Below the pieces are notes generated by a model. That model was not told where the DNA came from, made no database searches, and was given only the letters and a program-made list of their open reading frames with translations. A stretch of DNA of 64,000 bases from positions 378 through 64,377 of the forward strand of contig NZ_JASMRZ010000002.1 of assembly GCF_030462475.1 (NCBI RefSeq). Reading direction: 5' to 3'. This DNA comes from Variovorax sp. CAN15. Lineage in GTDB: Bacteria > Pseudomonadota > Gammaproteobacteria > Burkholderiales > Burkholderiaceae_C. Positions 1 to 64,000 of the stretch are shown one piece after another (the stretch's first letter is position 1; the number at the start of each line of letters is the position of its first letter). The position numbers were made by a program, and so were the translations under genes.

Positions 1-1901
1 TCGCGACGGGCGTGCAGGATCAGTTCTCCTGGAAGGGGGTTGTGCAGGGGGCGCTGCAAGGTGGCCTGAGCGCAGGCTTGGGGGGCTGGTTCCAATCCGG
101 CGGTCTTGGCAGCACGCTGGCGGCTTCGGGGAACTGGGGCTCTGCCGCCCGGCACGTTGCGAGCAACATTGCTACTCAGGGACTGAGCATCGCCACAGGG
201 TTGCAGAAGGGTTTTGACTGGCGCGGGGTGGCTGCCAGTGCGGCGTCGGGCTATGTGTCGGCCTGGGCGCGGCCGATGCTGGCCACAACCTTTGGGCCTG
301 TCGGAGGTGAGATTGCGACGCGCATGGCGAGCGGTATCGTGGGTACAGCCGTCCGTGGGGGAAGTGTCAGTCGGTCGTTGCCAGGAATCATTGGCGATGC
401 GGTGGGGGCAACTGTCGGCAATGCGTTGGGGGATAGCATCGCAGCGGCCACCGAGCAAGGCGGCGGCATGACGCGCGGAGAGGCCGAAGAGCGGTCAGCG
501 GCGCGAGAGGTCTACGCGATGGGCGACGGGATTCCGAGGGTCAACGGACTGGACTTTTCGCAGGATGCAGCAGCTCGACGCGCAGGCATTGACCCGGCAG
601 GGTTGCCAACCTATGTGGGCAGCGACGACCCAGCCTTTGCATATGACTATCGCAACGGCAGCGACATTGCCAGCGACAACTACAACGGCAGCCGTCGCAC
701 GGCCACCGTGCGCAGCGGGCAAGGGCTGCTGGCGGCGTTGGCAGATCTCGGCCTGAACTCGGCGCAGCAGCAAGCCGGCTATGGCTATTTGCTGAAATCT
801 GGGCAAGTGCAGGTCGGTCGCAACGGCGTGCCGATGGTGCAGCCGGGCCAGGAGCTTCACATCGACCTGGACGACATGAGCCAGGCCGGTTTGGCCGGGC
901 GTGCCATTGCGCAGGAAAGCTCGATGCGGGCGGATCGGGCAACGGCTGCGGCACAGGCTGCGACCGACAGCTACGCCGAAGCGGAGATACGACGCTTCGC
1001 GAATCCACCGCCTTCCCTGGTGGGAGGTACAGCAGCTGACTTCGCGTACGGTGCCGGCGGTGGGCGCGGCTTTACAAACCCGGCATCCGCTGGACTCAGC
1101 ACGGCTGAACGAGCTGGGTTGATTGCTCTTGGTGGCAAGGACGCCGCCATGGGTGCCGTTGAAGCTGCAGGCTACAGCTATGGCGTGGTGGGAACGCCGG
1201 AAACCCGCGCTGCATGGGCGATTCAGACGGTCGATGCAGGCATTGCCGGCATGCGCAAGTTCTTCAGCGACCCGAAAGGCTCCGCGTCAGGTTGGTGGAG
1301 CGACCTCAACAGCAATGATCCGCAGGCGGTGCGTGAAGCTTCGGCAGTTGGTTCGGGCGTGATGTTGGGCGTGGGAGGCGGCGTCGTTGCCGGTCGACTA
1401 GTGGCGCCTGGTAGGCCAATGAGTTTTAGTGGCGCAGGGCTCACGAAGTACGAACTCGCTTCAGAAGCGGCTTATGCGGACATCCGCGCGTTGCACATGA
1501 CTGACATCGAATCGTTCGCCCAAAACACCGGGCTGACCGCAGCAGATGCAACAACTCTAAAGAAACATTTGTTCTTTGGTCGCCACGAGTACCCTGTCGA
1601 TGGTTCGACCGTAGTTCGCCAGCGCTTTACCGCAACTCATGAAATTGCCTATGCATGGAAGACTGCGACTGAAGGGGAACTCAATCCTGGTCAGCAAGCA
1701 TGGATTCGTCAGTTGGCCGATCATGAGCTTGGCGAAAGATCATTTATGGCGCAGGGAATTCCGTATAAGAGGCAAGAGGCTTGGAATGGAAGTAGCTTTG
1801 GCAGCGTCCCTCCTGGCGCACACGACTTGGCGCCAAGGGCGCCTAACATGACCTTCCCCGGCTACCGGGAGCCTTCCTCTTTTTGGAGTTGGAGAGATTA
1901 A
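1..1901 (+). CDS. C-terminal part of a large polymorphic-toxin/adhesin-like protein (5' truncated by the window) with a putative metal-dependent toxin tip
   Basis: Open frame from the window edge to 1901. Gly/Ala-rich pre-toxin region followed by a compositionally different C-terminus with RFTATHEIAYAW...LADHELGERSFMAQG...GAHDLAPRAP (HExxE-like plus downstream His). Confidence 0.6.
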   Translation, partial: ATGVQDQFSWKGVVQGALQGGLSAGLGGWFQSGGLGSTLAASGNWGSAARHVASNIATQGLSIATGLQKGFDWRGVAASAASGYVSAWARPMLATTFGPVGGEIATRMASGIVGTAVRGGSVSRSLPGIIGDAVGATVGNALGDSIAAATEQGGGMTRGEAEERSAAREVYAMGDGIPRVNGLDFSQDAAARRAGIDPAGLPTYVGSDDPAFAYDYRNGSDIASDNYNGSRRTATVRSGQGLLAALADLGLNSAQQQAGYGYLLKSGQVQVGRNGVPMVQPGQELHIDLDDMSQAGLAGRAIAQESSMRADRATAAAQAATDSYAEAEIRRFANPPPSLVGGTAADFAYGAGGGRGFTNPASAGLSTAERAGLIALGGKDAAMGAVEAAGYSYGVVGTPETRAAWAIQTVDAGIAGMRKFFSDPKGSASGWWSDLNSNDPQAVREASAVGSGVMLGVGGGVVAGRLVAPGRPMSFSGAGLTKYELASEAAYADIRALHMTDIESFAQNTGLTAADATTLKKHLFFGRHEYPVDGSTVVRQRFTATHEIAYAWKTATEGELNPGQQAWIRQLADHELGERSFMAQGIPYKRQEAWNGSSFGSVPPGAHDLAPRAPNMTFPGYREPSSFWSWRD

Positions 1902-1904
1902 TCC

Positions 1905-2387
1905 ATGAGTCATCTTGAAAAAATCATGACGAGAGTTCGCTCCGTTGAATGGGCGGTGGGGCCGCAAGAAGCGAGCCCGGCTGCACTCAACGGCGCTGGT
2001 GCTTACCTTCGAGGATTTGCAGCCTTTCTACGCGAGTGGCAAACAGATGCATTGGTCGCAATGCCTTTCGAAAATCCAAGAAAGATACTTGGCGTGATTG
2101 AGCCTTTACCTCCGGCTATCGCTACAGAGGCGGAGTCGCTTGCAGAACAGTCACCGAACGCCTACGACGTCATTTACGTCAAGCAGGCGCTAGAGTGGGC
2201 TGCACTATGCGATGCGTCACATCCTGCGACACGTGATCGTGAAAACATGTTCGATCCGCTATTGGAATTGGTCGTTGGCCGTGTACCTACTGGCATCCGC
2301 AAGGGGTACTGGTTTGTTGATGAAAACCTATTCCCGTTGTCGAACTGGCTTGATCGTTACGCCACTTCTATTCCGTCTAGTCACTAA
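1905..2387 (+). CDS. Candidate immunity protein for the upstream toxin tip
   Basis: 160-aa ORF starting 3 nt after the toxin stop, same strand, visibly lower GC than the flanks; typical toxin-immunity arrangement. Product not recognised. Confidence 0.5.
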   Translation: MSHLEKIMTRVRSVEWAVGPQEASPAALNGAGAYLRGFAAFLREWQTDALVAMPFENPRKILGVIEPLPPAIATEAESLAEQSPNAYDVIYVKQALEWAALCDASHPATRDRENMFDPLLELVVGRVPTGIRKGYWFVDENLFPLSNWLDRYATSIPSSH

Positions 2388-2399
2388 GAACCAAAAATA

Positions 2400-2439
2400 C
2401 CCTCACCGCCTCAGCCACTGCTGCCGAGGTATGTGAGGG
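2400..2439 (+). terminator. Putative stem-loop downstream of the candidate immunity gene
   Basis: Imperfect inverted repeat CCCTCACCGCCTC ... GAGGTATGTGAGGG right after the stop codon; no T-tract. Confidence 0.35.
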
Positions 2440-2825
2440 CTTCGTCAGTGCGTTCGTCGTTGCTGGTCACAGCGAGCTACGACACGCCCTGTGGAGCCAA
2501 GGTCGAAGGGCTGGCCGATGTGGCGCAGCTTTTCATGGGCGGCTACCTGGGGGTTGAAGTGGGCCGGCCTGACGCAAGAACGCTCACGGTCGGCACTTGC
2601 CTTGCTTGTGCGAGCGATACCGATGTCAGCCTCCTAGGCAGCACGCGCAAGCTGCTGATGCCTGCGTTGGGCGACAGCGTCGCCTTGGAGCGCATGGCCA
2701 AGTCTGGTGTCGCGATCATTCGCACGGGCGAGATGTCATACGCTCAGTTGGGCGGCAGTCCCAGACGCAGAAGTCCCGCAACTTGCTCGCCACACTTCGC
2801 GATCTGGACGCCGTCCTGCGAATGA
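2433..2825 (+). other. Possible gene fragment (hypothetical, 130-aa ORF)
   Basis: ORF MRASSVRSSLLVTASYDTPCG...GVAIIRTGEMSY; start overlaps the hairpin and no family is recognised. May be a degraded remnant. Confidence 0.2.
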
Positions 2826-2879
2826 TCTTGACCTTCAGGGTCGGAATCTTCAAAGCAAAACGATGGGGATGAGAGATCC

Positions 2880-2921
2880 GGGGTCAGATTCCAATTGCAG
2901 TCGCAAACCAAAGCTGACCCC
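2880..2921. repeat. Short palindromic element GGGGTCAGATT...AAGCTGACCCC
   Basis: Inverted arms GGGGTCAG (2880-2887) and CTGACCCC (2914-2921); resembles GGGGTCAG-type intergenic repeats. Confidence 0.4.
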
Positions 2922-3051
2922 AGTCGAGCTATCAGACAGAGTTCGATCTGGGAGGGACTACTGAACAGATAGGCCCTCGCCCCCTAAAGGGCCCTCCGAC
3001 GCTATCGCTTGCACGGTTGGCGGCTATATATCCTGGATAACTGGTCCGCAC

Positions 3052-3090
3052 TTAGAGCGGCTAACAAAACCATGTCATCGTCAAACACTT
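3052..3090 (+). mobile_element. Solo IS5-family terminal end (remnant)
   Basis: TTA-GAGCGGCTAACAAAACCATGTCATCGTCAAACAC closely matches the left end of the IS at 4986 (TTA-GAGCGGTTAACAAAACGATGTCGGCGTCGAACAC), with no transposase following. Confidence 0.7.
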
Positions 3091-3100
3091 GGCTGACGCA

Positions 3101-4027
3101 CTACTGCAGCATGCGCGCTGGCACCAGTCCCAGCGCGCGCAGTTTGGGCTCCTCGTAGACCAAGTCCTCGGCCGGATAGCGCAGACCTGGGACCTGCGCA
3201 GCTTTCGCGCTGGCCCAGACGACGCTCTCGCCCGCCGGCAAGGTATCGATCTGCACGGTGTAGATCGGATCATCGAAGGCTGCCTTGGCGGCGATGAAAG
3301 TCCACCCTCGCGCCCGGAACGCCGCGATCAGCTCCCCAAGCGCGGCGGCGTTGATCCTGCTCGTGTGCAGCAGCATCACATGGGCAGGGCTGCGGCCGAG
3401 GACCTGCCGGGCCAGACCATCGTAATAAGCGGCACGGTCCAGCAGATGCTCGATGTACGCTGCCTTTATGCGATTGGCCTTGTCGGCATTTCCCTCGTCC
3501 AGCCAGGCCGCATAGACCTGGTTGTAGTACCAGTCGCTCGCGTCGATCGAAACCGGTGCAGCCCTGTAGCCTGCGGCCTGCATCCAGAGGCGCATGCCGT
3601 CCCGCTTGGCGGGCGTGTCGCCTTCCTTGAGATACGGAAAGCGCAGCATCTTCGTCCAGCCAGGAAGCCGGCTCAGCACGGCTTCGGCCTCCTTGACATC
3701 GCCGATGAAGTCCGCGAGCGGCACTTGAGGCGATCCCAGGCTGCGGTGCCGGGAGGTATGGTTGCCTACCGCGTGGCCCGCGCGCGCCCAGTCCCGGATG
3801 AGGTCCAGTCCTTGGGCCGGGCCGGTGCGCACGAGTGCTGGAAACACCATGGACGTGATGCCCGCATCGCGGAGCGTTTCCAGGATCTGCCGGTTCCACG
3901 ACACGGCCGCGGGCTCTTTCGAAGGGTCGAGGCCGTCGTCGAACGTCAGCGCCAAGGTCTGGGCCAGGACGCAGGACGAACCGAGAAGGAGGAGAAGCGC
4001 GGCAAGCGCGCGGCGCAATGCGGTCAT
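3101..4027 (-). CDS. Polysaccharide deacetylase family protein, secreted
   Basis: MTALRRALAALLLLLGSSCVLAQ signal peptide; LALTFDDGLD and GNHTSRHRSL NodB-type motifs. Start chosen at the signal peptide inside the longer ORF. Confidence 0.85.
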   Translation of the reverse strand: MTALRRALAALLLLLGSSCVLAQTLALTFDDGLDPSKEPAAVSWNRQILETLRDAGITSMVFPALVRTGPAQGLDLIRDWARAGHAVGNHTSRHRSLGSPQVPLADFIGDVKEAEAVLSRLPGWTKMLRFPYLKEGDTPAKRDGMRLWMQAAGYRAAPVSIDASDWYYNQVYAAWLDEGNADKANRIKAAYIEHLLDRAAYYDGLARQVLGRSPAHVMLLHTSRINAAALGELIAAFRARGWTFIAAKAAFDDPIYTVQIDTLPAGESVVWASAKAAQVPGLRYPAEDLVYEEPKLRALGLVPARMLQ

Positions 4028-4040
4028 GGCGATACCCGCC

Positions 4041-4847
4041 TCAATGGTCGACGGTGGGCAGAAGCCGAAGCAGCTCGTCGCGCGCACGCAGGCCCGCGTT
4101 GGGCTTGAGGGCTTGCTCATCCTGGATCAGGCGTGCAAACGCCAGCCTTCGCGAGCCCTTGGTAGCCCAGCCGACGTACCAGCCATAAGCGCGGCTCGCG
4201 TCATAGCGGTTGTCGCTGCCGGGCGACCCGGTGCCCGTCTTGCCGTGCACAGCCCAGCCATCGATCGAGGCGCCGTAGTTCGAAATGAGTGCGGTCATGT
4301 CGAAGGCATGCGCACTCACCGGCAACTGGCGGCGCACGATCTTGCGCATGAACGCAAGCTGTTCCTCCGGGGAGATGCGCAGCGAACTCATCACCCAGAC
4401 GCCGTTTTGCCCGGGGTCATCGACCGCCACGGCAGAGACATCTGCATTGCCATACTGAAAAGACTTCACATATTGCGCGAAGCGCTCCTGGCCCATTCGC
4501 TTCACAACCTGCTGGGAGTACCAGAAGACGGAGTCCCTCATCCACGCTGTCGGCGCGATATTCCGCCGCCAGGCATCGCCACCCCAATCGGGATACCCCG
4601 CCTGATACGGCAAGGCAGGCTCTGCTGCATCCTTCAGCACGCCTGCGTCGTAGCCCATGAGGCTGATGGCGAGCTTGAAAGTCGAGGCGGGCGTCACGCG
4701 CTCGGAACAGGCGGGGCCGCGCTGCAGAAGCACCTTGCCGGAGTCGGCATCGGCGATCATCGTGCACAGCTCGTGCGCGGTCGCGAAAGGCGCTGAAAAA
4801 AGAACGGCCGCTGCTGTCGCGGCGACCTGAAGGACGCGATTGCACAT
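4041..4847 (-). CDS. Class D (OXA-type) beta-lactamase
   Basis: Signal peptide MCNRVLQVAATAAAVLFSAPFATA; STFK active site, FQYGNADVS (YGN) and VHGKTGTG (KTG) motifs. Confidence 0.85.
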   Translation of the reverse strand: MCNRVLQVAATAAAVLFSAPFATAHELCTMIADADSGKVLLQRGPACSERVTPASTFKLAISLMGYDAGVLKDAAEPALPYQAGYPDWGGDAWRRNIAPTAWMRDSVFWYSQQVVKRMGQERFAQYVKSFQYGNADVSAVAVDDPGQNGVWVMSSLRISPEEQLAFMRKIVRRQLPVSAHAFDMTALISNYGASIDGWAVHGKTGTGSPGSDNRYDASRAYGWYVGWATKGSRRLAFARLIQDEQALKPNAGLRARDELLRLLPTVDH

Positions 4848-4985
4848 ATTGTTTGTTTGCGAAAGGAAGGAGAGGAGCAAGGTGCCGAGCGTGCCTCTGG
4901 AGCATCCTGTGGCACCCGGGAATCGAAGATGCCGGCCTGGTGTTCGCACGTGGTGTCTGGCCCTCGCGCCAGCGCGTTGAGTTTA

Positions 4986-5858
4986 GAGCGGTTAACAAAA
5001 CGATGTCGGCGTCGAACACCTGATCGGCGTTTGACGCTGCATGGCTCGCAACAAGAACAAAGAGATCAGCGCAGCGCTGTTCAAGAAGATAGCGCCGCTG
5101 TTGCCGGTAGTCGTCGCCTCGGCCAAGGGCGGTCGCCCGCGAGTGAGCGACGAGATGGTTCTCAACGGCATCCTGTTCGTGCTGCGCACCGGCATTCCCT
5201 GGGAGGAGTTGCCCCAGGAGCTGGGCTTCGGCAGCGGCATGACCTGCTGGCGGCGTCTGCGTGACTGGCAAGCCGCGGGCGTGTGGCATCGCCTGCATCT
5301 GCTGTTGCTCGATGAGTTGCGCGGCGCCGGCAAGCTGGACTTCAGCCGTGCCAGCATGGATGCGGCCAGCGTGGCCAGCCCCCGGGGGGCCAATACACAG
5401 GCCCCAACCCGACGGACAGGGGCAAGCTCGGCAGCAAGCGCCACATCATCACGGACCGACAAGGCGTCCCGCTGGTCTTCTGTGTCACCGGCGCCAACCG
5501 GCATGATTCGGTGGTGTTCGAGCAACTGGTCGATGCCTTACCGACGGTGCGCGGCTGTCGCGGTCGGCCCAGGCGCTGGCCGCACAAGTTGCATGCCGAC
5601 AAGGGCTATGACTTTGCGCGTTGCCGCGCCCACCTGCGCAAGCTGGGCATCACGGCGCGTATTGCCCGGCGTGGTATCGAGCGCAACGAACGGCTCGGGC
5701 GTCATCGCTGGGTGGTCGAGCGCACGCACGCATGGTTGGCTGCCTTCGGCAAGTTGCGTACTCGCTTCGAGCGCAGCATCGACATTCATGTCGCGCTGCT
5801 TTCCCTGGCTTGCTGCGTCATCTGCGTTCGTCGTCTCATACCGTTTTGTTAGCCGCTC
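4986..5858 (+). mobile_element. IS5-family insertion sequence (about 873 bp), TTA target duplication
   Basis: Terminal inverted repeats GAGCGGTTAACAAAACG (left) and complement of GAGCGGCTAACAAAACGG (right); flanking TTA at 4983-4985 and 5859-5861; DDE-type transposase inside. Confidence 0.85.
5041..5852 (+). CDS. IS5-family transposase in two overlapping frames (possible -1 frameshift at a C5G6 tract)
   Basis: Frame A: MARNKNKEISAALFKKIAPLLP...DFSRASMDAASVASPRG. Frame B continues PGGQYTGPNPTDRGKLGSKRHIITD...LHADKGYDF...RRGIERNERLGRHRWVVERTHAWL to the stop at 5850-5852. Confidence 0.8.
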
Positions 5859-5937
5859 TTAGGCCGCGCGGAAGCTGGCAGGCGCTCAGTGCAAGATCAA
5901 GCGGCCGACTTGTAGCCCTTGCGCGCAGAATGCCGCC

Positions 5938-7329
5938 ATGCTGATCCTCAGACACGCCGACACCCTCGTCACCATGGACGCCACCCGGCGCGAGATCGCC
6001 GATGGCGCAGTGGTGTGCGATGGCCCCGCGATCGCCTGGGCCGGCCCGACGGCCGAACTGCCCATCGCGCACCTCGAAGCCCTGCGCGACGGCAAGGCCG
6101 AGGCCATCGACATGCGTGGCCACGTGGTGATGCCGGGCTTGGTCAACACGCATCACCACATGTACCAGAGCCTCACGCGCGCGGTGCCCGAGGCGCAGGA
6201 TGCCGAGCTCTTCGGCTGGCTCACCAGCCTGTACCTGCTGTGGGCTCGCATCACGCCGGAGATGATCCGCGTGTCCACGCAGACGGCGATGGCCGAGCTG
6301 ATGCTCTCGGGCTGCACCACCACCAGCGACCATCTCTACCTGTTTCCCAACGGCTCGCGGCTCGACGACTCGATCGAGGCGGCCGACGCGATGGGCATGC
6401 GCTTCCACGCGGCACGCGGGAGCATGAGCGTGGGCCGCAGCGCCGGCGGTTTGCCGCCCGACGAGGTGGTCGAGACCGAGGAAGCGATCCTGCGCGACAG
6501 CGAGCGGCTCATCGGCCGCTGGCACGACGCGTCGCGCCACTCGATGCGCCGCATCGTGCTCGCGCCCTGCTCGCCTTTCTCCGTGTCGCGCGACCTTATG
6601 CGCCTGTCGGCCGAACTCGCGCGTGAGCGCGGCGTGTCGCTGCACACGCACCTGGCCGAGAACGACAACGACGTGGCCTACTCGCGCGAGAAGTTCGGCA
6701 TGACGCCGGCCGAGTACGCCGAAGACCTGGGCTGGGTCGGCCGCGACGTGTGGCACGCGCACTGCGTGAAGCTCGACGAGGCCGGCATCGCGCTCTTCGG
6801 CCGTACCGGCACGGGCGTGGCGCACTGCCCGTGCTCCAACATGCGGCTGGCCTCGGGCATCGCGCCCATCGGGGCGATGCGCCGCGCGGGCGTGCCCGTG
6901 GGGCTGGGCGTGGACGGCAGCGCGTCGAACGACGGCGCGCACATGCTGGGCGAGGCACGCCAGGCCATGCTGCTGCAGCGCGTGGGCTACGGGCCGGCGG
7001 CGATGACGGCACGCGAAGCATTGGAGATCGCCACGCTGGGCGGCGCGCGGGTGCTGGGCCGTGACGACATCGGCGCCATCGCGCCCGGCATGTCGGCGGA
7101 CATCGTGGCCTTCGACATGCGCGGCGTCGCGCACGCGGGCGCGGGGCACGACCCGGTGGCGGCACTGGTGTTCTGCACGCCGGGCCCGGTGTCGCTGAGC
7201 ATGATCGGCGGCGTGGTGCGCATCCGCGGCGGTGCATTCACTGGACTCGAGCTGGCACCGCTGCTGGCAAGGCATCGCGACCTGGCGCACACGCTGTACG
7301 AAGCCGCGCGTCACCCACATACGGCCTGA
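5938..7329 (+). CDS. Amidohydrolase, 8-oxoguanine deaminase-like
   Basis: 463 aa; VMPGLVNTHHHMYQSLTRA metal site, HTHLAEN, HCVKLDE, GLGVDGSASND motifs of the TrzN/AtzB/8-oxoguanine deaminase group. Confidence 0.8.
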   Translation: MLILRHADTLVTMDATRREIADGAVVCDGPAIAWAGPTAELPIAHLEALRDGKAEAIDMRGHVVMPGLVNTHHHMYQSLTRAVPEAQDAELFGWLTSLYLLWARITPEMIRVSTQTAMAELMLSGCTTTSDHLYLFPNGSRLDDSIEAADAMGMRFHAARGSMSVGRSAGGLPPDEVVETEEAILRDSERLIGRWHDASRHSMRRIVLAPCSPFSVSRDLMRLSAELARERGVSLHTHLAENDNDVAYSREKFGMTPAEYAEDLGWVGRDVWHAHCVKLDEAGIALFGRTGTGVAHCPCSNMRLASGIAPIGAMRRAGVPVGLGVDGSASNDGAHMLGEARQAMLLQRVGYGPAAMTAREALEIATLGGARVLGRDDIGAIAPGMSADIVAFDMRGVAHAGAGHDPVAALVFCTPGPVSLSMIGGVVRIRGGAFTGLELAPLLARHRDLAHTLYEAARHPHTA

Positions 7330-7500
7330 CGGTGCCCTGACCAGGCGTTGCGGGGCACGCGCCTCGGGGTAGGCAGCAACCCTGATTGCCAACGCCTGAG
7401 CCTCTCCTCAGAATCCGCCCACCGAATAGAACGACCGTTCGATTCGGCGGCCGAGCCTTCCGTCGGCCTTCCCCAGACTCACAACAACAGGGAACTCCCG

Positions 7501-9510
7501 ATGAAGCGCAGAGACATCCTCAAATGGTCCGCCTCGGCGGGCGGCCTGGGCCTGCTGGCCGGCAAGACATCCACCGCATCGGCAGCCCTGCCGGTGCCAA
7601 AGCCCACACTGCCGCAGAAGATCGACCCGATCAGCGCCACGCTGCGGCGGCTAGAACTCGTGGGGCGGCAGGCAACCTACCTCTGGACCGAATCGCACAT
7701 CAACCTGGCCGGCGTGCCGATGGGCGCGGTGGTTCCTGCCACCGAACTGCCGGCGCTGGAGCATCAGCTCAAGACGATCTCGAAGGCGCTGGAAGCCGTC
7801 ACCAACTTCGCCGCCTCCTTCGCCACCAGCGCGCTGGCCTCGGGCAGCCTGCAGTCGCTGGACAACCTGCGCGCGCGGCTTGCCAGCCTGCAGGCCAGCT
7901 TCGACCAGCTGCTGGCCGCCAACGGCGGACTGACGACGCTGCCTGCCGCCGTGCTGACGCTGCTCGGCACGCTCACGGGCACCGCGGGCGACATCGCGAC
8001 ACAGCTCAGGCAGATTCACCACGACCTGCTCTCGCAGGGCCCGCTGGGCGCGCTCAACGGACCGAAGACGGTGGCGCAGTACGACGCGCTGTTCGTCACC
8101 ATCGAGAAGCCGGCCATCGCGCAACTGCTGCACGACAACGACCTGTTCGCCTCGATGCGCGTGTCCGGCCCCAACCCGATGCTGATCCAGCGCGCGACCG
8201 CGCTGCCGGCCAAGTTTCCGCTGAGCGACGCGCAGTACCGGCAGGTGATGGGCGCGAGCGACAGCCTTGCCGACGCGGCCTCGTCGGGCCGGCTCTACAT
8301 CCTCGACTACGAGGGCCTGGGCGACATGGCGCCGGCCGGAGCGCAGGTCAAGCCGCTCACGGGCACGGGCTACATTCATGCGCCCATCGCGCTGTTCGCG
8401 CGGCCGAAGACCGGCCGTTCGCTGGTGCCGGTCGCCATCCAGTGCGGGCAGGACCCGGCGGCGAGCGCGATCTTCCTGCGTGTGGACGACACCGCCAACA
8501 CCGAAGCCTACTGGGCCTGGCAGTCGGCCAAGACCGTGGTGCAGGTGGCCGACTTCAACTACCACGAGATGTTCGTGCACCTGGGCCGCACGCACCTGAT
8601 GTCGGAAGCCTTCGCGATGGCCACGCAGCGCCAGCTCGCGACCGCGCATCCGCTGAGCCGGCTGCTGTCGCCGCACCTGGAAGGCGCGATGTTCATCAAC
8701 GAGGCCGCGACGCTGATCATCATGGCGCCGCTGACCACGGGCGACGTGATCCTCGCCGCGCCCATCGAGACGCTGCAGCAGCAGTGCGGACGCGACCGGC
8801 TGGCCTACGACTTCTACGACCGCATGATGCTGCCCAACGACCTGCGCACGCGCGGCGTGGACGACGCGACGGCGCTGCCCGACTACCCGTACCGCGACGA
8901 CGCGCTGCTGGTGTGGAATGCGATCGCGCAATGGGTCGGCGACTACGTGGCCACCTACTATCTGAGCGACGCCGACGTGACGGGCGACTACGAACTCAAG
9001 GCCTGGGCCACCGAGCTGGCGACCAGCGGAAAGGTGCACGGCTTCCGCGCGATCACCACGCGCGCTCAGCTCATCGACGTGCTCACCGCCATCATCTTCA
9101 ACGCCAGCGCGCAGCACGCGGCGGTGAACTTCCCGCAGTACTCGGTGATGACCTATGCGCCCTTCAGCGCGGGCACCGAAGGCACGCCGGCGCCTGCGGG
9201 CAGCGCAGGCCAGAACGAGGCGAGCTGGTCGCAGATGCTGCCCTCGCGGCTGGCGGCGCAGGAGCAGATCCTGCTGTTCCACATCCTCGGTGGCGTGTAC
9301 TACCGACCGCTGGGCGAGTACAAGGACAACGTCTTTCCACACCTGCCGGTGCTGCTGGACCCAGCCATCGTCGGGCAAGGCGGGCCGCTGGAGCGCTTCC
9401 GTAATGCGCTCGCCGGCATCGAAGCAACCATCGGCCAGCGCAACGCCACGCGCGCGCGGCCTTACGAGCACCTGCTGCCGAGCCGGATTCCATCCAGCAC
9501 GAACATCTGA
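7501..9510 (+). CDS. Bacterial lipoxygenase with twin-arginine-type signal
   Basis: MKRRDILKWSASAGGLGLLAG; lipoxygenase iron-ligand segment HEMFVHLGRTHLMSEAFAMATQRQLATAHPLSRLLSPH; ASAQHAAVNFPQY; terminal Ile (...SRIPSSTNI). Confidence 0.85.
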   Translation: MKRRDILKWSASAGGLGLLAGKTSTASAALPVPKPTLPQKIDPISATLRRLELVGRQATYLWTESHINLAGVPMGAVVPATELPALEHQLKTISKALEAVTNFAASFATSALASGSLQSLDNLRARLASLQASFDQLLAANGGLTTLPAAVLTLLGTLTGTAGDIATQLRQIHHDLLSQGPLGALNGPKTVAQYDALFVTIEKPAIAQLLHDNDLFASMRVSGPNPMLIQRATALPAKFPLSDAQYRQVMGASDSLADAASSGRLYILDYEGLGDMAPAGAQVKPLTGTGYIHAPIALFARPKTGRSLVPVAIQCGQDPAASAIFLRVDDTANTEAYWAWQSAKTVVQVADFNYHEMFVHLGRTHLMSEAFAMATQRQLATAHPLSRLLSPHLEGAMFINEAATLIIMAPLTTGDVILAAPIETLQQQCGRDRLAYDFYDRMMLPNDLRTRGVDDATALPDYPYRDDALLVWNAIAQWVGDYVATYYLSDADVTGDYELKAWATELATSGKVHGFRAITTRAQLIDVLTAIIFNASAQHAAVNFPQYSVMTYAPFSAGTEGTPAPAGSAGQNEASWSQMLPSRLAAQEQILLFHILGGVYYRPLGEYKDNVFPHLPVLLDPAIVGQGGPLERFRNALAGIEATIGQRNATRARPYEHLLPSRIPSSTNI

Positions 9511-9526
9511 CCGAACGACCGCTCGA

Positions 9527-10816
9527 TCAGCGCCGCATGGTGTCGAGCTGCGTGACCGGCGGGCTGTCGTTGCCCCACGAGCCGCGCACGTAGGTGAGCA
9601 CGGCCGCGACCTCGGCCGCGTCCAGCGTCTGGCCGAAGGGCGGCATGCCGTAAGGGCGCGGATTGCCCGAGGTCGAGGGAAGGAACCCGCCGTGCGCGAT
9701 CACCTGGATCAGGTTGGTCGGCCGCGCCATGTTCACCGCGCGATTGCCCGCCAGCGGCGGATAGGCGCCCGCCGCGCCCTGCCCCTGGTCGCCGTGGCAG
9801 TAGGCGCAGCGCTGGTCGTAGATCTTCGCGCCGCGTGCCATGGTGCCGGCGTCGCGGCGGATCGGAGCTTTCGTCGCGGCGGTAGCCGGGGCTTCGGCCT
9901 TCGCCGCATCGGGCAGATCCTTGAGGTAGCTCGCCATGGCCGTCAGGTCGGCCTCGCTCAGATATTGCGTGCTGCTGAACACCACGTCGGCCATCGGCCC
10001 CATCACCGAGCCGCGCGGCGCCACGCCGTTCTTGAGCAGCGCTACCACATCGGCCGGGGGCCAGTCGGCCACGCCGGCCTCGTGCGGATCGGTGAGCGAG
10101 GGTGCGTACCAGTTCTCGACGGCGATCAGGCCGCCCGAGAGCCCCAGCTTCGTCTCGGTCGCGCCCAGCGAATTGCGGCTGCCGTGGCAGGCGATGCAGT
10201 GGCCCAGGCCGTTGACCAGGTAGGCGCCCCGGTTCCATTCGGCGGGCTTGCCGGCATTGGCCACGAAGGGCTCGGGCTTGAATGACAACGCACGCCACAC
10301 GGCCAGCGCGGCCTGCGTGTCGTAGGGGAAGCTCAGCCTGTGTTCCCTGTTGGCCACCGCCGAGGGCGGCACGCTGCGCAGGTAGGCGTAGATCGCGTCC
10401 GAATCCTCGCGCGTCACCTGCGTGAAGCTGGGGTACGGGAACGCGGGGTACAGCAGCCGGCCGTCCTTGCTGCGGCCGTTGTGCATCGCGCGCCAGAAGT
10501 GCGCGCTGCTCCAGCCGCCGATGCCGGCCTTGTCGTCGGGCGTGAGGTTGCTCGAATAGACGGTGCCGAAGGGAGTCTCGATGGGCATCCCGCCCGCGTA
10601 GGGCTCGCCGCCGCGCGTGGTGTGACAGCCTGCGCAGTTGCCGGCCAGCGCGAGGTAGCGCCCGCGCTCGACCAGCTGCGGCGTGGACTGGAAGGCTTCG
10701 GCCTGCGCGGGCAGCGGGTCTTCGCCGCGCAGGTTCATCGCCACGATGGTGCCGGCGGCTGCGGCGCCGAGCACGATGAGCGCAAGCAGCAGCCAGCCGA
10801 GGTGTCGCAGTTTCAT
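9527..10816 (-). CDS. Tri-heme cytochrome c (alcohol/gluconate dehydrogenase cytochrome-subunit-like)
   Basis: 429 aa with N-terminal signal/anchor and three CXXCH motifs (CAGCH, CIACH, CAYCH). Confidence 0.85.
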   Translation of the reverse strand: MKLRHLGWLLLALIVLGAAAAGTIVAMNLRGEDPLPAQAEAFQSTPQLVERGRYLALAGNCAGCHTTRGGEPYAGGMPIETPFGTVYSSNLTPDDKAGIGGWSSAHFWRAMHNGRSKDGRLLYPAFPYPSFTQVTREDSDAIYAYLRSVPPSAVANREHRLSFPYDTQAALAVWRALSFKPEPFVANAGKPAEWNRGAYLVNGLGHCIACHGSRNSLGATETKLGLSGGLIAVENWYAPSLTDPHEAGVADWPPADVVALLKNGVAPRGSVMGPMADVVFSSTQYLSEADLTAMASYLKDLPDAAKAEAPATAATKAPIRRDAGTMARGAKIYDQRCAYCHGDQGQGAAGAYPPLAGNRAVNMARPTNLIQVIAHGGFLPSTSGNPRPYGMPPFGQTLDAAEVAAVLTYVRGSWGNDSPPVTQLDTMRR

Positions 10817-10832
10817 GATGGGTTCCGCTCCC

Positions 10833-11543
10833 TCACTTCGCGGGCATGCCGCCGCATTTCACGGGCAGCGGTGCGGGCAGCGAGGCTGCGGGCCTGGTGT
10901 CGGCGGGCATCGGCTGCACGGCGAGCCAGCTCGCGACGGCGTTGATGTCGGCGGTGCTCATGCGCCGGCCGATGTCGGCCATGCAGTCGGGCGCCATCGC
11001 ATGGCGCTCGTTGGTGAGCCAGGCGCCGAGCTGCGACGACACATAGAGCCGCGGCAGCCCCAGCAGCCCCGGAATGGCCGGCTGCACGCCCGTGAGCGCC
11101 GCGCCGTGGCATTGCACGCAGGCCGGAATGCCACGTGCCGCATCGCCTTCGCGCACGAGCTGGCGGCCGCGCCGCTGCTGCTCTGGCGTCGCGTCGCTCA
11201 CCGGGGAAACGGGCGGGTAAGGCAGCTGCAGCCCGGCGAAATACTCGGCCATCTCGCGCAGATAGGCGTCCGACAGGTGCTGCACCATGTAGGCCATGTC
11301 GCTGTTGAAGCGTCGGCCGTCGCGGAAGCTCACGAGCTGGTTGAACAGGTAGCCGGCCGGCTTGCCCGCCAGGCGCGGAAAGTAGCCGGCGTTGGTGGTC
11401 GCGCCCTCGCGGCCGTGGCAGGCGATGCAGGCGGCCACGCGCTGCTCGATGGTGTCGGGCACGGTGGCCGGCGTGGCGGCGTTCGCCACGGCCTGCACGG
11501 CGAGCAGCAGCCCGAGCGCGAGGAGCCTGAGCGCGCGCCTCAT
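10833..11543 (-). CDS. Di-heme cytochrome c (c4/c553-like)
   Basis: Signal peptide MRRALRLLALGLLLAVQAVANA; CIACH and CVQCH heme motifs. Start trimmed from the longer ORF. Confidence 0.8.
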   Translation of the reverse strand: MRRALRLLALGLLLAVQAVANAATPATVPDTIEQRVAACIACHGREGATTNAGYFPRLAGKPAGYLFNQLVSFRDGRRFNSDMAYMVQHLSDAYLREMAEYFAGLQLPYPPVSPVSDATPEQQRRGRQLVREGDAARGIPACVQCHGAALTGVQPAIPGLLGLPRLYVSSQLGAWLTNERHAMAPDCMADIGRRMSTADINAVASWLAVQPMPADTRPAASLPAPLPVKCGGMPAK

Positions 11544-11728
11544 GTGCCGGCGGCGAAATGCGCCAGCGTGACGAGCCCGGCGATCAGCAGCAGCACCATC
11601 ACCAGCGCCACGCCGATGAGCGGCAGGATGCCGACCTGCGAGGTGCGGCTTTCGGCGTCGGCGCGGCGGCCGCCCAGCCCGATGAAACTCCAGAGAACGG
11701 CGCGCAGCGCGCGCAAGAGATTCGACAT
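11540..11728 (-). CDS. DUF2970-like small membrane protein
   Basis: MSNLLRALRAVLWSFIGLGGRRADAESRTSQVGILPLIGVALVMVLLLIAGLVTLAHFAAGT; one TM helix; 4-nt overlap with the downstream cytochrome gene. Confidence 0.65.
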   Translation of the reverse strand: MSNLLRALRAVLWSFIGLGGRRADAESRTSQVGILPLIGVALVMVLLLIAGLVTLAHFAAGT

Positions 11729-11832
11729 GAGGCCGAGTGTGGCCCAGCCCGGCCAGAAAAAACAGATGCAGATTCGCTCCAATTGACCGGTGCAGATAAA
11801 GTGCCCCGAACAACGAATCCTGCAATGAGCCG

Positions 11833-13251
11833 ATGAAAAGGTATGAAGCCCTGGCCGCCGACATCGAGGCCTCGATCCGCAACGGCACCCTGAAGACCGG
11901 CGACCGCCTGCCCTCGGTACGCCACACCGGCAGCAGCCGCGGCGTGAGCGCCTCCACCGTGTTCCAGGCCTACTACCTGCTCGAAGCACGAGGCCTGGTG
12001 CGGGCGCGCGACCGCTCGGGCTACTACGTGGCAGGCGGCGGGTTGCGCGACGCACCGCCCGAATCCACCCTCACCTCGCGCCCCGCGGGCGAGCCCAAGT
12101 CGCTCGACGTGAGCGACCAGGTGTTCGACATCCTCGAAGCCAGCATGTCGCGCAAGGTCGTGCCCTTCGGCTCGGCCTTTCCGAGCCCGCTGCTGTTTCC
12201 GCTGGCGCGGCTGGGGCAGTTCATGGCCGCCAGCGCGAGGTCGCTCGACCCGTGGAGCACGGTGGACGACCTCACGCCGGGCAGCGCGGCGCTGCGCCGG
12301 CAGATCGCGCTGCGCTACCTGGCCGACGGCATGCAGGTGCCGGCCGACGAGATCGTCGTCACCAACGGCGCGCTGGAGGCGCTGAACCTCTGCCTCTCGG
12401 CGGTGACGCGGCCGGGCGACGCGGTGATCGTCGAGTCGCCCACCTTCTACGCCGCGCTGCAGGCGCTGGAACGCATGGGCCTGCGCGCCGTCGAGGTGCC
12501 GACGCATCCCGGCGACGGCATCGACCTGGAGGCGCTGGAGCTGGCCATCGCGGCGCACAAGCCGGCCGCCTGCTGGCTCATGACCACCTTCCAGAACCCG
12601 CTGGGCAGCCTGATGGCCGATGCGAAGAAGAAGGCGCTGGTGGAACTGCTCGCGCGGCACGGGCTGCCGCTGATCGAGGACGACGTGTACGCCGAGCTGT
12701 ACTTCGGCGAACGGCGCCCGCCGCCGGCCAAGGCCTTCGACACGCAGGGGCTGGTGCTGCACTGCTCGTCGTTCTCGAAGTGCCTCGCGCCGGGCTATCG
12801 CATCGGCTGGACTTCGGCCGGCCGCTTCGCGCGCAAGGTCGCGCGACAGAAGCTCACGAGCACGCTGAGCACCTCGGCGCCGGCGCAGCTGGCGCTTGCG
12901 AGCTATCTGGAGAAAGGCGGCCTCGACAGGCACCTGCGCAAGCTGCGCCAGACGCTGGCGATGCAGCAGGCCACCTTTGCACAGGCCGTGGGGCATTACT
13001 TTCCGGCCGGCACGCGCGCCACGCGGCCGCTGGGCGGCTACTTCCTCTGGGTCGAACTACCGGCGGGCGCGGACGCCCTGGAGATACACCGCAAAGCGCT
13101 GGAGCTCGGCATCAGCGTCGCGCCGGGGCCGATCTTCTCGGCCACGCGCGCCTTCGCCAACTGCCTTCGGCTGAACTACGGCCACCCTTGGGATGCGGTC
13201 AGCGAGCGGGCAATGCGAACACTCGGCCGCCTGATCGCCGAAGCGTCCTGA
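11833..13251 (+). CDS. MocR-type (GntR HTH + class I aminotransferase) transcriptional regulator
   Basis: N-terminal GntR HTH (GDRLPSVRHTGSSRGVSASTVFQAYYLLEARG) fused to an aminotransferase fold (SFSKCLAPGYRIGW PLP lysine region). Confidence 0.85.
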   Translation: MKRYEALAADIEASIRNGTLKTGDRLPSVRHTGSSRGVSASTVFQAYYLLEARGLVRARDRSGYYVAGGGLRDAPPESTLTSRPAGEPKSLDVSDQVFDILEASMSRKVVPFGSAFPSPLLFPLARLGQFMAASARSLDPWSTVDDLTPGSAALRRQIALRYLADGMQVPADEIVVTNGALEALNLCLSAVTRPGDAVIVESPTFYAALQALERMGLRAVEVPTHPGDGIDLEALELAIAAHKPAACWLMTTFQNPLGSLMADAKKKALVELLARHGLPLIEDDVYAELYFGERRPPPAKAFDTQGLVLHCSSFSKCLAPGYRIGWTSAGRFARKVARQKLTSTLSTSAPAQLALASYLEKGGLDRHLRKLRQTLAMQQATFAQAVGHYFPAGTRATRPLGGYFLWVELPAGADALEIHRKALELGISVAPGPIFSATRAFANCLRLNYGHPWDAVSERAMRTLGRLIAEAS

Positions 13252-14470
13252 ACAGCAGGAAGGACGCGATGCTCACGTTCACCAGGTTCCAGCCGATGCC
13301 GTTGATGAAGGCCGCGTGGTAGCTGCCCGTGAAGTCGAACACCTTGCCCGACATCCAGCCGCCCAGCGCCATGCCGAAGAGCGTGAACATCAGCACCGTG
13401 CCCACGCGCGCGCCCGCCTCCTTCGGCGGAAAGTGCTCGCGAACGATGATCGCGTAGGAAGGCACGATGCCGCCCTGGAACAGCCCGAACAGCGCCGAGA
13501 TCACATAGAGCGGCACCAGCCCGTCGAAGGGCAGGAACAAAAGCAGCGCCACGCACTGCAGCACACCGCCCAGCAGCAGCGTGCGCAGCCCGCCGATGCG
13601 GTCGCAGATGGCGCCCGACACCAGCCGGCTGACGATGCCGAAGCCCAGCATCAGCGACAGCATCATCGCGCCCTGCGCCGGCCCGTAGCCCAGGTCGCCG
13701 CAGTAGGCGACGATGTGCACCTGCGGCATCGCCATGGCCACGCAGCAGGCCACGCCGGCAATACACAGCAGGCTCTGCGCCGCGCCCATGCTCAGGCCGA
13801 AGGGGCGGGTCATGTCGCGCACAGGCGTTGCAGCACCCGAGGCGTTGCCTGCCGGAACCACCTCGGCCAGCGCCGGCGGCCGCGCGCGGAAGAACAAGGC
13901 CAGCAGCGCCATCGTCACGCCGCAGAAGATGCCCATGCCGATGTAGGTCTGGCGCCAGCCCACGGTTTCCACGAAGTGCTGCGCGATCGGCGGCCACACC
14001 GCGCCCGCCAGGTAGTTGCCGCTGGCGCACACCGCCACCGCGATGCCGCGCCGCTTGACGAACCACAGCGAGGTGTCGGCCACCAGCGGCGCGAAGGCCA
14101 CCGAGCTGCCGAGCAGGCCGACCAGCAGCGCCTGCGCAATCGTGAAGCTGACGATGCCACCGGAGAAACCGGTGGCGACGTAGCCCGCACCCAGGAAGAC
14201 CGCGCCGATCAGCAGCGGCTTCATCACGCCGACGCGGTCGGCGAGCTTGCCCATCAACACCCCGCCGAAGCCGAAGCCCAGCATCAGCAGCGTGTAGGGC
14301 AGCGAGGCGTCAGCGCGCGCGATGCCGAACTCGGCCTGCACCGCCGGCAGCATCACCGACACCACGTACATGCCGCTGCTGCCGACGGTCATGATCAGCA
14401 GCGTGAGGCCCAGGCGGACCATGGCATAGCGGGAGTCGGGTTCGTGGATGGTTGTCTCGCTTGTCTTCAT
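13199..14470 (-). CDS. MFS transporter
   Basis: 12-TM-like protein; GKLADRVG and DRIGGLRT loop motifs. Start at MKTSETTIHEPDSRYAM. 3' end overlaps the MocR gene convergently. Confidence 0.8.
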   Translation of the reverse strand: MKTSETTIHEPDSRYAMVRLGLTLLIMTVGSSGMYVVSVMLPAVQAEFGIARADASLPYTLLMLGFGFGGVLMGKLADRVGVMKPLLIGAVFLGAGYVATGFSGGIVSFTIAQALLVGLLGSSVAFAPLVADTSLWFVKRRGIAVAVCASGNYLAGAVWPPIAQHFVETVGWRQTYIGMGIFCGVTMALLALFFRARPPALAEVVPAGNASGAATPVRDMTRPFGLSMGAAQSLLCIAGVACCVAMAMPQVHIVAYCGDLGYGPAQGAMMLSLMLGFGIVSRLVSGAICDRIGGLRTLLLGGVLQCVALLLFLPFDGLVPLYVISALFGLFQGGIVPSYAIIVREHFPPKEAGARVGTVLMFTLFGMALGGWMSGKVFDFTGSYHAAFINGIGWNLVNVSIASFLLFRTLRRSGGRVFALPAR

Positions 14471-14566
14471 TTTTCTCTCCGCGGCGAGGATACCCCCGCA
14501 GCGCGAAAACACGAGACACGCGCAGAACCTGGCGGCGCGGTGGGCCGCCTCGGACACTGCTTCGGC

Positions 14567-14710
14567 TCAGTGCCAGCGCGTGTACGTCGCAGATGCGACG
14601 AGGCTCGCCAAAGCCTTCGGCGTGGGCACGCCAGGCTTCGTCGGCCTGTCGTCGCACGCGGCCGTCAGCAGGCCGAGGCAGAAGAGAAGGACAAAGGCAG
14701 CGCTTCGCAT
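14567..14710 (-). CDS. Small putative lipoprotein (47 aa)
   Basis: Translated manually: MRSAAFVLLFCLGLLTAACDDRPTKPGVPTPKALASLVASATYTRWH*; lipobox LTAAC. Absent from the supplied ORF track. Confidence 0.5.
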   Translation of the reverse strand: MRSAAFVLLFCLGLLTAACDDRPTKPGVPTPKALASLVASATYTRWH

Positions 14711-14779
14711 GCGGGCCATGCCAGGCCCGCGTTGCGGCGCGTCAAGTCGAGTCGGACGCTGCCGCTTTCTTTCCGGTGT

Positions 14780-15613
14780 TCAGGCAGTGAGAGTGCTGGG
14801 CCGCTCGCCGCGCTGCAGGCGATGCTCGATGTCTTCCAGCACTCGCGGCAAGTCGGCCACGCTGTCGATCACGTAGTGCGCGCCAGCGGCTTCGAGGTCG
14901 GCGGTGGCGCGTACGCGGCGCTCCTGCTGCTGTGCTTCGTCGAGCGCCTGCCATTCGGCCAGCGTGAGGCCGTTGGCGTTGCCGCTGACCGCGACGCCCA
15001 CAGCCCAGGTGCCGGCGTTGAGGCCTTCCTGCAGGCCGACGCCGGTGTCGTCGACCTTCACCACGGTGTGCGGCGGCCACACGCCCAGGTCGGCGAAGCA
15101 GCGGTACATCATGAGCGGCGACGGGCGGCCTTCGGCGAGATCGCCGGCGCACACGAGGTTGTCGGGCGCGTAGCCGCCGGCTGCCGCGATGGGCACGACC
15201 ACTTCCATGATCGGGCGGTTGTAGCCGGTGGTGGAGCCGATCTTCAGGCCGCGGTCGCGCGCTGCCTTCACGGCCTCGAGCGCACCGGGGATGAAGTCGG
15301 CGTGGTCGCGCGCGCTGGCCGCGTTCATCGGCGTGAATACCTCGTAGAGCCGGTCGACGTCGGCATCGCTGAAGGCATGACCGTGCTTCGCTTCCCACTG
15401 CGCGGCGATGCGCGGCAATGAGCCCAGTGCCTTGATGTGGTCCCACTTCGCCATGCCCATCGGACCGCGCGCCTCGGCGATGGTGATGTCGACGCCGAAC
15501 TGCTCGAACAGTTTCACGAAGGCGCCCATGGGCGCGCAGGAGCCGAAGTCGAGGATGGTGCCGGCCCAGTCGAAGACGACAGCCTTGAGTTGGGAGTGGT
15601 TGTGGGCGTTCAT
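14780..15613 (-). CDS. phnX: Phosphonoacetaldehyde hydrolase
   Basis: HAD-family KAVVFDWAGTILDFGSCAP, IGSTTGYNRPIMEVV, VKVDDTGVGLQEGLNAGTWAVGV, characteristic of PhnX. Confidence 0.9.
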   Translation of the reverse strand: MNAHNHSQLKAVVFDWAGTILDFGSCAPMGAFVKLFEQFGVDITIAEARGPMGMAKWDHIKALGSLPRIAAQWEAKHGHAFSDADVDRLYEVFTPMNAASARDHADFIPGALEAVKAARDRGLKIGSTTGYNRPIMEVVVPIAAAGGYAPDNLVCAGDLAEGRPSPLMMYRCFADLGVWPPHTVVKVDDTGVGLQEGLNAGTWAVGVAVSGNANGLTLAEWQALDEAQQQERRVRATADLEAAGAHYVIDSVADLPRVLEDIEHRLQRGERPSTLTA

Positions 15614-15662
15614 GGCGGCAAGGATCGAAAGAATGGAAAGAAAGACAACGGCTGCGCAACCG

Positions 15663-16808
15663 TCACCATGCGCTGAAGACGTCGTGCGCGATGCCGAAGC
15701 CAGTGCTCGCGCCGCTGCCGCTGGTGACCAGCACCAGCCGCGTGGCGTCGTCGGGCGCGTCGATCACGCAGGGCGTGGTCTTCGACGACGGGTACACGCC
15801 GGTCCAGCGCTCGGTGACCTGCGCGGTTTCGAGGTTCAGCGTGCTGCGCAGGTGGCGCAGGATGAGCTGGTCGACCTCCTCCATCGCGAAAGGCTCGGGC
15901 GCGTCGGCGTAGTGGTGGGAGTCGCCGACCACCAGCGAGCCGTCTGCGCTCTGTACCACGATCAGGTGGATGCCGTGCGCGAGCGAGGCGGCTTCCTCCT
16001 GCTGCAGGCGCGCGCGCAGCGCGGCGGCTTCGGGCAGCGTGCTGTAGCCCTCGTAGCGCACGAGGCTCAGGTCCATCATCACCGAGCCCGGCAGGCGGAA
16101 CCCCACCTCGGGCTTCACGCGCAGCATCTGCAGGCGGCACAGCGTGAGCTCTTGCTCGGCGATGCGTTCGGCGAAGAGGCCGTGCAGGTCGGTGTTGGTG
16201 CAGACCACCACGCGCTCGGCGTGCAGCGTGCCGCGCGAGGTGCGCACGCGTGGAGTTTCGACTTCGTGCACGGCTTCGCCGAAGCGGAAGGTCACGCCGT
16301 GCGCCTCGGCCAGCCACTTCGTGAGCAGGCCGATGGCGGTGCGCGACTCGACGCGCAACTCGTGCGGGCTGAAAAGCACGGAGCGCGCATCGGCGAGGCT
16401 CAATGCAGGCGCCTTGGCCTGTGCGTCGGCGGCATCGAGCAGCGCGCAGCCCTTGCCCATCGGCGTGCGCATGAAGGCTTCGAGCACGTCGTGCGCCTCG
16501 GGACGATAGGCCGCGAGCCACAGGTTGCGGTGCACGATCTCGATGCCGGCCTGCGGCGCGACTTCGTTCCACACGCCGCGCGCATGCATGGCGCGGCGCC
16601 ACATGTCGCCCGGTGCCTGGCCGGTGATGGTGATGAAGCCGAAGTTGCGGATCGACGCGCCGATGGCAGCGGTGTCGCGTTCGATCACGCAGACCTTGAG
16701 GCCGCGCTGCGCGGCGGTGTAGGCATGGGCCAGGCCGACGATGCCGGCGCCGACCACGATGAGGTCGAAGCTGTCGGAGTTCTTTGCTCGCGGGGTTGCG
16801 CTTGTCAA
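15663..16808 (-). CDS. FAD-dependent oxidoreductase (TIGR03364-like, phosphonate-cluster associated)
   Basis: DLIVVGAGIVGLAHAYTAAQRGLKVCVIERD Rossmann motif, RNFGFITITGQ; adjacent to phnX. Likely TTG start overlapping the permease stop. Confidence 0.75.
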   Translation of the reverse strand: MTSATPRAKNSDSFDLIVVGAGIVGLAHAYTAAQRGLKVCVIERDTAAIGASIRNFGFITITGQAPGDMWRRAMHARGVWNEVAPQAGIEIVHRNLWLAAYRPEAHDVLEAFMRTPMGKGCALLDAADAQAKAPALSLADARSVLFSPHELRVESRTAIGLLTKWLAEAHGVTFRFGEAVHEVETPRVRTSRGTLHAERVVVCTNTDLHGLFAERIAEQELTLCRLQMLRVKPEVGFRLPGSVMMDLSLVRYEGYSTLPEAAALRARLQQEEAASLAHGIHLIVVQSADGSLVVGDSHHYADAPEPFAMEEVDQLILRHLRSTLNLETAQVTERWTGVYPSSKTTPCVIDAPDDATRLVLVTSGSGASTGFGIAHDVFSAW

Positions 16809-18520
16809 CGATGCCTCCAGGCCTGGGTGCGCTTTATTGCCCAATGCCCCGCCAGCGCGAACAGGCCCCGGCCGATGGCGGCGGTGAGCATGATCAGCGA
16901 GGCCATGGCGGCGGCGGGTGCGACGTCGCCGGCGTCGTCCATGTTGAGCACGGCGATGGCGGCGAGCGTGGTCTGCGGTGAATAGAGGAACACGACGGCA
17001 GAAACGGTCGTCATCGCGTTCACGAAGAAGTAGCCGCCCACGTTGAGCACGGTGGGCAGCGCCACCGGCAGATGAACGCGCCACAGCGTGCGCCAGAACG
17101 GCACACCCATCGACTCCGACACCAGCTCGTACTCGCGGTCGAGCTGGCGCAGCGCAGTGAGCGAGGTGAGGTGCGCCACCGAGAAGAAGTGCGCCACGGT
17201 GCAGACCACGAGGATGGTCATGCTGCCGTAGATGGCGCGCAGCGGGTTCGATGGCGAGATGAAGAAGAAGATGTAGCCCACCCCCAACACCAGTCCCGGC
17301 ACCGCGAGCGGCAGGTTGGCCAGCAGGTTGAGCAGCTCGCGCAGCAGGCCGAAATGGCGTGGCTTCTCGACGAAGTAGGCCGAGACGAAGGTGACGAGCG
17401 CGCCCGCCACCGCCGCGCACACGGCCATGCGCAGCGAGTTGAAGTAGCTGCCCCAGCCGCCGCCGTCCATGTTGCTGAAGTCGTAGTTCTTGAACGACGG
17501 CGCGAGGTTGTACGGCCAGTAGGTGGCCAGCGACGCGAACACCGCCATGCCGATCATCACGAGGATGGCAAGGGCCGTCAGCACACAGAACGCCAGCAGC
17601 GCGCGGTCGCGCGACTTCACGCGCTCGGGCTGGTAGGGCGTGGCGCGCGCCGACAGCGCCGCCGCCTGCTTGCCGCGCACGTGGCGCTCCACGATGAAGG
17701 ACAGCACGGCGGGTATCAGCAGCACGAGGCCGACCACCGCGCCCATCTGGAAGTTCTGCTGTCCGACCACCTGCTTATAGATGTCGGTGGCGAGCACGCC
17801 CGTCTGGCCGCCCACCACCTTCGGCACGCCGAAGTCGGTGACCACCAGCACGAACACCACCATCGCCGCCACGATGAGGCCGTAGCGCGACGAAGGCACC
17901 GTCACCGTTCGGAAGATGCGCCAGCGCGAGGCGCCCAGCGTCTGCGCCGCCTCGTAGAGCCGGCCGTCGGAGGTGGCCATGGCGGTGGTAAGGATCAGCA
18001 GCGCATGCGGCAGCGTCCAGAACACCGAGCCGAGCACGATGCCCAGCGGGCCGTAGATGGAGAGGTCGCCCAGCAGCCCCTTGAACAGGCCCTGGTTGCC
18101 GAACAGGTAGACGAGGCTGATCGCAGGCAGCAGCGAGGGCGCGAGCAGCGGCATCAGTGCTACCGCGCGCAGCACGCCCTTGGCCGGCATGCACGACAAC
18201 GTAAGCCCGTAGGCATATACATAGGCGATGCCGGTGCAGATCACGGCGCTGATCGCCGCGAGCCCCACGCTGTTGAATGCGGACTGCACCAGCGCGGGGT
18301 TCTCGAAGTAGCGAGCGAAGTTGGCGAGGCCCACGAAGGCGCCCTCGCGGTCGAAGAAGCTCTGGCCAACCAGCGCGCCGACCGGCAGCGCGACGATCAC
18401 CAGCAGCAGCAGCACGACCAGCAGCACGGCCGTGCCGGTCAGCCAGCGCTCGCGGTCGAACCCGGTACGGCGCGTCGCCATCACCGGCGCTGCGGCGATG
18501 GCGTCGGGAGAACTGCTCAT
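16805..18520 (-). CDS. Putative 2-aminoethylphosphonate ABC transporter permease (fused two-domain)
   Basis: 572-codon frame from MSSSPDAIAAAPVMATRR; two sets of binding-protein-dependent permease TM segments; sits between ATPase and catabolic genes. Confidence 0.8.
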   Translation of the reverse strand: MSSSPDAIAAAPVMATRRTGFDRERWLTGTAVLLVVLLLLVIVALPVGALVGQSFFDREGAFVGLANFARYFENPALVQSAFNSVGLAAISAVICTGIAYVYAYGLTLSCMPAKGVLRAVALMPLLAPSLLPAISLVYLFGNQGLFKGLLGDLSIYGPLGIVLGSVFWTLPHALLILTTAMATSDGRLYEAAQTLGASRWRIFRTVTVPSSRYGLIVAAMVVFVLVVTDFGVPKVVGGQTGVLATDIYKQVVGQQNFQMGAVVGLVLLIPAVLSFIVERHVRGKQAAALSARATPYQPERVKSRDRALLAFCVLTALAILVMIGMAVFASLATYWPYNLAPSFKNYDFSNMDGGGWGSYFNSLRMAVCAAVAGALVTFVSAYFVEKPRHFGLLRELLNLLANLPLAVPGLVLGVGYIFFFISPSNPLRAIYGSMTILVVCTVAHFFSVAHLTSLTALRQLDREYELVSESMGVPFWRTLWRVHLPVALPTVLNVGGYFFVNAMTTVSAVVFLYSPQTTLAAIAVLNMDDAGDVAPAAAMASLIMLTAAIGRGLFALAGHWAIKRTQAWRHR

Positions 18521-18522
18521 GC

Positions 18523-19602
18523 TCAATGCGCCAGGACTGAAAGCGCGTTCAATGGCAGCTGGATGTGCACCATGCTGCTGGGCACCAGCGGCTCGTCGCC
18601 GCCGCTGCGGGCGTCGGCGGGCAGCTCGGCTTCGATCTCGATGCCCAGCGGCTCGCAGGCCAGCCGGGCGGAGGTGCGGTTGCCGAAGAACTCGGTGTCG
18701 AGCAGGCGCGCAACGAAGCTGTTGGCGCCGAGCTCGGTGCCGAAGCGCTTCACCACCACGTGCTCGGGGCGGATGCCCACCGTGGCCTGCGAGCCGATGC
18801 TGAGGTTGCCGGGCGCGCACAGCAGCTCGCTGTCGCGCACGCGCACCTTGCCGTCGGCCAGCACGGTGGCGGGCAGCATGTTCATGCGGCCCACGAAGCC
18901 GGCCACGAAGCGGGTGCGCGGCTGGCGATAGAGCTCGTCGGGCGTGCCGGCCTGCTCGATGCGGCCGTCGTGCATGAGCACCACGCGGTCGGCCATCGAG
19001 AGGGCTTCTTCCTGGTCGTGCGTGACCATGATGGTGACGATGCCCAGGCGCTTCTGCAGCGCGCGGATTTCGCTGCGCAGCGTGGCGCGCACCTGCGCGT
19101 CGAGCGCGGAGAGCGGCTCGTCCAGCAGCAGCAGGCGCGGGTTGGGCGCCAGCGCGCGCGCCAGGGCGATGCGCTGCTGCTGGCCGCCCGAGAGCTGCAC
19201 CGGGTACTTGTCGGCATGTGCGGCCAGCCCGACCAGGTCGAGCATCTCGCGCGAGCGCTTGGCCATCTCGCGGGCCAGCGCGCCCGTGGGATGCAGGCCG
19301 TAGGCGATGTTCTGCGCGGCCGTCAGGTTGGGAAACAGCGCGTACGACTGGAACACCACGCCGAAACCGCGCGCCGCGGGCGGCAGGCCCGCGATGTCCT
19401 GGCCGCCGAGCAGTATCTGGCCGCTGTCGGCACGCTCGATGCCGCAGACGATGCGCAGCAGCGTGGTCTTGCCGCAGCCCGAAGGGCCGAGCAGGCACAC
19501 GAACTCGCCGGGCTCGATGTCGAGATCGATGCCGTCGAGCACGCGTGTGGCGCCAAAGGACTTGCCGATGCCGCGAAGGGAAAGAAAGCTGCTGCTCGTC
19601 AT
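18523..19602 (-). CDS. Putative 2-aminoethylphosphonate ABC transporter ATP-binding protein
   Basis: Walker A GPSGCGKTT, signature LSGGQQQRIALARAL, Walker B LLLLDEPLSALD, C-terminal TOBE-like region. Confidence 0.85.
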   Translation of the reverse strand: MTSSSFLSLRGIGKSFGATRVLDGIDLDIEPGEFVCLLGPSGCGKTTLLRIVCGIERADSGQILLGGQDIAGLPPAARGFGVVFQSYALFPNLTAAQNIAYGLHPTGALAREMAKRSREMLDLVGLAAHADKYPVQLSGGQQQRIALARALAPNPRLLLLDEPLSALDAQVRATLRSEIRALQKRLGIVTIMVTHDQEEALSMADRVVLMHDGRIEQAGTPDELYRQPRTRFVAGFVGRMNMLPATVLADGKVRVRDSELLCAPGNLSIGSQATVGIRPEHVVVKRFGTELGANSFVARLLDTEFFGNRTSARLACEPLGIEIEAELPADARSGGDEPLVPSSMVHIQLPLNALSVLAH

Positions 19603-19633
19603 GACCGGGTACTGCTTGGCTTCAACGACAGGA

Positions 19634-20668
19634 TCAAAGCGGCTTCTTTTCCGACTTCGATTCGTAGCGCTTCGACCATTCCGTCAGGATGCGCTCGCGG
19701 TTGGCGGCAGCCCAGCTGAAGTCGTTCTTGGCCAGCAGCTTCTCGACGTCGCCCGGCACGAATTCGAGCTTCTCCTGGATGCCCGGCAGCGCGAGCACGG
19801 CGAAGTTCTTGGCGTACAGCTCGTTGGCCTGCTTCGTCACGGCCCAGTCGGCCAGCGCCTTGGCGGCTTCCTGCTTCTTGCTGGTCTTCATGATGCCGGT
19901 GGCTTCCATGTCCCAGCCCAGGCCTTCCTTGGGCAGCACGATGTCGATGGGAGCGCCGTCGCGCTTGGTCTTGTTGGCGCGGTATTCGAAGGACATGCCC
20001 AGCGCGAACTCGCCGGCGCCGGCCTGGCGGCAGGGCTTGCTGCCCGACTGGCTGTAGATGCCGATGTTCTGGTGCAGCGCGTCCATGTACTTCCACGCCT
20101 TCTCCTCACCCATCATCTGGATCCAGCCCGACACCATCAGGTAGCCCGTGCCCGAGGCGGCCGGGTTGGGCATGGTGATCTGGCCCTTGTAGACGGGGTT
20201 GGTCAGGTCGGCCCAGCTGGTGGGCTTGGGCAGGTTCTTCTTCTGGGCTTCGGCGGTGTTGAAGCAGATGGCCGAGGACCACACGTCCATGCCGACCCAC
20301 TTGGGCGGGTTGGCCGGGTCACGCATGTTGGCCTTGATGGCGTCCAGGCCCTTCGGCGCGTAGGGCTGGAGCATGCCTTCCTTGTCGAGCAGCATCAGCG
20401 AGGTGGCGGCCAGGCCCCACACCACGTCGGCCTGCGGGTTGGCCTTTTCGGCCAGCAGCTTGGCGGTGACGATGCCGGTGGAGTCGCGCACGAACTTCAG
20501 CTCGATGCTCGGGTTCTCCTTCTCGAAGGCGGCCTTGTAGGCCTGCACCTGGTCGGCTTCGAGCGCGGTGTAGACCAGCAGCTCGGTGCGGCCCTGGGCC
20601 GATGCGGCGAAGGCCAGCGAGAGCAGGGCGGCGGGCACGGCGGCCCAGCGGATGGAACGATGCAGCAT
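19634..20668 (-). CDS. Putative 2-aminoethylphosphonate ABC transporter substrate-binding protein
   Basis: Signal peptide MLHRSIRWAAVPAALLSLAFAASAQG; iron/AEP-type SBP (ELLVYTALEADQVQAYKAAFEKENPSIELKFVRDSTG). Confidence 0.8.
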   Translation of the reverse strand: MLHRSIRWAAVPAALLSLAFAASAQGRTELLVYTALEADQVQAYKAAFEKENPSIELKFVRDSTGIVTAKLLAEKANPQADVVWGLAATSLMLLDKEGMLQPYAPKGLDAIKANMRDPANPPKWVGMDVWSSAICFNTAEAQKKNLPKPTSWADLTNPVYKGQITMPNPAASGTGYLMVSGWIQMMGEEKAWKYMDALHQNIGIYSQSGSKPCRQAGAGEFALGMSFEYRANKTKRDGAPIDIVLPKEGLGWDMEATGIMKTSKKQEAAKALADWAVTKQANELYAKNFAVLALPGIQEKLEFVPGDVEKLLAKNDFSWAAANRERILTEWSKRYESKSEKKPL

Positions 20669-20976
20669 GGGGGGTTCCTTGGGAGAGAGAAAGGATCGAG
20701 GAAGTGGATGGAAGAAGGGACGCCGCGCGGAACCGCGAAGGGGGCAAGCGAAAGTACGCAGATTCCACTGGGCGACGAATGGGGGCGATGCTGGCAGCGG
20801 CATGTGACAGAGATTTGTCAGATGCCTCAAAAAAACCCAAACACCCAAAATCGCGCTGAAAATCGGCAGCCCGGAACCGCCGTTCGACGCTTTCGTCATC
20901 GACCTGTCACCGCATCGCGACAGACTCGCGGACTTATTGCCCTTTGCTTTCTCGTCGCGCGCCGCGCCCCACTTCC

Positions 20977-21537
20977 ATGACACTCGACCTCGCCGAGATC
21001 GCCCGCCTGTTCGCCGAACGCGGCGCAATCGCGTACGCGGGCGAGCCCGTGTCGCAGCTGGAACATGCGCTGCAATGCGCCTGGCTCGCCGAGCAGGCCG
21101 GCGCGAGCGATTCGCTGGTCACGGCCGCGCTGCTGCATGACCTGGGCCACCTGCTGATCGCCGAGCACCAGACGCTTTCGCACTCTCCTACCCAGCTGGG
21201 CATCGACGACCGGCACCAGTACATCGCCCTGCCCTTGCTGCGCGGCGCCTTCGACGCCGAAGTGCGCGAGCCGATCCGGCTGCATGTGGACGCCAAGCGC
21301 TACCTGTGTGCCACGCAGCCCGACTATTTCTCCAGGCTTTCTCCCGATTCCGTGCGCAGCCTCGCCCTGCAGGGCGGCGTGATGGACGCCGAAGCCGCCG
21401 AGCGCTTCGCCACCCACCAGTGGGCCGGCGACGCGGTGCGGCTGCGGCAATGGGACGAGGAAGCGAAGGTCAAGGGCCTGCAGACACCGCCGCTCGCCCA
21501 CTTCCTGGCGACAGCCGCGCGAGTGCTGTTGCGCTGA
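20977..21537 (+). CDS. HD-domain phosphonate-degradation protein (PhnZ-like)
   Basis: QLEHALQCAWLAEQAGASDSLVTAALLHDLGHLL (HD metal motif) and HQYIALPLLRGAF; divergent from the phosphonate ABC genes. Confidence 0.75.
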   Translation: MTLDLAEIARLFAERGAIAYAGEPVSQLEHALQCAWLAEQAGASDSLVTAALLHDLGHLLIAEHQTLSHSPTQLGIDDRHQYIALPLLRGAFDAEVREPIRLHVDAKRYLCATQPDYFSRLSPDSVRSLALQGGVMDAEAAERFATHQWAGDAVRLRQWDEEAKVKGLQTPPLAHFLATAARVLLR

Positions 21538-21645
21538 CGGGCCCTTTTCGAGGGCCGGAGCCGGTTTCAGGCCGGTTTAAGAAACATTTGTCTACGATGG
21601 TCTCCTCACTATGACCGGCGCGCGAGCGCCTGCGAGGAAACCCGA

Positions 21646-23436
21646 ATGTCTCTAACAGTCACAGCTCGCGCTGGCTCGTTCATCCAGGTTCTGCGCCGCG
21701 TCTTCAGGCTCGCGGCGCCTTATTTCAAGTCGGAGGAGAAGTGGCGAGCCCGCGCGATGCTGATTGCGATCGTCGCCCTCAATCTCTTCTATGTGTATGT
21801 GGCGGTGCTCGGCAACCAGTGGTACGGGCGCTTCTACGACGCGCTGCAGAACAAGGACGTGGTGGCCTTCTGGCGCGAGGTGCGGGTGTTCGGCTGGATC
21901 GCCTTCTTCAACATCGCGGTGCAGGTGCTCAAGTTCTACATCACTCAGCTGCTGCAGTTGCGCTGGCGTACGTGGATGACGCGCAGCTACATGTCGCGCT
22001 GGATGGCGGACCGCACCTTCTACCACCTGGAACTCGCGCGCTACACGAACAAGAACGGCGCCGCGCCCGACAACCCCGACCAGCGCATCCAGGAAGACAT
22101 GCAGCTCTTCACCAGCGCCACGATGACGCTGTCGATGGGCCTGCTGAACGCGGTCGTCACGCTGATGAGCTTCATCGGGCTGCTCTGGACGCTGTCGGGC
22201 AACTTCTCGTTCACCGCGGGCGGCACGACCTACCAGATCGTCGGCGCGATGGTCTGGCTGGCGCTCGGGTATTCCATCGTGGGCACCGTCGTCACGCATT
22301 TCATCGGCCGTCCGCTGATCGGGCTGAACTTCAGGCAGCAGCGTTTCGAAGCCGATTTCCGGCACCACCTCGTGCGGGTGCGCGAGTACAGCGAGGCCAT
22401 CGCGCTGGACCATGGCGAGAAGGTCGAGCGCGGCCAGCTCGACCTGCGCTTCGGCGACGTGCTGCGCAACTACCTGCTGCTGATCAAGCAGCAGAAGAAC
22501 CTCGTCACCTTCACCTCGTTCTTCGGGCAGGCGGCGGTGATCTTTCCGTTCATCGTCGCGGCGCAGCAGTACTTCGGCGGTGCATTCCAGCTCGGGCACC
22601 TGATGCAGATCGGCTCCGCATTCGGCAAGGTACAGGAGTCGCTCAGCTGGTTCGTCGACAACTACAACGGCGTGGCCGAGTGGCGCGCCACCACCGAGCG
22701 CCTGACCAGCTTCGACGACGGCATGGTTGCCCACGCCGCCCGCAGCGACGCCCTGGAGCGCGCGCCGTCGGAGAACCTGCACACCGACGACCTCGCCGTC
22801 GCCCTCCCCAACGGCACCCCGCTGCTCGCAGGCGCCGCGCTCTCAGTGAAGCCCGGCGACAGCGTCCTGATCCAGGGCCCCTCGGGCAGCGGCAAGTCGA
22901 CCCTCTTCCGCTCCTTCGCCGGCATCTGGCCCTTCTCCAAGGGCATGCTGCAGGTGCCGGAGAACGTCGCGTTCATGCCGCAGCGCCCCTACGTGCCCGA
23001 CGGCAAGCTGCGCGACGCGCTGACCTATCCCAACCCGGCCGCGAACTTCAGCGACGACCAGCTGCGCCAGGCGCTGGACGACGCCCTGCTGCCTGACCTG
23101 GTGAACCGCCTCGACGACAGCGACGCCTGGAGCCAGAAGCTCTCGGGCGGCGAACAGCAGCGGCTGGCCATCGCCCGGGTGCTGCTGAAGAAACCCGCGT
23201 GGCTCTTCGCCGACGAGGTCACGAGCGCGCTCGACGCGCATGCCGAGAGCGTGCTCTACAAGCGCCTCGCGGACACGGTGAAGGCGGCGGGCGGCGCGAT
23301 GGTGTCGATCGCGCACCGCGCGGCGGTGGGCGATTTCCACAACCAGCGCTGGACGCTGGTGCCGCAGGAAGAAGGAAAGGAAGGCGGCGCGCGCTACCGC
23401 CTGAACACCTCGGCAGTTCAGCCCGCCGCGGCGTAG
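21646..23436 (+). CDS. ABC transporter fused permease/ATPase, SbmA/BacA/YddA-like
   Basis: N-terminal SbmA/BacA-like TM region ([24 protein letters not shown]), Walker [26 protein letters not shown]. Confidence 0.85.
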
Positions 23437-24122
23437 CGCTCCCAGCCCTTCCTGCGCAGATCGCAGGCGGGGCATTCGCCGCAGCCGTAGCCCCAGTCCT
23501 GGCGGTGCTCGCGGTCTCCGAGGTAGCAGGTGTGCGTCTCCTCGACGATCAGGTCGACCAGCGGCCTGCCGCCCAGGCGGTGCGCCAGCTGCCAGGTCTC
23601 GGCCTTGTCGATCCACATGAGCGGCGTCTCGATGACGAGGCGGCGCTCCAGCCCGAGCGACAGCGCGAGCTGCATCGCCTTCATGGTGTCGTCGCGGCAG
23701 TCGGGGTAGCCCGAGAAGTCGGTTTCGCAGACGCCGGTGACGATCACCTGCAGCCCGCGCCTGTAGGCCAGCGCGCCCGCGAGCGTGAGAAACAGCAGGT
23801 TGCGTCCCGGCACGAAGGTGTTGGGCAGGCCGTCGGCCTGCATGGCGAAGGCGACCTCTTCCGTGAGAGAGGAGCCGCCCAGCTGCGCCAGCGCGGCGAG
23901 CGTGAGCACGTGGTCTTCACCCAGGCGAGGCGCCCAGTCGGGAAAGCGCTCGCGCATCTTCGCGAGGATGGTGCCGCGCACGTCGAGCTCGACGCGGTGG
24001 CGCTGCCCATAGTCGAAGCCCAGGGTTTCGACGCGCTGGTACTTCGAGAGCGCATCGGCGAGGCAGGTAGTCGAGTCCTGGCCGCCGGAGAACAGAACGA
24101 GGGCGGTGGTGTGCAGGGGCAT
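23418..24122 (-). CDS. queC: 7-cyano-7-deazaguanine synthase QueC
   Basis: [20 protein letters not shown]-loop, GFDYGQRH, C-terminal zinc site [14 protein letters not shown]. Confidence 0.92.
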
Positions 24123-24207
24123 ATCCGTGGGCGGCGGTGCATGCCGCAGCAATCCAAAGGGGCGATTTTCGCAGGCTCCTGCGGACGCCCACTCTTGGCG
24201 CTCGAAT

Positions 24208-24681
24208 CTAGAGGAAGCGCTCCAGCAGCTTGCGCGACGCCCGGTCCAGCGTTTTCACGTCAGGAATGCGGAACTGCACGCCGTGCGCGCTTGCGATCAG
24301 CAGCGCGCCACCTTCGAGCCGGCGGATGTCCTCCTCGGCCTTGAGCACGAAGCTGGTTTCACCCCGGTCGGAGCTGATGGTCCAGGTGCTGGGCACGCCG
24401 AAGCTGGATACGCCGTGCAGCTTCAGCAGCGTGGGCGCGAAGTCGCGCACCGCCAAATCTTCTTCGAGCAGCGTGCGGGTCTGCGCCGGAAGCTGCTCCA
24501 CGCTGTCGATCCAGACCAGCTCCCGCCCCTCGCTGCCGACCAGCGAGATGCCGTGGCCGGGCGCGCTCAGCGGAAAGGCCCGCACCGGCACGATGCCCAC
24601 GTGGCGCTCGCCCTGGGCGTCGATCAATACGAGGCGGCCGAAGGGGTCGCGTTCCAGTTGGAAGGGGTTGCTGCTTGTCAT
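24208..24681 (-). CDS. DUF1854-like cyanophycin-associated protein
   Basis: 157 aa [35 protein letters not shown]...; start overlaps the ABC exporter stop (ATGA), next to cphA genes. Confidence 0.7.
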
Positions 24682-26981
24682 GCGTCACCTGCCGGATGGG
24701 CCGCGTGGGTGATGGCGACCGGCGCCTGCGCGCTGGCGCGCTCGTCGGCGGCCCCTTCGCTCACATCGTCGTCGGCCTGGCGCAGCTGCGCCTGGTAGAG
24801 CCGCCAGTAGGCGCCCTGCTTCGCCATCAGGGCGTCGTGCGGGCCGACTTCGACGACCTCGCCGCGGTCCATGACCACGAGCCGGTCGGCCTTGCGCAGC
24901 GTCGACAGGCGGTGCGCGATGGCGATGGTGGTGCGGCCCTGCACGAGGTTGTCGAGCGCTTTCTGGATTTCCTTCTCGGTCTCGGTGTCCACGGCCGAGG
25001 TCGCCTCGTCGAGGATCAGGATGCGCGGGTCGATGAGCAGCGCGCGCGCGATGCTGATGCGCTGGCGCTCGCCGCCCGACAGGCCCTGCCCGCGCTCGCC
25101 CACCAGCGAGTCGTAGCCATGCGGCAGGCGCAGGATGAAGTCGTGCGCATGCGCGGCGCGCGCGGCGGCCACGATTTCCTCGCGCGTGGCGTCGGGCTTG
25201 CCGTAGGCGATGTTCTGCGCGATGGTGCCGAAGAACAGGAACGGCTCCTGCAGCACCAGCCCCACGTGGCGGCGGTAGTCGGCCACGGCGAAGCGGCGGA
25301 TGTCGGTGCCGTCGACCTTGATGGCGCCGTCGGTCACGTCGTAGAAACGGCAGATCAGGTTGACCAGCGTGCTCTTGCCCGAGCCGCTGTGGCCCACGAG
25401 GCCGATCATCTCGCCGGGCTCGATGGTCAGGTCGAGGTCGTGGATGACGGCGCGCGAGCCGTAGCGGAAGCCCAGCCCGTTCATGTCGATGCGCCCCTGC
25501 ACCCGCTCCACCTTCACCGGGTTGGCCGGTTCGGGCACGTTGCTCACGTGGTCGAGGATGTCGAAGATGCGCTTGGCGCCCGCCGCGGCCTTCTGCGTGA
25601 CCGAGACGATGCGGCTCATGGAGTCGAGCCGGGTGTAGAAGCGGCCGATGTAGGCGATGAACGCCGTGAGCACACCCACCGTGATGCTGCCGCGCGAGAC
25701 CTGCCAGATGCCGAAGGCCCAGACCACGAGCAGGCCGATTTCGGTGAGCAGCGACACGGTCGGCGTGAACAGCGACCAGGTGCGATTGAGCTTGTCGTTG
25801 ACCTGCAGGTTGTAGGCGTTTGCCACGCGGAAGCGCTCGGCCTCGCGGCGCTCCTGCGCGAAGGCCTTCACCACGCGGATGCCGGGGATGGTGTCGGCCA
25901 GCACATTGGTCACTTCGGACCAGACGCGGTCGATCTTCTCGAAGCCGGTGCGCAGGCGGTCGCGCACGACGTGGATCATCCAGGCGATGAAGGGCAGCGG
26001 CACCAGCGTGACCACGGCCAGCAGCGGGTTGATGGAGATAAGGATGACCGCGGTCATCACGATCATCAGCACGTCGTTGGCGAAATCGAGCGCGTGCAGC
26101 GACAGGAAGACGTTGATGCGGTCGGTTTCGGAGCCGATGCGCGCCATCAGGTCGCCGGTGCGCTTGCCGCCGAAGTAGTCCAGCGGCAGGGTCAGCAGGT
26201 GCTCGTAGGTGGTGGTGCGCAGGTCGGCGCCGATGCGCTCGGACACCAGCGCCAGCAGGTAGGTGCGCGCCCAGCCCAGCCCCCAGCCGACCAGCGCCGC
26301 GATCAGCAGGCCGCCCAGGTACAGGCCCACGCGCATGGTGTCGATCTTCTGCCCGTTCTGGAACGGGATCAGGATGTCGTCCATCAGCGGGATGGTCAGG
26401 TACGGCGGAACCAGCGTGGCGGCGGTGGAAATCAGGGTCAGCAGAAACCCTGCGATCAGCTGCTTGCGGTAGGGCTTGGCGAAGCGGCCGAGGCGCAGCA
26501 GCACCCAGGTGGAGGGCGGGGTCTGGAGTTCGGTGTCGGCCGAATCCTCGCCGTCGGCGGTCTCGACGGCTTCGGGTGTCTCCCTGGCGACACCGCCCGC
26601 CATGCGCTGGCCGAACAGCTTCATCAGCCGCAGCGCCGCGACCTGTCCGGCCAGGGTATAGCGCCAGCGGCCCAGCCGGCCCGAGGCGCCCACGAGGTCG
26701 AGGGTGCCGATGCCGGCGTGGTCGGAAACGCGCAGCTCCAAGGCCTCGTCGGTTAGCGGCCACTCACGCCACTGCCCTTCGGACCGGGCGTTCGGGTCGA
26801 CGGCAATCAGCCTCCGGTCAGTCAAGGCGACTAATGCGGAGGCGAAGCGAAGTTGGTCGTCGAGGTCAACCGTCAGTGTTACCAGAACGTTTTCCGCGAC
26901 TGCGAGGCGGTTTTTCAGTGCTTGTGCTGATGCCGCTTCTGTTTCGCCCTCCCGGGTGCCGACTGGATCGTGATGTTGCAT
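24678..26981 (-). CDS. ABC exporter (fused TM + ATPase) associated with the cyanophycin locus
   Basis: 767 aa from [14 protein letters not shown]; about 180-aa unusual N-terminal domain, then ABC-type TM domain, [25 protein letters not shown]. Confidence 0.85.
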
Positions 26982-27120
26982 TGTGTTTCTTTGACTCTTG
27001 CCCGTCGCGGGCCTCTTGGACCGCGTCATGGCGCCCCAGGTCGGGCGCCGATTCTGACCGATAGCCATGGGCGCGCTTGAAGGCGCCGTGGTGCTCGGCC
27101 AAAGCACATCGAACGTTTGC

Positions 27121-29358
27121 ATGACCCGTTTCGACGACATCCGACTGCTGCGCATCAATTATTTGCGCGGCCCCAACCTCTGGACCTACCGTCCCGTGCT
27201 CGAGGTCTGGCTCGACCTGGGCCAGCTCGAGGACTTCCCCTCCAACAAGATCGACGGCTTCACCGACCGCCTGACCACCCTGCTGCCGGCGCTCATCGAG
27301 CACCACTGCGGCGTCGGCGAGCGCGGCGGCTTCATCCAGCGCCTGACCGAAGGCACCTGGTCGGGCCACGTGCTGGAGCACGTCGTCATCGAACTGCTGA
27401 ACCTGGCGGGCATGCCGACCGGCTTCGGGCAGACCCGCAGCACCTCGGAGCACGGCGTCTACCGCATGGTGTTCCGCGCGCGTGACGAGCAGGTCGCCCG
27501 GGTGGCGCTGGCCGAGGGCCACCGCCTGCTGATGGCGGCGATCAACAACGACCCGTTCACCGCCGCCGACGTGCAGAAGGCCGTCGACGCGGTCAAGGCC
27601 AAGGTGGAAGACTGCTACCTCGGCCCCAGCACCGCCGCCATCGTGGCCGCCGCCACCGACCGCGGCATTCCCCACATGCGGCTGAACAGCGGCAACCTCG
27701 TGCAGCTGGGCTACGGCGCCAACCAGCAGCGCATCTGGACTGCCGAGACCGACTACACCAGCGCCATCGGCGAATCGATCGCCAGCGACAAGGAGCTGAC
27801 CAAGTCCCTGCTCGCGAGCTGCGGCGTGCCCGTGCCCGAAGGCCAGGTGGTCGCCAATGCCGAAGAGGCCTGGGAAGCCGCCGAGGACATCGGCCTGCCC
27901 GTGGTCGTGAAGCCGTCGGACGCCAACCACGGCCGCGGCGTCTCGCTCGAACTGACGACCCGCGAGGAAGTCCTGGCCGCCTTCGCGGTCGCCGAGCCCG
28001 AGGGCAGCGACGTGATGGTCGAGCGCTTCATCCGCGGCCACGAGCACCGCCTGCTGGTGGTGGGCGGCGAGGTGGTGGCGGCCGCGCGCGGCGAGATCAT
28101 CACCGTGACCGGCGACGGCCAGGCCAGCGTGCGCGAGCTCATCGACAAGCAGCTCAACAGCGACCCGCGCCGTGGTGCGGAAGAAGAATTCCCGCTCGAC
28201 GTGATCGTGATCGACACCGACGCCAAGCTCCAGCTCGAACTCAAGCGCCAGGACCTCGACGCCGATGCCGTACCGGCCGCCGGCCGCGTGGTCACGATCC
28301 AGCGCAACGGCAACATGGCCAACGACTGCACCGACCTGGTGCATCCAGAGGTGGCGCATGCCGCCGTGCTGGCCGCCCGCGTGGTGGGCCTGGACATCGC
28401 CGGCATCGACCTCGTGGCGCAGGATATTTCCCGGCCGCTCGGCCCGCAGGGCGGCGCGATCGTCGAAGTCAACGCCGGTCCCGGCCTGCTGATGCACCTG
28501 AAGCCGGCCGTCGGCTCGCCGCGCCCGGTGGGCCGCGCGATCTGCGACCACCTGTTCCCCAACGACGCGCCCGGGCGCATTCCCGTGGTCGGCGTGGCCG
28601 GCTCGCGCGACACCGCCGTGCTGGCGCGCCTGGTGGCCTGGCTCATCAACCTGGGTGGGCGCCACACCGGCCTGGCCTGCCGCGACGGGCTGTTCCTCGA
28701 ACGCCGCCGCGTCGACGCGCGCGACAGCGCCAACTGGGAAGCCGGCCACCGCCTGCTGGTGAACCGCGCCGTGCAGGCCGTGGTGATCGAGAACGGCGCC
28801 GAGACCATCCTGCGCGACGGCCTACCGTACGACCGCTGCGAAGTCGGCATCGTCACCGACCTCGAAGGCTGCGAAGCGCTGGCCGACTACGACATCACCG
28901 AGAGCGACCAGATGGTCAAGGTGCTGCGCACCCAGGTCGACGTGGTGCTGCCCGAGGGCACGGCGGTGCTGAACGCCGCCGACCCGCGTGTGACCGGCCT
29001 CGCGCCGCTGTGCGACGGCGCAGTCATCCTCTATTCGGCCGACGCGCAGGCGGCCGATCTCACCGCGCACCAGGCCGCTGGCGGCAAGGCGGTGCTGGTC
29101 CGCCAGGACCGCGTGGTGCTGGCCAACGGCAGCAGTGAATCCTTCCTGCCGGGCCTCGGCCGCCTGACCGTGTGGCGCGCCACCCATGCCGGCGTGAGCC
29201 TCGAAAGCCTGCTGGCCGCCGTGGCCGCGGCCTGGGCCATGGGCATTCCGCTGAACCTGATCGGTGCGGGCGTCGAAGCCTTCGAGGCCGACCTGCAAGC
29301 CGCGCTTGCCTCGCTGCAGCTCTCGCAGACCCAGCCTCTACAACCCCAATTCGCCTGA
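27121..29358 (+). CDS. CphA' - cyanophycin-synthetase-like protein with degenerate Mur-ligase P-loop
   Basis: MTRFDDIRLLRINYLRGPNLWTYRP; ATP-grasp VVVKPSDANHGRGV; position of the Mur-ligase P-loop reads GVAGSRDTAVLARLV instead of GTNGKTT. Confidence 0.85.
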   Translation: MTRFDDIRLLRINYLRGPNLWTYRPVLEVWLDLGQLEDFPSNKIDGFTDRLTTLLPALIEHHCGVGERGGFIQRLTEGTWSGHVLEHVVIELLNLAGMPTGFGQTRSTSEHGVYRMVFRARDEQVARVALAEGHRLLMAAINNDPFTAADVQKAVDAVKAKVEDCYLGPSTAAIVAAATDRGIPHMRLNSGNLVQLGYGANQQRIWTAETDYTSAIGESIASDKELTKSLLASCGVPVPEGQVVANAEEAWEAAEDIGLPVVVKPSDANHGRGVSLELTTREEVLAAFAVAEPEGSDVMVERFIRGHEHRLLVVGGEVVAAARGEIITVTGDGQASVRELIDKQLNSDPRRGAEEEFPLDVIVIDTDAKLQLELKRQDLDADAVPAAGRVVTIQRNGNMANDCTDLVHPEVAHAAVLAARVVGLDIAGIDLVAQDISRPLGPQGGAIVEVNAGPGLLMHLKPAVGSPRPVGRAICDHLFPNDAPGRIPVVGVAGSRDTAVLARLVAWLINLGGRHTGLACRDGLFLERRRVDARDSANWEAGHRLLVNRAVQAVVIENGAETILRDGLPYDRCEVGIVTDLEGCEALADYDITESDQMVKVLRTQVDVVLPEGTAVLNAADPRVTGLAPLCDGAVILYSADAQAADLTAHQAAGGKAVLVRQDRVVLANGSSESFLPGLGRLTVWRATHAGVSLESLLAAVAAAWAMGIPLNLIGAGVEAFEADLQAALASLQLSQTQPLQPQFA

Positions 29359-29398
29359 GGCTTCGCCTCGCCAGATAGACAGCAGCTCTCGCAGCCCC

Positions 29399-31966
29399 AT
29401 GAAAGTCACCCGCATCCGAGCCCTTCGCGGGCCCAATCTCTGGAGCCGCCATACCGCCATCGAGGCGGTCGTGGCCTGCCAGGGCGACGAGAACGCCATC
29501 GGCAAACTGAGCGGTTTCGAAGACCGCCTGCGCGCACGCTTCCCCACCATCGGCGAGCTGCACCCGATGGTGCTGGGCCAGCCGCTGGCGCTGGCCCACG
29601 TGCTGGAGAACGCCGCCGTGGCGCTGCAGGCCCAGGCCGGCTGCGCCGTCAACTTCGGCCACACCTCGCCCACCGTGGAAGAAGGCGTCTACCAGGTCGT
29701 GTTCCAGTACAGCGAGGAGGCCGTGGGCCGCCGCGCCGCCGAACTGGCCGAGGAACTGATCGTCGCTGCCCAGAACGACACGCCCTTCGACGCCGACGCC
29801 GCCATTGCCGAGCTGCGCGACCTCGACGAATCCGAGCGCCTGGGCCCGAGCACCGGCTCCATCGTCGATGCCGCCGTGGCACGCGGCATTCCGTTTCGCC
29901 GCCTCACGCGCGGCAGCCTGGTGCAGTTCGGCTGGGGTTCCAAGCAGCGCCGCATCCAGGCCGCCGAGGTCGACAGCACCAGCGGCGTGGCCGAATCGAT
30001 CGCACAGGACAAGGAACTGACCAAGCAGCTGCTCAACGCCGCCGGCGTGCCGGTGCCGCTGGGCCGCCCCGTGACCAGCGCGGAAGACGGCTGGGCCGCC
30101 GCCAACGAAATCGGCCTGCCGGTCGTGGTGAAGCCGCAGGACGGCAACCAGGGCAAGGGCGTCACGGTCAACATCAACTCGCGCGAAGAGCTGTTCGCGG
30201 CCTACGACTCGGCTGCCGTCTACGGCGAGGTGATGGTCGAGAAATTCCTGCCCGGCTTCGACTTCCGCCTGCTGGTGGTGGGCGACCGCCTGGTGGCCGC
30301 CGCGCGCCGCGATCCGCCGCAAGTCATCGGCGACGGCAGCTCCACCGTGCGCCAGCTGGTCGACACCGTGAACCTAGACCCGCGCCGCGGCGAGGGCCAC
30401 GCCACCTCGCTCACCAAGATCCGCCTGGACGACATCGCCATCGGCCGGCTCGAATCGCAGGGCCTCACGCCCGACAGCGTGCCCGCGCGAGGCCAGCGCG
30501 TGGTGCTGCGCAACAACGCCAATCTGTCCACCGGCGGCACCGCCACCGACGTGACCGACACCGTCCACCCCGAAGTGGCGGCGCGCGCCGTCGACGCGGC
30601 GCAGATGGTCGGCCTGCACATCTGCGGCGTCGACATGGTCTGCGAAAACGTGCTGCGCCCGCTCGAGGAGCAGCACGGCGGCGTGGTCGAAGTGAACGCC
30701 GCGCCCGGCCTGCGGATGCACATCTCGCCTTCGTTCGGCCGTGGCCGCGCGGTCGGAGAGGCGGTGATGGACACCCTGTTCGCCCACGGCGACGACGGCC
30801 GCATTCCCGTGGTGGCCGTCACCGGCACCAACGGCAAGACCACCACCGCGCGCCTGATCAACCACCTGCTCGCATCGAGCGGCCTGCGCACCGGAATGAC
30901 CAACACCGACGGCGTGTACGTCGATGGCCGCCAGACCGACAGCGGCGACTGCAGCGGCCCCAAGAGCGCGCGCAACGTGCTGATGCACCCCGACGTGGAT
31001 GCGGCCGTGTTCGAGGTGGCGCGCGGCGGCATCCTGCGCGAGGGCCTCGGCTTCGACCGCTGCCAGGTGGCGGTGGTCACCAACATCGGCAGCGGCGACC
31101 ACCTGGGCCTGAACTACATCACCACCGTGGAAGACCTGGCGGTGCTCAAGCGCGTGATCGTGCGCAACGTGGCGCCCGATGGCCACGCGGTGCTCAACGC
31201 TGCCGACCCGAACGTCGCCGCCATGGCTGCAGGCTGCCCCGGCAACGTGATCTTCTTCACCGCCGACCGCATGCACCCGGTGATGGCCACGCACCGCGCC
31301 CAGGGCAAGCGCACCGTGTACGTCGACCAGGACACGCTGGTGGCGGCCGAAGGCTCCTGGCGCGAACGCATCGCGCTGCGCGACGTGCCCATCACGCGCG
31401 GCGGCAGCATCGGCTTCCAGGTCGACAACGTGATGGCCGCAGTGGCCGCGGCCTGGGCCGTGGGCCTCGACTGGGACACCATCCGCAGCGGCCTCGCGAG
31501 CTTCATGAACGACGCGGCCGGCGTGCCCGGGCGCTTCAACGTCATGGACTATCGCGGCGCGACCGTGATCGCCGACTACGGCCACAACACCGACGCCATG
31601 CGCGCCCTGGTGTCGGCGGTGGACACCATGCCGGCGAACAAGCGCTCGGTGGTGATCAGCGGCGCGGGCGACCGGCGCGACTCCGACATCCGCGACCAGA
31701 CGGCCATCCTCGGCGAGGCCTTCGACGACGTGATCCTCTACCAGGACGCGGCCCAGCGCGGCCGCGCCGACGGCGAGGTCATGGCGCTGCTGCGCCAGGG
31801 CCTGCAGGGCGCGGCGCGCACGCGCTACGTCGACGAGATCCGCGGCGAGTTCGTGGCCATCGACGCCGCGCTGGCGCGCCTGCAGCCGGGCGATCTCTCG
31901 CTGATCCTGGTCGACCAGGTCGAGGAAGCGCTCGCCCACCTGGCCCAGCGGATCGCGGCGGGATAA
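29399..31966 (+). CDS. cphA: Cyanophycin synthetase
   Basis: MKVTRIRALRGPNLWSRHTAIE; ATP-grasp VVVKPQDGNQGKGVTVNI; intact Mur-ligase P-loop VAVTGTNGKTTTARLI. Confidence 0.93.
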   Translation: MKVTRIRALRGPNLWSRHTAIEAVVACQGDENAIGKLSGFEDRLRARFPTIGELHPMVLGQPLALAHVLENAAVALQAQAGCAVNFGHTSPTVEEGVYQVVFQYSEEAVGRRAAELAEELIVAAQNDTPFDADAAIAELRDLDESERLGPSTGSIVDAAVARGIPFRRLTRGSLVQFGWGSKQRRIQAAEVDSTSGVAESIAQDKELTKQLLNAAGVPVPLGRPVTSAEDGWAAANEIGLPVVVKPQDGNQGKGVTVNINSREELFAAYDSAAVYGEVMVEKFLPGFDFRLLVVGDRLVAAARRDPPQVIGDGSSTVRQLVDTVNLDPRRGEGHATSLTKIRLDDIAIGRLESQGLTPDSVPARGQRVVLRNNANLSTGGTATDVTDTVHPEVAARAVDAAQMVGLHICGVDMVCENVLRPLEEQHGGVVEVNAAPGLRMHISPSFGRGRAVGEAVMDTLFAHGDDGRIPVVAVTGTNGKTTTARLINHLLASSGLRTGMTNTDGVYVDGRQTDSGDCSGPKSARNVLMHPDVDAAVFEVARGGILREGLGFDRCQVAVVTNIGSGDHLGLNYITTVEDLAVLKRVIVRNVAPDGHAVLNAADPNVAAMAAGCPGNVIFFTADRMHPVMATHRAQGKRTVYVDQDTLVAAEGSWRERIALRDVPITRGGSIGFQVDNVMAAVAAAWAVGLDWDTIRSGLASFMNDAAGVPGRFNVMDYRGATVIADYGHNTDAMRALVSAVDTMPANKRSVVISGAGDRRDSDIRDQTAILGEAFDDVILYQDAAQRGRADGEVMALLRQGLQGAARTRYVDEIRGEFVAIDAALARLQPGDLSLILVDQVEEALAHLAQRIAAG

Positions 31967-31974
31967 AACCCGCG

Positions 31975-32054
31975 CCCAGGCTGCGCGCACTTTGTGTCGC
32001 TTCGCCCCTCTGCCGGGGGGCGGTTTCTGCGGCCCGGCAACGCTGGCTCCGCGG
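31975..32054 (+). repeat. Dispersed intergenic repeat, copy A
   Basis: CCCAGGCTGCGCGCACTTTGTGTCGCTTCGCC...CCGGGGGGCGG...CTGCGGCCCGGCAACGCTGGCTCCGCGG matches the reverse complement of 43997-44083. Confidence 0.7.
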
Positions 32055-32221
32055 CACCCCATTTGAAAGCCCGCCCGCTGCCGGACATGTCCCACAAGCA
32101 AGGGCGAGTCCGGCCCGGTTGGCGGCGTGCGGCTGTCCCACAGACCGCCAGCCCCCACAGCCAGCACACTGGGGCTCTGGTTACGCACCTCCCGCAGGGG
32201 CGTGCCTTCACAGGAACCCGC

Positions 32222-32632
32222 ATGAGAAAAACCCTTCGATCCATTCTTTCCGCCACAGCCGTTCTTGCTGCCGGCGGCTTCATCGTCTTCGGTGCGCAAA
32301 CGGCCGGCGCGCAGGCGCCCGGCGGCGACACCCGGCTGCAGAAGGAGCGCGCCGCCTGCGACGGCGTCCAGCAGGACCGGGCCGCCTGCCTGCGCGAAGC
32401 CGGTGCCGCTCGCCAGGAGGCAGGACGCGGCGGCCTCACCAGCCCCAGCCCCGCACGGGAGCAGGTCAACTCGCTGGCCCGCTGCAGCGAGTTGCCCGCC
32501 GCAGAGCAGCCGGCCTGCGAGGCCCGCATCAAGGGCGGCCCGCGAACCACCACCGAAGGCAGCGTGATGGGCGGCGGCGTGATCCGTGAAACGGTGACCC
32601 CCCTGCCCCCGCAAACCGTGCCCGCACGCTGA
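32222..32632 (+). CDS. Secreted four-Cys hypothetical protein (paralog 1)
   Basis: Signal peptide MRKTLRSILSATAVLAAGGFIVFGAQTAGAQA; C..VQQDRAACLREAGAARQ..RGGLT...LARC...QPACEAR...GSVMGGGVIRETVT. Confidence 0.7.
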   Translation: MRKTLRSILSATAVLAAGGFIVFGAQTAGAQAPGGDTRLQKERAACDGVQQDRAACLREAGAARQEAGRGGLTSPSPAREQVNSLARCSELPAAEQPACEARIKGGPRTTTEGSVMGGGVIRETVTPLPPQTVPAR

Positions 32633-32706
32633 ACGAATCTGAACCCGGCGCACGCCGGGTTGTCCAACCCTTCCCTGGTTTTTCAGCTCACCTCAAGGAG
32701 TTATCC

Positions 32707-33174
32707 ATGAAAAGCAACACTCGTTCGATGCTCTTCACAATGCTCGCCACCGGCGCACTGACAGTCACCACGGCTGCCTTCGCGGCACCGCCGGCTCGCG
32801 GAGAAGCCCCCGGAACCTATCAGCAGGAACTGGCCGTCTGCGGACACAACCAGCAGGACCGCGCAGCCTGCATCCGAGAAGCCGGAGCGGCACGCCAGGC
32901 GGCTGCACGCGGCGGCCTCACCAGCGCCCCCGACTACCGCGCCAACGCACTCGCACGCTGCGGACTGCAGCAGCCGGCCGACCGCCCCGCGTGCGAGGCC
33001 CGTGTCCTGGGCAGCATGGGCAACACCAAGGCCAGTGTGGACGGTAGCGTGATGGGTGGCGGGCTGATCCGCGAATCTGTCACCACCACCATGGTGCCGG
33101 TTGCGCCTGCGCCCATGGAACACCACCCGATGCCCATGCCGCGGCCCATGCCGATGCCGGCTCCCATGCGCTGA
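32707..33174 (+). CDS. Secreted four-Cys hypothetical protein (paralog 2) with His/Met/Pro-rich tail
   Basis: Signal peptide; C..NQQDRAACIREAGAARQ..RGGLT...LARC...RPACEAR...GSVMGGGLIRESVT; tail MEHHPMPMPRPMPMPAPMR. Confidence 0.7.
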   Translation: MKSNTRSMLFTMLATGALTVTTAAFAAPPARGEAPGTYQQELAVCGHNQQDRAACIREAGAARQAAARGGLTSAPDYRANALARCGLQQPADRPACEARVLGSMGNTKASVDGSVMGGGLIRESVTTTMVPVAPAPMEHHPMPMPRPMPMPAPMR

Positions 33175-33195
33175 CCTGACAGCTTTTCCTCCTGC

Positions 33196-33229
33196 GGGCA
33201 TTGCCGTTTTCACGGAGACGGCAATGCCC
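33196..33229 (+). terminator. Hairpin downstream of paralog 2
   Basis: 12-bp perfect stem GGGCATTGCCGT / ACGGCAATGCCC with a 10-nt loop; no T-tract. Confidence 0.5.
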
Positions 33230-33310
33230 TCACTGTCATATTTCTGTCATAAAACGCTGCGGTGTGCTAGCTATAGTTCCCGGTCCCTGCCCACCGAGGA
33301 ATCCTTTCTC

Positions 33311-33586
33311 ATGAATGCCATCAAGGTCGCTCGCCGATTCATCGAAACGGACCCGGCCAACGAATCGGCCAAGATCCTGGCCCAGCTCGTGTTGGCCCTC
33401 GAGTCCGAACGCAGCTTCGAACTCATTACCCTCTACGAACTCGACTACAAGAGCTTCCAGCTCGCCATGGACATCCTGAAAGAGTGGCGCCTCGACCGCT
33501 ACTACGCCAGCAAGTCCAAGCTGTTCGATCTGTCGCTGCAGGTCAGCGAACTCGAAAAGAACGACGCCCCCGAAGCCAAGGCCTGA
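33311..33586 (+). CDS. Hypothetical small protein (91 aa)
   Basis: MNAIKVARRFIETDPANESAKILAQLVLALESERSFELITLYELDYKSFQLAMDILKEWRLDRYYASKSKLFDLSLQV... Confidence 0.65.
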   Translation: MNAIKVARRFIETDPANESAKILAQLVLALESERSFELITLYELDYKSFQLAMDILKEWRLDRYYASKSKLFDLSLQVSELEKNDAPEAKA

Positions 33587-33621
33587 GCGGCCTTCGCTTC
33601 CTCCTCTCTCTCTTCCCTCCC

Positions 33622-34554
33622 CTACCTCCCCCAGCGCAGCACCATCGGATCGAGCCGCTTCGCGGTCTCGATCAGGCCTGCACGCGTGTCGGGGTGCATC
33701 GCCGGCAACGGGTGCCGCGGTGCCTCGCAGGCGATCACTCCACCTTCCTTCATCAGCGACTTGCAGGCCAGCAAGCCCGCCTGGCGGTTTTCGTAGTTGA
33801 TGAGCGGCAGCCACTGCTGGTACAGCGCGAAGGCCTTGTCGCGGTCGCCCGAGCGGTGCGCCTCGATGATCGGGCGGATGCCGTCCGGATAGCCGCCTCC
33901 CGTCATCGAGCCTGTAGCGCCCGCGTCGAGGTCGGGCATCAGCGTGATGGCTTCCTCGCCGTCCCATGGCCCCTCGATGGCGTCGCCGCCCAGGCGGATC
34001 AGCTCCCGCAGCTTCGATGCGGCGCCCGCCGTCTCGATCTTGAAGTACGCCACCTGCTCGATCTCCTTCGCCATGCGCGCAAGGAACGGCGCCGACAGCA
34101 CCGTGCCGCTGGCCGGCGCGTCCTGGATCATGATCGGAATGCCCACCGCGTCCGACAGCCGCGCATAGAACTCATAGATCTGCGGCTCCGGTACGCGAAA
34201 GGTCGCGCCGTGGTACGGCGGCATCACCATCAGCATCGCCGCACCCATGTCCTGCGCACGGCGGCTGCGTTCGGCGCACACCTTGGTGCTGTAGTGCGTG
34301 GTGGTCACGATCACCGGCACGCGGCCCTTCACGTGTTCGAGGATGGTGCGGGTGAGCACCTCGCGCTCCTCGTCGGACAGGACGAACTGCTCGGAGAAGT
34401 TCGCGAGGATGCAAAGCCCGTCGGAGCCCGCGTCGATCATGAAGTCGACGCAGCGCTTCTGGCTTTCGATGTCGAGCGAGCCCTGCTCGGTGAAGGTGGT
34501 GGGCACCACCGGGAAGATGCCGCGGTATCTGGGAGTCATGGTGTTTCGGAGCAA
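33622..34554 (-). CDS. DapA-family lyase/dehydratase (probable 2-keto-3-deoxy-sugar-acid dehydratase)
   Basis: DHDPS-family (GIFPVVPTTFTEQGSLD, YFKIETAG Schiff-base Lys region) next to a sugar-acid dehydratase and an aldehyde dehydrogenase locus. Confidence 0.75.
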   Translation of the reverse strand: MLRNTMTPRYRGIFPVVPTTFTEQGSLDIESQKRCVDFMIDAGSDGLCILANFSEQFVLSDEEREVLTRTILEHVKGRVPVIVTTTHYSTKVCAERSRRAQDMGAAMLMVMPPYHGATFRVPEPQIYEFYARLSDAVGIPIMIQDAPASGTVLSAPFLARMAKEIEQVAYFKIETAGAASKLRELIRLGGDAIEGPWDGEEAITLMPDLDAGATGSMTGGGYPDGIRPIIEAHRSGDRDKAFALYQQWLPLINYENRQAGLLACKSLMKEGGVIACEAPRHPLPAMHPDTRAGLIETAKRLDPMVLRWGR

Positions 34555-34555
34555 G

Positions 34556-36304
34556 TCAGTGTGAATGGCGGGGAACGGCCGCGCCGCGGCAGCCGACCAG
34601 GAAGTCGAAGTCGCAGCCCTCGTCGGCCTGCAGCACGTGATTGACGTAGAGCTTCTGGTAGCCGCCGCCGCGCGTGCTCATCGGCTGCGCGTCCGAAGCC
34701 GAGAGCGAAGCCAGCCGCGCGGCCAGCTCCTCGTCGCTGATGTCCAGGTGCAGGCGCCCCGCGTCGCAGTCGAGCTCGATCCAGTCGCCGTCGCGCACGG
34801 CCGCCAGCGGCCCGCCGTCGGCCGCCTCGGGCGCGACGTGCAGCACCACCGTGCCGTAGGCCGTGCCGCTCATGCGGGCGTCCGAGATGCGCACCATGTC
34901 CTTGATGCCCTGGCGCAGCAGCTTAGGCGGCAGGCCCATGTTGCCGACCTCGGCCATGCCCGGGTAGCCCTTGGGCCCGCAGTTCTTCAGCACCAGCACG
35001 CAGCTCGCATCGACGTCCAGGTTCTCGTCGACGATGCGCTCCTTGTAGTGCTCCAGGTTCTCGAACACCACCGCCCTGCCCCGATGCTTCAGCAGCTCCG
35101 GTGAAGCCGCCGAGGGTTTGAGCACCGCGCCACGCGGCGACAGGTTGCCTCGCAGGATGCGGATGCCGCCATCGGCGATCAGCGGCTTGTCGATCGGGCG
35201 GATCACCTCGTCGTCGAGGCTGGGCGCATCGCGCACGTTGTCCCAGATCGACTGGCCATTCACCGTCAGCGCATCGGGATGCGGCAGCAGCCCGTTCTCG
35301 CCCAGCCGGCGCAGCACGGCCGGCAGTCCGCCCGCGTAATAGAACTCCTCCATCAGGAAGCGCCCCGAAGGCATCAGGTCGACAATGGTCGGCGTGTGGC
35401 TGCCGATGCGCGTCCAGTCTTCCAGCTCCAGCTCGACGCCGATGCGCCCGGCGATCGCTTTCAGGTGGATCACCGCGTTGGTCGAGCCGCCGATGGCCGC
35501 GTTCACGCGGATCGCGTTCTCGAAAGCCTCGCGCGTGAGGATCTTCGACAGCGTGAGCCCCTCCTTCGCCATCTCCACCGCACGCATGCCCGACATCTGC
35601 GCCAGCACATAGCGCCGCGCATCCACCGCCGGAATGGCCGCGTTGTGCGGCAGCGAGGCACCCAGCGCCTCGGCCATGCAGGCCATGGTCGAGGCCGTGC
35701 CCATGGTGTTGCAGGTGCCGGCCGAGCGCGACATGCCGCCCTCGGCCGAGAGGAACTGGTGCAGGTTGATCTCGCCCGCCTTCAGCGACTCGTGCAGCTG
35801 CCAAACGGCCGTGCCGGAGCCGATGTTCTTGCCATCGAGCTTGCCGTTGAGCATCGGCCCGCCCGTGACCACGATGGCCGGTATGTCGCAGCTCGCCGCG
35901 CCCATCAACAGCGCGGGCGTGGTCTTGTCGCAGCCAGTGAGCAGCACCACCGCGTCGACCGGATTGCCGCGGATGGCCTCTTCCACGTCCATGCTCGCGA
36001 GGTTGCGCGTGAGCATCGCGGTCGGCCGCAGGTTCGATTCGCCGTTGGAGAACACCGGGAACTCCACCGGAAAGCCGCCCGCCTCCGAGATGCCTCGCTT
36101 CACGTGCTCGGCGATCTTGCGGAAGTGCGCGTTGCACGGCGTGAGCTCCGACCAGGTGTTGCAGATGCCGATGATCGGCCGGCCGTCGAACTCGTGGTCA
36201 GGAATGCCCTGGTTCTTCATCCAGCTTCGGTACATGAAGCCGTTCTTGTCGGCCGAGCCGAACCATTCGGTCGAGCGCAGTTTCTTCGGAGGGGTGTCCG
36301 GCAT
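34556..36304 (-). CDS. IlvD/Edd-family sugar-acid dehydratase (L-arabonate dehydratase-like)
   Basis: MPDTPPKKLRSTEWFGSADKNGFMYRSWMKNQG; IGICNTWSELTPCN, LLTGCDKTTPALLMGAASC, AGTCNTMGTASTM. Confidence 0.85.
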   Translation of the reverse strand: MPDTPPKKLRSTEWFGSADKNGFMYRSWMKNQGIPDHEFDGRPIIGICNTWSELTPCNAHFRKIAEHVKRGISEAGGFPVEFPVFSNGESNLRPTAMLTRNLASMDVEEAIRGNPVDAVVLLTGCDKTTPALLMGAASCDIPAIVVTGGPMLNGKLDGKNIGSGTAVWQLHESLKAGEINLHQFLSAEGGMSRSAGTCNTMGTASTMACMAEALGASLPHNAAIPAVDARRYVLAQMSGMRAVEMAKEGLTLSKILTREAFENAIRVNAAIGGSTNAVIHLKAIAGRIGVELELEDWTRIGSHTPTIVDLMPSGRFLMEEFYYAGGLPAVLRRLGENGLLPHPDALTVNGQSIWDNVRDAPSLDDEVIRPIDKPLIADGGIRILRGNLSPRGAVLKPSAASPELLKHRGRAVVFENLEHYKERIVDENLDVDASCVLVLKNCGPKGYPGMAEVGNMGLPPKLLRQGIKDMVRISDARMSGTAYGTVVLHVAPEAADGGPLAAVRDGDWIELDCDAGRLHLDISDEELAARLASLSASDAQPMSTRGGGYQKLYVNHVLQADEGCDFDFLVGCRGAAVPRHSH

Positions 36305-36342
36305 GCGAGTTGTCCTGAGGGGAGAAAGAGAGAAAAAGAAAG

Positions 36343-37368
36343 TCAGCGCCGTGGCGTGCGCGAGGTGAAGAAGCGCTGCAGCAGGCAGAACACGAACAGC
36401 AGCGCACCGACGACGATGCGCGTCCACCACGAGCTCAGCGTGCCGTCGAATGAAATGAGCGTCTGGATGATCCCGAGCATCAGCACGCCGAAGAGCGTGC
36501 CCGCCACGTAGCCCACGCCACCGGTGAGCAGCGTGCCGCCAATCACCACCGCGGCGATCGCGTCGAGCTCCAGCCCCACGGCGTGCAGGCCGTAGCCCGA
36601 GAGCATGTAGAAGGTGAAGATCACGCCCGCCAGCGCCGAGCAGAAGCCCGAGAGCGTGTACACGCCGATCAGCGTGCGGCGCACCGGCAGCCCCATGAGC
36701 ACCGCCGACTGCTCGCTGCCGCCGATGGCATACACCGCGCGTCCGAACGAGGTGCAGTGCGCGATGAAGATCGCCGCCAGCAGCACCACCATCGCGATCA
36801 CCGCGCTGACCGACACCGAAGCCTCGCCCCACACCGGAATGCGGATCTGCGAGACCTGCGAGTAGAACTCGTTGGTGATGCTGATCGAGTCGATGCTGAT
36901 GAGATAGCACAGCCCCCGCGCCAGGAACATGCCCGCCAGCGTGACGATGAAGGGCTGCAGCCTGAAGCGCTCGATGAGCACGCCCATGAAAGCGCCGAAG
37001 GCCGTGCCCATCGCGAGCACCAGAGGAATCACGATGCCGGGGCTCCAGCCGTGCTTCTCGACAAGCGAGGCCGACACCATGGTGGTGAGCGCGATCACCG
37101 AGCCCACCGACAGGTCGATGCCGCCCGAGAGGATCACGAAGGTCATGCCCACCGCCACGACGATGAGGAAGGCGTTGTCGATCAGCAGGTTGAGGAACAC
37201 CTGCGCCGAGAAGAAGCCGTCGTAGAACACCGAGCCCAGCGTCGCCACCAGCACGAACAGCGAAATCGTCGCCGCCAGCGGCAGGTATTTCGGATTGAGC
37301 CTCTTGCTCCCTCCCCCTCGCGCGGGAGAGGGCTGGGATGAGGGTGCAGTCTCGATCACCGCGCTCAT
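36343..37368 (-). CDS. Sugar ABC transporter permease, YjfF-like
   Basis: [45 protein letters not shown]; contains in-frame repeat-derived SSQPSPARGGGS. Confidence 0.8.
   Translation of the reverse strand: MSAVIETAPSSQPSPARGGGSKRLNPKYLPLAATISLFVLVATLGSVFYDGFFSAQVFLNLLIDNAFLIVVAVGMTFVILSGGIDLSVGSVIALTTMVSASLVEKHGWSPGIVIPLVLAMGTAFGAFMGVLIERFRLQPFIVTLAGMFLARGLCYLISIDSISITNEFYSQVSQIRIPVWGEASVSVSAVIAMVVLLAAIFIAHCTSFGRAVYAIGGSEQSAVLMGLPVRRTLIGVYTLSGFCSALAGVIFTFYMLSGYGLHAVGLELDAIAAVVIGGTLLTGGVGYVAGTLFGVLMLGIIQTLISFDGTLSSWWTRIVVGALLFVFCLLQRFFTSRTPRR
37306..37349 (-). repeat. GC-rich palindromic repeat inside the yjfF-like coding sequence
   Basis: GCTCCCTCCCCCTCGCGCGGGAGAGGGCTGGGATGAGGGTGCAG, same type as the elements at 38412 and 38487. 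Confidence 0.55.
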
Positions 37369-38399
37369 GCCCGCCCTCCTTCATGCACCGGCCGCTGCAC
37401 CAGCGTGCGCACCTGCGACCTGAATTCCGGCGACTGCAGCAGCATCACCACGAACACCACGCCGGCCTTCACGACCAGGTTGATCTCCGGCGGCACGCCC
37501 AGCGAATAGATCGCGTAGGTCAACGTCTGGATGATCAGCGCGCCGATCACGCTGCCCACGAGGCTGAAGCGTCCTCCTGTCAGCGCGGTGCCGCCCAGCG
37601 TCACGGCAAGGATGGCATCGAGCTCGATGAGCTGCCCCGCGTTGTTGCCATCCGCGCTCTTCACGTTGGAGCTGATCAGCAGCCCCGCCACGCCCGCGCA
37701 GGCCCCGCAGAACGCATACGCCCCAACGACCAGCCGCCGCGCCTGCACGCCCGCCACGCGCGCCGCCGTCGGGTTGATGCCTACCGCCTGAATGAAGAGC
37801 CCCAGTGCCGTGCGCGTGATCGCCAGGTACAGCAGCATGAACACCGCCGCCACGATGAACAGCGAGAAAGGCAGCCCCAGCAGGTAGCCGCTGCCGAGGA
37901 AGAAGAAGGGCTTGTAGTAGATGGTGATGATCTGCCCGTCGGCGATCAGCTGCGCGATGCCGCGCCCCGCCACCATCAGGATCAGCGTCGCGATGATGGG
38001 CTGCATGCCCACCTTGGCCACCAGCAGGCCGTTCCACAGCCCGCACACCAGCGCGATGCCGATGGCCGCGAGGATCGCGAGCGGCATCGGGAACCGGCTC
38101 GTGTCGCTGGACACCGAGCCGCCGATCATCCAGGCCGCCAGCGCCGCCGCGATGGCCACGACCGCGCCCACCGAGATGTCGATGCCGCGGGTGGCGATGA
38201 CCAGCGTCATGCCGAGCGACACCAGCACCAGCGGCGCCGCGCGGTTCAGGATGTCGATCAGGCTGCCGTAGAGATGGCCGTCGCGCCATTCGAGGTGGAG
38301 GAAGCTGGCGTTGAAGGCTGTGTTCACTGCGAGCAGGAGCAGCAGCGTGACGATGGGCCAGGCGAGGCGGTGGCTCATGAGGGATGAAAGGCGTTTCAT
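37365..38399 (-). CDS. Sugar ABC transporter permease, YtfT-like
   Basis: MKRLSSLMSHRLAWPIVTLLLLLAVNTAFN; GMTLVIATRGIDISVGAVVAI. Confidence 0.8.
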   Translation of the reverse strand: MKRLSSLMSHRLAWPIVTLLLLLAVNTAFNASFLHLEWRDGHLYGSLIDILNRAAPLVLVSLGMTLVIATRGIDISVGAVVAIAAALAAWMIGGSVSSDTSRFPMPLAILAAIGIALVCGLWNGLLVAKVGMQPIIATLILMVAGRGIAQLIADGQIITIYYKPFFFLGSGYLLGLPFSLFIVAAVFMLLYLAITRTALGLFIQAVGINPTAARVAGVQARRLVVGAYAFCGACAGVAGLLISSNVKSADGNNAGQLIELDAILAVTLGGTALTGGRFSLVGSVIGALIIQTLTYAIYSLGVPPEINLVVKAGVVFVVMLLQSPEFRSQVRTLVQRPVHEGGRA

Positions 38400-38411
38400 G
38401 TGTTCTGCCTT

Positions 38412-38522
38412 GCTCCTTCCCCCGCTGGGGGAAGGCCGGGATGGGGGCATGCGGCCTCGAACGCCGCGCGATGGCGGAGGCCGGCAGCCCCCACCCCTGC
38501 CCACCCCCAGAGGGGGAGGGAG
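38412..38522. repeat. Inverted pair of GC-rich palindromic repeats
   Basis: GCTCCTTCCCCCGCTGGGGGAAGGCCGGGATGGGGGC (38412-38448) and the opposite-orientation GCCCCCACCCCTGCCCACCCCCAGAGGGGGAGGGAG (38487-38522). Confidence 0.6.
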
Positions 38523-38544
38523 AAAGACGATGCATCCCGCGCGT

Positions 38545-40077
38545 TCATGCCGCCGCAATCATTTCGTACACCTCGTCCTCGGTCGAGCCGCCCGGCAGCT
38601 CACCCACCTTCTTCCTGTCGCGCAGCACCACGATGCGATGCGCCACGCGCACCACCTCGCTCATCTCCGAGGAAATGAAGATCACCGCCATGCCCGCCTT
38701 CGCAAGCCGCAGGATCTCTTCCATGATCTCCTGCTTGGCCGCCACGTCGATGCCGCGCGTGGGCTCGTCGAGGATCAGCAGGCGCGGCTCGGTCGCGAGC
38801 CAGCGCGCGATCATGGCCTTCTGCTGGTTGCCACCCGACAGCAGCCCGATGGGCGTCTCCACGCTCGCGGTCTTGATGCCCAGCGAGGCGACGAAGCGCT
38901 CGGCCATCGCCGTCTGCTCCGCGTGCGAGAGAAAGCGCTTCGTGCCCAGCCGCGCCTGCAGGGCCAGCGCGATGTTCTCGCGCACCGACAGCTCGGCGAC
39001 GATGCCATCGGTCTTGCGCTCCTCGGGGCACAGCGCAAGGCCTTCGCGGATCGCGTCGGCCGGATTCGAGAAGCTGACGCTGCGGCCATCGACCTTGAGC
39101 ACGCCGCGATCCGGCGTCTCCAACCCGAACAGCAGTCGCGCGAGTTCCGTTCGGCCCGCACCCAGCAGGCCCGCGATGCCGACGACCTCGCCCGCGCGCA
39201 CGCGCAGGTCGGTCGCCTGCAGCTGGCCCGCCTGCCCCAGCCCCTCGATCTGCAGCAGCGCAGGCGCGGCCTCGTCGAACGCGGGCAGCGCGGCCGGCCG
39301 GGCCGATTGCGCCGCGAGCTCTCGCCCGAGCATCGCGGCGATCAGCGCCTGCGGCCCGAGGTCGGCCGCCTTCCACTCGCCGATCCACGCACCATTGCGC
39401 AGCACGGTGATGCGGTCCGACACCGCGTACATCTGGTTGAGGAAGTGCGTCACGAAGACGATCGCCAACCCTTCGGCGCGCAGCCGCCGCAGTACCTCGA
39501 ACAGCTTCTCGACCTCGTCGTCGTCGAGGCTGGAGGTGGGCTCGTCGAGGATCAGCACCTTCGACGACACGCCCAGCGCCCGCGCGATGGCCACCATCTG
39601 CTGCACCGCCACCGAGTAGCCCGACAGCAGCCGCGTCACATCGATGTCGAGCCCGATGCGCGCCAACAACTCCCCGGCGCGGCGGTTCACCGCGGCCCAG
39701 TCGATGCGGCAGCCCTGCGCCGCGCCCTTGCGCGGGTAGCGCCCGGCGAACACGTTCTCCGCCACTGAGAGGTTCGGGCACAGATTCACTTCCTGGTAGA
39801 CGGTGCTGATGCCCAGCTTCTGCGCCTCCAGCGGCGAATGCGGGCGGATCGGTTTGCCATCGAGCAGCATCTCGCCGCCACTCGAAGGCAGCACGCCCGT
39901 CAGCACCTTGATCAGCGTCGACTTGCCCGCGCCGTTCTGCCCCATGAGCGCGTGGATCTCGCCCGGATACAGGTCGAGCCGCACGTCACGCAGCACCGGG
40001 ATGCCTCCGAACTGCTTGTGGATGCCCCTGAGCTGGAGTACGGGGCTGGGACTGGGGCTGGGGCGTGCGTCTGCCAT
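38545..40077 (-). CDS. Sugar ABC transporter ATP-binding protein, YtfR-like
   Basis: Two ABC domains: [49 protein letters not shown]. Confidence 0.85.
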   Translation of the reverse strand: MADARPSPSPSPVLQLRGIHKQFGGIPVLRDVRLDLYPGEIHALMGQNGAGKSTLIKVLTGVLPSSGGEMLLDGKPIRPHSPLEAQKLGISTVYQEVNLCPNLSVAENVFAGRYPRKGAAQGCRIDWAAVNRRAGELLARIGLDIDVTRLLSGYSVAVQQMVAIARALGVSSKVLILDEPTSSLDDDEVEKLFEVLRRLRAEGLAIVFVTHFLNQMYAVSDRITVLRNGAWIGEWKAADLGPQALIAAMLGRELAAQSARPAALPAFDEAAPALLQIEGLGQAGQLQATDLRVRAGEVVGIAGLLGAGRTELARLLFGLETPDRGVLKVDGRSVSFSNPADAIREGLALCPEERKTDGIVAELSVRENIALALQARLGTKRFLSHAEQTAMAERFVASLGIKTASVETPIGLLSGGNQQKAMIARWLATEPRLLILDEPTRGIDVAAKQEIMEEILRLAKAGMAVIFISSEMSEVVRVAHRIVVLRDRKKVGELPGGSTEDEVYEMIAAA

Positions 40078-40087
40078 GTGCCGTGCG

Positions 40088-41305
40088 TCACTTGTTCTTG
40101 TTGTAGACGTCGATGAACACCGCCGCCAGCAGCACCAGTCCCTTGATGACCTGCTGGTAGTCGATGCCGATGCCGAGGATCGACATGCCGTTGTTCATCA
40201 CGCCCATGATGAAGGCGCCGATCACCGCGCCCATCACCTTGCCCACGCCACCCGAAGCGGAAGCGCCGCCGATGAAGCAGGCCGCGATCACGTCGAGCTC
40301 GAAGCCCAGGCCGGCCTTGGGCGTGGCCGTGTTCAGCCGCGCCGCGAACACGAGGCCGGCCAGCGCCGCGAGCGCGCCCATGTTCACGAAGGTGAGGAAA
40401 GCGAGCCGCTGCGTCTTCACGCCCGAGAGGCGCGCCGCCTTCTCGTTGCCGCCCAGCGCGTAGATGCGCCGGCCGACGGTGGTGCGGTTGGTGACGAAGT
40501 CGTACACCACGATCAGCACCGCCATCACGATCAGCACGTTGGGCAGGCCCTTGTAGGTCGACAGCAGGTAGCTGAAGAACAGGATGATGGCCGCGAAGAA
40601 CAGGTTCTTCACCAGGAAGAAGGCGTAGGGCTCCTGGTCCATGCCGTGCGCCGCCAGCTTGGCGCGCCCGCGCATCTTGAAGAACACCAGCGCCGCCGCG
40701 GCCAGCGCACCCACGACCAGCGAGGTGGTGCGGAAGGTGTCGCCGCCCAGCGGATCAGGGATGAAGCCCGAACTCAGCCGCTGGAACTCCACCGGAAACG
40801 GACCCACCGACTGTCCCGCCAGGAGCGCCAGCGTGAGCCCCTTGAACACCAGCATGCCCGCGAGCGTGACGATGAACGACGGGATCTTGCGGAAGGCCAC
40901 GAACCAGCCCTGCGCCGCGCCGATGACGGCGCCCGCGAAGATGCTCACCAGCGCCGTCGGCACGAAGTGCCAGCCGTACTCCACCATCAGCACCGCCGCC
41001 AGCGCGCCGATGAAGCCGCACACCGAGCCCACCGACAGGTCGATGTGCCCCGCCACGATCACCAGCAGCATGCCCAGGGCCATGATGACCACGTAGCTGT
41101 TCTGCAGCAGCAGGTTGGTGAGGTTCAGCGGCCGCAGCAGCGTGCCGTCGGTCAGCACCTGGAACAGCACCATGATCGCGACCAGCGAAATCAGCATGCC
41201 GTATTCGCGCAGGTTGTTCTTCAGGAAGCCGGTGTGCAGCTTCGCCGACGCCGCCTCGGCCACGGGCACGGCGGTCTTCACCGTATTGACTTCAGGCTGG
41301 GACAT
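40088..41305 (-). CDS. Multiple-sugar ABC transporter permease (GguB/MmsB/XylH-like)
   Basis: [45 protein letters not shown]; adjacent to ATPase and ChvE-like SBP. Confidence 0.82.
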
Positions 41306-42884
41306 GGACGGAACTCCCTGAACTCACGATGGCATGCATGATGCGCTCCTGCGAGGCCTCTGCGGCCGGAAACTCGGCGACGAAGCGCCCCTCGTTCATC
41401 ACGTAGATGCGGTCGCACATGCCGAGCAACTCCGGCAGTTCGGAAGAAATCATGAGAATGCCCTTGCCCTCGCTGGCAAGCCTGTCGATGATGGTGTAGA
41501 TCTCGTACTTGGCGCCCACGTCGATGCCGCGCGTGGGCTCGTCGAGGATCAGCAGCTCTGGCTTGGTGAAGAGCCACTTGCTCAACACCACCTTCTGCTG
41601 GTTGCCGCCTGAAAGGTTGACCACCAGCTGCTCGATGCCCGAGCAGCGGATGTTGAGTGCCTTGCGGTACTCGTTGGCCACCTTGAACTCCCGCCCGTTG
41701 TCGATCACCGACCTGTCGGCGATCGCATCGAGGTTCGCGAGGCTGATGTTCTTGCGGATGTCCTCCTCCAGCACCAGCCCGAGTCCCTTGCGGTCTTCGG
41801 TGACGTAGGCGATGCCGTGGTCGATGGCCTTGCGCACCGTGCTCACATCCACCGGCTTGCCGTGCATGAACACCGAACCGCTGATGCGCTGCCCGTAGGA
41901 CTTGCCGAACACGCTCATGGCCAGCTCGGTGCGGCCCGCGCCCATGAGGCCCGCGATGCCGACGATCTCGCCCTGGCGCACGTTGAGGCTCACACCCTTG
42001 ATCTGCTCGCGGTCGACATGCAGCGCGTGGTGCACGCGCCAGTCACGCACTTCGAACACGGTCTCCCCGATCTTCGGATCGCGCTGCGGATAGCGGTGCG
42101 CCATGTCGCGCCCCACCATGCCGCGGATGATGCGGTCCTCGCTGATGGGCTGGCCGCGGCAGTCCATGGTCTCCACCGTTGCGCCGTCGCGCAGCACGGT
42201 GATCGAGTCGGCCACCTTGGCGATTTCGTTGAGCTTGTGCGAGATCAGGATCGACGCGATACCCTGGCGCTTGAGCTCCAGCAGCAGCATCAGCAGCGCA
42301 TCGCTGTCGTTCTCGTTCAAGCTGGCGGTGGGCTCGTCGAGGATCAGCAGCTTCACCTCCTTGGCCAGCGCCTTGGCGATTTCCACCAGCTGCTGCTTGC
42401 CCACGCCCAGGTCGGTCACCAGCGTGGTGGGCGGCTCCTTCAGGCCAACCTTGGCGAGCAGCTCGCGCGTTCTCGCATAGGCGGCGAACCAGTCGATCAC
42501 GCCGGCGCCGCTGGCGATCTCGTTGCCGAGGAAGATGTTCTCGGCGATGGACAGCAGCGGCACCAGCGCCAGCTCCTGGTGGATGATGATGATGCCGAGC
42601 TTCTCGCTGTCGGCGATGCCCCTGAAGCGGCGCTCCTCGCCCTCGAAGCGGATCTCGCCGGTGTACGAGTCGCACGGGTAGACGCCGCTGAGCACCTTCA
42701 TGAGCGTCGACTTGCCCGCGCCGTTCTCGCCGACCACCGCGTGGATCTCCCCCGCGCGCACGCTGAGGTTGACGTTGCTCAGCGCCTTCACGCCGGGAAA
42801 CGTCTTCGTGATGCCACGCATCTCCAGGATGGCGCCATTCCCGGCACCATGGCTGTTGCTGCCGCTGCTGCCGTCCATGCTCAC
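41292..42884 (-). CDS. Multiple-sugar ABC transporter ATP-binding protein (GguA/MmsA-like)
   Basis: [59 protein letters not shown]. Confidence 0.85.
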
Positions 42885-43951
42885 TTGATCTGGCTTTCCT
42901 TGTAGTAGCCGCTGTCGACCAGCACCTGCTTCCAGTTCGACGCATCCACGCTCACCGGCTTCAGCAGGTACGACGGCACGACCTTCATGCCGTTGTTGTA
43001 GGTCTTGGTGTCGTTCACCTCGGGTGTCTTGCCCGAGAGCATCGCGTCCACCATGGCCACCGTCACCTTGGCCAGCTCGCGCGTGTCCTTGAACACGGTG
43101 GAAGTCTGCTCCTTGCGAAGGATCGACTTGACCGAGGGAATCTCCGCGTCCTGCCCTGTGACCACCGGCATCGGCTGCGAGCCCGAGCCGTAGCCCACGC
43201 CCTTGAGCGACGAGAGAATGCCGATCGAAAGGCCGTCGTACGGCGACAGCACCGCGTCGACGCGGTCCTTGGTGTAGAAGGCCGACAGCAGGTTGTCCAT
43301 GCGCGCCTGCGCCACAGCGCCGTCCCAGCGCAGCGTGCCGACCTTGTCCATGCCCATCTGCTTGCTGCGCACCACCAGCTTGCCGCTCTTGATGTACGGG
43401 TCGAGCACCGACATCGCGCCGTTGTAGAAGAAGAAGGCGTTGTTGTCGTCGGGCGAGCCGCCGAAGAGCTCGATGTTGAACGGACCCTTGCCGCTCTTCA
43501 GGCCCAGCGCCGCCTCGATCGACTGCGCCTGCAGCACGCCGACCTGGAAGTTGTCGAAGGTGGCGTAGTAGTCGACGTTCTTCGAACCCTTGATGAGCCG
43601 GTCATAGGCGATGATCTTCACGCCCTTGTCGGCGGCCTTCTGCAGCACGTCCGACAACGTGGTGCCGTCGATGGCCGCGATGACCAGCACCTTCGAGCCC
43701 TTCGTCACCATGTTCTCGATCTGCGCGAGCTGGTTGGGGATGTCGTCTTCGGCGTACTGCAGGTCGGTCTTGTAGCCCTTGTCCTTGAAGTACTTGACCA
43801 TGTTGGCGCCGTCGGCGATCCAGCGCGCCGACGACTTGGTGGGCATGGAGATGGCGATCAGGCCCTTGTCCTGCGCGTTGGCCAGCGGAGCGAAGCCGAC
43901 GATGGCCAGTGCGATGCCGGCCAGGGATGCCTTGAGGAAGTTGCGTTTCAT
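42881..43951 (-). CDS. chvE: Sugar-binding periplasmic protein ChvE-like
   Basis: Signal peptide [76 protein letters not shown]. Confidence 0.85.
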
Positions 43952-43996
43952 GGTTTGATTCATTTTTCGATGGGTGCTGTGTCTTTTCCAGGAACA

Positions 43997-44083
43997 CCGC
44001 GGAACCGGCTTCGCCGGGCCGCAGGTGTTGCCCCCGGCGAGGGGGTTGGCGTAGCGGACACGAAGTGCCGCGCAGCCTGGGGG
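43997..44083 (-). repeat. Dispersed intergenic repeat, copy B
   Basis: CCGCGGAACCGGCTTCGCCGGGCCGCAGG...CCCCCGGCGAGGGGG...GCGGACACGAAGTGCCGCGCAGCCTGGGGG, reverse-complement match to 31975-32054. Confidence 0.7.
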
Positions 44084-44088
44084 AGTAC

Positions 44089-45054
44089 TCAATACTTTCG
44101 ATTGGGGAATTCCTTGGCGGCGACTTCCATCGGGAAGATGCTCTCGACCGTCACGATGCGCTTGGGCAGCGTCTTGCCGTCCTTGATGTCCTTCACGGCC
44201 TGCATCAGCTGCGGGCCGAGCAGCGGGCTGCACTCGACCGACACGTTGAGCTTGCCGGCGATCATGGCCTCGAAGGCGCCCTTCACGCCGTCGATGGAGA
44301 TGATCACGATGTCCTTCGCGGGCTTCAGGCCGGCTTCCTCGATGGCCTGGATCGCGCCGATGGCCATGTCGTCGTTGTGCGCGTACAGCACATTGATCTT
44401 CTTGCCCTCGGCCTTCAGGAAGGCTTCCATCACTTCCTTGCCCTTGGCGCGGGTGAAGTCGCCGGTCTGCGAGCGGATGATCTTGAACTTCGGGTCGGCC
44501 TTGATGATTTCCTCGAAGCCCTTCTTGCGGTCGATGGCAGGGGCCGAGCCCACGGTGCCCTGCAGCTCGACGATGTTCACGTCGCCCTTCTGGTCCTTCA
44601 TCTTCTCCACCAGCCAGCGGCCGGCCTTGCGGCCTTCCTCGGTGAAGTCCGAGCCCATGAAGGTCACGTAGAGCGAGTCGTCCTTGGTGTTGACGGAGCG
44701 GTCGGTCAGCACCACCGGGATCTTCGCGGCCTTGGCCTCGCGCAGCACGGTCTCCCAGCCCGACTCGACCACCGGCGAGAAGGCGATCACGTCCACCTTC
44801 TGCGCAATGTAGGAGCGGATGGCCTTGATCTGGTTCTCCTGCTTCTGCTGCGCGTCGGAGAACTTCAGCTCGATGCCGGCGTCCTTGGCGGACGACTTGA
44901 TCGACTCGGTGTTGGCGGTGCGCCATTCGCTTTCGGCGCCCACCTGTGCGAAGCCCAGCACGAGCTTCTTCTGCGCGAAGGCGGACACGGGCAGCATGCT
45001 GCCCAAGGCTGCGGCGGCGAGTGCGGTGTTGAGGGTGCGGCGATTCATGGTCAT
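44089..45054 (-). CDS. Sugar ABC transporter substrate-binding protein, YtfQ-like
   Basis: Signal peptide; [67 protein letters not shown]. Confidence 0.85.
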
Positions 45055-45136
45055 GGGATGTCTCCTTCTTGATGATTCGAGGAATGCCGGTTGGCGTGGG
45101 TGATGGAAAACGAAACTGAAAAGAACCCCGTCCGGT

Positions 45137-46669
45137 TCAGGCCAGCATGTAGCCGGTCTTCACCGTCGTGTAGAACTCCGCGGCGTGGCGCCCTTGTTCG
45201 CGCGGCCCGTAGCCCGACCCCTTGCGGCCGCCGAAGGGCACGTGGAAGTCCACACCCGCGGTCGGCAGATTGACCATCGTCATGCCGACCACGGCATGGC
45301 GCCTGAAATGCATCGCATGCTTGAGTGAATTGGTGCAGATGCCCGCGCACAGGCCGAAGGGCGTGTCGTTGCACAGCGCCAGCGCGTCGTCGTAGTCGTC
45401 GGCGCGCAGCACGCAGGCCAGCGGACCGAATATCTCCTCGCGCGCGATGCGGTGCGAGGGCTTGGCGAGAAAAAGCGCGGGGCTCATGTAGTGGCCGGCG
45501 GTGGCGCGCTCCAGCGCCTCGCCGCCCCAGACGTGCTCGGCGCCCTCTTCCCGCGCCACGTCGACCCAGGTGAGATCTTGCGCGAGCCGGTCTTCGTCGG
45601 CCACCGGGCCGATGTCGACGCCGCGCTCCAGCGCGTGACCGATCTTCAGCGTCTTCAGGCGCTGGCGCAGCTTCGCCACGAAGGCGTCGTGCACCGCCGA
45701 CTCGACGATGAGCCGGCTCGACGCCGTGCAGCGCTGGCCAGCGGAGAAATACGCGCCCTGCACCGCGCAATCGACGGCGCGGTCGAGGTCGGCATCGGCC
45801 AGCACCACGAGCGCATTCTTGCCGCCCGTCTCGAGCTGCACCTTGGCGCGCCGCGCGGCGGCCGCCTGCAGGATGCGCTCGCCGTTGGCCATGGAGCCGG
45901 TGAAGCTCAGCGCGTCGACCAGCGGGCTGTCGACCAGCGCCTGCCCCACTTCGCGGCCGCTGCCCATCACGAGGTTGAAGGCGCCGGCCGGCAATGCGGC
46001 GCGGCTGATGATCTCGGCCAGCGCCCAGCCGCAGCCCGACACCAGTTCGGCCGGCTTGAACACCACGCTGTTGCCATGGGCCAGCGCGGGCGCGATCTTC
46101 CATGCGGGCACCACGAAGGGCGAATTCCATGGCGTGATGAGCCCCACCACGCCCACCGGCTCGCGCGTGACGTCGACCTGCACGCCCGCGCGCACCGATG
46201 CGACGTTCTCGCCGCCACCGCCGCCTGCACCGCTACGGATGGCTTCTCCCGCGAAGAACTTGAAGATCTGGCCGGCGCGGGCCACCTCGGCCACCGCCTC
46301 GACCAGCGTCTTGCCCTCCTCGCGCGCCAGCAGCATGCCCAGGTCGTCCTTGCGGGAGAGCAGCTCGGTGCCGATGCGGTCGAGCACGTCTGCGCGCCGT
46401 TGCGGCGTGCTGTGGCTCCAGTGGGGAAAGGCTTCCGTGGCGGCGCGGATGGCGGCCTCGGCCTGGCGGCGGTCGGCACGTGCGTACTCGGCCACCACTT
46501 CGCTGGTGTCCGAGGGATTGGCGCTCACACCTGTGGTCGCGCTGGTTTCCCAGCGGCCGTTGATGTACTGCCGCACGTTCTGATGAAGCTCGCCGTGGAT
46601 CACCGGGGCCTGGACCTTGTCTCTGTTGTTCTTGGAATGCCCGGAGTCTAGAAACAGATTTGATATCAA
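45137..46669 (-). CDS. Aldehyde dehydrogenase (alpha-ketoglutaric semialdehyde dehydrogenase-like)
   Basis: GLITPWNSPFVVPAWKIAPALAHGNSVVFKPAE, LETGGKNALVVLADADLD, FSAGQRCTASSRLIV catalytic Cys; sugar-oxidation context. Confidence 0.8.
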   Translation of the reverse strand: MISNLFLDSGHSKNNRDKVQAPVIHGELHQNVRQYINGRWETSATTGVSANPSDTSEVVAEYARADRRQAEAAIRAATEAFPHWSHSTPQRRADVLDRIGTELLSRKDDLGMLLAREEGKTLVEAVAEVARAGQIFKFFAGEAIRSGAGGGGGENVASVRAGVQVDVTREPVGVVGLITPWNSPFVVPAWKIAPALAHGNSVVFKPAELVSGCGWALAEIISRAALPAGAFNLVMGSGREVGQALVDSPLVDALSFTGSMANGERILQAAAARRAKVQLETGGKNALVVLADADLDRAVDCAVQGAYFSAGQRCTASSRLIVESAVHDAFVAKLRQRLKTLKIGHALERGVDIGPVADEDRLAQDLTWVDVAREEGAEHVWGGEALERATAGHYMSPALFLAKPSHRIAREEIFGPLACVLRADDYDDALALCNDTPFGLCAGICTNSLKHAMHFRRHAVVGMTMVNLPTAGVDFHVPFGGRKGSGYGPREQGRHAAEFYTTVKTGYMLA

Positions 46670-46704
46670 TCCAATCGTTTTTTAAGCAAAATGGATATCG
46701 ATCG
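46655..46704. promoter_or_regulatory. Candidate LysR operator/divergent promoter region
   Basis: AT-rich CAGATTTGATATCAATCC and ATGGATATCGATCG between divergent aldehyde dehydrogenase and LysR genes. Confidence 0.35.
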
Positions 46705-46751
46705 CCGGATTCTGGAAAACCCGGTCAGTCCTTTGTTTAAAGCCCGGAGCC

Positions 46752-47717
46752 ATGACCAACTACAACCACTGGTTCATCCGAGCCCGCCTCAAGACCCGCC
46801 AGCTGCTGCTGCTCGTGGCGCTGTCCGAGGAGGGCAACATCCACCGCGCGGCGCAGGTGCTCAACATGACGCAGCCCGCCGCCTCCAAGCTGCTGAAGGA
46901 CCTGGAGGACGTGCTGGAGGTGCCGCTGTTCGAGCGCCTGCCGCGCGGCATGCGCCCGACCTGGTACGGCGAGACCATGATCCGCCACGCCCGTGTCGCG
47001 CTCGCGAGCCTGAACCAGGCGCACGACGAACTCACCGCGCTCAAGGCCGGGCGCTTCGGCCATGTGAGCGTGGGCGCCATCACCGCGCCTGGCCTCACGC
47101 TGATGCCGCCGGCCGTGGCGATGGTGAAGCGCGAGCACCCCGACCTGCGCGTGTCGCTCGAGATAGAGACCAGCCCGGTGCTGATCGAGCGGCTGGAGCA
47201 GGGCAAGCTCGACATCCTGGTGGCGCGCCTCTTCGCCGAGCACGACAAGTCGCAGCTGCGCTACGAGGCGCTGAGCGAGGAACCTGTGTGCGCGCTGGTG
47301 CGCCCCGGCCATCCGCTGCTGGGCGTGAGCGGCCTCACGCTGCGCGACGTGGTCGGCGCCGGCTGGATCGTTCCGCCCGCGGGCAGCGTGCTGCGCCACC
47401 GCTTCGAGCTGATGTTTCAGGAGGAAGGCCTCGCGCCGCCCACCAACACCATCGAGAGCCCGGCCCTGCTCTTCATCACGCGCATGCTGCAGCAGAGCGA
47501 CATGGTCGCCGTGCTCGCGACCGACGTGGCGCGCTACTACGCCTCGCACGGCATCGTGTCGCTGCTGCCGCTGGACATGCCCTGCCACATGGACGCCTTC
47601 GGCATCATCACGCGCACCGACCGGCTGCTGTCACCGGCGGCGAAGGTGATGATGAAGGCGCTGAAGACGGCGAGCGTCAGCGTCTATGGGCGCAAGCTGG
47701 AGATGGAGATCGACTGA
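46752..47717 (+). CDS. LysR-family regulator, GbpR-like
   Basis: HTH EGNIHRAAQVLNMTQPAASKLLKDLEDVLEVPLFERLPRGM; adjacent to ChvE/Ggu-type transport locus. Confidence 0.8.
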   Translation: MTNYNHWFIRARLKTRQLLLLVALSEEGNIHRAAQVLNMTQPAASKLLKDLEDVLEVPLFERLPRGMRPTWYGETMIRHARVALASLNQAHDELTALKAGRFGHVSVGAITAPGLTLMPPAVAMVKREHPDLRVSLEIETSPVLIERLEQGKLDILVARLFAEHDKSQLRYEALSEEPVCALVRPGHPLLGVSGLTLRDVVGAGWIVPPAGSVLRHRFELMFQEEGLAPPTNTIESPALLFITRMLQQSDMVAVLATDVARYYASHGIVSLLPLDMPCHMDAFGIITRTDRLLSPAAKVMMKALKTASVSVYGRKLEMEID

Positions 47718-47741
47718 GGAGCGACGCGCCCCGCCGCGGCT

Positions 47742-48542
47742 TCAGGTCCAGCCGGCATCCACGGTGAATTCCTGCGCCGTGCACATCCTGGCGTCGTCCG
47801 ATGCGAGGAACAGCACCATGCGCGCGATGTCTTCCGGCATCAGCTTGTCGGGCAGGCACTGGTTGCGCTTGAGCGACTGCTCGCCTTCCTCGTCGAGCCA
47901 CAGCTTGACCTGCCGCTCGGTCATCACCCAGCCTGGCGAGACGGTGTTGATGCGGATGCGGTCGCGGCCCAGGTCCACCGCGAGGCCGCGCGTGAGGCCG
48001 TTCACCGACGACTTCGCGATGGCGTAGCAGGGGTAGCCGGAGCCCTTGGTCTGCCAGCCGGTGGAGCCGAGGTTGACCACCGAGCCGAAGCCCAGGCGCT
48101 TCATGCCCGGCACCACCGACTGGATCGCGAAGAGCGCGGGCCGCTCGTTGATGGCCATGCGGTTGTCGTAGTACTCGGGCGTGACCGACTCGAGCGTGTG
48201 GCGGTCGTCGCTCGCCACGTTGTTGACCAGCACCGCGAAGTCGCCGAACTCGGCGGCCGCATCGGCAATGGCTTTCTGCAGCGCGGCGATGTCGCGCACG
48301 TCGCAGGCGCGCCACCACGGCGCTGCATGGCCGGCCTTTTCGATCTGCCGCGCGAGCGCCGCGCTGGCGCTTTCGGCGATGTCGACGAAGGCTACGCGCG
48401 CGCCCTGTTCGGCAAACGCGGAGACGATGGCCGCGCCGATGCCGCTGCCGCCGCCGGTGACGAACACGGTGCGGCCCTTGAGGCTGGGATGGATGGAAAG
48501 CTGGGGGGAATTCAAGAAAAGTCTCCGGGGTGGGCATCTCAT
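47742..48542 (-). CDS. SDR-family oxidoreductase (probable aldose 1-dehydrogenase)
   Basis: VFVTGGGSGIGAAIVSAFAEQGARV, NNVAS, YAIAKSSVNGL (YxxxK), INTVSPGWV; locus context. Confidence 0.75.
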   Translation of the reverse strand: MRCPPRRLFLNSPQLSIHPSLKGRTVFVTGGGSGIGAAIVSAFAEQGARVAFVDIAESASAALARQIEKAGHAAPWWRACDVRDIAALQKAIADAAAEFGDFAVLVNNVASDDRHTLESVTPEYYDNRMAINERPALFAIQSVVPGMKRLGFGSVVNLGSTGWQTKGSGYPCYAIAKSSVNGLTRGLAVDLGRDRIRINTVSPGWVMTERQVKLWLDEEGEQSLKRNQCLPDKLMPEDIARMVLFLASDDARMCTAQEFTVDAGWT

Positions 48543-48544
48543 GA

Positions 48545-48610
48545 CATTGCAATATGCATATCAATTGATGTCGTGATTTTCAATTTCAGTTATCAATATG
48601 CCTTGATACG
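48545..48610. promoter_or_regulatory. Candidate operator region between SDR and SMP-30 genes
   Basis: AT-rich palindromic CAATATGCATATCAATTGATG and AGTTATCAATATGCCTTGATAC; half-sites similar to 46655-46704. Confidence 0.35.
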
Positions 48611-48654
48611 ATCCGCCGCGTCAAGAAGACAGACACGAACAGGAAAGAAGACCA

Positions 48655-49587
48655 ATGAGCAATGAGACACGCAGCCCCGTTCCCTCTCCTTCCGCCATCG
48701 GCCAGGCCGAGTGCATCTGGCCGGCAGGCGCCAACCTCGGCGAAGGCACCATGTGGTCGCAGCGCGAGCAGGCGCTGTACTGGATCGACATCCTCACGCC
48801 GCGCCTCTTCCGCTACGACCCGGCCACCGGCGCGCAGCGCACCTGGCACTTCGGCGAAGAGATCACCGCGATCGCCGAGCGCGCATCGGCACCAGGCCTG
48901 TTCATCACGCTGCGCCGCGGCTTCGCGCTCTTCGACACCACCGTGCCCGGCGATGGGGCGAAGCCGCACTACCTGCACCAGCCCGAGCCCGAACGCGCCG
49001 GCAACCGCTTCAACGACGGCAAGTGCGACGCGCGCGGCCGCTTCTGGGCCGGCAGCATGGACTTCGACTGCAAGGCACCCACCGGCGCGCTCTACAGCTA
49101 CGACGCCGACGGCCGCTGCACGAAGCACGACGACGGCTTCGAGGTGACCAACGGCCCGACCTGGTCGGCCGACGGCCGCACCATGTACTTCAACAACACG
49201 GTGCGCAACAACCTCTACGCCTACGACTTCGACATGGAAGCGGGCACCGTGTCGAACCGCCGCGTGTGGCACCGCTTTCCCAAGCCCGATGGCCTGCCCG
49301 ACGGCATGACCACCGACGCCGCTGGCCGCCTGTGGATCGCGCACTGGGGAGGCTCGTGCGTCACCTGCCACGACCCGGTGAGCGCGGCCGAGCTGTGCCG
49401 CATCGCCATCCCCGCGAGCCATGTCACCGACTGCGCCTTCGGCGACGCCGACATGCGCACGCTCTACATCACGACCGCGCGCAACGGCCTCACGCCCGAG
49501 CAGGAAGCGGCCGAGCCGCTGGCGGGCGGACTCTTCAGGGTGCGTATCGACAGCCCCGGCGTGCCGGCCGCGCTGTTCGCGGGCTGA
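48655..49587 (+). CDS. SMP-30/gluconolactonase family lactonase (probable sugar lactonase)
   Basis: LGEGTMWSQREQALYWIDILTPRLFRYDP, NRFNDGKCDARGRFWAGSMD, TNGPTWSADGRTMYFNNT. Confidence 0.82.
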   Translation: MSNETRSPVPSPSAIGQAECIWPAGANLGEGTMWSQREQALYWIDILTPRLFRYDPATGAQRTWHFGEEITAIAERASAPGLFITLRRGFALFDTTVPGDGAKPHYLHQPEPERAGNRFNDGKCDARGRFWAGSMDFDCKAPTGALYSYDADGRCTKHDDGFEVTNGPTWSADGRTMYFNNTVRNNLYAYDFDMEAGTVSNRRVWHRFPKPDGLPDGMTTDAAGRLWIAHWGGSCVTCHDPVSAAELCRIAIPASHVTDCAFGDADMRTLYITTARNGLTPEQEAAEPLAGGLFRVRIDSPGVPAALFAG

Positions 49588-49703
49588 GAGAAAAAGGCAG
49601 GAAGGAACGGCGTCGGCGTGGGCGTTGGCGTCGTTCCGGCGGAAATCGCCCCGGCGCGGTGAGAGGACAATCGGGCAGCCCATCGCAAACCATACCCACG
49701 ACC

Positions 49704-50831
49704 ATGTCCCGCCTCGACGACCCCCTCCACGACGCCGAAATCGGCTCCCGCGACAGCACGCTCGACACCACCCGCATCGACGACGTGCGCATCGGCGCGG
49801 TCCGTCCGCTCATCACGCCCGCGCTGCTGCAGGAGCGCGTGCCGGTGCGCGACAACACGCTGGCGCTGGTCGAGCGCAGCCGCGCGGAGATCGCCGACGT
49901 GCTGCACGACCGCGACGACCGGCTGGTGGTGGTGGTCGGACCCTGTTCCATCCACGACCACGACCAGGCCATCGAGTACGCGCAGCGCCTGAAGAAGGTC
50001 GCCGATTCGCTGCAGGACGACCTGATCATCGTGATGCGCGCCTATTTCGAGAAGCCGCGCACCACCGTCGGCTGGAAGGGCTACATCAACGACCCGCACC
50101 TGGACGGCAGCTTCGCGATCAACGAAGGCCTGGAGCGCGCGCGCCGCCTGCTGCTGGAGCTCACCACGCTGGGCCTGCCGACCGGCACCGAGTTTCTCGA
50201 CCTGCTGAGCCCGCAGTTCATCGCCGACCTGATCGCCTGGGGCGCGATCGGTGCGCGCACCACCGAGAGCCAGAGCCACCGGCAGCTGGCCTCGGGCCTG
50301 AGCTGCCCGGTGGGCTTCAAGAACGGCACCGACGGCAGCGTGAAGGTCGCGGCCGACGCCATCCTCGCGGCCCGCGCGCCGCATGCCTTCATGGGCATGA
50401 CCAAGATGGGCATGTCGGCGATCTTCGAAACCCGCGGCAACGACGACTGCCACGTGATCCTGCGCGGCGGCAAGGCGCCCAACTACTCGGCCGCGGACGT
50501 CGCCTCGAGCTGCGAGGCCCTGCTGGCCAACGGCCTGCGGCCTCAGGTGATGATCGACGTCTCGCACGGCAACAGCAGCAAGCAGCATCAGCGCCAGATC
50601 GTGGTGGCCGAAGACGTGGCCGCGCAGATCGCGGGCGGCGAGCGGCGCATCACGGGCCTCATGATCGAGAGCCACCTGGAAGAAGGACGGCAGGACCTGA
50701 AGCCGGGCGTGCCGCTGAAGCGCGGCGTGTCGATCACCGATGCCTGCATCGGCTTCGCGCAGACGGTGCCGGTGCTCGAAGGGCTGGCGTCCGCGGTCAA
50801 GGCGCGGCGGCGCCTGTCGTCGAAGGCCTGA
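49704..50831 (+). CDS. aroG: 3-deoxy-7-phosphoheptulonate synthase (class I DAHP synthase)
   Basis: VVVVGPCSIHDHDQAIEYAQRLKK, MRAYFEKPRTTVGWKGYINDPHLDGSF, GARTTESQSHRQLASGLSCPVGFKNGTDG, DVSHGNSSKQH. Confidence 0.92.
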   Translation: MSRLDDPLHDAEIGSRDSTLDTTRIDDVRIGAVRPLITPALLQERVPVRDNTLALVERSRAEIADVLHDRDDRLVVVVGPCSIHDHDQAIEYAQRLKKVADSLQDDLIIVMRAYFEKPRTTVGWKGYINDPHLDGSFAINEGLERARRLLLELTTLGLPTGTEFLDLLSPQFIADLIAWGAIGARTTESQSHRQLASGLSCPVGFKNGTDGSVKVAADAILAARAPHAFMGMTKMGMSAIFETRGNDDCHVILRGGKAPNYSAADVASSCEALLANGLRPQVMIDVSHGNSSKQHQRQIVVAEDVAAQIAGGERRITGLMIESHLEEGRQDLKPGVPLKRGVSITDACIGFAQTVPVLEGLASAVKARRRLSSKA

Positions 50832-50862
50832 CGGCGGCAGCTTTGGAGCGTTGGGGGTGGCG

Positions 50863-50890
50863 GTGTTCAAGGCCGCAAGGCCTTGAACAC
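50863..50890. terminator. Perfect 12-bp hairpin with GCAA tetraloop downstream of aroG
   Basis: GTGTTCAAGGCC-GCAA-GGCCTTGAACAC. Confidence 0.5.
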
Positions 50891-51179
50891 GCCGGGTGAA
50901 TGGCGACAGCGGCTGGCATCGAGGCGGTCCCTGAGCGGTGTTGTTCCCCCCAACTTTCTTTGGCCTCTACCAGCGCCGAACCGCTGTCGGGACGCAGTGT
51001 GCTCGCACCCGGTGAAGCCGGGGTGAAGTGCATGCGGGAGTTTCGTGAAACGATACCCTGCGTCCTGCTTCACGCCACCTGCGCATCGAATTCAGGGACG
51101 GCGCTGGACAGCAAACATGCCGGCGACTCTTCCTTCGGTTGACTCCAGGCGCACACATCGCCCCCTTACACTGCCGCCC

Positions 51180-53039
51180 ATGAGTACGCAGGGCGCAACC
51201 TCCTCCATGCCCGAGGGCACGCTCGCGGGCACCGATGCCCCGCCCGGCATTGCCGACTCCCATGCCCAGCTGGTCCGCGAACGCCTGCTGCGGCGCATGT
51301 TCGTGATGGGTCCGCCCACGGTGCTGACGGCGCTCGCGGCGGCCATCGCGATGGCGGGGGTGTTCTTCTGGATGACGCGCGGCCTGGGCGCGCTGACCTG
51401 GGGCATCGCGACCTGCGCGCTGCTCAGCCTCCGGCTGGTGTTCATGCGCTGGAACGCGCGCCTCTACCCCGAGCCCGAATTCACCCTGCGCCAGCCCGAC
51501 GGCGCATGGCGCTTCATGCTGCCGCTGGGCACTTACATGGCCATGTGGACGCTGGCGCCCTGGGCGCTGATGCCGCCCGGCACCGAATCGCCCACGCGCA
51601 TCCTGATCCTGCTGCTGGGCATGTTCGCGGTGCTGATGGGTTCGGTGCCGGTGATCGCCACCTGGCGTGCGATGGTCCCGGTGGTCACGATTCCGCTCAC
51701 GCTGGGCGTGGTCACGCGCTTCGCGTGGATGGGGGGCACCGACGGCTGGTTCGCCTGCGTGGTCGGCCTGCTGTTCGGCGGCTCGATGGCTCGTTATGCG
51801 CTGTCGCAGCACCAGCTCATCCGGCGCAGCCTGTCGGACCAGATCGACAAGGAACTGCTGAGCGAGCAGCTGATGCGCCAGTCCTTCGAGCTGCAGCGCC
51901 TGAACCGCGAGCGCAGCCGCTTCTTCGCATCGGCCAGCCACGACCTGCGCCAGCCGGTGCATGCGCTGGCACTGTTCTCGCGCTCGCTGGAGCGCGACCT
52001 CGCGGACCACCCGCTCGCCCCCGTGGCCGGCCGCGTGGTGCAGGCGACCGACGCAGTGAGCGGCCTGCTCAACGCGATGCTCGACATCTCCAAGATCGAC
52101 GCGGGCACCGTGGTGCCCCGGCCGATGGAGATCGCGGTGGACCCGCTCTTCCTGCGGCTCGCGCAGCTCTTCGAGCCCCGGGCCCAGCAGGCGGGCCTGT
52201 CGCTGCGCTTCCACACCGCGCCCGAGTGGCTGCAGACCGACCCCGACCTGCTGCTGCGCGTGCTGACCAACTTCGTCGACAACGCGCTCAAGTACACGCG
52301 AAGCGGCGGCATCCTCGTGAGCGCGCGGCCGCGCGGCGACCGCCTGCGCCTGGCCGTGTGGGACACCGGCCTGGGCATCGCACCCGAGCACCTGCCCCAT
52401 GTGTTCGACGAGTTCTACCAGGTCGACAACCCGCAGCGCGACGTGGCGCGCGGGCTGGGCATCGGGCTGGCCATCGTCAAGCGGCTGGTCGACCTGCTCA
52501 GCGGCGAGATCGGCGTGCGCTCGCGGCAGGACCGCGGCAGCGTGTTCTGGGTAGACCTGCCGCGCCGGCCGCCCGCAGCCCCGGCGGCGCTCCCGGCACC
52601 TGCCGCCGCCCCCGACACCTCCAGCGCGGACGCCACCGAACTCCCGCTCGTGCCTCCGCGCGTGCTGCTGCTCGACGACGAGCAGCCCGTGGGCGAAGCC
52701 GTGCGCATGTGGCTGGCCCCGTACTGCGAGCGCATCGAGATCACCAGCCGCGTGGCCGACGCCTGCGCGCAGGTGCGGGCCACGCCCGATGGCTTCGACG
52801 CCTTCATCATCGACTTCCGCCTGGCCGACCCACAGGACGGCATCCAGGCGACGGCCGAGCTGCGCCAGCTCGCGGACCGCCGCGTGCCCACCATCCTCGT
52901 CACCGGCGACACCGACCCCGAGCGCGTGCGCGCGGCCTATGCCAGCGGCCTGGTCGTGATGTTCAAGCCGGTGCAGCCCGAGGTGCTGCTGCGCACGCTG
53001 CACCAGATCATCCGGAGCGAGGCCAGGGAGCGGCGCTGA
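51180..53039 (+). CDS. Hybrid sensor histidine kinase/response regulator
   Basis: Multiple TM helices, FFASASHDLRQPVHALALFSRSL (H box), VLTNFVDNALKYT (N box), GLGIGLAIVKRLVDLL, C-terminal receiver domain VLLLDDEQPVGEAV...IIDFRLAD. Confidence 0.88.
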   Translation: MSTQGATSSMPEGTLAGTDAPPGIADSHAQLVRERLLRRMFVMGPPTVLTALAAAIAMAGVFFWMTRGLGALTWGIATCALLSLRLVFMRWNARLYPEPEFTLRQPDGAWRFMLPLGTYMAMWTLAPWALMPPGTESPTRILILLLGMFAVLMGSVPVIATWRAMVPVVTIPLTLGVVTRFAWMGGTDGWFACVVGLLFGGSMARYALSQHQLIRRSLSDQIDKELLSEQLMRQSFELQRLNRERSRFFASASHDLRQPVHALALFSRSLERDLADHPLAPVAGRVVQATDAVSGLLNAMLDISKIDAGTVVPRPMEIAVDPLFLRLAQLFEPRAQQAGLSLRFHTAPEWLQTDPDLLLRVLTNFVDNALKYTRSGGILVSARPRGDRLRLAVWDTGLGIAPEHLPHVFDEFYQVDNPQRDVARGLGIGLAIVKRLVDLLSGEIGVRSRQDRGSVFWVDLPRRPPAAPAALPAPAAAPDTSSADATELPLVPPRVLLLDDEQPVGEAVRMWLAPYCERIEITSRVADACAQVRATPDGFDAFIIDFRLADPQDGIQATAELRQLADRRVPTILVTGDTDPERVRAAYASGLVVMFKPVQPEVLLRTLHQIIRSEARERR

Positions 53040-53048
53040 TCGGTCACC

Positions 53049-54143
53049 TCAGCCCAGCAGGCTGAACCGGTGCTCTGTCGCGCTGTGGAAGCGCTCCCCC
53101 GGCCGCAGCACCGTCGACGGAAACTCCGGCTGGTTCGGCGAATCGGGGAAATGCTGCGTCTCCAGGCACAGCCCGTCCCCCTGCCTGATGCTCGCGCCCG
53201 CGCTGCCGAAGAGGCTGCCGTCGAGAAAGTTGCCCGAATAGAACTGCACGCCGGGCTCGCTGGTGTGCACTTCCATCACGCGGCCGGAATCCTCATGTTC
53301 CAGCCGTGCCGCGAGCGCGAGGCCCTGTTCGGCGTGGGCACGGTCCAGCACCCAGTTGTGGTCGTAGCCATGGGCCCGCATCAGCTGCTCGTGGCCTTCG
53401 CGGATGCGCTCGCCGATGCGGGTCGCGGTGCGGAAGTCGAAGGGGGTTCCGCCGACGTCGGCTGTCCCCAGCGGAATCAGCGTCGCATCGACCGGGCAGT
53501 AGCGGCTCGCGGCGAGCATCAGGCGGTGATCCATCACCGAGCCGCTGCCCGCGAGGTTGAAGTAGTCGTGGTGGCTCAGGTTCAGCACGGTGGGACTGTC
53601 GGCGACGGCGCTGTAGTCGATGCGCCATGTGTTCGCCCTGGTGCTCAGCGTGTAGCGCAGCGTGAGCCGCACTTCGCCCGGGTAGCCCTCCTCGCCGTCG
53701 GCGCTGGTGTAGCTCAGTTCGATGGCGATGGCGTCGCCTCCTGCCTGTGCCGCCGAAAGGGGCACGATCTCCCAGTAGCGCTTGCCGAAGCCCGTCGCGC
53801 CGCCGTGCAGGGAGTTCGGGGCGTTGTTCAGGCCCAACTGATGCGTCTTGCCATCGAGCGTGAAGCGCCCGCCCGCGATGCGGTTCGCATAGCGGCCGAC
53901 GATGGTTCCGAGGTGCGGATGCGGTCCCAGGTAGTCGGCCAGCGACGGCAGGCCCAGCACCACGCTGCCGCTGCGCCCATGCCGGTCGGGCACGCGCAGC
54001 GCGGTGACGATGCCGCCGATGTTGATGGCGCTCAGGCTCAGCCCCCGGCCGTTGTCGAGCGTGTATTCGGTGACCGTGCGGCCGTCGGGCATGCGGCCGT
54101 ATTCGCGCGAGGCGACGCTGCTTTTCTGTTCTCGATTGCTCAT
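53049..54143 (-). CDS. galM: Galactose mutarotase (aldose 1-epimerase)
   Basis: GRYANRIAGGRFTLDGKTHQLGLNNAPNSLHGG, NLSHHDYFNLAG, GVQFYSGNFLDG. Confidence 0.9.
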   Translation of the reverse strand: MSNREQKSSVASREYGRMPDGRTVTEYTLDNGRGLSLSAINIGGIVTALRVPDRHGRSGSVVLGLPSLADYLGPHPHLGTIVGRYANRIAGGRFTLDGKTHQLGLNNAPNSLHGGATGFGKRYWEIVPLSAAQAGGDAIAIELSYTSADGEEGYPGEVRLTLRYTLSTRANTWRIDYSAVADSPTVLNLSHHDYFNLAGSGSVMDHRLMLAASRYCPVDATLIPLGTADVGGTPFDFRTATRIGERIREGHEQLMRAHGYDHNWVLDRAHAEQGLALAARLEHEDSGRVMEVHTSEPGVQFYSGNFLDGSLFGSAGASIRQGDGLCLETQHFPDSPNQPEFPSTVLRPGERFHSATEHRFSLLG

Positions 54144-54154
54144 GTGTACGGTGA

Positions 54155-55093
54155 TCAGGGAAAGAGTGCCTCGCGCGCGCACTGCGAGGCGGTGTGCAGC
54201 GCGATGCGGTCCTTGAGGTCGTGGAAGTCGGGGGGCTCGGCCGCGTGGGTGCGCAACTCGATGCGGTGGCCGGCCTTGGCGACGGCATCGGCGAAGCGCT
54301 CCTGCAGCGCGTAGGGCGTGTTCCTGTCTTCGCGGTTGCCGATCAGCACGATGCGCCGCGCCGGGTCGCGCACGATGCCGCCCACATGGTCGAGCGGGTC
54401 GTAGAACTCCGTGCTGCCGGTGGTGTCGGTGCGGCCGTCTTTCGAGCGGCCCAGCATGCGCGCGCGCTCCAGCAGCCCGTAGGCACCCGAGGTGAGCACG
54501 GCACAGGCCACGCGGGTGCGTCCCAGCGTGAGCAGCGCCGCACCCGCGGTGGCGCCGCCGCTGTGGCCCACGATGACGATGCGCTGCAGCCGGTGGCGCT
54601 GCATGAGGGCGTCGAGCGCGGCATCGAGCGCATGGAACTCGACGAGCTGGCGGCGCTTGCGGTGATCGCCCGAGGAGCCGTACGTGCCGGGCCGCGCCAC
54701 GAAGATCCACGGCACGCCCGCGCGGTCGCGGCTGCGCTGCGCGTCGAGCGTGCGCAGCTCTTCGGTGTTGCCGGGAATGCGCGTGGGCGCCTGGTCCATC
54801 ACGCCGTCGCGGTCGCCCGAGAACTGCACGATGGCGATGCGCGCGCCGTCGATGTCGTCGCTCGCGAAATAGCGGATGCACGACGGCCCCTCCGCGGCCT
54901 GCACCCACAGGAAGCCCTTGCGGTCGGGGCAGCGCGCGCGGTCGGCGGGCTGGTTCCAGTACAGCACCTCGTCGGCGCCGGCGGCGAAGACGCGCGGCAC
55001 GTCGGGTCCGGTGCGCTGGGCGCAGGCGGTCTGCGCCAGCGCCACGAGCAGCAGCACGAAGCGCAGTCTTCGAAGCGTATGCAGCAGGGTCAT
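54155..55093 (-). CDS. Alpha/beta-hydrolase-like protein, putative lipoprotein/secreted
   Basis: LRFVLLLVALAQTACAQ signal with lipobox-like AQTAC; IVIVGHSGGATAGAALL nucleophile elbow; ATG overlaps the stop of the upstream giant gene (4 nt). Confidence 0.7.
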   Translation of the reverse strand: MTLLHTLRRLRFVLLLVALAQTACAQRTGPDVPRVFAAGADEVLYWNQPADRARCPDRKGFLWVQAAEGPSCIRYFASDDIDGARIAIVQFSGDRDGVMDQAPTRIPGNTEELRTLDAQRSRDRAGVPWIFVARPGTYGSSGDHRKRRQLVEFHALDAALDALMQRHRLQRIVIVGHSGGATAGAALLTLGRTRVACAVLTSGAYGLLERARMLGRSKDGRTDTTGSTEFYDPLDHVGGIVRDPARRIVLIGNREDRNTPYALQERFADAVAKAGHRIELRTHAAEPPDFHDLKDRIALHTASQCAREALFP

Positions 55094-58000
55094 AGCCTTT
55101 GCAGGAGTTCCGGAATGCTGCCGAAGTCGGAGCCGACGCGATCGCCCTTCACCAGCACGAGGTCGCCATTGCGCAGCACGCCCCCCAGGTAGCCCGCGAG
55201 CTGCGCGGCGTCGTCGAAATGCGGGCCGAGCAGTTCACCCGGTACCTCCTCGCGCAGCCAGCGCATCTCGTCGCCGTGCGTCACCAGGTGCTGGATGCCC
55301 GATGCCAGCAGCGGCGCGGCCAGGCTGCGATGCATGGCCTCGGCATCCTTGCCGAGGTTGACGATGCGCCCCAGCACGCCGATCTTGCGCAGCACCGGGC
55401 CGCTGTCGGCGCGCTGCCAGGTGCGCACGAACTCCATGGCGTTGCGCATCGACATGACTTCGGCGTTCCAGCTGTCGTCGACGAGCGTGGCCTGCACGCC
55501 GGCCTGCGTGCGCAGCGCGCGCACCTGCATCACCGAGGCCGGCAGGCGAACATGCGGCATGCGCGCGCAGGCGGCCTCGCCGTCGAAACCCATGGCCAGC
55601 AGCGCCGCGAACGCGAGCAGTGAATTGCGCACCAGCCCCGCGCTCTCGACCGGGAAGACATATTCGAAGGTGCGCCCCGGCACCGCGACGCGCACACGGC
55701 AGCCGCCGCCGGGCTCCGGCCGTGCGTCGAGCATGCGCACGTTGGCGTCGGGGCCGCTGCCCACCACCCAGATCGCGCCGGCCGTGAGCGCGGCGGCGTC
55801 CACCACCTGGCGCAGGCAGGGAATATGGTCGGGCACGACGGCCACGCCGCCGGGCTCCAGCCCGAGGAAGATGCGCGACTTGTAGGCCGCCGTAAGCTCC
55901 AGCGTCGATGCCTGCCTGGTCTGCGACAGGCCGATCTCGGTGACGATGGCAACATGCGGACGGGCCATCAGCGAGATCGGGCCGCGGTCCATCCACAGGC
56001 CGCTCTGCGCCATCTCCAGGATGCACACGTCCACATCGGGCCCGAGGTTCGCGAGCATGGCCGGCACGCCGACGCGCGAGTTGTAGTTGTCGATGGTGGT
56101 GTGCACCCGCGCGCGCTCGGGCAGCAGGTCGCGCAGCATCGCGATGGTGGACGACTTGCCGACCGTACCGGTAACGCCCACCAGCATGCCCCTGTAGCGC
56201 TCGCGCGCGGCGCGGCCCATGGCGATCATCGCGGCGATGGGGTCGTCCACCTGCAGCAACGGGAAGGCCGCGTCGAGCCCTTCGACCGGCCGCGCGACCA
56301 CGGCGCCGGCCAGTGCGGAATGCAGCCGGGGCAGTTCGAGATGCCGGTCCCAGTTTTCGGCGCGCGGCTTGCTGTAGCTCTCGTGCACGGCCAGCGTGCG
56401 GAAGTCGGACGCGATGAAGAGCGAAGGCTTCGGCAGAAGCCCCATGTGCACCGGTCCGCGCACCACCGAGCTGGCGAACCAGCCCGGCGGCGGCTCCACG
56501 AGCCACCGGCCGCCTGTTGCCTGTCGCAGCTGTTCGGCCGTCCAGACCGGCTCGCGGCCGGCGCCGGGGCGGTCAGCCGCGAGCACGGGCGCGGGGCGCT
56601 GCGGCAACGGCGTGGGCATCTCCGGCACGCGCAGCCCGCACCACAGCGCGAGGCGCCGCGCGGGCGGCAGCCCGGGCCAGTCGCCGCGCACGCCCACTTC
56701 GATCTGCAGCACGTCGCTTTCGAGCAGCCCCGCGCGCGGCGGCCGCAGGCCATAGCGGTCGCGGTAGATGCGCCCCGGCTCCCAGCGGCTGGTGGGCCAC
56801 ATCCAGTCGCAGGGGTCGTGGTCCATGCCCTCGCCCCACGCCGGCATGCGGGTGCTGCGCATCGGCAGCGCGCGGAAGTGCAGGCGCAGGTCGGCGGCGA
56901 CGGGTGCGTCGGCGCTCCAGAACGATTCGACCCACAGCATGCGCCGCCCGACGATCTGCCGCGGCACGCAGCGCAGCCCGACCAGGCGCAACGGGCCGAA
57001 CTGCAGCGGCGCGATGCGCGCTTCTTCGGGCACCGCATCCACCAGCCACTCGGGCCGAGGCGCGGGCAGGGCCGCAATGGCACGGGCAGGCTGGAAGGCC
57101 GGCGTGCCGGCACTGTCCGGGTCCGCATGGAACGCGGGCCGCTCGGGCGGCGACAGGCGCACCGAGCAACGCCCGTCCGGCAACTGGCTCATTTGCGTGC
57201 CGAGCGCAAGGCACTGCGCGGCGAAGCGCTCGCTCAGGGCGCGTGCCTCGTCGCCTTCGAGCTGCCGCGAGAAGCCGAAGCCCACGCCCACGGGCGTGAA
57301 CATCACCTCCTCCGCACCGCGCGGGCTCAGCTTCAGCGTGAAGACGCCGGAGTCGGCGAAGTCGTTGCGCACCGAATCGAACAGCAGGTCGCCGGCGTCG
57401 TGCAGGATCGGCCTGCCCTTGTAGGTTTCGATGCCCTGCAGCACGTGCGCCGAAGTGCCGAGCACCGCGTCCGCACCGGCATCGACGATCGCATGACCGA
57501 CGGCGATCTCGGCCTGCGTGGGTTCGGTCTCGAGGTTGGCGCCCCAGTGCACCGCCACCAGCACCACGTCGGCCTCGCGGCGCGCGGCCTCGATGCGCGG
57601 CGCGAGCGTGGCGGTCCAGGCGGCGGGGTCCTCGAGCGGCAGCCACGCGGCGCCCGCGCGCTCGGCGCTGGCGGCAAAGCGCGGCTGCGTGGCGTCGAGG
57701 GAGAAAAGCGCCACGCGCACGCCGCCCGCGCGGCGGAACGCCGGGCGCAGCGCGGCCTCCAGGGTGCGGCCGGTGCCGGCCTGCGCGATGCCCGCGACCT
57801 GCAGCAAGGCGTGCTGCTCCATCAGCGCTTCCGGGCCGTAGTCGCCGCTGTGGTTGTTGGCGGTGGCGACCATGCCGATGCCGGCCTCGGTCAGCACCGC
57901 GAGCATCTCGGGCCGGGCGCGGTAGTAGTACGGGCCGGCCTCGCCCTTGTCCACGCCCTGCTCGCCGATGGTGGCGACCACGCATTCGAGGTTCACGATG

Positions 58001-59823
58001 CCCAGGTCGGCTTCGCGCAGTGCGGCGATGTCGCCGAGCATCCGCTGCGCGCCGCCGAGGTCCTTCAGCCGGTAGTGCTGGCGGCGCGAGAGGTTCACGT
58101 CGCCGCCCCATGCGACGGTGCCGGTGGCGCTGCCGGCGGCATCAACCGCCTTCAGCATGCGGTGGTACGCCACGTAGCCCGAGAGGTAGTGCTCCACGTC
58201 GTCGATGCGCACGCGAAAGCTGTGGTGCTTGATGAAGAACGATCCGGCGATGCGCGCCGGGTTGCGGAAGAACATCGCCAGCTCGGGCCAGAAGTGGCCG
58301 TTGGCGAGGTAGCGCGCGCGGTATTCGAGCGCGCGGTCGAACCTGTCGCGGTCGAGCCCGGCCAGCAGCGGGCGCAGCTCGGGGTCGGCCTCCAGCCGCA
58401 GCACCATGTCGCGCGCGGCCATCATCAGTTCGAGCAGCGTGGGGAAGGTGGTGATGCGCTCCAGCACGAAGTCGAGATAGCCCGCCACGTTCTGCAGTCC
58501 GAACCTGTAGTAGCGCAGCTCGGGCCTGTAGCGCGTGAGCTCGTTGACGCAGTAGCTCAGCCAGTGGTCGTGCGCGCGCCAGTGCTCGGCGGCAATGAAG
58601 TGCTCGAAGGCTTTCTCGACCACCGCGAGCCAGCGCGCGTCGCGCGTGAGGCCGTACAGGCGCATCAGCCCGAAGGCGGCCTCGCCGTCGTAGTAGATGA
58701 CCCGGAACCTGTCCTTCACGTCGAGCGCGGGCGCATTGAGCACGTGCACGAAGCTGCCGGTCTCCGGGTCCTGCATGTGGCGGATGCCGAGCGCGAGCTG
58801 CTCCAGCAGCGGCAGGTATTGCTCGTCGCCGGTGAGCTCGGTGTACTTGACCAGCGCGAGCAGGCACACGGCATTGCCGCCGAGCTTGATCTCGCTGCCG
58901 ATGTCCAGCAGGTAGGCCGCGCGCGTGCCGTCGGGCAGGTTGGCCGGGCGGATCAGCGTGCCGGCGAGGAAGGCCAGCGAGCGGTCGATGGCGGCCTTGA
59001 GCGTGTCGTTGCGCGTGAGCTCCCACGCTTCGAGCATCGCGTAGGTCGAGCTCGCGTGGCGCAGCGTGTTGTAGGTGGGAATGGTGCGGTCGAAACAGGG
59101 AAACCAGCCGTAGTGGAACTCGCCTGTGGGCTTGACCTGCGCGGCGAGGTAGTTGCCCGCGTCGTCGATCAGCGCATGCACCTGCCGCGCGTTCCAGTCG
59201 CCCAGTTCGCGAAAGCCCGCGGCCTGCCCCTCGGCGGTGATGGGCCACGCGCCATTGGCATCGACGTACACGGCTCGCGTGGTGAAGCACCACACCGGCG
59301 CCGCGTCGTCCGAAGGAAAGTCGAGCTCGCGGCCGAAGCGCCGCTTGGTGTGCAGCCGCAGGTTGCCGGTGTTGGGCTCGGCGTGGTCCACGTCGCCGTT
59401 GTAGAGCACCGCGCTGCCGTGCATTTCCTGCGCTAGCAAGGCGAACTCGAAGCGCGCGTCGAAGGCGATGCCCTCGTTGAAGTAGTTGCGCTTGGTCTGC
59501 GCCAACCTTGTCTTCAGCTCGCCCCAGCTCATGGGCACGACCTTGTCGACGACCTCGGCGCGCAGTCGCCGCGGCGGCTGCGCGCCGCGCCTGGCCTGCG
59601 TGGTGATGGCGTCGGCTGCGGCGCGCCATGCGGCGTCGATGTCGGCGCCCCGGCCCGAGGCCACGCGGGCCCGGCTGTTGTCCTCGCCGATGGCGAAGAA
59701 GACCACGCAACCCGCCTCGGCGGTGGCCGGTGCCGCGGAGGGCAGCACGCCCGCCGGGTCCGCCAGGGCCTGCCTGGCGCGGGTCAACAGATCTGCAAGT
59801 GGATTCTTCGGGTCGTGATTCAT
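55090..59823 (-). CDS. Giant multidomain protein (1577 aa): N-terminal toroid-like region + CapA-type domain + beta-sandwich-like linker + CapB/Mur-ligase-type ATP-dependent domain
   Basis: Single uninterrupted frame. CapA motifs WGGDVNLSRR, NLECVV, ANNHSGDYG, VHWGANLE, SAHVLQGIETYKGRPILHDAGDLLFD; Mur/CapB P-loop GVTGTVGKSSTIAML and downstream EMAQSG...VTEIGLSQ. Confidence 0.85.
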   Translation of the reverse strand: MNHDPKNPLADLLTRARQALADPAGVLPSAAPATAEAGCVVFFAIGEDNSRARVASGRGADIDAAWRAAADAITTQARRGAQPPRRLRAEVVDKVVPMSWGELKTRLAQTKRNYFNEGIAFDARFEFALLAQEMHGSAVLYNGDVDHAEPNTGNLRLHTKRRFGRELDFPSDDAAPVWCFTTRAVYVDANGAWPITAEGQAAGFRELGDWNARQVHALIDDAGNYLAAQVKPTGEFHYGWFPCFDRTIPTYNTLRHASSTYAMLEAWELTRNDTLKAAIDRSLAFLAGTLIRPANLPDGTRAAYLLDIGSEIKLGGNAVCLLALVKYTELTGDEQYLPLLEQLALGIRHMQDPETGSFVHVLNAPALDVKDRFRVIYYDGEAAFGLMRLYGLTRDARWLAVVEKAFEHFIAAEHWRAHDHWLSYCVNELTRYRPELRYYRFGLQNVAGYLDFVLERITTFPTLLELMMAARDMVLRLEADPELRPLLAGLDRDRFDRALEYRARYLANGHFWPELAMFFRNPARIAGSFFIKHHSFRVRIDDVEHYLSGYVAYHRMLKAVDAAGSATGTVAWGGDVNLSRRQHYRLKDLGGAQRMLGDIAALREADLGIVNLECVVATIGEQGVDKGEAGPYYYRARPEMLAVLTEAGIGMVATANNHSGDYGPEALMEQHALLQVAGIAQAGTGRTLEAALRPAFRRAGGVRVALFSLDATQPRFAASAERAGAAWLPLEDPAAWTATLAPRIEAARREADVVLVAVHWGANLETEPTQAEIAVGHAIVDAGADAVLGTSAHVLQGIETYKGRPILHDAGDLLFDSVRNDFADSGVFTLKLSPRGAEEVMFTPVGVGFGFSRQLEGDEARALSERFAAQCLALGTQMSQLPDGRCSVRLSPPERPAFHADPDSAGTPAFQPARAIAALPAPRPEWLVDAVPEEARIAPLQFGPLRLVGLRCVPRQIVGRRMLWVESFWSADAPVAADLRLHFRALPMRSTRMPAWGEGMDHDPCDWMWPTSRWEPGRIYRDRYGLRPPRAGLLESDVLQIEVGVRGDWPGLPPARRLALWCGLRVPEMPTPLPQRPAPVLAADRPGAGREPVWTAEQLRQATGGRWLVEPPPGWFASSVVRGPVHMGLLPKPSLFIASDFRTLAVHESYSKPRAENWDRHLELPRLHSALAGAVVARPVEGLDAAFPLLQVDDPIAAMIAMGRAARERYRGMLVGVTGTVGKSSTIAMLRDLLPERARVHTTIDNYNSRVGVPAMLANLGPDVDVCILEMAQSGLWMDRGPISLMARPHVAIVTEIGLSQTRQASTLELTAAYKSRIFLGLEPGGVAVVPDHIPCLRQVVDAAALTAGAIWVVGSGPDANVRMLDARPEPGGGCRVRVAVPGRTFEYVFPVESAGLVRNSLLAFAALLAMGFDGEAACARMPHVRLPASVMQVRALRTQAGVQATLVDDSWNAEVMSMRNAMEFVRTWQRADSGPVLRKIGVLGRIVNLGKDAEAMHRSLAAPLLASGIQHLVTHGDEMRWLREEVPGELLGPHFDDAAQLAGYLGGVLRNGDLVLVKGDRVGSDFGSIPELLQRL

Positions 59824-59953
59824 GCAGCCGCGAATGATGACAGGCCACGGCACGGCCCGCCATCCCGTCGATCCATGGGATTTGCGCGCAGCCTGACCGG
59901 TGGCTGACCGTCGCTCGTCTTGCCGAGCAACCCGCGCTCGGACGAACGCGGCC

Positions 59954-60832
59954 TCAGGCCCAGGCCTCCATCACTGCTTCTCTCACCGCCTCGACCGCAA
60001 CGGGCCTGCGCGCGCCAGCCGGCGCGACCCAGCACAGCCATGTGTGCGAACGCCATCCCTGCCAAATTGCGAGTTCGCCGTTGCGCTCGCCTTGCTCCGC
60101 CTGGTCGAGGCGCATCAGTCCCGCGCCCATGCCGCTCGCAACCATGCTGCGAATCGCGCTCTCGCCATCGGCCGTGCGGCCCTGGCGGTATTCGCGGCCC
60201 GCGCCCGCGAAGAGTTTCTCGAGATGCACCCGCAGGATGCATGAAGGCGGCGTGCCCACCCATGGCAGGCTGGTGACCTCGTCGAGCGACAGTTCCGGGT
60301 TGGCTTCGGCCACGGGCGGCGGCAGCGCCACCACAAGGTCGACCGCGCCGAGGCGGCGCAGCTCCAGCCCCTCGATGTGCTCGCCATCGCTGAGCACGTA
60401 GGCGCAGTCGAGGTCGCCGCGCTGCACGGCCGAAAGCGTCTCGTACGACAGCCCCTGCCTCAGCTGCAGCGCCACCTGCGGATGCCGCTGCGCCAGCTTC
60501 ACCAGCACCTCGCCCAGCCGCAGCGCGACCGGATCGACCACCGTGCCGAAACGCACCACGCCCTGCGCCGCCCCGCGCAGCTGGTCGGCCGCCGAGCGCA
60601 TGCGCATCGCGGAAGCCAACGTACGCTCGGCCTCGTCGAGCAGGCTCACACCCGCCTCGGTGAGCGACATGCCGCGAGGCGTGCGCTCGAAGAGCTTCAC
60701 GCCGAGTTCGTCCTCCAGCGCCTTGAGCTGGGCGCTGACTGCCGGCGCGCTGGTGAACACGCGCTCGGCGGCACGCGTCAGGCTGCCCTCGCGGGCGATG
60801 GCGACGAAGGTCTTGAGTTGGTAGAGCTCCAT
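59954..60832 (-). CDS. LysR-family transcriptional regulator
   Basis: MELYQLKTFVAIAREGSLTRAAERVFTSAPAVSAQLKALEDELGVKLFERTPRGM. Confidence 0.88.
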   Translation of the reverse strand: MELYQLKTFVAIAREGSLTRAAERVFTSAPAVSAQLKALEDELGVKLFERTPRGMSLTEAGVSLLDEAERTLASAMRMRSAADQLRGAAQGVVRFGTVVDPVALRLGEVLVKLAQRHPQVALQLRQGLSYETLSAVQRGDLDCAYVLSDGEHIEGLELRRLGAVDLVVALPPPVAEANPELSLDEVTSLPWVGTPPSCILRVHLEKLFAGAGREYRQGRTADGESAIRSMVASGMGAGLMRLDQAEQGERNGELAIWQGWRSHTWLCWVAPAGARRPVAVEAVREAVMEAWA

Positions 60833-60972
60833 GGCTGCCGATTGTGAGCGCCGGCGCCGGATGCGTCCGTTCGCTTTTTTGGAGCCCCCTGTCCAAAGAT
60901 GCGAATGGAAATTCCGGCTTTCGGCGCCGATTCTCGGGACATCGATTCATCGCAAGAAAAGGCTGGTTTCCC

Positions 60973-61953
60973 ATGTCCCGTCGCCAACGCATCGCCGGCA
61001 CCGCCGCGCTGCTGCTCGCCACCTCCGGGTGGGGCTCCCTGTTCCTCGTGAGCAAGGGCGTGCTCCACCATGTCGAACCCGTGTGGTTCACGCTGATCCG
61101 CTACACGCTGTCGGCGCTGCTCTTCGTGCTGCTGGTTCTGCCGCGCGGCGCCGCCCCATGGCGCAAGCTGCGCCAGCATGCGGGACCGCTCGCGCTGCGC
61201 GGCGCCGCGGGCTTCGGCGTGTTCAGCGTCATGCTGCTGGTGGGGCTGGCGCATTCGGTGCCTTCGCATGGCGCGGTCATCATCGCCACCACACCCATGA
61301 CCACGCAGCTCGTGCGCTGGGTGCTCGACGGCGTGCGCCCATCGCGAACCACCCTGCTGACCAGCGCGCTGGCGCTGCTGGGCGTGGCGACGGTCTCGGG
61401 GCTGCTCCTCGGGGGCGCAGGATCGGCGAGCGGATCGAGCACGCTCCTCGGCGACGCGATCGCTTTCGGCGGCACGCTGGGCTGGGTCTGGTACACGCGC
61501 GGCACCACGCGCTTTCCGGAACTCGACGTGATCGAGTACACCGCGCTCACGGTGCTGGCCTCGTGGCCCGTGCTGCTGGCGGCGGCCGTCGGCGCTTCGC
61601 TGCTGGGCTGGTCCGCGGTGCCGAGCGCGGAGGGCCTGCGCCTGTCGTGGCATGCGCTGCTTTTCGTGGGCGTGGTGCCTTCAGCCATCTCGGTGCTGGC
61701 TTTCAACTACGGCGTGCGTGCGCTCGGTGCCGTCACGGGCACGGCGTTCCTCAACTTCGTGCCGGTGTCGGCGCTGCTGATGAGCGCGGCGCTGGGCAGG
61801 CTGCCCACGGTGGGCGAGGCCGCCGGCATGGCGATGGTGATCGCCGCGCTGCTGATCCATACCGCATCGAGCCGCAAGGCTTCCGCCGCAGCGGCTGCAC
61901 CGATCGCGCCTCCACAGCAGAATTACCGGACCTGTGGAGCCACACCCTCATGA
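60973..61953 (+). CDS. EamA/DMT-family transporter
   Basis: 10-TM-like protein with duplicated EamA repeats (SGWGSLFLVSKGVLHHVEPVWFTLIRY; NFVPVSALLMSAALGRLPTVGEAAGMAMVIAALL). Confidence 0.8.
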   Translation: MSRRQRIAGTAALLLATSGWGSLFLVSKGVLHHVEPVWFTLIRYTLSALLFVLLVLPRGAAPWRKLRQHAGPLALRGAAGFGVFSVMLLVGLAHSVPSHGAVIIATTPMTTQLVRWVLDGVRPSRTTLLTSALALLGVATVSGLLLGGAGSASGSSTLLGDAIAFGGTLGWVWYTRGTTRFPELDVIEYTALTVLASWPVLLAAAVGASLLGWSAVPSAEGLRLSWHALLFVGVVPSAISVLAFNYGVRALGAVTGTAFLNFVPVSALLMSAALGRLPTVGEAAGMAMVIAALLIHTASSRKASAAAAAPIAPPQQNYRTCGATPS

Positions 61954-63089
61954 GCATCAGCGACAGCAGCCCCCGAAGCCATCTTTTCGAGCCTCTTCGG
62001 CTCGGCCCCCTCCGGATCGACAACCGCATCGTCATCGCGCCGATGTGCCAGTACTCCGCCACCGAAGGCACGCCGGGCGACTGGCACCTGATCCATCTGG
62101 GCCATCTGGCGCTCTCCGGCGCGGGGCTGCTGATCATCGAGGCGACGGCGGTGGAGGCCGAAGGGCGCATCTCGCCCGGCGACCTCGGGCTGTACTCCGA
62201 TGCCAACGAAGAAGGGCTGGCGAGGGTGCTCCACGCGATGCGCGCGCATTCGCCGGTCAAGGTCGCCATCCAGCTCGGCCACGCGGGGCGCAAGGCTTCG
62301 AGCCGCGCGCCGTGGGAAGGCGGCAGGCAGATCCGCCCCGGCGAACCCGGCGGCTGGAAGGCCTGGGCGCCTTCGGCCGTGCCACACGCCCCCGGCGAAG
62401 ATCCGCCGATCGCGCTCGATGCCGCCGGGCTGGCCCGCGTTCGCGAGGCCTTCGTGGCCTCGGCCCGCCGCGCTGCGCGACTGGGCATCGACGGCATCGA
62501 GATCCATGCGGCGCACGGCTACCTGCTGCACCAGTTCCTCTCGCCCATCGCCAACCACCGCGAGGACGAATACGGCGGCAGCCTGGAGAACCGATTGCGC
62601 TTTCCGCTCGAAATCTTCGACGCGGTGCGCGAGGTATTCCCCGCCGACCGGCCGGTGTGGGTGCGCGTGTCGGCCAGCGACTGGGTGCCCGGCGGCTGGG
62701 ACCTGGACAGCACCGTCGCCTTCTCGCAAGCGCTCCAGGCACGGGGCTGCGCGGCCATCCATGTGTCCAGCGGCGGCGTGTCGCCGCAGCAGTCGATCAC
62801 GCTGGGCGCTGGCTACCAGGTGCCGTTCGCGCAACGCATCAAGGCCGAGGTCGGGCTGCCGACCATCGCGGTGGGGCTCATCACCGAACCCGCGCACGCC
62901 GAAGCCATCATCGCCAACGGCCAGGCCGATGCGGTGTCGCTGGCGCGCGCGATCCTCTATGACCCGCGCTGGCCGTGGCATGCGGCCGCCGAGCTGGGCG
63001 CGCGGGTGAAGGCGCCCCACCAGTACTGGCGCTCGCAGCCGCGCGAGTTCAAGGATCTGTTCGAGAACGCGGCCTTCGGCGCGCGGTAG
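61950..63089 (+). CDS. NADH:flavin oxidoreductase, Old Yellow Enzyme (YqjM-like)
   Basis: NRIVIAPMCQYSATEGTPGDWHLIHLG, IQLGHAGRKAS, EIHAAHGYLLHQFLSPIANHREDEYGGSLENR; ATGA overlap with upstream gene. Confidence 0.9.
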   Translation: MSISDSSPRSHLFEPLRLGPLRIDNRIVIAPMCQYSATEGTPGDWHLIHLGHLALSGAGLLIIEATAVEAEGRISPGDLGLYSDANEEGLARVLHAMRAHSPVKVAIQLGHAGRKASSRAPWEGGRQIRPGEPGGWKAWAPSAVPHAPGEDPPIALDAAGLARVREAFVASARRAARLGIDGIEIHAAHGYLLHQFLSPIANHREDEYGGSLENRLRFPLEIFDAVREVFPADRPVWVRVSASDWVPGGWDLDSTVAFSQALQARGCAAIHVSSGGVSPQQSITLGAGYQVPFAQRIKAEVGLPTIAVGLITEPAHAEAIIANGQADAVSLARAILYDPRWPWHAAAELGARVKAPHQYWRSQPREFKDLFENAAFGAR

Positions 63090-63170
63090 GCCGCCCCGTT
63101 GCCCTTAACATGCCGGCCGGCGTTACATGCCAGCCGGCATGTGCGCGTTCACCGACTCCATCCGACGCGC

Positions 63171-63821
63171 ATGAAGCAGCCCTCCTCTTCGCCGACCGCC
63201 ACGCCCCTGGAAGCACTGGGCATCGTGGCACTGTGCTTCGGCTGGTTCATCATCGGCTCGCTGTGGTCGGTGAGCGCCGGCTTCCGCGACGCTTCATTCG
63301 ACGACGCCTCGCTCTTCGGCATCGTGGCCTTCGAGCTGTTCGTTGGCCCGATCGCCCTGCTCATTCTGCGCAGCCGGGGCTATGCGGTGCGCGACCTGAT
63401 GCCCTCGCCTTCGCTGAAGGGCTGCGGCGTGGGGGCGCTGCTGTACCTCGCTGCCCTGCTGGCTTCCGTGATCGTGCTTTCACCGCTCGCCGACGGCGCG
63501 GCCACGCAGCCTATTGAACGCATGATGGAAGCGGCGCGGCCTTCGATGGCGATGGTCCTCGCGCTGTCGGTAGTCAACGGCCTGTACGAAGAGGTCTTCC
63601 TGCTGGGCTATCTGCAGAAGGGCCTGCGCCACCACGGCGCCTCCTTCGCGCTGGGCGTGAGCGTGCTGGTGCAGGTGCTGTACCACCTCTACCAGGGGCC
63701 GCACGGCGCGCTGTCGCTGGCGGTGGTCGGCATCGTGTTCGGCGTGTTCTACCTGCGTACCGGCTGGCTCTGGCCGGTGGTGTTCGCGCACATGCTCGCG
63801 GACACGCTGCCCTTTCTCTGA
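63171..63821 (+). CDS. CPBP-family intramembrane metalloprotease
   Basis: NGLYEEVFLLGYLQ (EExxx motif), HLYQGPHGALSLAVVGIVFGVFYLRTG, FAHMLADTL. Confidence 0.8.
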   Translation: MKQPSSSPTATPLEALGIVALCFGWFIIGSLWSVSAGFRDASFDDASLFGIVAFELFVGPIALLILRSRGYAVRDLMPSPSLKGCGVGALLYLAALLASVIVLSPLADGAATQPIERMMEAARPSMAMVLALSVVNGLYEEVFLLGYLQKGLRHHGASFALGVSVLVQVLYHLYQGPHGALSLAVVGIVFGVFYLRTGWLWPVVFAHMLADTLPFL

Positions 63822-63847
63822 ACCGGCCCGCCGCACGCAGCCGCCCC

Positions 63848-64000
63848 TCAGGCCGGCCTGAGGGCGCTCAGCCAGAACAGCTTCTGTCGCATCGAAAGCA
63901 GTTCGCCGCCTTCGATGCGGCGGTGCAGGTGCTCCAGCGCGGGACGGCACGCGTCAACGCCGAATTCGGGGCAGACATAGGGCACCTGCTTCAGGTACCA
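63848..64000 (-). CDS. C-terminus of a hypothetical protein (truncated by the window edge)
   Basis: Manual translation from the edge: WYLKQVPYVCPEFGVDACRPALEHLHRRIEGGELLSMRQKLFWLSALRPA*. Confidence 0.4.
   Translation of the reverse strand, partial: WYLKQVPYVCPEFGVDACRPALEHLHRRIEGGELLSMRQKLFWLSALRPA

Follow-up and report, generated by a model that had tools for sequence, protein, structure and literature searches.

Many biofilm adhesins carry stalks of Asp-Ala or Ser-Asp repeats. Those of the Ser-Asp type can be modified by the adhesin glycosyltransferases SdgA/SdgB and GtfA/GtfB, which bind the acidic stalk (PMC8561734), and in Staphylococcus aureus GtfC is needed, together with GtfD, for full glycosylation of the Ser-Asp repeats of Pls (PMC5230774). 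For Asp-Ala stalks, none of the papers that we found describes a modification. BapA of Paracoccus denitrificans runs above 300 kDa vs 212 kDa (PMC5588039), a high apparent mass that could come from its acidity alone; for the genes by the BapA locus (Pden_2407-2410) we found no paper. Cyanophycin synthetase joins Arg to the side chains of Asp (PMC9262961).

Here we analyzed a fusion gene in the window, i.e., the whole stretch of 64,000 nucleotides from Variovorax sp. CAN15, and its overlapping neighbor. The features discussed are:

55090 to 59823, minus strand: the fusion protein as a whole, 1577 aa with an ATG start; open frame, architecture common to more than 20 related genomes
58144 to 59823, minus strand: N module, residues 1-560, an uncharacterised (alpha/alpha)6 barrel and relative of S. 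aureus GtfC (41-sequence alignment; AlphaFold)
57376 to 58119, minus strand: CapA-type PGA_cap domain, residues 569-816 (PF09587, Pfam E 7e-58)
56629 to 57018, minus strand: beta-rich domain, family unknown, at residues about 936-1065 (AlphaFold predicts strands)
55102 to 56445, minus strand: MurF-type ligase, residues 1127-1574 (NCBIfam MurF models; MurF structures; E. coli MurF alignment)
56146 to 56169, minus strand: ligase P-loop GTVGKSST, residues 1219-1226 (conserved in alignment A2)
54155 to 55093, minus strand: secreted alpha/beta hydrolase (Pfam Abhydrolase_1), ATGA overlap with the fusion stop

Domain composition of the fusion

The frame is unbroken from 59823 to 55090 on the minus strand, with an alternative in-frame GTG start at 59853. 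It joins, in this order, the N module, the PGA_cap (CapA) domain, the beta-rich domain and the MurF-type ligase. Homologues, whose comparison the earlier note had proposed, keep this architecture in more than 20 Variovorax and Pseudacidovorax assemblies, and the frame is therefore not an assembly artefact. The earlier note had described a single uninterrupted chain with CapA motifs and a Mur-ligase P-loop, no transmembrane segment and no adjacent CapC gene, and in all of this it was right: the motifs it quoted lie within PGA_cap, the P-loop starts at residue 1219, Pfam matched Mur_ligase_M (1217-1407) and Mur_ligase_C (1444-1561), and the maximum 19-residue Kyte-Doolittle mean is 1.58, with no transmembrane-like segment. 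Support was found for a cytosolic protein that joins a CapA-type domain to an ATP-dependent amide ligase. As an account of the whole protein, however, this reading passed over the beta-rich domain and about 560 N-terminal residues that form a separate conserved module. A description as CapA plus ligase is incomplete, because no other module of the family is as widespread as N. We found no sign that the fusion belongs to a defence system.

The N module, whose conservation was assessed in a 41-sequence alignment, matched no Pfam or NCBIfam family, and a PDB profile search gave a chance match only. Its AlphaFold model is an (alpha/alpha)6 barrel (pLDDT 93.6). In structure comparison, AGE-type epimerases were nearest in fold and GH76 also matched; weak GH88/GH127 matches and a LanM-type match were seen as well, the latter indicating that such barrels also serve peptides. 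A 538-aa staphylococcal N protein is 34.6% identical to the window N over 93%, and the gtfC primers encode peptides of this protein. Judged by sequence, S. aureus GtfC is hence a member of the N family that has been studied under another name; this kinship, like the domain content of the fusion, can be read directly from sequence. The misleading name "poly(glycerol-phosphate) alpha-glucosyltransferase" had suggested that the first 200 residues of N might be a DUF1975 acceptor domain. This idea was rejected for want of profile or PDB support, and neither a GT-B fold nor DUF1975 was found in the barrel by Pfam/NCBIfam.

The closest solved relative of the CapA domain is the lasso-peptide epimerase MslH. 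Both MslH-type His/Asp dyads (His88/Asp91 and His295/Asp11) are present in the fusion, at residues 658/661 and 793/575; the Ca ligand set (E44, N87, H259, H261) is incomplete, with Gly761 in place of H261. The beta-rich domain between CapA and ligase has no Pfam match, is co-conserved with CapA and contains the conserved block HDPCDWMWPTSRW.

For the ligase, the top NCBIfam models are MurF, a PgsB model is absent among the matches, and the top structure matches are likewise MurF (TM up to 0.84 by target). The identification as CapB made in the earlier note does not hold. The P-loop, the Mg-binding Glu (ILEMAQ) and the active-site Lys (YKSRIF) align with E. coli MurF. The domain nevertheless falls below the curated MurF cut-offs (TIGR01143, 189.7 bits vs 288.6; PRK14093, 198.9 vs 544), and window-type ligases have changed MurF motifs, namely His to Gln in the SQT stretch, GDMxELG to GRIVNLG and DDSYNAN to DDSWNAE. 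A separate MurF-like match lies on contig 46 of the same genome.

N genes and adhesin stalks

Outside the Variovorax clade of the window, N genes adjoin surface adhesins with Asp-Ala or Ser-Asp repeat stalks, which are type I-secreted in Gram-negatives and LPXTG-anchored in Listeria and Staphylococcus. An Asp-X tract was present in 36 N-bearing loci. Among 398 Pseudomonadota genomes sampled without selection, 13 N copies fell outside the clade of the window, and 9 of these had a tract within 20 kb. In an order sample, Asp-Ala tracts occurred in 7/13 genomes with N vs 2/297 without. Genes in GC-rich loci were called mechanically, and neighbor clusters therefore include spurious ORFs; BLAST and Pfam checks underlie the conclusions. 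The link between N genes and such stalks is well supported by these comparisons.

Different stalks go with different enzymes fused to N or encoded next to it. Glycosyltransferases were found only with Ser-Asp stalks (4/4), and none was fused or adjacent to N in pure Asp-Ala loci, whereas Mur ligase partners went with Asp-Ala stalks in 23 of 25 cases (stalk-partner association, Fisher p 6e-4). The sequences show the partner enzyme of N switching with stalk type. Exceptions are G596, with N-Mur and a Ser-Asp stalk, and S. lugdunensis, with a mixed stalk and a broken Mur gene. Some loci carry an ATP-grasp in place of Mur, and some N genes (Listeria, Enterococcus) have neither ligase nor glycosyltransferase nearby. 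Next to the Alcaligenes and Variovorax soli loci lie genes for Ddl-type ligases, and the Alcaligenes locus also has a neighbor that encodes a Mur plus peptidase S11 protein. As reshuffled versions occur widely (N-Mur, N plus CapA-Mur, N-Mur-CapA, N-glycosyltransferase, N-ATP-grasp), the fusion architecture is not unique. A single origin of the fusion was rejected as unsupported, since the N tree requires at least seven changes of label; deep placement in this tree is uncertain because its Gram-positive branches are long.

The secreted hydrolase, a gene that the earlier note had also overlooked, accompanies N in many loci as a conserved partner (Variovorax, Xylophilus, Paracoccus, Alcaligenes, Chelativorans, Pseudomonas and Agrobacterium). 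In Xylophilus, the fusion-hydrolase pair sits in the adhesin operon, between the Asp-Ala adhesin and its secretion genes. Most relatives lie beside an Asp-X repeat adhesin but the window copy does not, and no adhesin or secretion system was found next to the window-type fusion in any Variovorax orthologue examined. The genome of the window encodes two adhesins with Asp-Ala tracts, on contigs 101 and 172; two congeners also carry a second such adhesin. The window copy may still serve an adhesin whose gene lies elsewhere in the genome.

Possible chemistry on the stalk

The fusion is one of a widespread set of enzymes whose genes neighbor those of sticky surface proteins bearing long stalks of Asp-Ala or Ser-Asp repeats. 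We favor, with some confidence, the view that it is a cytosolic post-translational modification enzyme for the low-complexity, Asp-rich stalks of large surface adhesins. It probably decorates these stalks before export, and what is attached to the aspartates would most likely be amino acids or short peptides. We infer the action of the ligase on stalk Asp, the added group and the CapA role as follows. The N module would recognise or process the Asp-X dipeptide repeat. The fused MurF-type ligase would use ATP to activate a carboxylate, most likely that of a stalk Asp side chain, and couple it to an amino acid or dipeptide. The CapA domain would probably epimerise or trim the product, before a type I system exports the modified adhesin. 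Carboxylates are the sole modifiable groups on Asp-Ala stalks, which was counted for this view. Also counted for stalk modification were the tract counts, the partner switch, the Xylophilus operon, the GtfC role, the BapA mass, the Arg attachment by cyanophycin synthetase, the Ddl and Mur/peptidase S11 neighbors and the two Asp-Ala-tract adhesins of the window genome; counted against it were the missing adhesin linkage of the window-type fusion in Variovorax, the altered ligase motifs, the exceptions G596 and S. lugdunensis, the acidity of BapA as a sufficient source of its apparent mass, and the N genes that lack a ligase or glycosyltransferase nearby. We may speculate further, though with less than even confidence, that ribosomally made (Asp-Ala)n stalks of tens to hundreds of units, decorated on their Asp side chains by N-recruited MurF-like or ATP-grasp ligases, form a surface polymer that is genetically encoded and resembles cyanophycin or peptidoglycan, CapA acting as the stalk epimerase.

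The window-type clade could instead have left the stalk system and act on another substrate. The lack of adhesin linkage in Variovorax, the altered ligase motifs and the loss of Mur, or of Mur and CapA both, in some Variovorax (L026, L042, L039-L041) would agree with this, but Xylophilus retains fusion, hydrolase, adhesin and secretion genes together and the second Asp-Ala-tract adhesin persists in the window genome and two congeners, and we regard such a departure as unlikely, if worth keeping in mind. Another reading is a transfer of wall-type peptides or a UDP-MurNAc peptide to the adhesin by the MurF-like domain, giving a wall-like or wall-linked protein. MurF is the closest relative of the ligase, and Ddl, Mur and peptidase S11 genes occur nearby; these neighbors, however, are confined to few loci, other loci use ATP-grasp, and wall linkage is not obviously needed for adhesins that are type I-secreted. 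We hold this to be distinctly unlikely.

Alternatively, N could be a sugar-active enzyme in a system that glycosylates throughout, the amide ligase acting on an amino-sugar or uronic-acid group. The AGE/GH76 fold, the weak GH88/GH127 matches and the need for GtfC in Pls glycosylation point this way; pure Asp-Ala stalks, though, are without hydroxyl groups, their loci lack a glycosyltransferase at N, and the LanM-type match relates the barrel to peptides too, which makes this reading improbable. The earlier note had proposed a polyamide or peptide-conjugate synthase. A peptide conjugate comes close to the stalk modification favored here, but a free polyamide does not fit a family tied to ribosomally made Asp-Ala/Ser-Asp stalks. 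CapA-type and Mur-type domains in a single chain, and a window copy without a neighboring adhesin, would suit a free poly-gamma-glutamate (PGA)-like polyamide or a soluble conjugate, with the adhesin linkage of relatives incidental. Of the PGA synthase parts, however, only CapA was found: the ligase resembles MurF and not CapB/PgsB, and a CapC (PF14102) profile search of the entire genome was negative with a positive B. subtilis control, so that no PGA pathway is indicated. A CapB/PGA synthase was rejected on these grounds, and given that N, the commonest module, follows adhesin stalks across phyla, a free product seems very improbable.

Comparison with described systems

If stalk modification is correct, a cytosolic ligase system dedicated to such stalks would represent a novel type of protein modification and could account for the anomalous size of BapA. 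S. aureus GtfC, named a glycosyltransferase despite its different fold, would become a general stalk-handling module, and CapA-type and MurF-type domains would gain a role beyond capsule and wall synthesis.

Among systems with related domains, CapBCA/PgsBCA likewise combines PGA_cap with a Mur-type ligase, but the fusion system is without CapC, a CapB-like ligase or a membrane anchor. The fusion ligase is closest to MurF in profile, sequence and fold alike, but scores below the MurF cut-offs, has altered motifs and is joined to N and CapA. Of MslH (PMC10406935), the fusion CapA retains D11, E44, N87, H88, D91, H259 and H295, whereas the metal ligand H261 is Gly and lasso peptide genes are lacking.

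SdgA/SdgB and GtfA/GtfB are, like the family of the fusion, cytosolic enzymes encoded beside repeat-stalk adhesins, but they are GT-B enzymes with a DUF1975 insert, and N differs in fold and does not match DUF1975. The P. denitrificans BapA/BapBCD locus (PMC5588039) shares the Asp-Ala adhesin and type I secretion with adjoining N, hydrolase and CapA-Mur genes, although N and CapA-Mur are separate genes there. These two lie downstream of bapD and, judging from gene order, are probably Pden_2410 (N) and Pden_2407 (CapA-Mur). Cyanophycin synthetase CphA1 (PMC9262961) offers an ATP-dependent Mur-like ligase that adds an amino acid to polymer Asp side chains; its backbone, however, is made non-ribosomally by an ATP-grasp domain, and it has no N or CapA module. 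In the GtfC/GtfD system (Pls, SCCmec), finally, a member of the N family beside a Ser-Asp adhesin is needed for full stalk modification. The partner there is a glycosyltransferase acting on Ser, whereas the N module of the window shares one chain with CapA and a MurF-type ligase.

N as the shared module of shuffled fusions

The 1577-aa frame of the earlier note is present and reads on the minus strand, and that note was right in its outline of a CapA-type domain followed by a Mur ligase, although it overlooked residues 1–560, hereafter N.

59823–55090, minus strand: window fusion, N-CapA-beta-Mur (frame 55090–59823)
55093–54155: alpha/beta hydrolase gene downstream of the fusion, with ATGA overlap with its stop and a signal-like N-terminus

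A Pfam search placed a PGA_cap domain at residues 569–816 and Mur_ligase_M/C at 1217–1561. The ligase, previously called CapB-like, is however MurF-like: it matched NCBIfam MurF models with E values of 1e-58 and 8e-56, both under the model cut-offs, no PgsB/CapB model was among its NCBIfam matches, and MurF structures ranked first in sequence as well as in fold searches. As had been noted, the fusion has no membrane-like segment and no CapC neighbor; CapC is in fact absent from the whole genome, where the PGA_cap domain of the fusion is the only one. A capsule or poly-gamma-glutamate function is not supported.

No Pfam or NCBIfam family matched N, which is strongly conserved in an alignment of 41 relatives. 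Its AlphaFold model (pLDDT 93.6) is an (alpha/alpha)6 barrel closest to AGE-type sugar 2-epimerases (E 9e-8, TM 0.46/0.63), and distant members give weak GH76, GH88, GH127, C5-epimerase and LanM signals. Relatives in 73 loci showed the following architectures:

N-CapA-beta-Mur: Variovorax, Xenophilus, Xylophilus, Pseudacidovorax, Microbulbifer
CapA-beta-Mur with separate N: Paracoccus, Alcaligenes
N-Mur-CapA, a permuted fusion: Desulfovibrionaceae MAG (L069 29–4865)
N-Mur, N-CapA and N alone: further loci

On the N tree, at least seven changes are needed to account for the full fusion. From this shuffling it follows that the fusion is real and that its modules were exchanged repeatedly. N-ATP-grasp fusions occur in two genomes (G332, G372). 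In Microbulbifer (L023 14829–18469; L051 14755–17820), extra genes for a RimK-like ATP-grasp and acylphosphatase protein, a 2OG-Fe(II) oxygenase and a transglutaminase-core protein lie between N-CapA-Mur and secretion genes. Elsewhere, a family of apparently membrane-embedded proteins of about 600 aa without Pfam match lies between hydrolase and CapA-Mur (L047 8139–9968; L049 8118–9962; L058 12566–14305; L059 8118–9965). Regions L100 9734–11392, L099 11974–13590 and L101 9995–13129 were noted in addition.

Repeat-stalk adhesins and partner enzymes of N

Outside the window-type clade, the genes around N encode type I secretion components and giant adhesins that carry Asp-Ala or Ser-Asp tracts. 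A tract is present in 36 N-bearing loci. The N-bearing locus of Paracoccus denitrificans is bapA/bapBCD. BapA has 891 Asp-Ala units and is required for biofilm formation; its apparent size exceeds 300 kDa, compared with 212 kDa, and its authors leave modification possible (PMC5588039). In plasmid records, the neighbors of N include an LPXTG protein of Listeria that carries a long Asp-Ala stalk, Sdr/Rib-type adhesins of staphylococci, a Klebsiella "clumping factor" and Agrobacterium BapA.

Of 398 Pseudomonadota genomes sampled without selection, 13 carry N. A tract lies within 20 kb of 9 of the 13 N copies of this sample that fall outside the window clade, one of these tracts being Asp-Gly and part of an autotransporter in G533; two further copies border an adhesin-like ORF cut by a contig end. 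The G533 autotransporter directly adjoins the N gene (L113 5784–10738), so the secretion route can differ. A 10-unit Asp-Ala tract occurred in 7 of these 13 genomes with N vs 2 of 297 without N in an order sample, an approximate comparison of samples that differ in breadth; within the order sample alone, the figures were 2 of 3 vs 2 of 297. G173 (L117 5237–11402), one of the pair of tract-bearing genomes that lack N, combines its Asp-Ala adhesin with type I secretion genes and two Mur ligases in a row.

The partner enzyme follows the stalk type. All four loci with N fused or adjacent to a glycosyltransferase have Ser-Asp stalks (Klebsiella S197/A2; G448 S83/A1; G104 S540/A0; S. epidermidis S233/A0), and 20 loci with N and a Mur ligase have Asp-Ala-rich stalks. 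The Ser-Asp/glycosyltransferase pairing was seen in three lineages, and the close staphylococcal N relatives L123 and L124 differ in both partner and stalk. The rule was fixed in writing before further genomes were searched; all three new N and Mur loci with tracts were Asp-Ala, and no new glycosyltransferase loci turned up, so that this held-out result covers the Mur/Asp-Ala half. The rule has two exceptions: in G596, N-Mur goes with a Ser-Asp stalk, and in S. lugdunensis the stalk is mixed and the Mur gene broken. With the new loci and the exceptions included, Fisher p is 6e-4; the loci are not fully independent, as Klebsiella and G448 are close.

Staphylococcus aureus GtfC, a 538-aa protein that CAZy does not recognize as a glycosyltransferase, adjoins pls. 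Full glycosylation of Pls Ser-Asp repeats needs GtfC and GtfD, and with GtfD but no GtfC it is weak or absent, depending on the strain (PMC5230774). The published gtfC primers translate into N-family peptides (STNFLQNM, YETTHLL). An N protein thus acts as a factor in stalk modification, and a separate enzyme can be its catalytic partner.

Candidate substrate of the window fusion

No adhesin lies beside the window fusion or its Variovorax orthologues, and the main rival explanation is that this copy has changed its substrate. In Xylophilus, however, a fusion-hydrolase pair of the window type sits between an adhesin and its secretion genes. The Variovorax genome itself contains an N-Mur gene on contig 101, at a locus for an Asp-Ala adhesin and its secretion. 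Contig 172 encodes a second adhesin, in which GLLGGVLG-type repeats come after an Asp-Ala tract, and no N gene is linked to it or nearby (L128 9084–12116). Two congeneric genomes have a second adhesin of the same kind. In the light of the Xylophilus operon, the second adhesin would be a natural candidate substrate of the window fusion. The genome also encodes a BapA_N adhesin that carries bacterial Ig repeats and, in its assembled part, no Asp-Ala tract (L129 12050–18394).

Proposed chemistry and known systems

Comparative genomics and the GtfC precedent lend good support to the view that the family has a role in modification of the repetitive stalks of adhesins. The window CapA lacks one Ca ligand of the peptide epimerase MslH, but keeps both catalytic His/Asp dyads (PMC10406935). 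Because the broader metallophosphoesterase-like fold typically has these residues too, CapA is no more than a possible epimerase. Ddl-type ligases at the Alcaligenes and Variovorax soli loci, together with a Mur and peptidase S11 protein, point tentatively to a dipeptide, for instance D-Ala-D-Ala, as the added group.

MurF-type ligases form an acyl phosphate first and then an amide, and in a pure Asp-Ala stalk the only modifiable groups are the Asp carboxylates. N would hold the stalk while the ligase would amidate Asp in the cytosol, prior to export. We propose Asp amidation by the family's ligase as a hypothesis on these grounds and on the precedent of cyanophycin, where Arg is attached on the polymer's Asp side chains (PMC9262961).
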